Below are positions 1-64,000 of a stretch of 64,000 nucleotides of DNA, piece after piece (the first letter of the stretch is position 1; every line of letters starts with the position of its first letter). The stretch spans positions 10,478,001 through 10,542,000 of the forward strand of contig OY540820.1 of assembly GCA_961205875.1 (NCBI GenBank). The letters run 5' to 3'. The notes below the pieces were generated by a model. The model searched no databases. It was given only the letters and a program-made list of their open reading frames with translations, and was not told where the DNA came from. This DNA is from Sialis fuliginosa. Lineage: Eukaryota; Arthropoda; Insecta; Megaloptera; Sialidae. Both the position numbers and the translations under genes were made by a program.

Positions 1-737
1 GATAGATATATAGAATATTTATAAGGCTCCTTAATGGGGATCTAAATAGATTAATTGATAAATAATATAATTTATTTTATATGGAATTAGAAAGTATCAG
101 TAAACAATGAAATACTTTAAAGACAACTAATTATTAATTACCTCAGACACCAGAAAACTACTTATTTGTTATAAAATAATAAATGTCAGTACTTAATAAA
201 TACCTATATACTAGTATATACCAAATATACCTAGTTGTACGTTGTACCCATCATAAAGTACATTTACTTTCAAAATTTGTCGGTATTGTGAGATTAAAAA
301 AATTCAGTCAAGACATATACGTATACTACTTGGACTGTTGAGAGCCCCTTGCAAACGCTATTTTTGAGTCATATTCTACTAATTGAGATCTAAATTTTAA
401 ACAGCACACATGCCTAGATATTTCTCCAAAATTTAATTGTTAACTTTTATATTTGTCTTTGGTAGTTCCGCCAAATCCTCGTTACCAATTTTTTTTTCAG
501 TAGTCGCCGAGTTAGGGGGGGGGGGGGCAAAATAAAATACCACTTGGAGCCATTTTTGAGTTAAAAAAAAATAAAAATAAAGTAAAATTCAAATCCAATT
601 AAAAATTTTCATATATTAAAAATTATTAAAAAGATATTAAAGAACATGGAAGTCATGTATAACTTATCCACACTGTTAATTTATATATGAGTTGAATGTT
701 TATGCATTTTTATTTAAAAAAAAAAAAAAAGTTTATC
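1..737. other. AT-rich non-coding stretch
   Basis: I see no gene here. The sequence is AT-rich with homopolymer runs, including a long G run near 516-528 and A runs near 560 and 716-730. The G run followed by CAAAA, with a TTTTGAG motif on both sides, resembles the degraded ends of local transposons, but no inverted-repeat pair could be fixed. Confidence 0.5.
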
Positions 738-808
738 TCTCCGGCGGGGAATCGAACCCCGGTCTCCCGCGTGACAGGCGGGGATACTGACCACTATACT
801 ACCGAAGA
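738..808 (-). tRNA. tRNA-Asp (anticodon GTC)
   Basis: Read on the minus strand this is a 71-base cloverleaf. The acceptor arms TCTTCGG and CCGGAGA pair over seven positions with one G-U. The D arm holds AGTGGTCAGT, the anticodon loop CCTGTCACG carries GTC, and the T arm contains the GGTTCGATTCC box typical of RNA polymerase III internal promoters. The body matches the conserved eukaryotic tRNA-Asp. There is no intron. A T run just 3' of the gene on the minus strand (the A run on the plus strand before 731) would serve as Pol III terminator. It should decode GAC/GAU codons. Confidence 0.95.
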
Positions 809-1794
809 CTTGTAAGGCGTGTGCCTAATAACGGTATATCTATATAACATTTATTTAAAATAATGTGTATATATGATCCACAGGTATGATCATAATATGA
901 TTGATTAATATATTATATTAATCAACAAAATTAATAATTATATGGTATGATGTAGTATAGCATTTCTTAAACTTAAACTATATTCACGAGATAAGATAAT
1001 ACACCTTTTGTTTTGTTTTAATTTTAATAAAGTGTATAATATGTATACATATATATACAAATTTAAAACCAAAAATCTTAGTAGTCTGATATTTATTATA
1101 TTTTGTTAAAATTCTACAGGCCATCCTTATATGGATATAATCACTGGCGATGCCTTCCCCCAACCTCGTAAACCAAATATAACAAATTTTACATTTTATA
1201 ATTTGTATATATAAATTTTATAATTTATAATTTTTATATATAAAAATCCCCCCACCCCCCGGATAAAAATGTTCTGCCAGCACAGTATAAAACATATTTC
1301 CATGCAGGTATTTAAAAACACAAAAAATAGAAAATGTAACAATTCTGCGATAAATATGTTAGTGTTATTTTTTGCGATTTTATACATATTATTCTACTGC
1401 ATTGACTACAGATTACAGAATTTATATATCTCCACTCTCCACCAACTCATTTTAGTACCAGTTTAACAACATTCCCGTGAGTCATTACTTGCAGTTGCAT
1501 TTTTTCAAATTTATTGTGTATCTTACTTTTATCTTTTATTTTCTTTATAATATACTTAAATAGACACATGCATTCAGTAAGGAATTCTCCTTACATTTTT
1601 TGTTAAAAATGGAGCATTTTTTTTATATACTTAATTAGTGTGAGAAGATTTACTTAATTTAACAAACAATTTTTAAACTGCACCTAGGTTAGATTAGAAA
1701 AAGTATTAGGTTACGTTAAGATATCTTAGGTTAGAATAGAAATAATAACAATTTAATGTTAATGTTTGTTGAAAATATTTTTATTTATTTTCAG
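809..1794. other. Non-coding stretch, probably an intron of the claudin-like gene
   Basis: No exon could be supported. A short open frame near 1269 contains a hydrophobic run but has no family resemblance and no convincing splice sites. The claudin-like gene downstream still needs an exon for its first membrane segment, so part of this stretch is probably its intron and the exon itself may lie before the window. Confidence 0.4.
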
Positions 1795-4700
1795 AAACAC
1801 CTAACATCACACCCACAGACTGCAGAAACGAGGGCTGTGCTTGAAGACATTAATGCCAAATATTATTATTATACAAGAACTCGAGGACTTTGGAGAGTTT
1901 GCTATCCAAAAGAACGACCTCCAACAAGTAATATATTTTGAACTATTCATTTTTCATAAGTTCTATAATCTAAAGTACAAACTACTCATGGAAAAAACTA
2001 AAGGGACACTTAATTTTATCAAAAATATTATTTATTTTCAAAGTAGCAAGGGTTATTTTCAATAAATTTTAGAACTGCGTAATATGAGTAAAAACTAAAA
2101 ACTGCCTTAAATGTTTGTCAATTATCCTTAATACTTTTTTTTACAGTAAAAACATACCTCAGTCCTGTAGAAACTCACTGCAATAATGTGAACTATTTCT
2201 TCCCTGACATGAACAATGAAACGGCAGACTTTTCTGAAGATGCCATGACGAGATTACGTAAGTTTGTTATATTAATTTTTTATTAAATTCATAATACATA
2301 ATGGTGTAGATATCAAATAACTGAACAATTAATGTTATGGAGATATATATATATTTAAATAATGCTTAACAAAAAAACACTGTCATCACAGTCCTGAATA
2401 TTTTTACTGCAATGTATGAAGAAATTTAAATAAATATTAATAATATTAAGAACACTACTGCAGAGCAAGAGTTTATAATGATTTTACATGTAATTTTTCT
2501 TTAGATATGGCAAGATCTGTGATTGCTCTTATAATTCTTTCCTTCGTTGTAACTGGAATATCCTGGATTACGGGGATCGCAGGATGCTGGGTTCGCGGAG
2601 CTGGTAGAATAGCAGCCACAGCTGCATTGACGTTACTGTCATGTCTTCTAGCGGCTGGGGCCATGGGATTATGGCACACTGTTGACTATTATGAAAAGGA
2701 AAAACTTGTTGGAGAAGAATTCTCCATGCAATGGAGTCAGGTAATATTAAAATATTTTTATTAAAAATCTTTATATTAACAGAACAATCCATAACAAACA
2801 AAAAATGAAACATGAACCTAGGAATCATTATTCTGCTACTGTATTCTCATTTATATCATTTTATCTGTCAATAATAATATAATTTAATTTCTATGTAATT
2901 ATTTACAAGTACAAGATTCAATTTAACTTGAATTAAAATATAAGTTAATAATCAACCCACAATTCAGGTTCTTCGTGACAATTCAACAACCACCTATGAC
3001 TGGTCATTTATACTTGGGTGGTTAAGTATCGGAGCTCAGCTGATCTCATGTATCCTGTTCTTCTGTGGCTCTCATTGCCTATCCCGTGAAGTAGAGCGTG
3101 AAAAGGAGTCAATGAACGTGCAATACATAATGCCTGGTACGAATATTATAATTAAGCGTATATGTTTATAGGTCCTCAGAGATAATGTGAAAATGTCATA
3201 CGACTGGAGCTATGTGCTAGCATGGTGTGCTATTGGGGCGCATTTCCTGACGGCTCTTCTCTATAGCGGGGCTGCTGTATGTCTGAGAAATGAACGGGAC
3301 AGGGAGGAGGCTATCAACATGCAGTACCTAATGCCTGGTAACTTTTGGGACTCTTTCTGTGTGTGTTTAACAATTAAGTAGTACAACAATACAATATTCA
3401 ATATTACGGTTCCTTAAAAATTTACTCCTAACATTTTAAACAAGTCGTTCATTTCAAAGTTTGCTATAAAATATACCAATGTGTGTGACGAATGAAATCA
3501 ATAATTAATGCAGGGCCAGAGGAAGGCGGCGAAAATGCGTGAGAATAGCATTATCAGAATTAAGTAAAAAGTGATATGAGGAGTAAAAAAAAAAGAAAGA
3601 GAGTGTAAAAGTAAATTTAAGGGGTGACAAAATCGTAATGACAACCAAAAAAATAGCAGAGGGTGCAAAAGTATGGAAAAAAAGGCAGTAATATGAATTT
3701 TTCACACACCATCTGAATCCCTAACGCCGGTCCTGAATTAATGTATCAACTAATTTAAAGGAACTGTAGATTCTTCATCTCAATGCAGCTTCATCAATTT
3801 CAATACCCCTCACCACTGCCAAAAAGCACATAATAAAAATTAAAATTTTTAAATATGTGAAATGATAGTAATTAACTCATTCTATTTATCTGCAAAATTA
3901 TTATTTTTAACAAGCATAATTCATGCTAATTTGTACAGTGATAATATATTAATCTTTATAATTATTAGACCCCCCCCCCCCTGGTTACATACACAACAGG
4001 AAAATACTGACATATTCAGTAATAATATTTTTGTTTTTAGAATAATATATACGATATATACTCTCAGAATGGTTATTGTTGTACTACTAAAATACAAAAA
4101 TCTGTTTCATTTAATGAAAATAATTTTTTTCATAAAATTTCTTTAACGTATTAACTATATTATCAATAGTTATTATTATTATTCAGCGAGTGTGTACTGG
4201 ATACCAATAATTGATATCATGTAAATTTGAAACAGATATCCAAATGCTATTTTATTTATGTGAAAACTATTACAAGAACTATATTTCAATAATAAAAGTA
4301 ATTTCACATAAATAATAAAATTCTTTTTTGATAATTTCTTAATTTACATACGATTTCTCAATTTCCAATAAAATTTTGCTTTGCTTGCTTTTATAATTTT
4401 TCATGCTTCTCTTTTAACATACTAAAATAAAAGAATACCAATTATTTTATATCAGTGGTGCGCACCATTTGTATTCAAAGGGCAATTAAAATTTTATTTT
4501 ATACCACAGGTTGGATTTAAAATTTTAATTCTCATTGTTTTTTTTTTTAACTAAAACGGATCACAATAATTATTTTTCGTTAACTTCACATTATTCATTA
4601 TTTACTCCTCCTCTTTAAATCCACCTGCAAATTATAAGAAATAGTTATTTTGTTACAAATGTAACTAAATAGGTATATGTTTGGATGTTATTTGTAACAT

Positions 4701-5065
4701 CTAAAAAATTTTTTTTTAAGAATTAAGTAAACACATTAATTAATTAACTCTCTTGCAATAAATCCTAAATTGGCAAATGTGTGACCATTATTATACTGCT
4801 ACTGTTTTTCATTCGTAACATTTGTTGTTAATTTTTATTTGTTTATATTTTAATATTAATATTTGATTAGGCGGAGAAGGGCTGTGCAAAAAAACTGGAC
4901 ACGGGTTGCGCATCACTATTTTAAATGCACGTGTAAAATTTTTATTTTATTTTTTCAGTTTATCCACAAAAACAACAATATGCATATGCTGGATACCCCG
5001 CACCTCCACAGGCCTATCCAGGTCCGTATTATCATGGGTCACAATATGGCCCCTACAATTATTAA
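1795..5065 (+). CDS. Claudin/PMP22-family four-pass membrane protein (5' exon missing)
   Basis: Exons: 1795-1927, 2147-2257, 2505-2740, then either 2968-3136 or 3172-3337, then 4959-5065. All phases join. The protein shows the claudin loop-1 signature GLWxxC (GLWRVC), two further loop cysteines nearby, then three membrane segments: RSVIALIILSFVVTGISWI, the alanine/leucine-rich stretch ending GAMGLWHTV, and a last one in the duplicated exon. The cytoplasmic tail is rich in Y, P and Q and ends HGSQYGPYNY. In known members the first membrane segment precedes GLW, so the start exon lies upstream and was not found. Insect claudin-like proteins act at septate junctions or in membrane organisation; which subfamily this belongs to I cannot say. 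The last intron carries two hAT-type miniature transposons. Confidence 0.85.
2968..3337 (+). other. Duplicated, mutually exclusive exon cassette of the claudin-like gene
   Basis: Two exons, 2968-3136 and 3172-3337, have the same acceptor phase (0) and donor phase (1) and encode homologous segments. Both start VLRDN, continue YDWS, carry a membrane helix, and end (V/M)QY(I/L)MP. Each has its own AG acceptor and a GT donor after ATGCCTG. The gap between them is only 35 bases, too short for a spliceosomal intron, so an mRNA should contain one or the other. The choice replaces the fourth membrane helix and its flanks. Confidence 0.85.
3511..3735. mobile_element. hAT-type miniature transposon (225 bp)
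   Basis: Imperfect terminal inverted repeats, CAGGGCCAGAGG at the left and CAGGACCGGCG read inward from the right, are flanked by a perfect 8-base target duplication AATTAATG (3503-3510 and 3736-3743). The 8-base duplication and CA...TG ends are hAT traits. No transposase remains. It lies in the last intron of the claudin-like gene. Its ends resemble those of the element at 18933. Confidence 0.85.
4453..4918. mobile_element. hAT-type miniature transposon (466 bp)
   Basis: The left end CAGTGGTGCGCACC mirrors the right end, which reads inward as TAGTGATGCGCAACC. The flanks TTTTATAT (4445-4452) and TTTTAAAT (4919-4926) match at seven of eight positions and look like an aged 8-base target duplication. 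No coding capacity is seen. The element ends 40 bases before the terminal claudin exon, so it abuts the acceptor region of that intron. Confidence 0.75.
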
Positions 5066-5737
5066 TCGCAAGTACTTTGTATTATTGTAAAACTGACAAA
5101 AATACTGTAGTATTGAATATTAATAGTAAAAGAACGATAGAAAAATAAAATATATATCTTATCAACGAAAAAATAAACGAAATGATATTTTATAGAACGA
5201 ATCACTCAGTCTGGTTGTTAAATTTTTTTTAACAAACTGTATGCATGCAAAAAAATATTTATAAAATTGTGTGTGTACATATTTGTATATATTAAGTATA
5301 ATTATAATACATTAAATAGTATATAGTTTTTTTTATAAATAAACTCATAAAAAATGTATGACAATAAATTTACATATCTCTATTTTTAAATTTTGTATTG
5401 ATATTAAAACTATTTTATTAAAAAATAAATGTGACTGCAATTTTATAGATGGTTAATACAAAATATTGTTTTATCCGATTTTGGAAAATAGTTATACAGA
5501 TCAAAATATATATTAATAATTAGTATTTTTTTTGAATGCGTGTATATATGTATATGAATGTATGCTTATTTTATATTGTGCGTATGATATTTTGATTGTC
5601 TAATGTTGTATTTTTAAGAAAGAGATGAATAAAAAATATATTTTTGATTAATAATTTGTGCTAACTTTTGTAGTACACACAACTACGTCAGTTGAAAAAT
5701 TGTTTTATGTATATATATATATATTTTTTTTTATTAA
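5066..5737. other. 3' untranslated and intergenic sequence after the claudin-like gene
   Basis: This AT-rich stretch follows the claudin stop codon and contains several AATAAA-like signals, for instance near 5145-5180, 5336-5342 and 5620-5640. I see no coding exon. A (TA)n run precedes the next transposon. Confidence 0.5.
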
Positions 5738-6034
5738 CCCCTTAACGCTTTGGGGGGGGGGAATATACACATAAACATAAGTAAAACACCAAGATTTTTT
5801 TAATTATAACATTGAAACAATTAAAATTGAACTAATAATAAATAATGATGAAATAATAAGTAATAATAATTATTTTCCAAATATTATTGTTATTTTTTTA
5901 ATCATTTTATGACCGAGTTCAGTTAATGAACATAATTTTCTTGTGCGTGAAAATTAATCATGCCCAAACTGAGCTCGGGTCTGGTCATTTCTGCCAGTTT
6001 AGTATGCCTGAGCTCGGGTCTGGGCGTTAAGGGG
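5738..6034. mobile_element. piggyBac-type miniature transposon (297 bp)
   Basis: The element is bounded by TTAA on both sides (5734-5737 and 6035-6038), the target site of piggyBac. The terminal repeats are CCCCTTAACGC at the left and GCGTTAAGGGG at the right. Near the right end a 14-base unit GAGCTCGGGTCTGG occurs twice as a direct repeat. No transposase frame is present. Confidence 0.8.
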
Positions 6035-6703
6035 TTAATTTTTATACTGTCATTTTTATTTGTCATAACACTAATTTATAAAATTTATTGATTACAAAAG
6101 TTAACACAATCATTATCAGTATTTTATAAATTAAAAAATAGATTTATTGATTTGAAAATTGAATTTATTCCTTTGTAGGAAAAATGATAAGCCATACTTT
6201 ATATAAGCTTGTTTTTATCCAACAATACATTTTTTTAAACATCACAAATATTGATTAGAAATTATATTTAACACTTGGACTTTGATTACATTTTGTTTTT
6301 ATTTAATTTTTATTTCAAATTAGTTTTCCTAGTCGAAACATGTAATAGAAGACCGTTATAGTATTTTATTTTATTTCTTACAATAGTATTTATTTATCAT
6401 ATCACCTGTATCTTTTATTATATTATAAACACATGTATTGTATTATAATACATTATTGCTATTTTTTAAATTCAATTTCAACTAAATGTATCAATTGAAG
6501 TACAGCAGATTATTATATAAATTGTAAGTTTACTTATAAGTTTAACAAGCTATCTATTTTATATAAATATTATGTAAGTAAATAAATTAAATTAATTTTT
6601 CATATAGTTTTTTATTTTAAATATCAAGGAACAATGACGTATTCGTAAACTCGTATCAACTCTAATGCCATCTACTATTACAACACTATAATATATTATA
6701 AGG

Positions 6704-7069
6704 CAGTGGTACTCAACCTGTGGTCCAAGGGTTTTTATGTGCGGTCCAAAATAATCATAATTATCAGATACTTTTTCAAACATTTAGTTTTGAGTAACAG
6801 TTTTGTTTCTGATAACTTATAATTTCAAGTACCAGAAAGCAGATACATCGAATTTATGACCGTTTTTAACGTATAAAAATAACTATTATTTATTTACCCA
6901 CAATATATATTTTTTCTTATTGAAATATCTTTTGCCATTCAAAAAAACCTGATCGAAAAAAAATTCAGTCTGGGAGCTCGTGATAGATTGTGAAGGCAAT
7001 AGTTGCGGCCACGTAACGTAGCAAAAATCGGTATGCGGCCCAAAGGAAAAAAAACATTGAGTATCGCTG
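6704..7069. mobile_element. hAT-type miniature transposon (366 bp)
   Basis: The left end CAGTGGTACTCAACCTGTGG and the right end, reading inward CAGCGATACTCAATG, form the familiar hAT-type terminal repeat (CAGNGNTNCTCAA). The flanks TTATAAGG and CTATAAGA match at six of eight positions, consistent with an eroded target duplication. It lies just upstream of the first zinc-finger gene. Confidence 0.75.
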
Positions 7070-7305
7070 CTATAAGAAGTTAATTATTGCGTACATTGCG
7101 TAATTTTGGGTTTTTACAGTTCTAGGACATATCGCTTGAGTGATCTATATACAACTTAATATACTTCGTCGTATATTTGGTTGCCTAACATATTTTTAAA
7201 AATACTATATTGTAGTATACATTACTACTTTACCGACAATATTTTGAAACTAGACAGCTGTTATTTGTTTGTTTGGTTAGTTTAATTAATAAAATTCATA
7301 AAATT

Positions 7306-8900
7306 ATGACTGAAACAGTTAATTCATTAAGAAAATCTGATTTTCATCTTGTATGTCGAATATGTTTAACACAAAAAAATGAAATGCTCCCAATATTTAA
7401 TTCAGAATTATTATTGATGCTACATTCTTTTACAACTGTAAAGGTTATATTTTACTCATTTTTAATTTTTACATGTATACTTACCTACACATTTTATTAT
7501 AATATATTATATTATTAACTTTGATATTTTTAATAAATGCAGGTGACTGAAAATGATGGTCTCCCAACATCAATTTGTAATGATTGCTCCAAAAATATAT
7601 ATAGTTCATTTGATTTTAAATGTTTATGTGAAGAATCAGATAGATTATTACATCAAATATTAGAAAGCGAATCAAATAATTCTAATTTAATATCAAATGT
7701 ACAAAATGTAGATCATTTTATTTTTACAAACTCAGATAAAGAAGATGAAATACTGACAAATGAGCATTTAATACCTGATAAATATGACACTAATTTTCAA
7801 GATAGTGCAAATGAAGATGAGTCAAATACACTTTCTGATTCTCAAGAAACAACTCTGATTATTAATGAAGATGAAGATTGTGTTAAAAGTGAAAATAAAT
7901 TATATAAAAACCGAAAAAAAAGTTTGAAACAATTGGTAGAATGCAAAACATGTAATAAAGTTTTAAAATCACAAAAACATTATGAAAGACATTTAAAAAC
8001 ACATTCTAATAAAAAAAACAATACTTGTGAGATATGTGGGAAAATTTTTGCAGAAAAAAGTAAACTCATCAGACATCAAATTGTTCATAATCCTAATAAC
8101 ATTCCATGTTTAATTTGTGGAAAAACTTTTTCCTACGATTTCACTTTAAGAGAACACCAAAAAAGATACCACGAAGGTCAACTGGTAAAACATGCTTGTA
8201 CTGTGTGTAACAAAGAATTTGTGAATATAAAAAAACATATGTTGACTCATACACGAGATCCCAGTATTAAACCTTTTAAATGTTTATATTGTCCGAAAAC
8301 ATTTCTATTAAAAGTAAGCATATGTACATGTCTGAAAACTGAATTATTATTATAATACTGAAAATAAGTTGCATTTAACTGATATTTGTATATACACTTA
8401 TAGTCTATGTTTGTATTTCTGCGACTTGCATCCATAAAACAGTCAAGTACTGAATTATTTTCTGTAGTAATGTAAATTAAACATCAAATATTTTTTTCAA
8501 ATCAAATTTTTTATAGGTAACTTTAAATCATCATATTTTAATGAAACATACTGCAAATCCTCCACCAGCTACAAAATTATGCTCCGTTTGTGGAAAACGC
8601 TGTCATTCTACAGGAGAATTAAAGAAACACATGACACGGCATTCGGATGTACGTGCTTACGTGTGTACTAGTTGCGGAGCTGCATTTAAGTTACGCAGTT
8701 CTTTAAACTTCCATGTACGAAGTCGTCACGCTGGTGTAAGACCACACGTGTGTAGTGTGTGCAGTAAGGCATTCCATTCAGCTACACATCTTCGAAGACA
8801 CGAGAAAATACATACAGGAGTTAAACCGTACGAGTGTGTCGTATGCAATAGGAAGTTTAGTCAAAGTACTGGATTGAAAACGCACTTAAAAATTCACTGA
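7306..8900 (+). CDS. ZAD domain C2H2 zinc-finger protein (ZAD-ZNF 1)
   Basis: Exons 7306-7443, 7543-8313 and 8517-8900 give 430 residues. The start is the ATG at 7306; the frame is open a little further upstream but without another ATG. The N-terminus is a zinc-binding ZAD dimerisation domain: CRIC near residue 17, and CNDC after the first intron. An acidic linker follows, then nine C2H2 fingers, the fourth short (CTVCNKEF...HMLTH). The second intron cuts the fifth finger. ZAD-ZNFs are arthropod nuclear DNA-binding regulators. The paralogue at 14462 has the same finger order but no intron in finger five. A polyadenylation signal AATAAA lies near 8991. The gene converges on MTR4. Confidence 0.9.
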
Positions 8901-9316
8901 TCACTCTATGTATACGTATTTTATTATTTAACTATGTATAATTGCAAGTATTAGTTCTGTCTTTATATTAGTATTACTATATTGATGAAAATAAAGTACC
9001 TATTAAATTAAAACAGAATTACTCTAACTATTTTCTATTCCAATGGTCAGCAATTAATTTGTTGTTATTAAAAATCTACATTTATTTTTACTATTAATTA
9101 TTAGCAAAAGCTATTGCTATTACTAAAAAAATTTACTTTTAGCATTTACTAGTTAAGGATTGAATGGGTGCAGAAAACAAAAATCATTTCATAAAAACAT
9201 ATTTTATTAATATAAAAATTTTATCCACAATTTTCACTGAAAAACAAAATCTTCAATTATTTCAAATAGGACATTTTACAAAATACTTTTAATATTTTAT
9301 TTAATAATAAAAATTT

Positions 9317-12300
9317 TTATAGATACAAACTGGCTGCAAATATAATATCTCTCTTAATTAATCTGATCCCTTCGCTAAATTTATTTTCAAGTTCAGAATT
9401 CCCCATACTTTTAGCAGCTTGACATAACTGGCGCAGCAACTCTTCAAGTCTACGCATGCATCTTATAATGGATCCTTCAAAAATATCTGTCATTTGACAT
9501 AAGTTAGTAAAACTTGAACCATTACACCAAGCATAAACGACATCCATTAAAGAAGGTTTAAATTTTTCTACGTAACTATCTTCTTCTATGTTTAATTTTG
9601 AATCCTTTGATACTTTGGCTATTCTATAATGAGATAAATACGAGATACAAATAATATACATTCGTCAATAAAATTAAAGGAATTTTTTATTTATCTTAAA
9701 AAATGTTAAATGTAAATTACCGTCGAGCAAGATCTTGCATTTGTCTCAATGGACCTGATAATTCCTCAGCCCGTGCTGGCATTTCTTTACTTTTTTCATC
9801 ACAAACGAAACAACTCAATAATGAAACACATAACGCTGGTTTTATAGCATCAAAGATTCCGTTAAATATCATTTCTGTCAGTAATAATTCATCAGCACTG
9901 AAAAGCATTAATAATTTTAAATAAAATGTAAACTTTAGATTATCTAGCAGTTTACCTGCTAAGTTCACAAGCTATTCTTCCCTTCAAATGAATGACATCG
10001 CTTTCGTCGCAATACCCAAGTCTACGTAAAACTTTCTTTCTGTTTTTTAATTCGTCCATTTGTAAAAGTGATTTTGCTTTTTTCAATTGTACAGTTAAAT
10101 TTTCTAATTCATTCCAACATTTTGCTTTCTCTTTATAATTTGCAAGAAGGTCTTGCACACCATCAGCATTATGTAACGGATGTTCCTGCAATCTATTAAA
10201 AAATTATAATATGAATATTACTGATAAACTGTAATTACAATTTCCATTCTACCTTTTCCGAAACATAGTCAGGTCATCATTTATTTCTTTAAAATCTGGA
10301 TCTTTAATCTGCATATCGTTAATAGGATTGAGTAAAGGTGGACCGTCAGGGAATCGTTTTTTTACTTGCTGCAGAATTTTCAATACAGATTTTCTTGCAT
10401 CAGGTGGTCTTAGATCACTTGGTAAATGTACTCGAACTGATGATATGTGCATTACCAATTTATTAGAAACTGGAACAACTTCTACGCTGCCAGCCTACAG
10501 AGATTCATATGAAATATATTAAACATTGAGCAATTTAAAAATAATTTTACTTACTTCTCCTGGTGGACAAGCTTTAATAATTCCACTTCCTTTATTACTA
10601 TCTGTTTTTATATTTAGCAAAATATCAATAACTAGTTTTGTTTCTAATGGTGAATCTTTATTAGAACCATGACCATAACTTTCAGTAGTCTTTTTATGAT
10701 TAATAATCACACCCCAATCAAATTCTTCATCATACTGTTTGATCTAAAATAAAATTGTAGTCAATAAACACCTGACTTAAAAATAAACCTTTATTTCAAT
10801 ACCTTTATTAAACGTCCAGGATGTAAAAATGGAATTAAATACTTTGGTTTAATTATAAATGTCCTATGTTTGGCATATAAATCATCTATTGTTTCTTGAA
10901 TTTTATAATATGATTTTACTTTGCCTTCATTTTCAATATTAAAGGAATTATATTCACTGTATTTATCTTTATGTTCTACAAACAAACAAAATATAATAAG
11001 ATCTAAGAGTTATATTAAAATTATAACATGACTTATTTTTCTTCTGCAAGCTTTTATCCACAGAAAATTCCTTCACAATTGTTGCGATTTTCAATATAAT
11101 ATAAACATTACAGCAATGATAAATATGTATGAAATAACTGCAATGCATGTCGCAAGCTAACAAATGTTTGTAGATATATCTGTCTTTACTTTACTAAGTA
11201 AGTACACAGAGACATGATTTAAAAATAAGACAGGCTGTGTTAAATATCAATTATGTATAAATAATTGCACTTGACTTACTGTTATATAACTCTGGTATAG
11301 ATGCTTGATTTTGGAATTGAAAGAACGATCTCTCCATCATATATTCAGGATTAATTTCTTCAACGCGTAGTAAATTAAGTACCATGTTGTATGTTAAATG
11401 AAAAGCAGACATAATTGGGTCTGGTTTCCCTTGTAAAATTTCACGACCAATTGTTGGTGACACTTGTTCGTTTACCATCAAAACGACGATACCTTTTTCA
11501 TCAAGACCACGCCTTCCTGCTCGTCCTGACATTTGTATGTATTCTCCTGAAGTTATCTAAACAAAAATTTCTCCATTATTTGAAAATTAGAATTTTAATT
11601 TTACCACAATGATAATTATTTCCATGACTCTTTGATCTGTTTCCAAGAAAATCAGCAAAAAAGAGAAATATTATAAAAATCAACAATTATATATACCCAT
11701 CTATTCTCTTTTCCGTCAAATTTCCGCATTCCGGTAAAAAGTACAGTTCTTGCAGGCATGTTCAATCCCATTGCAAATGTTTCAGTTGCAAATAAAGCTT
11801 TTATAAGACCTTCACCAAACATAATTTCAATCGTCTCTTTTAAAATTGGCAACAAACCTCCATGATGTATACCGATTCCACGACGTAAAAATGGTAAAAC
11901 GTTTACTACTTGTGGTATTTTTTTATCTTCTTCACTTAGTACATCCATTGCATTATTAAATACTTCATCAACAAGCTTCTTTTCTTCAACTAAATAAAAA
12001 TAATAATGAGAAATAAAATACAAAACTATTTTTATATAAATTCACACAATACCTGTATTAAAATCTAGTTTAGCCATCTGCATTGCATATATCTCACATT
12101 CTTTTTTACTGAAACTAAAGACGATAACTGGAGAAAAATTACGCTCCATAATCATTTTAACAACTTGAAACACGTTAGTTTGAGCTGCGTTATTTTTCAT
12201 TCCTCCTTTTCGACCTCTCTGATTATCTCCTTTTGCTGCATCTCCAGAAGATTGAAGCACAGTCATAGCGGCATTGAAATTCTCTTCTTTAAATTGACCC

Positions 12301-14238
12301 TAAATATGGATTATTTTGACAATTAAATAATTGTTGTTAATTTTGCTAGGGTAGTTTAATTTTTTATTAAAATATTTTTGTTTAATAGAAACGTCGCTTA
12401 TTAGACTAAAACTTGTGAAAACAAAATATTTATGAATTATCTACAAATCAGATAACCTTAATTCCAATAATTGAAAACCTATTTTGGTACAATGCACAAT
12501 AATTAGTATATTTTAGTAACTGAGTTGAAAATATTTGTGTATATAATTCTAATATGGTTAAAAAATGTATATTTACTTTTTCATCCACAACCAAATGGAT
12601 ACCATCTCCGCCTGCGGGAAATATGAAATGTTGTAAAGGCGTTGGTCGGAAATCTGTATAAACAACATGGCACGGTTGATGATGTAAATGACACACCCAT
12701 TCAGCAAATTGTCTTGCATTAGGAATTGTAGCAGAAAGAAATACATAATGAACATTATCCGGTAATAAAATGAGAGTTTCTTCCCACACAACACCACGTT
12801 CTGCATCTCTCATATAATGTATTTCATCAAACACTACCCAACCAACTTCACGAGTAATTTCGGAACCTCTGTATAACATGTTCCGTAAAATCTGTAAAAT
12901 AAATATGTATTTATTTGTATATTCTATTTAAAAATCTTATTTGATAACTTTATTACTTAAAATATTGGGGTGGTTTTCAACAAATGTATTGCAAACTTTG
13001 TTGACTAAGCAAAAAAATATTAATCTAATGTTTTACTTATTCTAGTATGTCGTGAACAGCTAATCAAATTTGTAATGTGTCGAAGGCTAAAAAAAGTTGA
13101 AAACCAAAATGTTATCAAGTATCATTATGTTAATATTTTTATGCATTCAATAGTTCTAGACATGAAGTGTTCTTATTTATTCATCCAAATATCATAAAGT
13201 AACAAATTACCTCAGTTGTCATAATAAGGCATGAAGCACTGGGATTAATTGTCACATCTCCTGTAATTAAGCCTACATCTCCAAATTCTTCACTGAATTC
13301 ACGATATTTCTGATTACTCAATGCCTTGATTGGTGTAGTATAAATAACTCTTTGATTATCCTTCAATGATCGAGCTATGGCATATCTAAAAAAATCATCA
13401 TCAGAATAGTAGTTACAAAAATAAGGTACAAATAATAATAAATTAGGTCAATGTATGATAAATTGATAAAAGTTTTGAAAACTAAATGGGATGCCGAAGG
13501 ATATTAGTTGTTTAAAATTAATCCAATCCATAAAGGATATAAATAAAATTGGTAACTTGTCTTCAATCTCTTCAGACTTTACATTTGTTTGGGAGTGGTA
13601 CTTTATTTTATTATTATTTTACTCACTCCGCCACTACAGTTTTTCCTGCACTAGTGTGCGCTGATACCAATACAGATTGATCATTTTCTATACATAAAAT
13701 TGCTTCTTTCTGAAAAGGATCTAAAATAAATGGATATGTTTTGGCTGGAGCTGCTGTTGATATTTTAAGAGGTTCATATTTAAAATCCGGAGGTGATGCA
13801 ACTTCATGTGTACAAGCTTCTAACGTTTCGACTGTATTCACTATAACTCTGTTTTCGAGAATACTTATACTGAAATAATTTTTATTTCATTAGTTTGTTT
13901 GTTATATAATAATAAATTTAAAAATCATACTCAATGTTTTCTAATATATCTGTTTCTACATGCTTCTTTAATACTTTTTGCTCCGTTTCAGTTTCAATAG
14001 TTTCTTCTGCTTTTCTTTTAGAGGGTTTATCAGATTTTAAAGATAAACTCCTTACATTCTCAACGCTAAAATAAAACAATTTTGTTTTCATTATAATAAT
14101 ATACTTATATGATAATTTTGATTGTATACTTATGAGGTTATAAAAAAATTACTTTTTAGAAATTAATGAAGCTTGATTGCATTCATTGTTATCATTATCT
14201 TCTTCGAAATTATCAAATAAATCCAATGCTCCAGACAT
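9317..14238 (-). CDS. MTREX: MTR4, nuclear exosome RNA helicase
   Basis: Fourteen exons (high to low): 14153-14238, 13931-14065, 13627-13869, 13211-13385, 12577-12891, 12053-12299, 11697-11989, 11280-11556, 10803-10975, 10555-10743, 10253-10494, 9956-10192, 9721-9897, 9317-9623. They give 1031 residues, close to human MTR4 (about 1040). The Ski2-like helicase core shows AHTSAGKT (Lys about 150), [24 protein letters not shown] and [10 protein letters not shown]. The C-terminal arch and helical bundle end in [12 protein letters not shown], the family's conserved tail. The N-terminus [10 protein letters not shown] resembles the short acidic-hydrophobic motif that starts human MTR4. The protein unwinds RNA for the exosome in TRAMP-like and NEXT complexes in the nucleus. 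The near-identical SKI2 is excluded by the arch sequence. It shares a 223 bp promoter gap with the zinc-finger gene at 14462. Confidence 0.97.
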
Positions 14239-14461
14239 ATTTAAAAATGTATTATTATTTAAAATAAAAATTCAAAATCGTTTACACATTTCCTAACTAT
14301 CAATAGAGATTTTTTATTTGTTACCATTTGTTGTTTGCATCTGGTGCTTAAATATTTTATATGTTGGTTATCTGTATTAGAAAAAATGCTTATCCTAATT
14401 TCATTGGGAATAATTTGACATTTTTAACAATTATGAACATTATTGTTAAAATATTTAAAAA
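14239..14461. promoter_or_regulatory. Bidirectional promoter between MTR4 and ZAD-ZNF 2
   Basis: Only 223 bases separate the start codons of two divergently oriented genes, so both promoters and 5' untranslated regions must lie here. No clear TATA box or core motif stands out in this AT-rich stretch. This is inferred from gene arrangement alone. Confidence 0.65.
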
Positions 14462-15783
14462 ATGATCGTTGCAATGTCTTATAGCACAAAGAATTTTATA
14501 AATTCATGTCGCACGTGCCTTCAAGAAAAAGAAAATATGCAAGCATTATATTCTCCTAATATTATAGAAATGATTCATTCATGTACAACAATACATGTAC
14601 ATATTGTAGTATATTTTTTATGTATATTTAATTTGTTTGTAATATATAATTTCTTTTTTTTCAGGTTAAAAAGGATGATAAACTTCCATGTAAAATTTGT
14701 AATGAATGTGTAGATAATCTAGATAAGTTTTATACATTTAAAAATGTTTGTGCGGAATCAGATAAAATTTTACAATCCCTTCAATATGAAAAAACTGATA
14801 ATAACAGAAAGAACAATGCAAAGGAAACAATATTTATGACTGTTGTTAACGTTTCAACTTGTACATATTTAAAGTCAGATCCACAAATTATTTTAAGTAA
14901 TGAAAACAATGCAAAAATAAATGAACACGAACCAGGTATTAAAAATGAAAATCTCAGTAATGAAACAACAGAAATTAAAAAATGTAAAATGAAAAATAAA
15001 GATGAATCTGTTTCACTTATATGTAGTATTTGCAACAAATCATTTGCAAGGCGAAAACAAATGGACCGACATGTTTTAATACACAGCCAAGAAAGAAAGC
15101 ATAAATGTGAAGAATGTGGTAAATGTTTCTTAGAAAAAAACAAATTAACTCGACATCTATTAGTGCACAAACCAAAAAATAAAACGATTCCGTGTCTTCT
15201 ATGTGATAAATCATTTTCATCTGAATTTTCATTACGTGATCATCAAAAACGATGTCATGAAGGACAATTAAAACGCATAGTGTGTACAATATGTGGAAAA
15301 GACTACATTGATATAAAATGTCACATGAAGCAAGTGCATAGTGAAAACTCCTCAACAAAACAATTTAAATGTGAACAATGCCCTAAAGAATTTAAAAATA
15401 AGATTGGTTTAGTAAAACACATTCAAATTAAACATGAGAATAATCCACCGCCTGCAAATATTTTATGTACAGTGTGTGGAAAACGTTGTTATTCACGTAA
15501 CGAATTAAATAATCATATGACTAAACACACAAATGTAAGGTCTTTCCCGTGTACTATGTGTGATAAATCATATAAGCTCTTAGGTGCTTTAAATTATCAT
15601 TTACGATCACATCTCAATATACGTCCATTTACGTGTGATATATGTTCAAAATCATTTTATTCATCAAAAATTCTGAAATGTCATTTAAGGATTCATAGTG
15701 GTGAGAAACCATACATTTGTAGATTATGCGGTAAAGCTTTTACACAGGACGGTGCATTGAGAAACCATCTTAAAGTACATTAA
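14462..15783 (+). CDS. ZAD domain C2H2 zinc-finger protein (ZAD-ZNF 2)
   Basis: Exons 14462-14596 and 14665-15783 give 417 residues. An alternative start is the in-frame ATG at 14474. The ZAD has CRTC near residue 16 and CKIC/CNEC after the intron. Nine C2H2 fingers follow a lysine-rich linker, in the same order as ZAD-ZNF 1: both contain finger linkers with H-EGQL and NPPPA, and a short fourth finger. Only the last finger link carries the classic HSGEKPY. The intron inside the ZAD is shared with ZAD-ZNF 1, while the intron within finger five of that gene is absent here. A polyadenylation signal AATAAA lies near 15948. The gene converges on PRPF38B. Confidence 0.9.
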
Positions 15784-16367
15784 AAACTATAAAATGGGAA
15801 AACGATTCTTTAGTACTAAAGTGTGTATTATTGATGAAAAATGTTTTTTCAGGGCATTGTTTTGTAGAGAATTAAATTTAGTAAAAGTTCTATCTCTATT
15901 AGTGATTGCAATCCTAGAATCTCGACCTATAAAATGTTGGTTTTTGAATAAAATATATTTCAAACGTTAACCCACTTATGCATATTTAGCTCTGGACTAT
16001 TTTCGAAAATTATATTTTCTACAAAATTTATTTATGTAGAGATAATAGTTTAGCCGTGAAAGCCTTTTAAACATAAATTTTAATAAAAAAATCTGCAATA
16101 TAAAATATTTTCATTTAAATTGAACTTTGTCATGATCCAACTTATTTTATGAGAGCTAGTATTTTTTTTAACACCCTAATAAAAATGTGATATTTTCTTA
16201 ATAAAAGTTGTATAAATAAACTAATTTAAAAAAAAACAGTTTACAAAAAAATTTCTTTATTTTTTTTATCAAATCACACAATTATAATAATTATAAAGTA
16301 CACCTTATAGCATACATACAAACAAATTTTTTTTAAACACATTGATTGTTTTGTAAATTCACTTAAA
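15784..16367. other. Convergent 3' region between ZAD-ZNF 2 and PRPF38B
   Basis: No gene is seen. The stretch should hold the 3' untranslated regions of two convergent genes. The plus-strand frames in the adjoining PRPF38B tail are antisense shadows of its arginine-rich region. Confidence 0.5.
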
Positions 16368-18050
16368 TCATCTTCTAGATCTAGATTTACTTCCATAATC
16401 TTTATCTTTATGATGTTTATGATGTCTTTCTCTATTTCTATGTTCCCTATCTTTCTCCCGTTTGTTATAGTCGTGTCTATCTCTTTCCCGATATTTATCT
16501 TCTCTTTCTCGATCTCTGTACTTATCTCTGTCAGGTTCGTCTCTACTTCTATCATACAAAAAACTTCTCTCCCTTTCTTTTATAGGCTCCCTATCTCTCA
16601 ATGTTTCCCTTTCCCTAGCAGGTTCTTCTCTGTATCGAGTTGCTGTCCTATTTTCTCGTTCTGGTACTTCAGTTCTGTTAACTGTTGGTATAACTCCATT
16701 AGGAAACCTTTCCTGTAAGTGTTTTTGTAAGCGCTGTTGTATTGGTACAGGAATACGAGGGAACAAAGTGGAAAACCATTCAAGTTTTACTAACCACTGT
16801 CGTAACATTTGTCCAACTGTCATGACTTGACCTCCGCCAGCTTTTACATCAACTTCCTGATAAAAAACAAATACAATTTAGTTTGATTAAATATATAAGA
16901 AATCAGTGACTAGTGACTACACAAATAACAGTTATAATGTACCACAAACTTAAAAACTTTTGTAGTATATTATGATTGTCTGTAATTATAACTGTCTTTA
17001 TTATTGAATATCAAATAATTAGTCATAATATTTGTTATTTATAATTTACATAAGAAAAATTTTTGCGCTCAAATTTAATTATTTATATATAATTTATAAA
17101 AAACAAATTTTCGCTTCTATCTATTGCCCGTGTGAAACGGGTTAGTTGATGAAAGTAAGCCATATTCTATTAAAATTTTTAAAATCAAGATTTTTTGTTA
17201 AATGTGGCTAATATATTCAAACTATTCTAATATTATTAATAGCACTGAGAAAAATGCATGCAATTTTACCAAACAACATTATGTACAACAATTCTATTGA
17301 AATATATTGAAAGTTGACCTTTACGAGGCTATGAATTTTTTGACGGAACGATGTTCAGCACGCTAACCTAAAATAAAATTAAACTCCTCATTACCTACCT
17401 CCTCATCTTCAAGGTATGGGTCAAACCAGTCGATGTAGGTTTGAGGATGTTGCGTATACCTCACATACATAAAGCCCAAGGCTCGTATGTACGGTGAATC
17501 ACAATGAGTTATCAATCCATTAACTTGTTTGCGTGTAAGTTTGAGTGTAAATAATTTGTACAGAAGGCAATAAGCCGTTGACACAATCCCACCTGCACCG
17601 ACTCCTCGTACACCTCCACACATTCCTGTTTGACCTGACGTACGCCTGGAACCTTTCTCCCATGGCTCTAAATGTGAGACTTGATAGTAGATCTCATCTA
17701 CTACTTCATGGTATGTTTTTAATTCATATAAGTTTACTGAAAATTAAAGAACATTTTTAACATAAATAACTTGCTTATATCTTTCATGAATTAAATGTAT
17801 GTATAACTACAATATGTCAGTTACTTACTTACCCTTGAAGTAATGAGAACTTTGTATATTTGTTAAAATTAAAGGATTCAGATTCATTGACCGCTCATTT
17901 CCCCAGAGTGGTAAAACGTTGCTTTGTTTACTACTTGATTTTGGAACATATTCCGTACCTGAAAAAGTTTACATTTCATAACAGATTATCATTTATAAAT
18001 AACTGCTGTCAGTGCAGAATATATTAAATACCTTCTTCTTCGGTTTCCAT
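16368..18050 (-). CDS. PRPF38B: Pre-mRNA-splicing factor 38B
   Basis: Exons 18032-18050, 17833-17958, 17399-17736 and 16368-16856 give 323 residues. The PRP38 domain is clear: VLPLWGNERSMNLNP, YELKTYHEVVDEIY, TGMCGGVRGVGAGGIVSTA, THCDSPYIRALGFMYVRYTQ, and KAGGGQVMTVGQMLRQWLVK followed by LEWFSTLFPRIPVP. The C-terminal 100 residues are an RE/RD/RS-rich tail ending KSRSRR, the usual spliceosomal low-complexity tail, shorter than in the human protein (about 546). PRPF38B differs from PRPF38A by its GGVRGVG and LEWFSTLFPR segments. It is a spliceosome B-complex-associated nuclear protein. The first coding exon has only 19 bases. Confidence 0.95.
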
Positions 18051-18932
18051 TTTCCACTATTTATTGTCAATAAATGTAAAATATCAAAAACTTAATTATT
18101 CTTTGCTATTAATACATAAACCTAGTATTGGTTATAAAAATAATAAATATTCCACTATATCTCATCCGAGAAATACCTATCAAACAATGTACAAAACCAC
18201 CATTTTAAATAACTGACGGTATCAAATATTCTTCCAAGAACTACACTACCAATTAATTATTTACTTATATTGTTTTTTGTAGATTTAATAATTAAAAAAA
18301 TCAATATATATATACATATATATATTATGATCTTATATTTGTATAATGATTTGCTTATTTTAACACATTCCTTGTTTTTACCTGTGGTTTTTATATTAAA
18401 TTTATAATAGACTGTGTCATGAGTCATGCCACATATATAGATGTTCACAAAGTCACACATCACTAGCAAAAAGTAAAACCTGTTTTTCTCTTGTTTTCTA
18501 CTAAAATAATGAAAACTAAAAATAATAATTTGATTTTTTGAAAGTTCATAGTTCTTTAATTAATCGACTTAAATTAAATACATAAAATAGTTAGATTTTA
18601 AATATATGGACGTCATTTTTTTAAATATTTTTTTATCATTTAACAGTGGCGTAACCAGAAGGGGGACTTATAGTCACTTCAGTAAGAGTTTCGACAGCGT
18701 TGCTATTGTTAGTCAAACTGGCGGTAACGCGATTTATTAAAAATCTTTTATCATATTATATGATGAAGAAAAAATGTAAGTATCATTCCATTTAAAAAAT
18801 ATATAAAATTAATGTTCTGTGATTCAAATTTTGAATTATGTCTCTATCTCTGATCAATAATCTTAATAAATTACTAAGGCTCCGTTCCCTAAAGTCTTAA
18901 GTACATATCTAGATGCAGCTCTCTTAGGTACC

Positions 18933-19192
18933 CAGTGCCGGCTTTAGAGGGGGATGAACCAGGGCGACCGCCCGGAGCATCAGGCCATGTGGGGCGGCAC
19001 TCTATGGGGCATAAATCTTAAAGTTAATGGTGTAAGCTATATTTTAAAAAAAGTATAGAATCGCGCCAAGCTGAGATATTAACTATTCAACTTATTTGTT
19101 AATTTATCAATTTTAAATGACATTTTTTAGGGAGAGAGAGGGCGGAAAAATAAATCTCGCCCAGGGCACGAAATTTGCTAAGGCTGGCTCTG
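18933..19192. mobile_element. hAT-type miniature transposon (260 bp)
   Basis: The left terminus CAGTGCCGGCTTTAG and the right terminus, reading inward CAGAGCCAGCCTTAG, are imperfect inverted repeats. They are flanked by a perfect 8-base duplication TAGGTACC (18925-18932 and 19193-19200). The inner flanks are GC-rich (GGGCGACCGCCC, CTCGCCCAGGGC). There is no coding capacity. Confidence 0.88.
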
Positions 19193-19580
19193 TAGGTACC
19201 CACTACATAATTACCTAGGTATATGTTATTTTAATTTTAAACAACTCTGAATTTCTTGTATAAAACAATTTCAGTAAACACAAACAACATTCTTTCACTA
19301 TTAACAATGCAACTGTAGGTAAGTGCAACGAGTGCATTTTAATTACACATCTTATTCGACCATTAACATTACATTATATTATATTTATAAAACAATTACA
19401 AAGAACATAAAACTTGTATTGTTATTCTTGACATTATAAAGAAAGTATTTACTGTAGATGTCAAGAACGTAAGTAATTTATTTTATATAATAATTAATAT
19501 TTTAATACTTTTTATGCATTGTTCTTATTTTATTAACATTAACTGAATAGAATCTATGCCATAGTTGGATGTTATATATA

Positions 19581-19902
19581 GAGGTGTACCGGAATTCCGA
19601 CCGGAACTCACAATGTAGAATTAAAGTGAATATTTTAACGTCACTACTATTGTATTGTTATTATTTTTATATTATATTATTATTGACACTAGAAATGTAA
19701 TTAGATTCGATCGAAAAGAACTTATGTTATACAAATGATTTAACTACATTAATGCTATACAAATAATTTTAGGAAGCTGTAAAAATTACAGAATATGTAC
19801 AAAACACTATTTTTATAATTTAATGTATTTTCTTCAAGAATATTTAAAATATAATAGTAGTGACATTAGACGTGAATTTCGGCCGGAATTCCGGTACACC
19901 TC
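19581..19902. mobile_element. TA-flanked inverted-repeat miniature transposon (322 bp)
   Basis: The ends GAGGTGTACCGGAATTCCG (left) and CGGAATTCCGGTACACCTC (right) are a perfect 19-base inverted repeat that itself contains a palindrome. Further inward GTCACTACTATT pairs with AATAGTAGTGAC, so the terminal repeat extends imperfectly to about 60 bases. TA dinucleotides flank both ends, suggesting a Tc1/mariner-type target, although the family is not certain. Confidence 0.8.
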
Positions 19903-21024
19903 TAGTTATATATAAATATATAAGCTCTTTGCAATTCTTGAATCCAGATAATTTTAGGGAGTAAATAAATAAAATTATCATCAATGTGTGTATGTATAGA
20001 ATTATATATATAATGTGTCCCTTTTTGTTATATGAAACATAAAAATTGCAAAACTATTTAAATATAGTCAATAAAAAATTAGAAATTGAAAAAAAATTTA
20101 AAATTTACATATTTTTTATGCCAATTAATATTATCCGTACTTCGATTGTTAAAAGAGGGAAAGTACAAAAAAATCCAATCTTAAATTTTTAGGCCTACCA
20201 ATCTTCGTATAAAACTTTCACTTTAAATCAATTACTATTGACATTATCTATTGCTAGCTAAAATTGAACTCTACACTATAAAAATTTGAGGAGAATTACC
20301 TATACTATATTGTTAGTATTATTACATAAGATATTTATTAAAATTGATTTATTGTTTTTGTTACAGAAAAAACAGAAACAATAATTGTACCTATTATAGG
20401 ACCGCACTTGTGGCTCCCAGAGACATTCACATTTTAAAAGATGAGCTTTGCTTTATCTATAAGAAATCCATATACAAAATATAAAAATTGATAATTGAAT
20501 AAATAAACAGCTAAATAAATTAAAAAGACGGAATTATATTTAATTTTCGCAGTTAGCTGATTTCCTGAAATTAAAAAAATATACATATAAACATAAATGA
20601 CCTTTCCCCAATTATCACATAATATAAAATATGTAAATTTACAAAATTTTATTATTTATAAATCAATAATTATGTTGTTAATATTGCCAATTTCTTTTCT
20701 TTTTTTTTTTTTGTATAGGTACTGTGATGATAACAATTTTAAATACCTACATAAATATTTACTTTCATTGACAACTTTCGAAGTTAAGTAACTTATTTGA
20801 TTAATGTTTATATTTTTACAACAAAGAAAATACAAAACAATAATACCTAACTATAAAATATAAACACAAAACGTATATTTTCTCAAATTTGTTTTTGCTC
20901 GACCATTTTTTGTACATCCAAGTGTATAAGATACTACCTTGTAGGTATTAGTATATACTCATTAAAAAATTTTTAAATAACTAAAAGGTACTCTACATTT
21001 CGTTATTTTTAGTGTGAAAATAAG

Positions 21025-21107
21025 TTACCGCTTCGATGTGATTCAATACAAGTGGCATGTTTTTGACGCAGCTAACATGTAATAGATTTGTAACGTCGAA
21101 GCGGTAA
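21025..21107. repeat. Short inverted repeat (hairpin)
   Basis: TTACCGCTTCGATGT at 21025 pairs with ACGTCGAAGCGGTAA ending at 21107, with one mismatch, around a loop of about 53 bases. No target duplication was found, so whether this is a tiny transposon or something else is open. Confidence 0.55.
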
Positions 21108-22183
21108 AGTGCCAAGGCTTAACAACGTAACCCCCTTAAACTTAAATTAACCCGCGGAACAAACTAAAAAACTAAAATGATTATGGCTTAATTTAATGAG
21201 TTTTTGCCTGTATCTTGAGATACGCTTATTAAATTGAGGTGTGAAAAAAAAATTGATAAAGTATAAGTACGCGATTTTATGCAAAAAATGGAAAAAAATA
21301 ACTTTATTAGGTAATATAATATTAAATTTTAAAAATCAATAAACAATTAATATATTTTTTCAAGAACTTGTAATAATTTGTTCCGCCATATTATAAGAAG
21401 TATAATTTCGAAAATAATGATAAACATTAATTTTTATTGAATGCATAAAATGCATTGATGGAAAAGTGGTCTAACGGGTCTAACCTACTAACTTATCCCC
21501 CAAAGGCATTATAGCTGATTTAAAGTAGCTGAAACTTAAAAAGAATTAACGGTTTGTTTTGGACTATTTAAACTACGTTTCTATTAAAGCCTCAGGAAAA
21601 TTTACATTTTCTTCAATTATATTGTTGTTGATAAAGATAGTTTTTTTCTAAATGCTTCCTCGCAATATTGAAGATACAAGAAGCTTTGTGATCGTTTTAG
21701 AATGAGACAAAAAAATTGTTCTCCAATTTCAAAATTTTAAATTGATCTTTCCGTTTCACATCAAGACAAACGCTTTTCGTTCCGTGTCTGTCTGTCTGTC
21801 CGTCTGTGTGTGTCTGTCCCCAGAATCCTTGTCACACGTATATCTCATTAACCACTGAACCGATATTAATGAAACTTTATTGGATGGTTGGATCTGGCTT
21901 GAGGACGGTCCCATTTCAAAAATGATAATTTTATTTTATTTATTATAATTTTTTTCAACGAGATATTCACGCGTAAATAAAAAAGTTTTGTTTCCCATGT
22001 TAATCAAATGGGAAAAAAACTCGGTTTGCCCCGTCCATAGGTTTGATCTACGAGTCTGAAATTTTGGGACAATTAACTTTTGATCCAAAGCTAAAACATA
22101 GGCCTGCGGGACCGAAAAAATAAAAATAAAATAAAATAAATATTATACATACACATAAATAATAACAACTTGATTGTCTAAAC

Positions 22184-22438
22184 CAAGCTTGCCCAACCCG
22201 CGGTTAAAAATAAATAAAAATAAACCTGCATTGAAAGTAGCGCGACTAAAAAAAAAGTCTTCAATTTTTATTTTCTTAATCTAACCTTATTTATTCAATA
22301 AAATTAGGAATTTCAATTGATGTGACCAAAAAAAAAAGGTCCTCAGTTTTTATTTTATATTATATTCTGGCCTATGACCCTTAGTAAATTGGGTTCATGC
22401 TATGCTGCCCAGAAGGTTCGAAAGGTTGGACACCTATG
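22184..22438. mobile_element. hAT-type miniature transposon (255 bp), nested
   Basis: The ends CAAGCTTGCCCAACC and, inward from the right, CATAGGTGTCCAACC form an imperfect inverted repeat. A perfect 8-base duplication GTCTAAAC flanks it (22176-22183 and 22439-22446). The duplicated target belongs to the older element around it, so the insertion order is readable. Confidence 0.88.
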
Positions 22439-22684
22439 GTCTAAACGTCAAAATTTATTAAAGAAAAACATCTGCCAAGTAAATGCACAGTGCTTCCTCG
22501 TGCTAAATTCACTAAAACCGATAGTGTTCAGATAAATTGCCTGGCATTGGTTAACCATTTAATTTTTATACAAATTTTACTAAAAAATCTTAGTTCGAAT
22601 TTTTTCTTAAAACGCACCTGAATATTTTTTCATATATTTTTAATATTTTGACAATTTCAATCTAAATCTAAATTTATGCATAAT

Positions 22685-22764
22685 GTCAAAATGACATTTA
22701 AAACGTCAAAGTGACATTTAAAACGCCAAAGTGACATTTAAAATGTCAAAATGACACTTAATAT
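22685..22764. repeat. 20-bp tandem repeat, four units
   Basis: Four consecutive units of 20 bases follow the form GTCAAARTGACATTTAAAAC. Each unit contains an internal near-palindrome TGTCAAAATGACA, so the array could form several overlapping small hairpins. It lies inside the nested repeat block. Confidence 0.8.
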
Positions 22765-23778
22765 ATCCAATCAAATATCAATTTAGAAAAACAAAACACG
22801 AATTTTTAAAATTAATTTAGATAAATCTTTGTAAGGGAATATTTTACAACAAACGTAGTAGACCCATATTATAGGAAATTTAATTCTCTACAAAAAATAT
22901 TCTATAAAATTTTCTCGTAACATGTGTCGTTCTTGAGATATCTTGAAAAAATAAATATTTTGGGGTGTCACCCCTCCCCCTTACACACGATTTTGATGAT
23001 TTTGAAATGGGACCGTCCTCAAACCAAACCCAACCATCCGACCAAGTTTCAATAATATCGGTTCAGTGGTTCATGAGTTATGCGTGTGACAAGGATTCAG
23101 GGGACAGACGGACGGACGGACGGACGGACACACGGACAGACAGACAGACACGGAACGAAAAGTGTTTGTCTTGACGTGAAACGGATAAATAAATTTAAAA
23201 TTTTGAAATTGGAGAACTTTTTTTTTGTCTCAATCTGAAACGATCACATAGCTTCTCGTATCTTCGATATTGCGAGGAAGCAAAAGTATAGGTACGCAAG
23301 CTTTCGAATTCACATAATCATCGTCTGGCTTTTAGATGTAAATAAAATTTGAGACAGATGTCGTCATCTCAATAAGATTCATGTAGCTATACAGATATAA
23401 GTATACAGATATAAGTAATATTTTCAATACAAACAAAAAGAAAATTCATGACACTGCCTTTTTATGTAAATTTTAGTGATGTGAAATTGAATACATCGAA
23501 AACATTTTGTTTGGAAAAGAAATTCTTCTTATTGAAAAATTAAACAAGTAAAAAAGTCATTGAACAATAATGCGATAAATCTATAGGTACTGATCACGTA
23601 ACATTTTACATCGTCGCAACATGTGAGAAAGCAATAAAAGTCCATTACAAAAGAAAGTGCCAAACCTGTAAGGTGTAATAGCAAAGGTAAATGAGTTACA
23701 TCTTCTAATGTACATATTAGATACGACAATACAAATAAGTATTAGATAACTACGTCTATGGATTGTAGTTTATACATA

Positions 23779-24253
23779 AGGTACTGGCACCAGTTATGGC
23801 CGCTATAAGAGCAAGGTTTACTATTTTTGTGATAGATAGGCTTATTTTTTTGTAATTATGAAGAACTCATGTTACTAATAAAACAAGTAACTCTTTATTT
23901 AATCAATTTAATTACCAAAGTCCGCAAATATAGTTTGTTTTTTAAATTATAGCCTTTTATTTTGTTCATGTTTTTTCTCCAGTAATGGATAAAGTAAAAC
24001 CAGTAATGAGCACGCAATGATGGACACTTGCTAATTATTACAAAAAGATATAAAAGAAAGAATAATTTAAATGTCCACCATTTTGATACCTACTGGTCGA
24101 TTGTCATCAAATCACGCTGTAAGACAGTTAAATGTATATAGATTAATATTCAGAAATGGTAGTAATCAAATATCAACACATATTTCTAATTTAGTACATT
24201 TAATTAAAAATTTGCCATTACTGGGGTCCTTGCCAAGACTGGTGCCAGTACCT
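23779..24253. mobile_element. TA-flanked miniature transposon (475 bp)
   Basis: The ends AGGTACTGGCACCAG and CTGGTGCCAGTACCT are perfect 15-base inverted repeats flanked by TA (23777-23778 and 24254-24255), as expected of a Tc1/mariner-type element. A second copy, inverted and with eroded ends and an internal deletion, lies in an ACTR5 intron at 38323-38813. A short open frame inside is not coding. Confidence 0.88.
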
Positions 24254-24782
24254 TAGTTAACTGTGGTCGTTTCTTCATTACCTCGCCCTCGCCGCACCCA
24301 CGCTATGGCATCTTTGATGTTTTCACTCTCGTTTTCATGGGAAAATCACCCCCCTCTGGTAATGGCCATTTTTCAAGATAGAGGGCTGAAACTTTTTCCA
24401 CATTTTAAAAAAACTATTTGGAGCTGATTTAGGGGGCGGCTCGGTCAAAATTTGTCCTAACCCCATATTAGGACCACCCTAGTGTACAACAATTTCATAT
24501 TCATTAAGTGCACAAAAAATATCTCAACAAACCAAATGAACAATTTGCAAAATTAAAGAACAAAGATAAGTGCATCTTTTAAAATAATTAACAAGTACTT
24601 ATTTATATACATTTACACAAACACTCATGCGGAAGTTACTTGCGCAACGAAGTATTAATAGCATAGGCAAAATGCATAAAATGTAAACGCAAATAAAGAT
24701 TCTAGGATGGGTAAAGTAATGGAAAGTGAAGATGGTTCTTTGAGCACCGCCCGTACTCGATCCATCCTCCCTCCGGTACAGT

Positions 24783-24818
24783 TATTTAAGACCTGAACGA
24801 TGTGGAAAACGCTGCAGT
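24783..24818 (+). promoter_or_regulatory. TATA box and initiator of the YGPP-repeat protein gene
   Basis: TATTTAAG at 24783 is followed about 33 bases later by CAGT (A at 24816), a plausible arthropod initiator. The spacing fits a TATA-dependent promoter, and the start codon lies about 60 bases further on. TATA-containing promoters are typical of strongly and transiently expressed cuticle genes. Inferred from position only. Confidence 0.6.
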
Positions 24819-24877
24819 CCGGATTGGCTTATTGTCAGCGAAAGTGATTAGTTAATTGTTGTGTTAGTTTCCTAACA

Positions 24878-26980
24878 ATGAACATTTGTGTAACTATTGT
24901 TGCTGTAAGTTGTTTTCATTGTTTATTTTAATAAGTGTTAATTGTGATTGATAGGTATTTTGCATGAAGGATTATAAATACGATCAGAAACGTAGCTATG
25001 GGTTGACGAAACCGGTTCCAACCGAAGTGAAAAAAATCATCTTATAAAATAATACCTATGTAAGATAGGAAAACAAACTAACAATAAATTTGTTTTCATA
25101 TATTTATAAATAAAAAAACAGTGTATGGGTGGCTGATACAGGTCTTTACTAGGAACGCAAGGGACCCTAGCAAGACGCTTGTGAATTCAATTTCAATGTA
25201 TTTTGTATTTCAGTTGAATTTTTTAGTAACTTTTGATCAGTACACAACCAAAATGCAAAATCCATTGGTTTTGTGCGGGGTCTTTTCTAATAATAATAAT
25301 AATTAATAATTAATAATACAAAATAAAATAAAACTACTGTATACGCGTCGCTATACGAAACTGGAGTATTTATACGCACGCCTTTAATACCTTCTAAAGT
25401 TAATTGTTGTTTTTTCAAAGAAATTTAATCTTCATCATCATCGTTTATTAAAAAAACTTTCCATGTAATCGTTGCTTCATTTTTCTGTAAAATACGAATA
25501 TACAAATAAGGCTTACATTTAAAAAAACGAAATTGACCTCAAACTGACCTTGAAACCTCCGTTCAAGGTCAAACATTTGACCACCATTGGTTTTTTTTCT
25601 TCTAACCCTGAAACTTTTGTACAAAACATTTTCCCTGTAAAAACTTTAGTTTTTGAGATATTTGCTTTTTAATAGACAGTTCATTAATATAATTATTGAT
25701 GAACTTAATGTATTTTGTAGACTATGTTCATGTATACTAGACTAGTATCAAATAATATTGTAATTTTAATAAAATTGTAGGTTCTGGGGTTATTCTCTCG
25801 ATGTTTTGGCGAGCCCCCAACTCATTATGGACCTCCACAAAGTTATGGACCTCCACAAAGTTATGGACCTCCACAAAGTTATGGACCTCCACCACAACCA
25901 GTTTATGGGCCACCGCCTAGACCTGTATATGGACCACCTAAACCTGTGTATGGGCCTCCACCGAAACCAGTATATGGGCCTCCACCTAAACCAGTCTATG
26001 GACCTCCGCCTAAGCCTGTATATGGACCACCAAAACCTATTTATGGACCGCCACCCAAGCCAATATACGGGCCTCCACCGAAGCCAATATACGGGCCTCC
26101 ACCCAAGCCAATATATGGACCGCCACCAAAGAAACATTTTCATAAAATAAAACCAGTGTACGGTCCTCCACCTAAGCCAATTTATGGACCACCGCCTAAA
26201 CCAGTCTATGGGCCTCCCCCTAAGCCAGTTTATGGCCCACCTAAACCAGTGTATGGACCACCTCCTAAACCAGTCTATGGGCCTCCTCCTAAACCAGTCT
26301 ATGGGCCTCCCCCTAAACCAGTTTATGGGCCTCCCCCTAAGCCAGTTTATGGCCCACCTAAACCAGTCTATGGACCTCCCCCTAAACCAGTTTATGGACC
26401 TCCCCCTAAACCAGTTTATGGGCCTCCACCTAAACCAGTTTATGGATTACCACAACCTGTTTATGAGGCTCCAATCCACCACGTGCCTCAATCAAATTAT
26501 GGACCTCCACCACAACCTATTTACGAAGCTCCAATACAACATTCACCACCGCAATCAATATATGGTGCACCGCAACAAAATTTCGACACCCATTCCGACT
26601 TTGGACAAAGTTTCCAGAACAATATAAACATTCCTCCGTCAACAAACTACGGAGTTCCTGATATTCAAATATCTGCACATGCTGCTACACCTAATGATTT
26701 CGGAATATCTGCTGGTCACAATTTTGGTACATCAGCAATTTCTTCTTTAGATATCTCGCATCAAGAAATACCTTTTAATATACCTTCAGCACCTGCGCAA
26801 ACTTATGGGTCTCCGTCGTTATTGCCTGGACAATCTTCTGGTTTATCGATATCTCCAAATTACGGAGTTCCATCGACGAATTATGGAACTCCAGGTTTAG
26901 ATTTACCTTCTACGAGTTATGGATCGCCGAGTAGTTTTGGTGGCACAGGAGGGCAATTTGCGGAGCCTCCTTATCATTGA
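24878..26980 (+). CDS. Secreted YGPPPKP-repeat protein, probably cuticular
   Basis: Exon 1, 24878-24904, encodes MNICVTIVA and exon 2, 25781-26980, continues VLGLFSRCFGEPPTHYGPP. Together they give 408 residues. The hydrophobic start, split by an intron after nine codons, is the usual arrangement of a secreted insect cuticle protein's signal peptide. About 26 tandem units of YGPP(P)KP(V/I) fill residues 25-230, broken once by KKHFHKIK. The C-terminal third is less regular, rich in Y, G, P, S and N with scattered NYG and YGxP motifs. There is no chitin-binding RR domain. Such Pro-Tyr proteins could be cross-linked in cuticle, egg shell or secretions; the exact role is not known. Internal repeat units are very alike in DNA, so copy number probably varies. 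AATAAA lies at 27355. Open frames on the other strand and phases are repeat artefacts. Confidence 0.88.
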
Positions 26981-28955
26981 ACTAATTGTATAAATAGTTT
27001 TCGATGTTCATATATGAAATCGCGATAGCGGTTGCAGCCATGTAAATAAGTCATTTTAATCTATCTAAATCCTATATTTTTAGGATAATATGATAAGATT
27101 TACTATTTGTAAAAGAAAATTTGTTGTGGGAGTTTTTAGTTGTGAACTGTCTTCTTTTTATGTACCTGCTATAATTTATCTTCTTTATAAATAGACATTC
27201 CTTTTTTTAACGTTTAAAACTCAAGTAATTATATATACTGGTAATATGTATTATTTATATACGTTTTTTTAAATGTAAAATAACACTGAACATTATTTTT
27301 CTCTGGATCATAAAATAGTAGAAAACCTAAGCTGGTTCTAATTGTATTCATTTAAATAAAACTGTTTTTTTATGACAATAGAAAAAGGTATACCGTATGA
27401 TTAATCGATCTATATTTTTCACTGAATTTCTTTACCTTACATATTATAAAAAAATAATAAAATATTTCTACAGTTAATTGCCTTCAAAAAAATCAAAATT
27501 TATACAAGCAATAGTTTATTTTTTACATAAATACAGACCTTTCGCCAAATATACGTTTTCATACAGAAAATTAAATGAAAAGTTGAAATTTTCAAACCGC
27601 AGGTCTGTATCTCAAACCGTTCTCGAGATATGTTAATTCAATTCGACTTGAGATCTTAGTAATATTAGCATCTGAACAGTTTGTACAAAAAATATAAATA
27701 CAATTTATAAACAAAATTTATTGTTTGTTATACACAGAATAATAACAATCGTTACACCTAAACTTATCAGTTGTTATATTTGATATATTTATTGTTAAAT
27801 AATAATACAATAATCATGTTGTGAATAAAATTCACAAATATTACCTACTACCTACACCACTGACTAAAATAATTATTTTATCAATTGTTATATTTAATAT
27901 TGTTGATTTTTTATGTATGTAGATTATTTTTTACAATATAATTAAAATAAATATAAAAAATTAATACGAAATGAACATTGTGTGTTATCTGGTTTACCTA
28001 CTTTTCAGATTTTCAGTTAATTATATTTTACGATGCGGTGGTATACTTTAGCGTAGGTATTTAAATATTTCCAGTAAATAAATTACACTTTCATTTGATT
28101 ATAAATTTACCATATGTTATTTTGGTAATAGGTACTTACAAGATATTTATCTCTGTGTATCAATAAGATAAATAATAAATATTCTAAATTGTTTTCAGGT
28201 TTTCGTATGCCAAAGAAATAGAAACTGTAAATACATAAATTTGACCTAAACACATTTAGCTGGATGTTCACTCTCTGAAATAAATTATAAGTATGATATA
28301 CTAATTGACTCTTAAATTTTAATTAAAATAAACAACATACAAATTGTGTAAATAGGTAAACAATTTTAAACTAAACACCCTCCCTGCCCTCAAAAAAGTA
28401 AAAAATCAATTGAAATTATTCGAAATTCGACATTAAAATTGAATTTTAGAGATAAAAAAATGATTTTGAAATGTCGAATTTGTACTTATTTGATTGTATG
28501 TGTTGTTAAAATATCAAAAAATACGAAAACAAGAATAAATATAGGACTTTTTTGTAATTGATATTCTGTTATACATTTATAGCATTTGAATACATCCTCC
28601 AAGTGACGTCAATTCCCGCTCTGTCGCTGATTAGTCAAGGAGCTGATGAGACTACCTTGTCTTGGTCTAAGGGTGCATATTTACTAACCTTGGTCTATGA
28701 CGTATTAGATTTTTTTTTTATCTATGAAATGTCAACTAATTATTTGTTTCATCGGTGGGCGTACGAACGACAGCGAACGGAACGCCAAAGTGTTGTTTAT
28801 ATTTATGTAATTTAAATTTTTTATTTCATAATACATTTTTCATGTTTGCTATTTATTGTTTTCACTTATAATAATAAAAGCTATAATTAAGATTATTTTA
28901 TAAAAATGTTAATTTATGTATGTTAATATAATAAAGGAAAATTATTTATGACAAA
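26981..28955. other. Intergenic region ending in the KMT5A promoter
   Basis: After the 3' untranslated region of the YGPP gene I see no gene. The last part, about 28590-28800, is markedly richer in G, C and CG than its surroundings and holds the perfect ATF/CREB palindrome TGACGTCA at 28604-28611. That suits the KMT5A promoter. An 85-codon open frame across this patch has no recognisable protein features and I do not call it a gene. Confidence 0.55.
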
Positions 28956-31350
28956 ATGGTTCCAAGTAAGTATATTTTAAAGCCAATAATTTTTATTTAG
29001 TCTATTTTAAAATTTGATATACCTACCCCTCTGTTAATTATTCATTAAATTTATTATAATAATAAAACTAGAAAATATTTTATTCAATGAATGTGAGGCT
29101 ATATGGTTTGTTTTCTTAGAATCAAATACCTATGTATGCATTTATATTAAGTTTTTCTATTTATTCGAATTTTTTTAATAACTAATAATTTACATAACAT
29201 TAGATAATTATAACTGATAGCTAAATTATTGTTACACAGGACATACTCGACTGCCAAAAGTACTTAAATCTTCAAATAATGAAGACTGCATGATACCACC
29301 AAAATGTAAATTAACCAAGCATGGAATCGTTAACCGAAATGTACCTAGATTTAAAAATCAATCTTTGGAAATACAAACTAATAAAAAGATTACAAATGAT
29401 CAAACTATAAAAAAATTCTTCCAGGTAAGACATTTTTTTATTATAAAATACACATACATAATTTATTATACGTAATTGCATTTATAGGTTGTAAAAATAG
29501 GAGATATCAAAGAGAAACGTAAAAGTGACGATGAAAATATATTGGATGATGAAATAACTGCAGAAAAATTACTCGGAGAAAAGGGTAAGAAAAAATTAAT
29601 ATTTGGTTTTTTATTCAAAACTTTATTTATCTTCATTTTAAGTTGTTTCTCAACCACTAGACTGCGATCCTATACTGTACTGTATAAAATGTTGAAAATG
29701 AATAAGTTATATTTTTTTATTTTAAATGATATATTTAACAAAAACAAGTTTGTGAATTTACTTGTCTGGCGTTAAAAATATAGATATATTACCAGTTCGT
29801 ATTATAACAGTTGTAATTGAGAATTATTGATATAAATTATATAAAGCATATGTTTTTAAACTTTTTACCCTCAATTCACTGGTACCGCAAGATATTTTTT
29901 TTTAAATCATATACATATTTACAACCCAATACTTGCGTTTACCAACATTTTATGTGGCCTCCTAGGATTCACGACACAGTTTACAAAAAATGAGTATAAA
30001 GAAAGCGTTTTTTAAATTTTATAACAATTTCGTAATTTAAAAACAGTTAGTTAAATTAATTAACAATGTTAATTTTATATTTTGTTTCAGTAAATGATGA
30101 TGTATTGAATGTATCATTTCATTATATTAAAGCCGATCCAGATCCTTCTCTTAATTGTTTTATTGCACCAATAGAAAATCAATCTTCAAATAATAAAAAG
30201 AGGTTACTATTTACATAATTATTTATTTTACTAAAAAATTACATGTTTTCTTTTTTTTTTAGATCTAATTTAAACCTATTCAATAATATAGAACTAAATT
30301 CAAAATCCAAGACTTCTAGTCACAAATTGACCGAATATTTCCCACTTAGGAGATCTGAACGTAAAACTAAACAGACCGTATTACAAGAAAAACAACGGTT
30401 CATAGAAGAAGCTATTAAAAGTGAAACTGAATATGGACTTGAGGTGCTGAACAATTTTTTAAAACACTTAAGGATCTATTGAACATAAAATTGATATTGT
30501 TGTATAAATTTATATGATTTCTTTTATGTTTTTCTTTGAATTTCAATAATCTATAAATATAGGTACCATCGATCTGTATTTTTCAATTAAAATTGTTCTG
30601 AAATTTTAATATACAAGTATGATGCATTATTTGTTAGATGCTACATAACAAAATGAGTTTTGGGTGTAGAAGTGTGGTTATTTAACAGTTGGTAATATTT
30701 TTAGGTACATAATTTTAAAGGCAAAGGTCGTGGTATTGTGGCTACATATCCATTTAAACGTGGTGATTATGTTGTTGAATACAAAGGTGATTTAATCGAT
30801 ATAAGTGAAGCAAAAAGAAGAGAGCAAATCTACGCCAGAGATCAAAACACTGGTTGTTACATGTATTATTTCAAATATAAGAACAACCAGTTTTGGTAAG
30901 CATCATCAATATTTATATTATAATTTTCAGTTCCATTAAAAAATTAAATTATTTATGGCTCTCTACCAGTACCAACATACTCAGTATTCACACAAATATA
31001 CTTACATGAAATCTATCGGATCCGTGCTTTTTTATCTTTTTGACTACAGTAAAATCGAAACCAAAGCATTATTTGTTGTAATTCTTAATCATTAAAGATA
31101 ACATTGTTTCTAAGGAACTGAAATAATAATTTATTTCAGTGTGGATGCAACTGCTGAAACTGGATATCTTGGCCGGTTAGTGAATCATTCTCGTAATGGT
31201 AACCTTATGCCGAGGACAGTATGTGTTGAGGGAACACCGCATCTCGTGCTTATAGCAAAAGAAGATATAAATCCTGGACAAGAACTTACATATGACTATG
31301 GAGATAGATCTAAGGAATCTCTGAAACACCACCCTTGGCTTGCACTTTAG
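28956..31350 (+). CDS. KMT5A: Histone H4 Lys20 monomethyltransferase PR-Set7/SET8
   Basis: Exons 28956-28965, 29240-29424, 29488-29584, 30091-30202, 30263-30443, 30705-30895 and 31140-31350 give 328 residues. The C-terminal SET domain is diagnostic: GKGRG, YVVEYKGDLI, TGCYMYYF, DATAETGYLGRLVNHSR, PHLVLIAKEDI and LTYDYGDRS, ending HHPWLAL. SET8 places one methyl on H4K20 and is tied to S phase and chromosome condensation. Residues about 155-171 (HKLTEYFPLRRSERKTK) match the PCNA-binding degron of human SET8, which CRL4-Cdt2 uses to destroy the protein in S phase; the usual first Gln is His here. The first coding exon has just 10 bases. An upstream ATG at 28948 starts a short overlapping frame. 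The gene converges on LSM7. Confidence 0.96.
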
Positions 31351-31838
31351 CCATTGTTCTTTTTAATTTATTTATGATTTGTTTTTAATATTTTATTTGT
31401 AATAATAAAATTGATTTTGATAATCTACATATTTTTTTACACCATGATAAAAAAATTTATTTTCTTTAGGATATTACAAGGATAACATAAATGTACAAAA
31501 ATGTTTGTATTTACAATAAAATATCATACATTCTACATACATTTTGTTAGATATTTGATAAAATAGTTCTCAAAACTAATTATAAACATGAATTGATATT
31601 AATAAATTGAGTTTAAATTATCAAAAAATCAGGGTGTTAATTTTGTAACTAAATTGAGTTGGCTAAATTCACAAGTTCATATGCCAGAACCTCTATTTTT
31701 TTTTCTCTGTGATGAGTATTTCATGTGATATTATTCGACAATTATTTTCAAACAATTATGAAATATTCAACGTATTAGAGTGCAATAGTCCAATTGTTAC
31801 AGAATCGATACCCAAAACTGTATTCTTAGCTTAACCTA
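31351..31838. other. Convergent 3' region between KMT5A and LSM7
   Basis: No gene is seen. It holds 3' untranslated sequence of both convergent genes; AATAAA at 31404-31409 suits KMT5A. Confidence 0.5.
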
Positions 31839-32241
31839 TCATTCTTGCGTTATAAAAGGATTTTGTATTGCCTCCATGCCCTCCACAGGACATATTAAAA
31901 CAACACTTGTTCCTCTGCATACAACCAAACCAAGAGCTCTTGTATCTTCAACTATTTTATATGGATCATCAGGATCGCGTAAATATTCTGTCGTATTATC
32001 CAAAACAAGATTCAATAAAGGATCATAACCTTTCAATATCCCTGCAGCTTCTCTTCCACCAGCAAATTTGACTCGGATACTTTTTTCAAGATATTTAGAT
32101 AAGTCTAAAATTGATTCTTTCCTTTTCTTCTCTTTTTGATCGCCACCACCCTGCTAAGTATTTAATAATATAATTACATAGTAGAAATAAATTAAGGTTT
32201 CTGTGTTAAATTACCTTTTTTTCTCCTTGATTGGATGCCAT
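31839..32241 (-). CDS. LSM7: U6 snRNA-associated Sm-like protein LSM7
   Basis: Exons 32215-32241 and 31839-32153 give 113 residues (human LSM7 has 103). The short basic N-terminus is followed by ESILDLSKYLEKSIRVKFAGG and ILKGYDPLLNLVLDNTTEY, which form the Sm1 fold, and by LGLVVCRGTSVVLICP, the Sm2 motif with its RGT RNA-binding triad. LSM7 is a subunit of the LSM1-7 ring (mRNA decay) and LSM2-8 ring (U6 snRNA). The intron is only 61 bases. The gene shares a 265 bp divergent promoter with DDX11. Confidence 0.97.
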
Positions 32242-32506
32242 TTTTAAACTGATATTATATATAAATTATAAAATACAGATAGGTACAAAAAGTAATAATT
32301 TAAATTGAATATCCACCGGCATAAAATAGCCTCAAAAACATAGAATCCAAGACAAGGTTGACAACGTCGACAACGTATAATTTGTACAATTTCTTTATTT
32401 TACGTTGGTACTACTACCGTCGCTAAGTTCATACAGCTCTTCAAACTTCAAAATCAGTTTTCAAAATACTTAAAAGTGAAAATAATGAAAATTTAAGTAA
32501 TATATA
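32242..32506. promoter_or_regulatory. Bidirectional promoter between LSM7 and DDX11
   Basis: The start codons of two divergent genes are 265 bases apart, so this interval must contain both promoters. A local cluster GACAACGTCGACAACG near 32361-32377 is more CG-rich than the surroundings. No TATA box is evident. Inferred from arrangement. Confidence 0.65.
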
Positions 32507-35500
32507 ATGGCAAAAAAACTAGAGCCACCGTCGGATTTTTCTTTTCCATTCACTCCTTACCCAATTCAAACAAAATTTATGATAGATCTTTACAATGTGT
32601 TAGAAGAAAAAAAGTTAGGAATTTTTGAAAGTCCTACAGGAACAGTACGTTGTAATTTTTTTTAAAACAATTTAATTTACATACTTGTTAACTTATTGCA
32701 AATTACAGGGAAAATCTTTAAGTATAATATGTTCTGCTTTGCGTTGGCTAAAGGATCACACATTGAGGGAACGTGTTTTTTTAGAAGAAAAAATTGCTAG
32801 TCTCGATAAAGAAATAGAAAGTTTGGATGAAAGTACTGATTGGTTGAATATTCAATCAAAGGCAATACAGAAGAAAAAAGAAATACATAATTTAAAAGTT
32901 GAGTTGAAAAAGTTTGATGATTTTGATGCAAAAATTAAAAGTATTGTAGATAATAAAAAAAAGAAATTAGATCGGTTTAATAATATTAAGCATTCAAAGC
33001 TGAATGACATTATTGAAAATGATGATCAAAATAAAACTGATAAAGATACCGATGTCGATAAAGACATTATTTTAGAAGAGGTTTTAGAATTAGAAGATAA
33101 TGATCAATCAATTGAAGAAACTAAAGAAGAGAATATTTCAACTAAATCAACAAAAGTACATAATTAATTTTTTTTTTAATTATCAATACAATGCTATTGT
33201 GAATTACAATAATTTTATTTTTAGATTTATTTTTGTAGCCGAACACATTCACAACTAGCACAATTTGCATCTGAAATAATCAATTCGCCTTTCGGTGATG
33301 ATGTAAGAGTAACAACTTTAGCTTCGAGACAATATTACTGTATTAATGATAATGTAAAATCATTGAAAAGTAATTACCTTATTAATGATAGGTATTAAAT
33401 ATCATTACATTCAATATAAAATTAAGCAATAAAAAAATTGTTTATTTTTAGATGTTTAGAATTACAACAATTAAAAAACAGCAAAGTAAAAAAAAGCCAA
33501 GATGGTCATGTCACCAAACGATGTAAAGGTTCATCAGGTTGTCCTTATTTAAAGCAAAGTAAATTAGATGAATTAAATGAAAAAAGTTTAACAGAAATTA
33601 TGGATGTTGAAAAGTTAGTTATTAATGGAAAAAGTTCTTTAGCTTGCCCATATTATGCATCTCGAAAAGCTGCTGAATTATCAGAAATAATTCTAATTCC
33701 TTATAACATGTTACTTAATAAATCAACTAGAAATGCGAGTGGTAAAAATTTGTAATATATGTATACAGGGTAGTTCAATGTCTGGCTTTCCTAGTGCACT
33801 TCCCGTAGGAGATAGAAAAAAAGTTTGGTGCATAATATTGGTCTGAAAAGATCAACATCGTAAAATTATTTTCAACAATACAGGTGTCCCATTTTTGCGC
33901 TGTAACAAAAACAAAGATTTTTTTAAATGGAATACCATATAACGTTTTAAGTCTTCCGATGTCATTTTTTACCCTCTACATTAATGTCTGTTCATTTTTT
34001 GATTTAGTGACAGTGTTGCCAAATTAGAATTTTTTTTCCCAAAAATAATCCATATGCAGGTTCAACCATAAAAATTCGTAGCGACCTCATTTTTTTTGAA
34101 GCGATGAATTTTATTAGCAATAGTGTTAGTCCTGGAAATAAGTAACATTTTGATAATAAACAATTTTAATTTAGTTCTACAGAGCTCATAAAAAACTGCC
34201 AAAGTTTACGATCTTCAAAATGATAAAACTGCTTTTTTTCAAATGTGACTACTCTTTTTTTATTTCACTATTTGATGGGTTTTTTCCTCCTTTTCTATTT
34301 GTATAAGAGATATCCTGTGTCTAAACCTCATACTTTCTGAGATATTCAATAATTTTTACAAAAGTAACCATTTCATCACATTTTTATACACCGAAGTAGG
34401 CTGTGCTGATGCAGAACAAAAAAAGTGCGCTAGGAAAGCCGGATGCACTATTGAACTACCCTGTATATTTTAAATTATTACTGATAAATATTTTTAGGTA
34501 TTAATTTGAAGGATAATATTATTATAATAGATGAGGCACATAATTTATTAGAAACAATAAATCATATACACAGTTGCGTTGTTACCGGACAAACCCTTAC
34601 TCATGCTAGCAGCATTCTTATACAGTATAGAAATAAATTTTCCAAGAAGTTTAATCCTTTTAATTTATTATATGTGAATCAAATGATTTTTGTCATTGAT
34701 AAAATGATAAAAACATTAGGTAAATTAATACAATGTACAAATACTTTATGAAAATATTTAATTTGGCATTTTTATAGGTTCAAAGGAAAAAGAAAATTCC
34801 AATCTGCATTCTGAAATGAACACTTTACAAGATTTTCTACTTAATTGTGGTTTTGATACAATAAATTTTTTTAACATATTGAATTTTTGCAAAAAAAGTA
34901 AAATCTCACAAAAGGTAAGATGACATTATATCTATATATATCAAGTTCAACGTGTCTGTCTGTTTGTCTGTCTGTTAGTGCACTTATCACTCGAGAACCA
35001 CTTATCCGATTTACGTGTTTTTTTTTAATTCATAGGTACGTTCTCTGGCCAGGTTATAGGCTATATTTTGTTATGTTAGGTAACATAACTAAGCAGTGAC
35101 GATAATAGTAAATAAAGTCGGAAAAAAGTTTGCCTTGATCGTTAATTTTTTATTTTGTTTTCAATAATTAGCTTTTAAATCTAAGCAGAACAAAAATATG
35201 TGTACTTTTTGTGTTTGTACTTAATTCAACTATATTTTTCAAAAATCCTAAACAATAATTCCATAGTCTATGCGAGTGAAGCCGCGTGGGCACTGTTAGT
35301 ACATAATAAAAATTAATTATTAATTCTAATTAATTTTAGTTGCAAAATTACTCAAGGCAATACCAACAAGAAGTATCTATAAATGAAAATAAAAAAACTG
35401 AAAGTGGTTTTCACTCATTGTTAAAAGGAATATCTAAAAATGTAGTAGAGGAAAATAAAAATGTTGAGCAAACTACTTCTATCTATTCTGAAAATAATAA

Positions 35501-37086
35501 TGCTCTTTTGGACGTAATAAATTTTTTTGAAACTTTTACAAACAGTTGCGAAGATGGAAGAATTGTTTGTGCTAGATATAGTTCTCTAAAAAAGAGCTAT
35601 TATAAGTACTTATTACTGAACCCTGCAGCACACTTTAGTGATATTATAAAAGAAGCGCGAGCAGTAAGTTGAAATTGGCAAATAGTTTAAAATAAAATGG
35701 AAATTTTTAATGTATCTTGAAACAAGCTTTATTAATATATTTTAATTTTTAGATTATAGTCGCAGGAGGGACAATGCAACCAATTTCAGAATTCAGCGAT
35801 CAATTATTTAAAGCAGCAGGCGCAGAAGCAGAAAAAATATCTGTATTTAGTTACAGTCACATAGTTCCTAAAGAAAATATTTTACCAATAGCTTTGACAT
35901 CAGGTCCAAGTGGAACTACATTAAATTTTTCATTTGAATTTAGAGAATCAGTAGATACAGTAATGAAATTTTGTTCGCACATGGGTTCTGTTTTAAAATA
36001 ACATCTTTTTATTAATTATATTTTTAGTTAAATGAATTAGGAAGAATTTTATACAACGTTTGTAACATTGTACCAGCAGGGATAGTATGTTTTTTTCCAT
36101 CCTACAATTATGAAGAAGCAGTATATTCACATTTAGCAAAAAGTGGTACCATATTAAAGTTAGAAATGAAAAAGAAAATATATAGGGAAACTCGCCAGAC
36201 AACAAATATAGAAACTATTTTAGAACAGTATACAAAATCAATTCAGAACTGTAAAGATGGCAATAGTAAAATAAATGGAGCACTATTATTTAGTGTAGTT
36301 GGTAATTAATTATTGTATAAATAGCAGTTTCTCCTGACTTTTTCTAATTATTTAACTAATTCAACATTACACCACATGCTAATTTTTGTTTGCCTATGCA
36401 ACTAATTTATTCATTGCTGATCTATTTTGACATATTTCAAAAATCAAAATCGGTTCAGTATTTTTTGAGATTACCTCTAACATATTCATAATTAACTTTC
36501 TTTCTTTATATATATTTTGTAGATTGGTTTTAAAATTCTTCGGTAAAACTGTATTTACGTATATTTTTAGGTGGAAAATTAAGTGAAGGTTTAAATTTTC
36601 GTGATGATCTTGGTCGATGTATAATAGTTGTTGGATTACCTTATCCGAATTCTAAATCAATCGAATTACAAGAAAAAATGAAATATCTATCTACAAATAT
36701 TGTAAATCGAATTAATTAGCATGAACTAAAGAAATATGTATTTAAACATTATTTATATATTCACAGAACCCATCTGCAGGAAATGTATATTATGAGAATT
36801 TATGTATGAAAGCTGTGAACCAAAGCATTGGACGAGCTGTGCGTCACAAAGATGATTATGCATGTGTCTTGTTACTAGATCAACGTTACAGCAAACCAAA
36901 CGTGTATAAAGCATTACCTACATGGATACAAGCTTCGTTTGTTTCACATGATAGATTTGGGCAAACGGTAGCTGCTATTGCAAAGGTAATGTATAAAATT
37001 AATTGAATGCTTTGAAAAGTAGATGATGTATAAAATATATTAATTTTTAGTTTTTTGCTGCTAAGAGAAAGGTAAACAATAATTAG
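32507..37086 (+). CDS. DDX11: Iron-sulfur DNA helicase DDX11/CHL1
   Basis: Twelve exons: 32507-32644, 32709-33155, 33225-33391, 33452-33741, 34498-34719, 34778-34914, 35340-35663, 35753-35959, 36028-36301, 36571-36701, 36767-36985, 37051-37086; 863 residues. Motif I is ESPTGTGKS (about 41-49). An acidic-basic insert follows. Four cysteines near 234, 252, 281 and 316 (YYCIND, DRCLEL, SGCPYL, LACPYY) match the family's 4Fe-4S ligands. The DEAH box is [10 protein letters not shown], then [27 protein letters not shown] and [10 protein letters not shown]. The family works in sister-chromatid cohesion and replication-fork repair; the insert and YYCIND...DRC spacing favour DDX11 over RTEL1, FANCJ and XPD. 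Intron 4 holds a 698 bp inverted-repeat element and intron 6 a Helitron-like one. The exon 8 donor at 35960 was chosen to align with homologues; the frame runs on 14 codons beyond it. Confidence 0.95.
33766..34463. mobile_element. Inverted-repeat miniature transposon (698 bp) in DDX11 intron 4
   Basis: CAGGGTAGTTCAATG at the left is matched, reading inward from the right, by CAGGGTAGTTCAATAGTG; further in, GGCTTTCCTAG(T/C)GCACTT is also shared. Thus the terminal repeats span about 40 bases. TATA stands on both sides, so the target duplication is TA or TATA. No transposase frame is visible. Confidence 0.85.
34931..35299 (+). mobile_element. Non-autonomous Helitron-like element (369 bp) in DDX11 intron 6
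   Basis: The element starts TCTATATATATC directly after an A and ends GTTAG directly before a T, matching Helitron insertion between A and T with a 5' TC and 3' CTRR-like end (here TTAG). A GC-rich segment AGCCGCGTGGGC, able to form a small hairpin, precedes the 3' end. The GTCTGTCTGTTTGTC start and GCGA-GCCGCG tail resemble short Helitrons known from other insects. No terminal inverted repeats or target duplication are present, as expected. A 5'-part copy lies inverted in a rod intron at 49904-50082. Confidence 0.65.
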
Positions 37087-37368
37087 AAAAATTTGTTGAA
37101 TTTTGATAAGTAAATTAATGGTATCGCTGGACCTCGTGGCATTATGACTGCCACTGAATGAAGTATTCCAGAATCACTGTTGAAATGGAAATTTCTCTAA
37201 ATGCCATGGGGTACTAAATTACCAAATTAACTAAGTACCTAACTGTAAGCTATAAAATAATATTTGTACATATGTTGTTTTATTAAAAAAATGTTTTAAA
37301 AATTACACAATTATTATAAATAAAAATAAATACAAAACATTTAATTCTTTTTATTTTGTCACTTCATT

Positions 37369-40300
37369 TCATATATAATCCTCTACGATTATATCTGTAC
37401 TATTTTCTGGTGGAGACGGACAATAAGCATTGGTAACAAAATGTTCTTTTATATATTCACCACCATGTTCGAGATATTCGGCTTTTGTAACAATGTATTT
37501 TTTAAAATCTGGCCTAGAGGTCCATTGTCGTGCTCCTCGCCATGCATCTAAAGCTGGGTGTTTTGCTAAGTTTACCTTGAATTTTGATTGGAAAGGTCTT
37601 ATTTCTTTTAATTCTCTATAGATACGTTCTTTCATACCTAAAAAAAAAATTGTAAATTAATAATACAGTAAATAAATTCGAAAACTTGAAAAACCGTTAT
37701 TTTTTGCCGGAACCGAACTGAAATAAAAATATCAGTTTTTTCAGTTCAGTACATATTAAAATATGCATGTTAACATGATCTTATTTGCTATTTCAAAATG
37801 TTCTAAATTATGGTAGAAAATAAATTTTTAATTAATCACTTGGAGCAGAACAAAAAAAAACATTTTTTTTTTCGGAACAAAAACCGAAACCGAACTGAAA
37901 CATTTTTTATTACTTGAACCGGAACGAACACCGAAACGAAAAAAAATAACAGTTTGAAACCCTGAAATAAATAGAAATATAAATAAAATTACCTGGAAAA
38001 GATGCACATCCGCCAGTAACAAAAATATTTTCAGCCAATTTGATTTGTATATCTACACTAAATAATCTTAAAACATAGTTAACAGTCTCAGCAATGCCAG
38101 CATCTGTTGAGCCGATCATAGATGGTTGGAATAATAATTCCGGAGCTCTAGCTAACTCGACACCTAAATGTAACTGATGTGCTTCTGCAGATAACATTTC
38201 ATTCGCTCCATTGTTCGGTTCATGTTGACGTATTATTTCATCTGAATAAATATAAAATTTATATTAATACAATAATTACCATTTTATTAATTTTCTTAAA
38301 AAATATTAACTTAATTACTGTGAGGTGGTGGCACCAGTCTTGGCAAGGACCCCAGTAATGGCAAATTTTTAATTAAATGTACTAAATTAGAAATATGTGT
38401 TGATATTTGATTACTACCATTTCTGAATACTAATTATATACATTTAACTGTCTTACAGCATGATTTGATGATAATCAGCCAATAGGTGTCAAAATGGTGG
38501 ACATTTAAACTAATTATTAGTATAATTTATTTATTAATTATTATATTATCATAGTATATAGAAACTGCTTTACATTGTTTCAAATTTGATGATTCTTTCC
38601 TTTATATCTTTTGTGTCATAGTATACTTTATCATTTTGTAATCATTAGCAAGTGTCCATCACTGCGTACTCATTACTGGTTTTACCTTTGCCATTACTGG
38701 AGAAAAAACATGAACAAAATAAAAGGCTATAATTTAAAAAACAAACTATATTTGCGGACTTTGGTAATTAAATTGATTAAATAAAGAGTTACTATATAAC
38801 ATAACAGGTGCCTTTATCTTATTTTAATTAAATTTATAATATAAAAACATAAAAAAAAAAAGTGTAACAGAATATTATAATACTTACCCAATTCTATTAA
38901 CCTTTCTGTCTCAGCTTCACTATCTGAATCTCCGCCATCTCGACTTATAGTCTTATAAACATCCCAATCTTCATCGCGCATTCCAAAATCATCATTTCCT
39001 TTTTCATTTCGCGCAAGTTGAGATATGATTCTCATCCTTTCTTGAGCTGCTGCAGTTCTTCTTTTGGCCATATCTTGACGTTTTTGTTTTCTAGCTGATT
39101 TTTTGTCTAGAATATCTTGTCTCTTTTTCTTTATTCCTTCTAGCCATAAACTGAAGTCTTCATTCTCACTTGGTTGTAAAAAAGACTTTCCTGTTGACTT
39201 TGTAGTTTTTTCTTCTAGTGTTTCATCCGCCATACTTGCTGAAAATATCTTTTGCTTCGAGCGTTCAATACGAGATGTTAAAGAATTTATATTTCTCAAT
39301 AATTCTTCAGTATTTTGCAGTTCTTGAGAGATTAGTGCTTGCTTGTATTCTATTTCATTCCCTTCCTCTAGAAGATCTTGGATTGAAAGTAGTTGCTCTA
39401 ACTGGTCTTCATCTTCTGCAAGTCTTTCTTCACGTTTACGAGCATTGATTTCTATTAAACGACGTGCTAGTTCTCGTTTTCTTTCTTTTTGTTGTTCAAC
39501 TACAAGTAATGTAAAATATAATTTTTTTGCAAGTAATTTTATAAATCACAACAACTTACCAGTCAATGCAGGTGTGATCAAAGGTGCTGTAAAAGGTAAT
39601 TGTACTTTAATAACATTATCATCGTAGTAATCAGCATCCATCCAAAGTTTCAACTGTTCTGTATAATCGTAAGCAACATAACAATGATCATACAGTAGTT
39701 CTTCAGCTCTACTGAGGGTAATAGATGTCGCATGAACAGGATATTTTAACTGTAATAATCTATGTAAAAACATTATAATATGGAATCCACCAATGTTGAT
39801 ACGACGTGCTTTATCAGTGATCACTTTACCATCTATGACGGGAATGACGTGAGTAGTTTGATATCCGCAGTTTATAATTAAACAAGTAGTTGGAATATTA
39901 TTTTGTATGCAGTTAAACATAGAATCAATTCCATAAGCGACACCTGGTATTCCATAACATTCAAACAATAGTTCGGACATTACTGAAATCATTGTAAATT
40001 ATTTATTACATGAGTTTAGCTCATTTATAAATTAAATTAATTTAATGTTCTTACATTGTCTACAATAATTAGGGTTAAGAAATGCTTCTGTCATAACTAC
40101 TGGGTGTTGAACGTAACCCTCTGTGTTTATTCCCATTTTAGTAAAAGCATAATCGAATATCTGTTCTTGTGCTTCAAAATGTGTAACAATATTTCTATCA
40201 AACTGAGTTTTCAGTTGGAAACGTACTGCTTCAATATTAGTTATATCATTTCCTACTTGAGTTACAGGTGCTTGAAGTACTTCGGTTACATCTTTTTTAC

Positions 40301-40556
40301 TACGGTCTTTTCTTGGTTTTGCAACTAAATTTTTGAAAATCATACAAGGGTCATTTTGAAACGCCCATCCTACTTTGCATTGATAAGACCCTGAAAGTAT
40401 TTTAAGTTTATTTTAAATAAATTCAATACATATGATTAATTTTTACAAACCGTTATCAATGATAATAGGACATTTAGAATCTCTTATAGAGTCGGTATAT
40501 TCTTGCACTACATCTGGAACTGTTTTGGCATCTTTCAAATGTATTATATTATCCAT
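37369..40556 (-). CDS. ACTR5: Actin-related protein 5 (INO80 chromatin remodeller)
   Basis: Exons 40451-40556, 40055-40390, 39560-39982, 38888-39499, 37993-38241 and 37369-37637 give 664 residues. The actin-like core shows [15 protein letters not shown] (ATP-binding phosphate-1), [19 protein letters not shown], and [16 protein letters not shown] (adenosine motif). The ARP5-specific charged coiled insert, rich in E, K, Q and R, fills exon 4 (about residues 290-490) and includes [19 protein letters not shown], a segment known for contacts in INO80. The end [14 protein letters not shown] replaces the actin WITK-type tail. The protein works with IES6/INO80C in the INO80 complex, which slides nucleosomes. 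Introns 4 and 5 hold miniature transposons. It is head-to-head with the 20-finger gene (350 bp) and converges on DDX11. Confidence 0.96.
37678..37964. mobile_element. hAT-type miniature transposon (287 bp) in ACTR5 intron 5
   Basis: The right end reads inward CAGGGTTTCAAACTGTTATT and the left end TCGAAAACTTGAAAAACCGTTATT, sharing the inner part of the repeat. A perfect 8-base duplication AAATAAAT flanks it (37670-37677 and 37965-37972); it is low-complexity, so slightly weaker evidence. The interior repeats CCGAAC/CCGGAAC motifs. Confidence 0.7.
38323..38813 (-). mobile_element. Second copy of the 23779 miniature transposon, in ACTR5 intron 4
   Basis: This matches the element at 23779-24253 in reverse orientation over most of its length (for example CAAGGACCCCAGTAATGGC, CATTACTGGTTTTACC, GTCCGCAAATATAGTTTG). 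One terminal repeat keeps GGTGGCACCAG; the other is shortened. About 80 bases present in the first copy are missing here and about 90 others are extra. It is an older, non-intact copy. Confidence 0.8.
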
Positions 40557-40906
40557 TTTATAGGTGAATGCATAATATTCCGTATAGAATAATTAAGTTT
40601 TGGAATATAAACAATTTATTTGTCAAATGTACAGAGGGTTATGTTCGTTATGTCAAGGTTAGTAAATGAATAGGTTACCTCAGTAGGTTGTCAAAGTCAA
40701 GGCAGGAGAGAGAGAGAGAACTACGCGCTACGTCATATGGCGTGCCCAATCATAACAAATTGCTGTCATTTTATCAAGCGTCGCTTAATGGAACCTAAAA
40801 ATAAATAGATAATTGCTTAAGATGAAAATATTTTTAGTTTATTTAGTGTGTACTGTAATATTAACGTCTCAAGATTAAATATTACTGTGTTGAAATATTT
40901 CAAGAT
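40557..40906. promoter_or_regulatory. Divergent promoter region between ACTR5 and the 20-finger gene
   Basis: The interval of 350 bases separates two divergent start codons. It includes a GAGAGAGAGAGAG run near 40707-40721, the sort of site bound by GAGA factor in insects, next to a CG-rich patch ACTACGCGCTACGTCA. Function is inferred. Confidence 0.6.
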
Positions 40907-43508
40907 ATGGATGTGAAATATATAAAAGAAGAATTAGAAGAAAACGATTCTCTCCAAAATGCTGAAACTTATGTTAAAATGTTCCACGTGAATGTGGAAA
41001 ATATAAAAGAAGAATTAGAAGAAAACGATTATCTCCAAGATGTTGAAATGCTCCATGTGAATGTTGAAAATATAAAAGAAGAAAATGATTCTCTCCATGA
41101 TGCTGAAACTCATGTCGAAATGCTCCACGTAAATGTGGAAGATATAAAAGAAGAAATACAAGAAAACGATCCTCTTCAAGATGCTGAAACCAAAGTTGAA
41201 ACGTTTTTCGTGAAACACAAAGTTATAAAAGAAGAGAAAGAACAGGAATATAAGGTAAATGAAATAGTAGTTAGTAGTTACATATTTATGTAGTTATTAA
41301 TAATATACACTTTAACCATCCTTAGTTAGGACAATCCATTGGGGCAAAAGAGGGTTAATATAATATAAAAACGGGGATTCAATCTCCACCGCAACGAACT
41401 GTTTTTATTAAATAATTGTGAAATAAAAATTCCTACATGTTACAATAAATACATCACATTCTACTATATTCTAATACATCAACACGTGATATTTGATAGT
41501 AGTAACGCCGGGACACCTATATTTCCGTATTATCTGAATTCCTAATTAATTAGTATTGTCAAATAATCTACATTGTATTGAGTTATCAAATGTCGTTTTA
41601 CAGGGAGACTTGGAAATTAAAGAAGAAAATTTGATAGACGCTGACATTCAAAATGAGCAAAATGAAAATGAAGATATTAGTGAAGAAACAAAAAGTAGTG
41701 ATAAATATTTAAATTCAAGTAATGAAAGTAAAAATGTAAACTGCCAGTTAAAAATTACTGATCAGAGCCTGAATTTGAAAAATTATAAATGCAATCAATG
41801 TGAATATAGTTGCACACGAAAAACTTACTTGAATATACATAAATTAACGCACTCTAATAAACGACCTTTTAAATGCAATCAATGTGAATATAGTTGTACA
41901 CGAAAAACTTATTTGATTACACATAAATTGACACATTCTAATGAGCGACCTTTTAAATGTGACCGGTGTGAATTTAGTTGTAAACAAAAAAGTCACTTGA
42001 ATACACATAAATTAACACATTCTAATAAGCGCCCTTTTAAATGCGAGCAATGTGAACATAGTTGTACACGATTAAATGATTTGAATATACATAAATTGAC
42101 ACACTCTAATGAGCGACCTTTTAAATGTGAACAGTGTGAATATAGTTCTGTACGACAAAAGGACTTGACTACACATAAATTAACACATTCTAAAGAACGA
42201 CCTTTTCAATGCGAAGAATGCAAATGTAGTTTTACACAAAAAAGTAATTTGAATACACATAAATTAACACATTCTAATGAGCGACCTTTTAAATGTGACC
42301 AGTGTGAATTTAGTTTTAAACAAAAAAAACATTTAGATAGACATAAATTAACACATTCTAATAAACGACCTTTTAAATGCAATCAATGTGAATATAGTTG
42401 TGTACAAAAAACTGATATTAATAAACATCAATTAACACATTCTAACGAGCAACCTTTTAAATGCGACCAGTGCGAATATACTTCAAAAATTAAAAGTAAA
42501 TTACATTCACATCAATTAATACATTCTGATAAACGACCTTTTAAATGTGACCAGTGTGAACATAGTTTTGCACGAAAAACTCATTTGAATAGACATACTT
42601 TAACACATTCTAATATACGACCTTTTAAATGCGACCAGTGTGAACATAGTTTTACACGAAAATCTCATTTGAATAGACATACATTGATACATTCTAATAT
42701 ACGACCTTTTGAATGCGATCGGTGTGAATATAGTTGCAGAGATAAAAGTAAATTAAATTCACATCAATTAATACATTCTGATAATGTACCTTTTAAATGC
42801 AATCAATGTGACTATATTTGTACGTATAAAAATGATTTATATAAACATAAATTTACACATTCTAATGAACGACCCTTAAAATGCGACATTTGTGAATATA
42901 GTTGTATACATAAACATAGTTTATATACCCATAAATTAAAACATTTTAATATACGGCCTTTTAAATGCGATCAGTGTGAAAATAGTTTTGCACGAAAATT
43001 TGAATTGAATAGACATAAATTAACACATTCTAATCAACGACCTTTTAAATGCGACCAGTGTGAAAACACTTATAAACATAAAAGTCATTTGAATTCACAT
43101 AAATTAACACATTCTAATGAGCGGCCTTTTAAATGTGACCAATGTGAACATAGTTTCATAAAAAAATCTCATTTGGATAACCATACATTAACACATTCTA
43201 ACGAACGGCCTTTTAAATGTGAACTTTGTGGATATAGTTCAACACGAAAAAGTAATTTGAATACACATAAATTAACACATTCTAACGAACGACCTTTTAA
43301 ATGTGATCAATGCGAATATAGTTGTCTACATAAAATTAGTTTAAATACACATTTGTTAACACATTCTAATATAAGACCTTTTACATGCAATCAATGTGAA
43401 TATAGTTCTATACGAAAATCTGATTTGAATAAACATAAACTCACACACAGTGACACCGGAGCTGGGGGGCCAGCTGCCCACCCAAAATTTCCAGTGGAGG
43501 GGCAATGA
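40907..43508 (+). CDS. Twenty-finger C2H2 protein with IKEE-repeat N-terminus
   Basis: Exons 40907-41254 and 41604-43508 give 750 residues. Exon 1 is four tandem copies of an acidic unit of about 23-28 residues built on (N/D)(V)E(N/D)IKEE...END.LQDAE...ML(H)V. IKEE occurs five times in exon 1 and again at the start of exon 2, each fitting the SUMO consensus (hydrophobic-K-x-E). From about residue 190 twenty C2H2 fingers run without a break in 28-residue units, C-x2-C-x12-H-x3-H, joined by HSNERPFKC-type linkers instead of TGEKP. The DNA-contact positions differ from finger to finger. The protein is presumably a nuclear DNA-binding factor; there is no ZAD, BTB or KRAB domain. After the last HKLTHSDT a 16-residue tail of unrelated composition leads to the stop. 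No orthologue is recognised. Confidence 0.9.
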
Positions 43509-44113
43509 CTACTTTTTGCTCCCTCAAAATTTTGATTCTATTTTTTAGGGTGGGTTTGAAGTGACATGCATCTTTCTGATAAAAAAACAACTTTTTAATA
43601 ATATAGTAAATTTTTTATCATAAAACTCTATCTTCAATAGTTTAGGCGTAAAACATAGTCTGGAACACCCAGTGTATTTAGATTTAGATTGTTGTAATTT
43701 GATTATAAATAAATTTTTTATTATTAAACTAATTATGTATTTATTTCATCTACCGTTACACAGTGGTTCCCAATTTAATACTGACTGGAGAAAATTGATA
43801 TTCACGCAGCTGTTGAATCTACATTTTTATAGTAAATTTAATTTTTGGACATTAAATTATATGAGACTTTAAGTGAATATGGACCAGCGAGCTGTATTAT
43901 ACACAGCTCTCCACTGACTCTATTTGTTGAATCATATTTTCTGTCAAGTAGATAAGTAAAACAAATTAAATTAAACATTTATTATATTCTCACATAATTA
44001 ATAATACAATTACATTTCTAAGTAGTATCCTTTTTAATTGACATAACATAATTAATTCATTACCTAAAACAATATAACAGTTAAGTGGTTTTTAATAATA
44101 CATAAATCAATAT
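43509..44113. other. 3' region between the 20-finger gene and rod
   Basis: No exon is supported. AATAAA at 43708-43713 suits the zinc-finger gene. CAGTGGTTCCCAA near 43761 looks like one end of an hAT element, with no partner found. Confidence 0.5.
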
Positions 44114-47100
44114 TTAACATACCAAACTGACACTAGAAATGCCTGAACTCAATAATCTTGATACGTTTTCAATAAAAGCTTCATCATTGGAAATTATTTT
44201 CTAAAATTAGGATTTATAAAATATATACATAAAATAGAAATATATCCACTAAAAATACTTACCGCTTTAGTTAAATCATCTCTTAAGTAGACTAGAAAAG
44301 GAACAGCTAAATCTTTTCTGTCTATTCTTATACATTCTTCAATCAAGGGCTGTAATTTTAAACTGGATGCTACAGGACACATCTAATAAAAAAATAGACC
44401 ATTTTCAATTTTAAAAACTCCTGCTGTTAGTGAGAGTTAAGTTAGTCTACTGGATATAGAATTAGATCAAATTTGATCAACTCAGATAAGATAAAATCAA
44501 TACATTAAATTTTTTGTGAATTATAAAATAACTTGCCTGTAAAAGAAAAAGAGCCTCTATACATAATTTCTCTTCAGCCTCTTTAATCGGTTTTGACGCT
44601 AGAATAAACGGAGTTTGAATTATCAATTGCCAAGCTCGAATAAATGAATTAGAGAAAGATAGACTAATATATCCGTGTAAACGAGGCAATAAATGTTTTA
44701 AAGTATTAGTCTGCAAAAAAAAAATATTAATAAAAACAAAAGTTTGGATATGTACTAATGATATATTAAATACCATCGAAAATTTAATCATCTGTTCTAG
44801 CAAATTATCCCACAGTTTAAATTCTTGAATACCCGAGTCCAGCAGTAACTCGGCAATAAGTGGAAGTGCTGTGGAGTGCGATGAGTGAGCTAGCCAAAGG
44901 TTATGTAGCAATTTCTCTTTATTTTTTTCTAGCATTTCAATCGATGCCGGCACTCCTAGTAATTCTAATTTTGTTTGAAACCATAACATGCGAATATATT
45001 TTCTGCAATAGAAATATCCATAAATAACTTAGATACATTTTTATTTTAACAGATAATCTTACAGAACTTCGTCGTACGTCATACAAGTAACCTCTTCGAT
45101 TTGTTGTCTATTTGCAATATAGATTGCACAGCGTAATGCTCTTAAACTAGTAGCCAGACTGTACTGCAGTTCATTTCCTGTCGTAAACGTTTCATTATTT
45201 GTTCCGACGATAACGGTTTTATCAGTAAAATTATTTGACTCGATTCCAATTTTAAAAAGATATTGTATTGAGCTACTAATACTGTTATTTGCTTGAAGAA
45301 TATAACAAGCACTAAAATAAAAAATAAAAAATCAGTTTTTATTTAACTCCACATAAAATCAAAATTAGAAAATTTACAAAAGACAGAGTTAACTATTTTG
45401 ACTTCTGAATTACTGTTATATCTCACCGTATTAAATTATCATCGAATTGATTTATATTTGTATTAGAACTATTTGAACTAATAAATGAACTGTCACCATA
45501 AAAAGTATCATCAAAATCAAACATTGGTTTTTTATCTTCGTTTGATTGTAGCAACCATTCTTCTATTAATTCTAAACGGATATCATTAATATTGAAATCG
45601 TAGATTTTTGATATTTCTTCTGTTATTTTATTAATATCTATAAAACGAAAATATGATATGATTACAAAAATGATCAGTTTTTAGAACAAAATGATTATGT
45701 AAAAACTTTATCATTAAATTGTAAAATTGTTGAAGCCACCAGTACAATATACGAATAATTATTTCTTATATACCTGGACAAAAAATAGTTGATTTGACTC
45801 TTTCTATTATACTTTGGTGTTTATATAAAGCTATAATTAACTCTCTTGGGTCATCAGCGTAGTTAGCCATAGAACCAAGCCCGTTGGTGTAAAGAACATG
45901 TAAACATTGGTTCATCAAGTATTTCTTCCTGATCTGAAGAATTTCAAATAAAATATTAAAAGAGTGGAGGAAAATATAAATTTATTATATACCTTTTCTT
46001 CCAAGCAGCTTTGGTCACCTTGTTCACTCAATTTCTTAGAGTACAAATAGCAGTGATATATGGCAGCAAGTCTATCCACTCCAGGCGGCATACTGTTTGC
46101 GATTTGATAAAGAATACTACTGGCCATTTCTAAATCAGTGATTTTATTAACGCACACTTTTATTCTTTCGAACAATCCACTGAAAAGTGGGTGGATGTAC
46201 CATTCTCCAGTATTAAAATCTTTATTTGTTACCAGTGACTTTAAATGTATTGTTTCTTGGCGCATCTGAAAAATTATTGTTAATATATAAGCACAAATGT
46301 TTGTCAGAATGATAAATCGTGCATTGATATATAGGATAATGTACATACAGTTTCTTTGATAGCATAGGTATATATTAAATCTTCTTTAATATTTAATATA
46401 TTTGCAACGTGTATCCATTCTTCATAAGTATCTAGATTTAATTCTGAACGTATAATTTTCCAACGGCTCTTTTCATTATCAGAAGACCAAAATGGAAGTC
46501 TCCAGTTTGAAATTTCTGGAAGATGAGGTGAATCAGGAAACTCTGAATTCCATTTTTCTGTTTCAAATTGTTGTGGTTTCCTAAAAGTAATACAAACAAT
46601 ATTATTACAAATTCCTTGTTATTTAATATAGTAATATGTAGGATATGTAGTTATATATAATATTTTTCACTTACACGTTTCGTAAATACTTCATAAAAAA
46701 CAGTAATAACCATTTATCATTCTGATTAGAGAATTCATAACCCAAATCTGATAATAAATTTAAAATACAAATGAAAACTTCGTAATGATAGAAATTAACC
46801 TGCAAAATAAGAATTATTTATAAACAACTACATAATAACTTCCCTTAAAGTATAGTTATGATAGGTACTCTCTAAATGTAAAAACCTGTGGTATAAACTT
46901 CTCTTAGTCTACAATTTACGACCCTAATGTCCGGTATTATAAAGGAGCTCGCAAAATTTGCTAGCTTCCAAACACAATTGTAACACTTCTATTGAAATAT
47001 CAATAGTGGAAAGCTAAAAAAAAAGACAAAAAACAAAAAAAATATAGTTTTTTTTTGCCCTACTGCAAGATTTGGTTTTAGCTTTCCACTATCGACATTC

Positions 47101-50100
47101 ACATTTCAATGATTACCTTCTTCCAGATTGTTTGTAAACTGCATATAACGCTTGTTTTTGTTTCGATGCTAGATATAATATCAGAACATCGTTTTTGTAA
47201 TTCTGTGATTGAACTGGTGACTATTAGTTCTGCAAAAAAAATAAATTATTAATAACATCTAACGCTTTTGACAATTAAGATATACCCTTCTTTCCAAAGG
47301 CTGATATTTTTATTTCAATCTCTGGTTGCCATGATAAAAGAACATTGTCTAAATGGAACAATAATGTTTGTTCTTCATTTACTATGAAATCTTTACAAGC
47401 TTTTTTCAATAATGTTAAATTTACATTTTGACTGTGTAGCAAATATTTTAACAGTGATTTTTTATCTTCGGTAAATATCACTAAAATAAAAATATTATTA
47501 ATTATAGTTTATATATTCGTTATTTTCCATTGCTGTCATACCTTTTGGTGATAAACCTAAAGATTTAAAAATGTTGGCCCAGTCACAAAGTTGAAGTATA
47601 TTATTTAAGCGAGTAACACTTCCTTCATCTTCTGATCGTTTACAAAAATTAATTGAAATCGTTGAAATCGCTGTTAATTTTGGTATATCACCTTGGTTAC
47701 TATAAGAAATCAGTATTTTGTAAAATTAGAACAAGTACAATTTATTGACCCTTGATTTAACAAACTCCACTTTCACCCTTTAACTACTGACTTTCATCAT
47801 TAAGTGATTTTAAAATATACTTGCATCACAATTTTTTACTCACAATGAGCCAAGGAATCAGCTCTTAAAATATTTGTATCCCAAACCAGACCACCCTGCA
47901 TATATATTTTTAACTTTAACAGACTTTTTTTGTTAAACCGAGGGTCTACTACGTATCAGTATATTAAAATTAATTAATTACTTTTTTAATCCCGAATTGA
48001 TCCATTCATAAGGATCATGCATTGTTTTTAAAGACATTATTGCCAAACCGCAATCTAATTTACGAGAAATAACAATTTTTTTCAATAAGGTTTCTGCACT
48101 TTTTATGACCAATTGATTGTTACTTTTAGAAAAACAATTGATTTGATCCTAGAATAAAAATATTATAATTTTAATTTTTAATGTAAAATTAACACAAACT
48201 TTTAAATACTTTTAATACTTACACATACAACCTTATTTTCAGAAGAACTCAAATAAAATAATAAATTTTTCAGCGTTACAGTTACTCTTAGCGCAGTTAA
48301 ATTATGTTGCCCAGCGTGGAGTATTCGTATTAAGTTTGGCATCGTTGATAGACATGAAGAAATATATGACTAAAATGTAAAGAAATCAATAAAATAACTA
48401 CAGTAAAACTAAAGAATGTAAGTTCAACACAAGACATTTCGATTTATCTATAAAAAAACCTTTGTATCTTTCATTCAACAAATGTTACATTTAAAAAAAT
48501 CAAGTTGAATTTTTTTTTACTTGATATCCTGACTATCACAAAATTTATTACTTTCCCATCTACATATTTGTTTTTTACAAATTCTATAAAATTGGTCCGT
48601 TAGATCCCAAGATACAAGCACTGTGGTGAATTAGGGTGGTTTATATAATGTGGATAAAAGAAATACACTTTTTACTTTTTTATAAATACATGAAATGTAC
48701 TGTATAATAAAGTATAGTGATCATGAAAAAATTCAAACTTGAGATTTTAACGGAATTATACGTTTTGAGAGTCTCTGAATCACAAATGACCATTATCTCA
48801 ATGACGTCTGTGTGTGTCTGTGAACGCTCTACAGCCAAAACGGTGAGACTTACAGACATGAAATTTTAAACCTAAGGTTCTTGTATACTCTAGATGTGCA
48901 CCTCCTATTTTTGAAAATCATCACTAAACCGAAAATGGATGTTTACTGATGTCAATTTTTGAATTTTTTAAATTATTTTAAAAATAAAATTTTTAAAATA
49001 AAAGCATTTAATACAACTTTATCATGATGTATAAAAAAGTCTTGTGTTAACAAGGGCAGTTGATTAATATTGGTATTTTACAGAAATTATCCTATTAATC
49101 AAGAAAACAATTTATGTACCCTAAGGTCCCTTTGTATCTAATGCACATTAAAAATCATTACTTACTTCATCGAATGTACTTTGATCTTCATTAAAATGTT
49201 TTCCAAACAGATCAGATTCATCTAAATTATAAAATAATAATTAATATAAATTAGTATAATAATAATTCATAAATTAAATTACCGATAAGTTTTAGTATGC
49301 AGTTTAATAGATTACGTAAGAATGCAAGCGTCTGAGCAAAATTCAAACCAACAGGCATATCTCTATACATCGGTACAATACGTATCCGTGATATGTTACA
49401 GGAATCTTTAATATAGTCTGGGGTATCAAGTTTTTTAGACAATTGCGGTAAATAACTGTGCAGAAAATCATTAATAATTATAGACCATGTTAAAACTTCA
49501 CCATATACCGGACTGGCATCTAAAACAAAATTTATTTAGTAAAACTTAATAACTAATGTGTTTAATATTTTTTATACCGTGTGCACAGATATATTTCAAT
49601 ATCTTCAAAGCGATATCACACATTTCTATTGACATGAAATCAACGTTACAGTCCATATTTAATTTAAAAAGCAGGCATTTTAATGCAAAATTATATAAAA
49701 TTTTTGAAAATTTGGTAACTTCTTCATTTGTTTCATTTTCATGAACTCTTAATGATAAATATCTGTAACAAAACAAATAAATAAATAAATAAAGATGCTA
49801 AAAATATATAAAGGTATTCTGAAATTAACAGTGATTTAATATTAATAAACAAAAAAAACTCTCAAAATGTACCCTCTTTGTCTCTTTTCCCACTACACCA
49901 CTTTCCAACTTGATTTACTATTATCGTCACTGCTTAGTTGTTATGTTACCTAACATAACAAAATATAGCCTATAACCTGGGCAGAGAACTAAAAAAGAAA
50001 CCACGTAAATCGAATAAGAGGATCTCAAGTGATAAGCGCACTAACGGACAAACAGAGAGATGTTGAGCTTTATATATATTAAGGATAAAAATTATATTAC

Positions 50101-53100
50101 CTTGCGATAAATATTGCAACAGAGTCTTTATCATTGACTTCCATAAGAATATCTAGTCCTTGTTCTCTCGGAAAGTCTAATAATGTTGTTAATCGACATA
50201 TTTGAGTACATAACTTCAACATATTATCAATTTTAATATCGTCACCAGTCACTATTTCACTATACAATTTATCGATATTTAATTTTAAGCAATCCATGCG
50301 TTCTTCATCTGACTTATAATTATCGTAACAAATAAATATATTGAACTCTGCCTAAAATTGAAATATGTATACATATTATTAAAAGTACGTGATTTTAGAA
50401 CATATAAATATTACCCGTAAAAAGTAAATGTTTTTCAATTTAATTACTTCATCTTCACATTGATTCCGTAATTCTAAAACTTGTCTTGCTTGTTTAACTA
50501 ATAATAAAACTCGATCTAATATTTCTATATAGTTACATAAAAATGGATTGATGTACTGTAAAAAATATATATACAGTGTATTCCAAGTTGATTAAAAATT
50601 TTACGAATGGTGGATACAATTATACGATAGTCAAAGTTTAAACAGATTTTTTAGCGGGAAAGAGAACTTTATTGCTTACGAGACTTTCAGAATCGATGGA
50701 TAGTATCAAGCAGATTATTGTAACCACCATAATTCAATTTTGCAAAATATGTCGTTTACGATACTTTGTCTTTGTCATACAAGATGTTTACGTGTACATA
50801 TTTTGAATTTTTTTACCTTCAGTTCTAAATTACGTTTTACGATTGATACAATAAAATTTCCACATTCTATTAATTCTTTTGGTTGCAACTTTTTTAATAT
50901 TTTCAGAGCTTCGTTTAATTTTCTAAAACAAAGTATTGAATATAAATATAATATACTAGTAGTGGCGTTAAATATAAATAAACACAACTTGTTTGTCTAA
51001 ACGTCAAAATTTATTAAAGAAAAATTAATCACAAGCTTTCAAATTCACAAATTCATCCTCAGGCTTATAGAAAAGAAATTAAAAATGAGATAGATGTCGT
51101 AATCTCAATAATTCATGCTAGCTGTGAATTCGAAAGTTTGCAATTAATTTTTCTTTAATAAATTTTGTTGTTTAGACAAACAAGTTGTGAATATAAATAT
51201 ATTTATATGTTTTACATAGTTATTTAAATTACCCTTTATTGATGTAAGTTTGTACAAGAATATTATAAACAGATTTCCTTAATGAATTCTGCATATTCAT
51301 TATAACATTTAGATCATCCATCAGTTCTGGTTTATCAATATAAATTATTCGATTGATTAATTGATACCACTAAAAAAGTTAATATGTTGTTATTTTTTAT
51401 ATTTACTTTACATGTTGAGTGAATTCTTCTAAAAATTTTGACCCCAAAATATTCTATGCGTGTTTAACTAACATTTTATACAAAAAAAATTGAAATTTTT
51501 GAAGGTTATAAATAGATCCCCCCCTCCCCCTTAAATGATGAAACCTAAATCAATTAAAATGTACAGAAAAATTCACTCTTAAATATTATATGTATTTGAA
51601 AATCAATTAATAATTACCTGCATGAAATCTATTTCATAAAAATCAATTTTAAAATTATACTTTTTAAACAGAAGTTTTGTTTCGATATTTGATATGTGTT
51701 CTTTTATTTTTTGGCAAAGTGGATGTTGAAGCGAAAGAGATTTTTCTGCCAATGTCTGAATATTAACAGTCCACGGAACAGGTGCTGCATAAAGCACCTT
51801 ATCGATGATGGTTAGCCGAATATTCATATCGTGAACATGCTTGAGTAATAATAGTACACGGGATTCCCATAGTGCTTCTGTTTGATCGTACCAATTTGAT
51901 GAAACAGATATTATATCCTAGAAAACAAATTTAATATTTCACTAGTATTCATTTCCCGTTTACTTTGAAAATATATTTCGACCCCATTTTTCACTTTTAT
52001 AATAAACCCGTTGTAGCCTTAAGGAGGAAAGTCACTGTCACGGGAAATTTTTATTTTTTATTTTTCAGTTCCATTGGCCTATGTTTTAGCTTTGGATCAA
52101 ATCTTAATTGTCCCAAAATTTCAGACTCGTAGATTAAACCTGTGAACGGTGAGTATTTTTCTCATTTGATTAACATGGGGAAAATTAATATTTCACTTAT
52201 GCGTGAATAGCTCGTTAAAAAAATTTTTTTTTGAAAATTTATCAAAGGAATATTTTGTAGAGAATTAAGTGCTTAATTCATAAATCCAGTAATTTTAAAG
52301 ATATATTTGTTTAAAAATTATCATAAAAATCTGCATGGAGATTTCTTAAACGTTAAGAGATACAGATTCGGTTAAATCAGATAAATTATTTGTAAGGAAG
52401 GGGTAATTATTACTACATCTAGAAATATTAATAATTATATGTGGTTTAGGAGGTATACCCAAAAATTTGAAAATTCGGAAATTATTTAAATGGCTATAAC
52501 TTTTTTGTCAAAGTAGATAGGTACTTTTTGTTTGCGGTATCTTAAAGCATTTTTTGTGTAGAATATATATTAATATATGCTTACCAAAATATAATTATAA
52601 AAAATGTCATCTTTGACTAATCTTCTATCCAGTATGTATTTTTCCAGAAATGGCAATAGATTGTCTAAATTTTGTGGATGCACTTTATCTAGCATTATAT
52701 TAACAACCTTTTCACTGTCTTTTGTATAATCTGAAAAAGACATACAAATCGAATGTTCTTGTTTAAGAATGCAAAGTTCTTTTAAACACTTTATAACGAA
52801 TAAGAGATTCTGAAGCAGTGAATCCTTATTTAAATATTGCTGTTGAAATGAAGTAATCAAAAAATTATCCTGATTGGCATCTTTACTATCTTCTTGTATG
52901 TTTAATAACTTTAACATTTGTTCAGCAAAATCTATACTGTTTTCTGGCCATTCTTGCGGTGCATATTCTTCTAAGGATCTATAATTTTATATTCATAAAT
53001 CGTAATAGTTATACATAAATATATATTTTACTTACTGAGTTTTATTTATAATAAACTGAATGATATTTTGAAAAATAACAGGGTATTCTTTAAGCGCTAC

Positions 53101-55537
53101 ACTAATAAAATTATGTAGCCATGGAAAAATCTCTTGGGGTTGTGCATCTTTGGGAATTGAATTCAAAAGTTTGATAGTTATACTTGGAGAGTGATTTTTC
53201 ACAATGAAGTAATGATGTCTTAGCCAAATCAATGATGCCAGGGGATAATTTTCCTAAATACGTTTATAATCAAACAAAATCAATAATTTATATTTTGTAT
53301 TATAAAATAATTATTACCGTTCTTAAAAAACGCTTTATGCTATTATATAAATCTATTTTTGAAAATGTTAACCATCCTTCAAAGTCAAGTGATGAATTTT
53401 GTTCATAATGAACCATTAGTTCATACGTTTCTAGTCGTAGATGTGTTTCATATATACTTTTTTGTATTTGTAAAAGTTTTTCGTTATTTGGATCCTGTAA
53501 AATAAATATATATTGATTAAATTGTTTTTCAATTCATTATTAATTAATATTTACCTTTAACAAAGCATTTCTAATAAATTGAAACGAATATTCCAACAGC
53601 ATACGTTTTTCTGTAAAATCATTATGAATGATATTGTTACAGCAATCTATCATGAATTCAGGATCATTAATTTCATCAAAGAAAACTTTTAACTGATTGA
53701 CTGAATCAAGACGACATTTTACTTTATCCTGAAAATACATTTTATTATTAGTTTATGTTTTAAGAGTCTCGTAGGGAAGTAGTTAAGAGACACAGTTTGA
53801 AATAACACAAACCTTAAGAGGATGATTCAACAAGTCAACTAAATGTCTAGCCTTTGCTTTATAAACACTGATTAAGTTTAAACCAAACTTCTTGGCAAAA
53901 TCTTCAGCTTCATCAAATCTATGTTTTTGCAGTAACTTCTCTAATCGTAACTCAACATTAGCTTCTGTAACACATTTAACATGAAACGTGTCTATGAACC
54001 CTGAACTTTTTTTAGAGATTCCTTCGATATAAATAAAATCATCTGTTTTTTTTGGTGTATTTATCAAAAATATTTTATTTGTTACTCTTAATTTGTAATT
54101 TAAATTGAAATCTAAAAAAAAACACGTTTTAAAATATTTTTAATGATTATCTTAAGTGATAATAATACCTGGATAGGAAAAGAACTGAATACACGTATCT
54201 TGTTCGGATTTTGTAAGTAAAATGATATTAGCTGTTTCAGATTCTTCAAAAAATTGAAAATCCAATATTTCGGCTTTATCCCAAATAATCATATATTGTA
54301 ACGTTAATGTACAGACTACTCCCAAGTTTCCATTTCCAGTTAGAAATAATGACAAACTAATGAAACAAAATAATAATTATTATTTTATCGATAAGTTGTT
54401 TTTACAAAAAAATCTTACTAATCATTCTTCATTGTGTGAATTTTCTTTATTTGCGGTAAAATACTGCTCAAATTAATTGTAGGTGACAAATGTTCATCAG
54501 AATTTTGTAAATCAACTTTATAAAATTCTTTACCGGCAACAAGTAATAAATCATCATTGGTGAGTTGGACATAATTAGCAGCAGATAAAGATGTTTTATA
54601 CTTTTTTATGGTATCATGACTGACAATCGGCTCTTCATTAGAAAGTAATGATTGCTTTAGATTTTTAATAGTTAATCTAAAAATTATAGTAATTATTTAT
54701 AAGTTAAGGGAATATTATCTTGTTTTGGGTCATTTTATTTTATTATAATATACATACCTGTATACACACCCAGATCGACTAACAACAATAAATGTTGTAA
54801 GTTCATTATTTTGATTTTCGATATTTACACCGACAAAAGTATTTTTATAATTTGTGTCAGGCTTTTCTACAGTTCTGCAATTAAATATAATTAGCTCTGA
54901 AGTATATTACAATTAATGTAAAGAATGGTAGCATCAAACAAACTTACGCTGAAAACAAAACATGACCATCAATTTTTAAACATTTTATATTTCCATTTCT
55001 ACAACAAAGAAGTAAATATTCTTTATTTTCTGAAATGTAGTAGCAATCAATAGGAGAATCAGTGGTCAGTTGGTTCTCTAAAGATGATACAGAACTGTTG
55101 AATATTTTGATATGTTGATCGACAACACAGCATAAAAAATCGGAGTTACTTAAAGTAATAATATTTGAATATTCAGGTATCTGAAACGTTAAATAATTAT
55201 TTATTGAAATCATTATCAAGTAATGAGTCCAGGGTTGTAACTACCACCGGGCAGCCGGAGCAGTGCCACGGAACACAGGGGATCTCCAAACAAACAAAAG
55301 TGTGGAAATAAAAGGCCCCTCGATCACTTACTGCCCCGAGATCCCAGAGCCTCTAGTTACAGCCCTGAATGAGTTGATCGACTGAAAAATATAAACACAT
55401 ACCTCTTGAGTTGCTTGAATCGTAGCTAACGTAACAGATTCATATAATAAATCATTACTTTCAGCTAAATTTCTAGTACCAAAATTAAATGTTTCTTCGC
55501 TGGTATCATAAGATGAAGTAACATTCCATATATCCAT
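44114..55537 (-). CDS. rod (KNTC1): Rough deal / kinetochore-associated protein 1
   Basis: Thirty-three exons (high to low): 55403-55537, 54948-55180, 54758-54874, 54419-54676, 54169-54356, 53813-54111, 53555-53728, 53318-53494, 53036-53253, 52585-52978, 51618-51917, 51233-51369, 50817-50922, 50415-50555, 50101-50351, 49578-49762, 49283-49519, 49166-49221, 48223-48369, 47982-48148, 47542-47699, 47286-47480, 47117-47229, 46675-46799, 46349-46580, 45993-46265, 45774-45933, 45427-45637, 45063-45311, 44774-45002, 44537-44710, 44263-44382, 44114-44200; 2081 residues, as in insect Rod. The N-terminus resembles a beta-propeller, then LEKLLQKHRFDEAEDFAKKFG starts the helical Rod region; near the end ELLLDSGIQEFKLWDNLLEQM and RAWQLIIQTP match KNTC1. 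With Zw10 and Zwilch it forms RZZ, which brings Spindly, dynein and Mad1-Mad2 to kinetochores. The intron after 44537 has a GC donor. The C-terminus is about 100 residues shorter than human. Small transposons sit in several introns. Confidence 0.95.
49904..50082 (-). mobile_element. 5' fragment of the Helitron-like element, in a rod intron
   Basis: Read on the minus strand it matches 34931-35120: AATATATATAAAGCTCAAC, TCTGTTTGTCCGTTAGTGC, CGATTTACGTG, CCAGGTTATAGGCTATATTT, and GTTATGTTAGGTAACATAAC. The 3' terminal part is absent. Confidence 0.7.
50983..51189. mobile_element. Compact long-inverted-repeat transposon (207 bp) in a rod intron
   Basis: The terminal repeats, CACAACTTGTTTGTCTAAAC at the left and its mirror at the right, extend with few mismatches to about 45 bases (through TTTATTAAAGAAAAATTAAT). 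They enclose only about 115 bases. AATATAAATA occurs close to both ends but the exact target duplication is ambiguous. A disrupted relative is at 22166-23392. Confidence 0.8.
52000..52240 (-). repeat. Dispersed repeat fragment in rod intron 10
   Basis: On the minus strand it matches 21940-22115, with landmarks CATGTTAATCAAATG, CTACGAGTCTGAAATTTTGG, GATCCAAAGCTAAAACATAG. It is part of the same unidentified family as the inverted copies at 21653. Confidence 0.7.
55230..55367. mobile_element. hAT-type miniature transposon (138 bp) in rod intron 1
   Basis: The ends CAGGGTTGTAACTA and, inward from the right, CAGGGCTGTAACTA form an inverted repeat with one mismatch. The flanks AATGAGTC (55222-55229) and AATGAGTT (55368-55375) match at seven of eight positions. 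The body is GC-rich compared with the intron. Confidence 0.82.
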
Positions 55538-57191
55538 TTTTGTAGTTTAAATATTATTTTCGAAATGTAATTATGTGTGTGCACAAGGTCTGTGTCTGTA
55601 GCACGGGGCAATTTGTGATTTGTTTACAAGCGAGTTTTAAACTTCAAAATCATTTTAAAATATGTATGTTCAAAACCATTCAAAAACAATTTTAATTTTT
55701 CGATTACTCTTTTTATCACAATACGTGCACAATACATGAAACAAAGAGAGCAATAAGAAAATTATGTTGGTAACGCTTATAACAGTATGTTCGTTAGTTT
55801 TTATAAATAAAATTATAAAAATAAACATTAACACAATGATTGTTTGGATTAATTAAATATTTATATTTATTGAATTTATATTTTTAACTTCTTCTAGTAA
55901 TTCTGATATTTGAGAAACATTTATTTTATGCTTTTTAAATATTAAGCATTATTAACGGTTCTCTAGGGATTTTGATGTTTTCCATGTTTTTGGTATCTTG
56001 TAATCTGAAGTTTGTTGAACTTGATTAACCTATATTTATTATTCTTTGGATTAATGGATTAACCCGTGTTTATAAGACTTTGTTGTTTAATTAAGGTATC
56101 TAGCCACTAAATTTTATTTTTTATTTAAATTCTCTACAGTACAATAAGTATAATAATAAGTAACATAATATAAATTTTGACTATAGATCGAAAAAATGGC
56201 GGGAGGTACTGTCAGCATAATATCATAATTATATTAAACATACTATGTATGTACATATGTTTAATATATGATAATATGCAAAAGTAAATCCAGTAAATCA
56301 AAGGCAAAGGAAGAAAATGAAACCATATGAAACGTTAATGTACGTAAGAAATGGATCAGAAAATGTTATTGTAATGAATGCTGATCACTATACATACATA
56401 CATTGACTACTATATACATCATATACATTGTCATTCTTCAATCTCCAATCCTGATCATTATCTGCTATGTGAGGATTAAAATATAATCAATACAATCATG
56501 GCAACTTTAAAAGTCATTTACACAAAACAGGAGTAACACAATAAAACCATCAGAGATCTTCACCACGTATAATTTTCATGTACTCTCTATGATACTGCTT
56601 GAATACATCTACAGGACACAATATTAATCTACCAGTATTTGTAGACTCACTTTTAGCCACGGAGAAACAATGGAGTTACGAAGTGATTATAATATTAATT
56701 AAATGAAGCTGTTCGCAGCGTGCATGATGACAGTAGCGGTTACAATTAGGGTGGGCCATATAGTCAAGTCAAGGAAGCAGTGAAAAGTGTGAAAAAATGA
56801 ACTTTTAGGGGCAAGCAATTTTATGGTTGATTATTATAGATTTTGGGGCGGAGAATTTGAAAAAAAGAAACCCTATGCATTTTTAAATATGATGTATTTT
56901 CAAACACGTTGAATATATATAAACTTTAGGTTTTTGAATGCGCATTTAGTATTTATTAGTAACATTAAACAAAATCATTTATGGTTTGAATTTTTTATGA
57001 ATTACTTTAATGAGTATATCAGTATATATCATAAAACTTATTTTATCTATATAAATCTAAATAGATGGATATGGATCACTAATGTAATAATTTTATAAAT
57101 TATGCAAAACTATCATTATCATTCATCTATGTTATTACCTACCTGTATATACCTAATATATATGTTATTCTTATTATCATTTGTTTAAAAA
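55538..57191. other. Intergenic region between rod and the gustatory receptor
   Basis: I see no coding exon. It contains the divergent promoters of both genes. Only simple AT-rich sequence and short ACATACAT repeats near 56390-56420 stand out. Confidence 0.5.
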
Positions 57192-59796
57192 ATGTCGAAT
57201 ATTGTGTACAGTTTATCACCGCTGTTAGACTTCAGAAATTTATTTTTAATTTCTTTCATTTGTATCGAATTTGATAACAATTTTCTTAAATTTTCTTCAA
57301 CAAACAGAAACTTTATTAGATTATTCGTATTGGTAACTATTTGTTCATTATTTGTATATTGTGTATTTGATACAGCAATTAATTTACAAATACATGATGA
57401 AAATATAAAAAAGAAAATTTTTGATTTTCTTTTATTGTTAATTTTATCATTTCATGTAATTTTAACAAATATATTTCATTACTTATACGGGCACAATTTT
57501 ATAGATTTTATAATTGGATTTTATGAGGTAGATCAGCGTTTAAAAGATTTGAAAATAATAATAAATTATAAAAAGGTGTATGTGATTGTTTTTCTACAAA
57601 CATTCGGGGGATTATTTCTGACATTAATTCATTCGACTTTTATATTTATTGAAGATACTCAGCAAATAAACATTTTATTTAAAATTTTGTACTGTGTTGG
57701 AAATATAATTAGATTTGAAGTAATCAATTCATTTTGTGGTTTTATTTTAAATATATATTTTCGTTTTGATTTGTTGAATAAATTATTAAGAAATGTTTTC
57801 TTAAATAATAATAGATCAATTTTAGGAAGAAGGTATGTAATTAATTTTTTTAAACTTTTTTTATTTATATTAATGTTAATACATTTGATTAATAGATGTG
57901 TGGTTAATTTAATAAAAACTGCAATGGAGATTCATTACCGATTGTGTGACCTTTCAAAAAAAGTTAATACGTTATATTCTGCCCAAATCTTAATAACGGT
58001 TTTTATAATACATTTGGATGTATTGGCATATGTTTATCAGATATTGAAACTATTAATTACTCCATACAATGTTTCTGGTATTATTTACATTATTTTAGAA
58101 CTACTTTTGCTGATAATTCCTTGTTTAGCTACGGAAAAAGAGGTACATCAGAGTACGGTGACCCGACAATATAATCCTCGACAAATGCGCTTCAATAAAA
58201 GGGCCTCCCAAAAAATTCAAATATTTATCGAATAGGTAAATGCAATTTTGGTAATACATATTTAAGAATTTATTACCTATTAGTAGGTAATTTTTTTCTA
58301 ATGTTTTCGTTCATGGTAAGAAGAAGTGCTATCTTTCCTCTTTAAAATATTTTTTTACTTTCTACTGTACGGTTTTTTTTCGCCGAAATAAACTAGTTTG
58401 AAGTGATTGTTATATTTAATGTATAGTAAAGTCCATTGTGTCACTGTGTCTACTCTATTAATAGCCCGAGAGGAGAGCGCCAAAAATTGCAACTACTTTA
58501 TAAAGGCTGATTTTTTGATATTACGTCACATTTGTGGTGTAGAGATACAGCCTGCCGTCAGTCGGCTGGTTTCGTTAGCGTTTGGCACAGGGGCGGCTTT
58601 ATTTTTGTAAAAATGTTGCAACTACTTTATAAAATCTGAAAATTTATTTGTAAGCAGTATACTAAGTAAGAACCCCTTTTATCGTAATCAGCCTTCAAAA
58701 TCTTACAACCGGGCGCGTCAGCAGCGCGTTAAACTCGTTAAGTTAAACGCGCTGCTGACGCGCTCGGTTGCACACGATTTTGATGATTTTGAAATGGGAC
58801 CGTCTTCAAGCCAGACCCAACCATCCGACCAAGTTTCAATAATATTGGTTCAGTGGTTCATGAGTTATGCGTGTGACAAGGATTCAGGGGACAGACGGAC
58901 GGACACACAGACAGACAGACACGGAACGAAAAGTGTTTGCCTTGACGTGAAACGGATAAATCAATTTAAAATTTTGAAATCGGAGAACATTTTTTTTGTC
59001 TCAATCTGAAACGATCGCAAAGCTTCTCGTATTTTCGATATTGCGAGGAAGCAAAAAGTCTCTACTTGGTAATAAATTCTTAAACATTCCCAAAATCGTC
59101 ATTTTGACACTTTTAGGCTAGATTATATTAAAAACCTGACATGATGGAGCAATTCGGGTCACGGATTCGGTTTCAGTACGTCAAAAAACTCCGAAATCAC
59201 TTATTGAAATAGAGACACCAGTACAAAAGTATTTTTTGTCGGCCTATGTTATCAATTAATATTCCTATTATGTTTTTTTGAAGTTATTATTTTATTATAT
59301 ATATTATTTTTTGGCGCAGCATTTACCGGGGGGCTTTTGTCTGGGGGTGTATTAGTCGGGGCGCATCTCTTGAGGGTGCTATTGTTTAAAATTATTTATA
59401 TTTTTTGTAAATTTTTGTAGGGAATAAAAACAACGCATATAATTAATTCAATTGATTGTTCGTTAATGGAATTTGACATAAATATCGAGGTAATTATAAA
59501 GTGTTAAAAGTTCTATACGTTTATAAATATTGTTGAGTAAAGAATAATTTAATGTTTAAATTGATTTTAGAAAGCGGTGTTTGGACTTCAAGTTTTTCAC
59601 CAAAATGTAAATTTTACTGCATATGGATTTTTTCAGCTGAATTTGTCAATAATATTTCATGTTTGTATCTATTGCCATATAATAATATTATAATTTATTT
59701 AACTAATTTTAGTTATTAATGATTGTTATTTATTTATAGCTTTTGGGGACAATTTTAACAATTTTAATTGTTGTTATACAGTATGAAACTGAATAA
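57192..59796 (+). CDS. Insect gustatory receptor (7tm_7 family)
   Basis: Exons 57192-58142, 59421-59489, 59571-59660 and 59740-59796 give 388 residues, a usual Gr length. Exon 1 holds six hydrophobic segments. The C-terminal small exons carry the family signature: THIINSIDCSLMEFDINIE, then KAVFGLQVFHQNVNFTAYGF (compare ...FHQNV.FTACGFF in many Grs) and the last helix LLGTILTILIVVIQYE, where Grs usually have TYLVILIQF. All three introns are phase 0, as is common for these Gr C-terminal exons. Grs are ligand-gated cation channels of sensory neurons with the N-terminus inside. The ligand cannot be told. Intron 1 (1278 bases) carries a dispersed repeat and a GC-rich hairpin. Reading exon 1 alone would give a false 347-residue protein, since its frame stays open past the donor. 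Confidence 0.9.
58706..58770. repeat. GC-rich perfect-stem hairpin in the gustatory receptor intron
   Basis: CAACCGGGCGCGTCAGCAGC at 58706 pairs with GCTGCTGACGCGCTCGGTTG ending at 58770, and the stem runs on through GCGTT/AACGC, about 28 pairs with one mismatch and a loop of about 10 bases. It is far more GC-rich than its surroundings and directly abuts the repeat copy starting at 58771. Confidence 0.85.
58771..59057 (+). repeat. Third copy of the GTCTGTCTGTCC-core repeat family
   Basis: It matches 22984-23282 closely in the same orientation, from CACACGATTTTGATGATTTT through GGACAGACGGACGGACAC to TTGCGAGGAAGCAAAA. Its GGAC microsatellite is shorter than at 23100. Confidence 0.85.
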
Positions 59797-60593
59797 TTGC
59801 AGATGTACACATACTTACTTATTATGAAAAGTTTCGTATTTATACATACAGTGTACTCCAAGTTTATTAAGACATAGGAAATTTAACATGGGAACAATTA
59901 GAAATGTTGTAGTAACCTTTGGTAATATTTAACGATGTGTGATTGATGCATTTTGAAATTCTGCCTCGAAACTAACTGATAAACACTACATAGTGTATTC
60001 AAAATAAAATAAAATATGTAATTTTTATACTAGAGGTCGCTGTGCCCCTGGCGAAAACTGAAAATAACGCCTCTCTAATGTAAATGGAGACCTTTATTTT
60101 CGTTGTCATCACAATTTTTTCACCCCTAAAACTTACTTTTACGCCCTCAGTTTCTTTTTTAGTCCTTATGTTTTTAATCCTAATAATGGTCATGACAAAT
60201 TTTGGGGTGGATTCTTTTAGCTACGTCACTGATCTTGATTTAGCTCAGCTGAAATTTTCTTTGCATAAATTTCCTGCTTGATGTTGTTTATTAATATTAT
60301 ATATAATATAAGTACACAAAATAGATTTTAATTTTATAATCAATTTTTATTAAAAAAAAATAATAAAATTAAATTTGTTTCATAATCTGTATAAAGAACA
60401 TTCATTCAGGTTTAACATAATTATAATAATCTTCATTAAATATGTCCACAAATCACAGCGAGTGTATTGCACAATGAACACTATTCCGATAATATTTTAT
60501 ATATAAAATAGTTATTAAAATTTACAACAATAAAGCAATGTCATTTAAAATTCTTTAATGTTTTATAATTTGATTAAATTTTTTGTAACACAT
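59797..60593. other. Intergenic region between the gustatory receptor and the scavenger receptor
   Basis: No gene is seen. GCTACGTCACTG near 60219-60230 resembles one end of an hAT element, without a matched partner. The part after about 60290 is AT-rich and probably the 3' untranslated region of the minus-strand scavenger receptor gene. Confidence 0.45.
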
Positions 60594-63500
60594 CTAGCAC
60601 AAAGATTGACTTTCTTCTGGACTAACGTGAGAGAGTAGTGAGTAACTATCTCTGATGATCATTAGTCTGTGTTGACCGTTGATAATGAAGCTACTGCCGC
60701 GGCGAATTGTCTTTTTACCAATTTCAATGGTTTCTCTTGTAAACACGACGTCTTTGTACGCCCGCACGAAAATGGTGACGAGAATGAGAATACCTATGGA
60801 GAGGGTACCGTAATTGATGACGGGTTCTGCGTAGTTGGCGAAAACAGTTGCTAAGAACATCCAGCGGCGAATTGGCGGTGTTAGCTCATCAATGCCCTGG
60901 AATAAAACAAATTAAATATAGGCAGAGTTGGGCATAAGTACAATCATGGGCGTAGCCAGGATTTTGTTCAGGGAGGGGCAAATTTTTTTTTTAAACCAAT
61001 TGGTCGGCGTGTTTTGCCTAGGACCCCGAGGTAATGAGAGAGGGGGGAGCAAAAAAAGCTCTCACATTATTGTGGTAACCTTACCTAAAAACTTTATAAA
61101 AAATTTTTTTAATAAAAATATTTTCAATGGGCCTCAAATTTTTTGCGTCTGGGACCTCGAAATGTGTAAGAACGGCTCTGATAAATGGCCATTAATGTAA
61201 ACATTTGGTAAATCCTTTTTTTCTTAAATTTAATTCTATCGTTTCGTTGCAATTTGGAACTTTGGCTCGTGAAAATCCGTGATTTTCATTAACTTAATAA
61301 ATCAATTTTTTGGTGTGTTCTTGATTATCATCGAGGAATTGTAAAAGAGCTATGAAAAAATTAACATTTTCATTATTTATTAAATCTCTAGATAGGTGCG
61401 CAAAAAGTAACAATGAAAAGTCATTCTTTTTTTCATTTCTTCTTTTATTTTCGCCACATTTTTTTCAATCAATTAAATTTATATGTATGTGCATATCTTT
61501 TTGAAGACATAATCCTCTACAAAAATGTACTCTACGTTGCTATTTTGGTGTTTTTTTTTATTTATAATTTTTTTTTAATGTAAAAAATCGATCTAATTTG
61601 AATTGATAATATACATGTATAGTTGAAATATCAAAAAAACTTTTTTTTGTATAAAAAGGATAAAAAGGCAATGACATGAATAGTAAAATGTCAATATTTA
61701 GCCAATGAACTGATTCATTTGTTACTTTTAGTTCACGAGCTAGGGGGAGGGGCAAACTAGTCTAGAAATATCCCTGTTTGGACAATAATACTGATTTACT
61801 TATTACTTTTTGTCTACAAGTTAGGGGGGGGGGGGCAAGCGCCCCCCCCCCCTGCCCCACCCTGGCTACGCCCATGAGTACAATAATACAAATACTTTAC
61901 AGCATAGACATAGAGGATGGACAGTACATTCTGTATTAACTCAATGGTGTAACATCTGTTCAAAAAAGGAAAGAGAAATGCAGTGTAGTTTGGAACATAG
62001 ACATAGAGTTACACAGTTATTCCAAATCTGTTTCTATCTCTTTCTTTTGACACGGTTCTGTGTTCGAGTCAGATGCCTGGTCCATTTCTCTATGTCTATG
62101 CTTTACAGGGCTTGTTTTAACTAACGAGAGGCCAGATTTTTATAACATATACCTAATATATTAGTGTGTTCCAAAAAAAGTTGATAATTTTTTTTTTCGA
62201 TTGCATGTGAAATTCTTGTTATATATGCTATTAAAAAAATTCTGTAAAAATTTGAGCCCTTAATATCAACTTGAAGAACTCCATCACCGAATTTGAAGAT
62301 TTACCATTGATTTAACATGGAAAAATGATTTTTTAACGTTCATTTCTCCTGCAAACTATGTAGAACATTATTTTTCGGAAAAACCATGACTGATCCTTCT
62401 TCAGTATTAAATTCTGTAAAAAAAAGCTCTTAGAGTCCAGTCTCTAACGTCAACCCTCTCGTTTTTATTTGCGTTAAAAAATACAGATTTTTTGAATTTG
62501 TTGACGTTAGAGACTGGACCCTAAGAGCTTTTTTTTACAGAATTTAATACTGAAGAAGGATCAGTCATGGTTTTTCCGAAAAATAATGTTCTACATAGTT
62601 TGCAGGAGAAATGAACGTTAAAAAATCATTTTTCCATGTTAAATCAATGGTAAATCTTAAAATTCGGTGATGGAGTTCTTCAAGTTGATATTAAGGGCTC
62701 AAATTTTTACAGAATTTTTTTTATAGCATATATAACAAGAATTTCACATGCAATCGAAAAAAAAAATTATCGACTTTTTTTGGAACACCCTATAATATAT
62801 ATTATATAAAATGTATGTTATATGTCAATGACCCTTAAAAAAATCCTGGTTACGCCACTGGTACTTTTTACAAGAAATATACATTCTGTAAATTGCAATT
62901 ATAATTCCATGTCTATATATTCAGAATTGTAATATGTATACATAATATACAAGTACTTTAGTACATTGATATATTATACTTAAGTACTAAGGTAAATTTG
63001 TATGTTATTTAAATAATTTACAATAAGTACAACTACTTTTCAATGAATGTAGGTATTTAAGTACAAATACAATATACTTTCTTTGAAAAAGTATTTAATT
63101 AAGTGCAAGTATTTGTGTTTGATAAAGTACTTAAGTATACATGTGATTAAGAACTTGAACTTAAGTAGGTACATGCACAACTTTAAATATAGATATTTTT
63201 TTAGGGTTCCGAAGAAACCCTATTAATTTCACTTTGTCGCCCGTCCATCCGTCCTTTTTACTTTTTAGTAAAAGCAAAATATCTCGTAAACTATAAAAAC
63301 TAGAAACTTGAAATTTTTACTGAACGTGATGCTCTCTATTAGACCGGGAGCTAGAAGGAAGTGAGTGGACATAATATGACAACCGGCAACTATGTATGTT
63401 CAGATTTGTATACCTGAGACCTCAAAGAACTAAAAATAAAATAGCAATACCAAATAAAAGACTGGTTATTATTATTAAATTGAAACCATATCGTTTTAAA

Positions 63501-63843
63501 AATGAATTGAGTACGGTGTTTTTTTATACTTACTTCTTCTAACCACATAACTGGAAAAATTATACTGGGAAATGTCTGAACTGCACCAATATTTTGTGCT
63601 GCCTCAACTTTCAGATTCATTTGTACTCTAACTTTTCCTTCGACAGGTACACCAAGTTTCTAAATAAAAATAATATTTTATAAATTATAACTCGTAACTA
63701 GTTCATCTAAATATAATAATTTACCGGTTGAATTTTAAAATAGGTTTCATGTAATTCTTGCTTAGGTGTCAGACCTTCGAATGGTGCTAAAAGCTCTTTG
63801 TCCGCTTTGTAAAAATGTGGAAAGGATAAATAAACAGGAGCCT
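60594..63843 (-). CDS. Class B scavenger receptor, CD36 family (3' part only)
   Basis: Exons seen (high to low): 63725-63843, 63534-63659 and 60594-60896, encoding the last 182 or so residues; the gene runs off the right edge. EAPVYLSFPHFYKAD, LLAPFEGLTP and HETYFKIQP match the CD36 ectodomain core, and GVPVEGKVRVQMNL, FPSIIFPVMWLEEGIDEL follow. The C-terminal membrane helix is INYGTLSIGILILVTIFV, followed by a basic cytoplasmic tail of about 55 residues. CD36-type proteins span the membrane twice and take up or move lipids or debris; which insect subfamily this is (emp, crq, SNMP-like and others) cannot be decided from this part. The last intron, 2637 bases, holds three transposon structures. 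Confidence 0.9.
60945..61876. mobile_element. hAT-type transposon remnant (932 bp) in the scavenger receptor intron
   Basis: A perfect 16-base inverted repeat CATGGGCGTAGCCAGG / CCTGGCTACGCCCATG bounds it, and a perfect 8-base duplication AGTACAAT flanks it (60937-60944 and 61877-61884). Long G and C runs lie just inside both ends. No transposase-like frame is seen, so it is non-autonomous or decayed. The perfect duplication argues for a fairly recent insertion. Confidence 0.93.
61901..62102. mobile_element. Small inverted-repeat transposon (202 bp)
   Basis: AGCATAGACATAGAG at the left and CTCTATGTCTATGCT at the right are perfect inverted repeats. TTAC stands on both sides (61897-61900 and 62103-62106), a possible 4-base duplication. 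A further ACATAGACATAGAG occurs internally near 62004. Family unknown. Confidence 0.75.
62164..62790. repeat. Long near-perfect palindrome (627 bp fold-back element)
   Basis: Two arms of about 291 bases, 62164-62454 and 62500-62790, are inverted copies with only a handful of mismatches, separated by a 45-base spacer. The outer ends read GTGTTCCAAAAAAAGT, and TA flanks both sides. The shape fits a fold-back DNA transposon. It lies in the last intron of the scavenger receptor gene, so the pre-mRNA would contain a long hairpin. Confidence 0.92.
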
Positions 63844-64000
63844 CTGAAATTAAATATTAGCGATTAATTTGAAGTTGATATTATATACACTCGAGGAAAA
63901 AATTAAAGAGAGTATTTAAAAGATGGTTCATTTTCAACGTGATATATACCGGTAGGTCAAATAGAGGGGTGAAAATAAAAATAAAATTGTATTTTTTGAA

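Follow-up and report, generated by a model that had tools for sequence, protein, structure and literature searches.

A claudin-superfamily gene of Sialis fuliginosa carries two adjacent, homologous exons separated by only 35 bases, which raises the question of whether the gene is built so that exactly one of the two can enter a given transcript. We addressed this question in a stretch of 64,000 nucleotides (called the window, to which all positions refer unless a contig is named). The spacing, reading frame and divergence of the two exons, called A and B, make it very probable that they are an anciently duplicated, mutually exclusive pair that is locked by both spacing and frame.

Exon A (positions 2968–3136, 169 b) and exon B (positions 3172–3337, 166 b) lie on the plus strand. 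Each is predicted to encode helix 4, preceded by the end of extracellular loop 2 (including YDWSF in A and YDWSY in B) and followed by the beginning of the C-terminal tail, a topology that was assigned by analogy with the protein family. The 35-b gap between them (positions 3137–3171, plus strand) extends from the A donor GTACGA to the B acceptor TTTATAG, such that the donor GT of A occupies positions 3137 and 3138 and the acceptor AG of B occupies positions 3170 and 3171. A first-pass annotation of this DNA had proposed the exon sizes, the gap and shared splice phases, all of which are borne out at base resolution. The two translations read as alternative last helices just as it had quoted them, and its junction coordinates, including the flanking positions 2740 and 4959, agree with the frame.

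The other coding exons are found on the same strand. Coding exon 1 lies outside the window on the same contig (C12:10448482-10448607) and was located by a genome search with the Claudin_2 profile (PF13903), to which it is a weak match (E value of 0.006, profile positions 1–37). It begins with a CACCATG start and ends at a GT donor, and its splice to exon 2, across roughly 31.2 kb of intron, preserves the phase. Exon 2 (positions 1795–1927), which is preceded by cag, followed by gtaata and in frame with exon 1, encodes extracellular loop 1 sequence containing GLWRVC, and exon 3 (positions 2147–2257) encodes the end of this loop. Exon 4 (positions 2505–2740) also matches PF13903 and carries helices 2 and 3 along with the start of extracellular loop 2, and the last coding exon (positions 4959–5065) contributes a C-terminal tail rich in Y, P and Q and the stop codon. 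The assembled coding sequence comprises 882 bases (293 amino acids) with exon A or 879 bases (292 amino acids) with exon B. Neither a third copy of the exon nor a close paralogue was found; in a further genome search for such copies, all seven matches are exons of the gene itself.

Intron 1 also contains a tRNA-Asp (gtc) gene on the minus strand (positions 737–808), as well as two abutting inverted-repeat pairs (L003 712-1346 and 1576-2209) with arms of 440 and 207 b that are 98% complementary. Together, these repeats make up an almost perfect foldback about 1.5 kb long, which may be a young mobile element. Elsewhere in the window, a plus-strand open frame of 399 amino acids (positions 25781–26980), the first half of which consists mostly of GPPPKPVY-type repeats, appears to resemble an insect protein of the cuticle or silk type, and another of 348 amino acids (positions 57189–58235, plus strand) reads as a putative membrane protein of the insect gustatory-receptor type. 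By eye, a 652-amino-acid plus-strand frame (positions 41550–43508) shows an extended series of C2H2 zinc fingers, and zinc-finger frames are likewise seen at positions 7537–8900 and 14650–15783.

The reading frame of the gene tolerates only one member of the pair. The two exons share a phase 0 start and an end one base into a codon, so the pair combines equal phases with similar length, homology and a frame that is kept by exactly one exon. Indeed, among the computed isoforms, inclusion of either A or B yields a full open protein. Inclusion of both shifts the frame and leads to a stop four residues on (after GPQR), whereas skipping of both shifts the frame and eliminates the normal tail. Retention of the gap after A introduces an in-frame stop 11 residues past the residues MP, at the TAG of the B acceptor. 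Because the double-included, retained and skipped forms all break the frame, the requirement for one exon only is set by the frame separately from the spacing. The products of these aberrant events would be frameshifted or truncated, and those with both exons or with the gap retained would encounter a premature stop ahead of a downstream exon junction, such that their decay is expected.

The spacing would be restrictive as well. At 35 b, the gap is well under an apparent intron floor near 55 b, as estimated from two gene families sampled in the same genome. Intron lengths were taken from exon-by-exon genome matches to the Myosin_head profile (87 rows, 72 used) and the Cpn60_TCP1 profile (32 rows, 29 used). 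The rows left out were 15 of the 87 for myosin (13 from a heavy-chain locus at C9:22.32-Mb, one nested and one distant) and three of the 32 for TCP-1. Adjacent row pairs were passed over when they were more than 20 kb apart, ran backward in the profile or left a profile gap greater than 40. This procedure yielded 75 lengths, most of which are estimates from profile coordinates; the two lowest were measured on the DNA, with splice sites picked by eye. The lowest estimate (43), which involves a row pair separated by a gap in the profile, corresponds to a measured length of 55, and the next, also measured, is 56. The smallest of the other 73 estimates is 58, and 27 of them fall within 58–67. When the omitted myosin heavy-chain rows were run afterwards, the smallest estimate was 66. 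The proposal of the first-pass annotation that a gap too short for excision enforces exclusion is therefore well supported by the anatomy and the apparent intron floor, from which exclusion itself would follow.

According to the mechanism we favour, the splicing factors at the A donor and those at the B branch point and acceptor would not both be accommodated on 35 b. Because bound factors could not share so short a stretch, the A donor and B acceptor would be unpairable. The exon 4 donor would instead join either A or B, and the chosen exon would then join the last exon. A too-short intron is described as sufficient for exclusion in exon pairs in the available part of one report (PMC6071210), and the accessible text of another counts 57 human clusters (9%) with potential interference between a donor and a branch point less than 50 b apart (PMC5740500). 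Any branch point inside the gap studied here lies less than 50 b from the A donor, although a branch point could instead sit in exon A. The gap contains only one YTNAY sequence, located 4 b from the acceptor, and looser TNAY sequences at gap positions 12 and 15.

An intron too short to remove could also be one that is meant to be kept. Under this explanation, exon A plus the retained gap would produce a deliberate shorter isoform that has helix 4 and lacks the tail rich in Y and P, or an unproductive transcript that switches the gene off. The frame is open across the gap to the TAG, and a length under the apparent intron floor is as expected for such a product. However, its stop lies upstream of the junction between positions 3337 and 4959, where decay would be anticipated, and the frame of exon B is maintained separately. 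We consider deliberate retention to be highly improbable.

Mutual exclusion presumes that both exons are functional, and the divergence between them is consistent with long maintenance of both. Identical residues occupy 26 of 55 aligned positions, and the global alignment score is 145, whereas 2000 residue shuffles have a mean of −28 (s.d. of 10, maximum of 14). The exons agree at 33 of 55 first, 39 of 55 second and 19 of 55 third codon positions, different codons are used for 16 of the 26 shared residues, and synonymous distance is saturated to the extent that the Nei-Gojobori dS is undefined. There are no in-frame stops in either exon, compared with three to five in every other frame. The G+C content of the exons is 44% and 50%, versus 20% and 26% for the neighbouring introns and 23% for the gap. 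By these sequence measures, A and B look like exons that have long been kept as coding rather than the outcome of recent duplication or misassembly. We infer conservation of the pair from the divergence between A and B alone, in this one species.

The acceptors of A and B each have 9 pyrimidines among the 17 bases from −20 to −4, and the gene's four remaining acceptors inside the window have 13, 13, 12 and 15. Its five donors in the window agree with the donor consensus at 6–7 of 9 positions, and that of A at 6. These weak A and B acceptors would fit a regulated choice that involves cell-specific factors. The modest sites on the gap side (the A donor and B acceptor) might also be read as marks of disuse, in which case only one exon is in service and the other is an unused duplicate. 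Also in keeping with disuse, exon A alone falls below the PF13903 cut-off (E value of 0.044, 21.5 bits), whereas exon B alone gives an E value of 6.3e-4 and 27.5 bits. Yet both exons are open and bordered by splice sites, with coding-type codon divergence and exon-like G+C content despite saturation, and both fit PF13903 when placed in the full protein (143.3 bits for the A isoform and 153.5 for B, relative to a curated cut-off of 29.1). It is thus very unlikely that one exon is idle.

If A and B are both real and exclusive, their choice could still be decided mainly by regulators or RNA structure, with the short gap being incidental. An exon cluster can do without a short gap, because the alternatives of a myosin heavy-chain locus in the same genome are widely spaced. 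Specifically, this locus (C9:22316197-22332089) exhibits five consecutive matches to Myosin_head positions of about 377–435, which are 219–297 b apart as judged from match ends, and is probably a set of alternative exons for the relay region. Drosophila has three relay-region alternatives, which is fewer than the five observed here.

Competing RNA structures were assessed by comparing three pairings with 50, 200 and 50 shuffles. The pairing of intron 4 with intron 5 (−46.8 kcal/mol versus a shuffle mean of −50.3) and that of the gap with intron 4 (−11.4 versus −12.4 kcal/mol) are weaker than the mean, and the pairing of the gap with intron 5 is slightly stronger (−18.0 kcal/mol versus a mean of −16.5 and a best shuffle of −23.0). 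This last value leans towards a structural choice, but all three pairings are within the shuffle range and so neither help nor exclude competing structures. Among 25 of 41 inverted-repeat pairs across the region, the repeats appear by eye to be AT-rich background. Moreover, given the intron floor, the gap alone would bar the joining of A to B, which leaves an incidental gap as an unlikely explanation.

What kind of protein is altered by the choice between A and B? The description 'claudin-like' holds at the superfamily level, given the strong PF13903 scores of both isoforms, but there are weak indications that the protein is closer to the CACNG/TARP gamma subunits than to classical claudins. 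Both isoforms give weaker matches to PMP22_Claudin (PF00822; 29 bits, cut-off of 26.7) and SUR7 (37–38 bits), and an NCBIfam search with isoform A returned no family. The PDB matches at E values up to 10 (16 and 22 sequences) include none named claudin, and the only claudin-superfamily chains among them, all weak, are gamma subunits: gamma-7 (0.056), gamma-8 (0.13–0.37 in one search and 0.46–0.92 in the search with isoform B) and a gamma-5/glutamate receptor fusion (roughly 1). They are accompanied by obvious chance matches, and the top one of those, a fatty-acid receptor (0.012–0.013), has a better E value. A claudin-like protein from contig C8 of the same genome has no match to gamma-subunit chains, and an exon piece with a GLW motif on contig C1 weakly matches gamma-2, -3, -5, -7 and -8 (E values of 0.27–0.95). 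Contig C8 carries a minus-strand cluster (C8:22710510-22717553) of probably three Claudin_2 genes, in one of which a single open frame spans the entire domain.

The CACNG-GSG1 group, which includes TARPs and calcium-channel gamma subunits, and TMEM114/TMEM235 have a four-helix layout with Y-x-W-S-F/Y before helix 4, as does the protein described here. The loop 1 motif of CACNG-GSG1 proteins is GLW..C, a pattern that the GLWRVC of exon 2 fits. Most TARPs end in a class 1 PDZ motif, which is absent from the C terminus of this protein (...GPYNY), and for this reason we do not file it as a TARP. TMEM114 and TMEM235 may be the nearest vertebrate relatives of the gene product. In the available text of one study (PMC7653359), the CACNG-GSG1 motif before helix 4 is given as Y-S-Y-G-W-S-F and a protostome-specific subfamily is reported; the accessible portion of another (PMC11202810) moves TMEM114 out of the claudins to the gamma-subunit relatives. 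The corresponding sequences are TTTYDWSF (A) and KMSYDWSY (B), wherein G is replaced by D in both and the last F by Y in B, and the matches to this group are weak (E values of 0.06–1.1). On this weak evidence, we regard the protein as a claudin-superfamily member that may lean to the CACNG side, and file it as neither a claudin nor a TARP.

The swap would exchange helix 4 along with its two flanks, where extracellular loop 2 ends and the C-terminal tail begins. Across a helix segment of 26 residues, A and B are identical at 9 positions, and mean hydropathy is nearly unchanged (1.64 for A and 1.57 for B). The strong difference in helix faces proposed in the first-pass annotation does not hold, as the substitutions are spread round the helix with no clustering on one face (permutation p = 0.40). 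As judged from sequence, the segment is probably kept as a helix in both isoforms while its side chains differ all round. By analogy, the swapped module may be a partner-docking helix. The swap would likely serve to select or tune a membrane partner, because the equivalent region in CACNG/TARP proteins belongs to a receptor-contacting module. A more specific proposal, which we put forward only tentatively, is that an insect CACNG/TARP relative swaps its receptor-docking helix 4 and YxWS loop by a hard-wired exclusive pair, and so would provide two auxiliary subunits that differ in their receptor or channel partners.

Several known systems resemble this arrangement in part. Exons 2 and 3 of alpha-tropomyosin are reportedly two alternatives that are kept apart by a donor and branch point in close proximity, in a longer intron with the branch point near the donor. 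Similarly, in the available text on OGDH exons 4a and 4b, the first donor is too near the second branch point (25–41 nt), but the intervening intron is longer and its branch point lies near the donor, whereas here the whole gap is 35 b (PMC7969005). The insect Mhc and Dscam1 clusters are likewise tandem homologous exons in arthropod genes, but have more alternatives and wider spacing than A and B, as seen for Mhc in this genome. Exclusion in Dscam1 is tied to RNA secondary structures in the part of the source available (PMC8042237).

Among claudins, CLDN18 swaps exons 1a and 1b to make two isoforms, although these are N-terminal first exons whereas A and B are internal and encode helix 4 (PMC9153115, as excerpted). 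The earlier statement that no such pair is known in a claudin-family gene is not contradicted by the titles and opening abstract lines of the open-access papers searched, among which we recognised no claudin, stargazin or CACNG exon pair. The splicing device itself is already known and ordinary, and its use on helix 4 in a claudin-superfamily gene was not met in the available text of the papers searched.

The pair, if real, would amount to a clean natural switch between two versions of a single helix in a claudin-superfamily protein, and tissue use and exon exchange could then show what helix 4 contributes to the choice of partner. At 35 b, the gap would also provide a compact natural setting for testing the minimum intron rule in insects.
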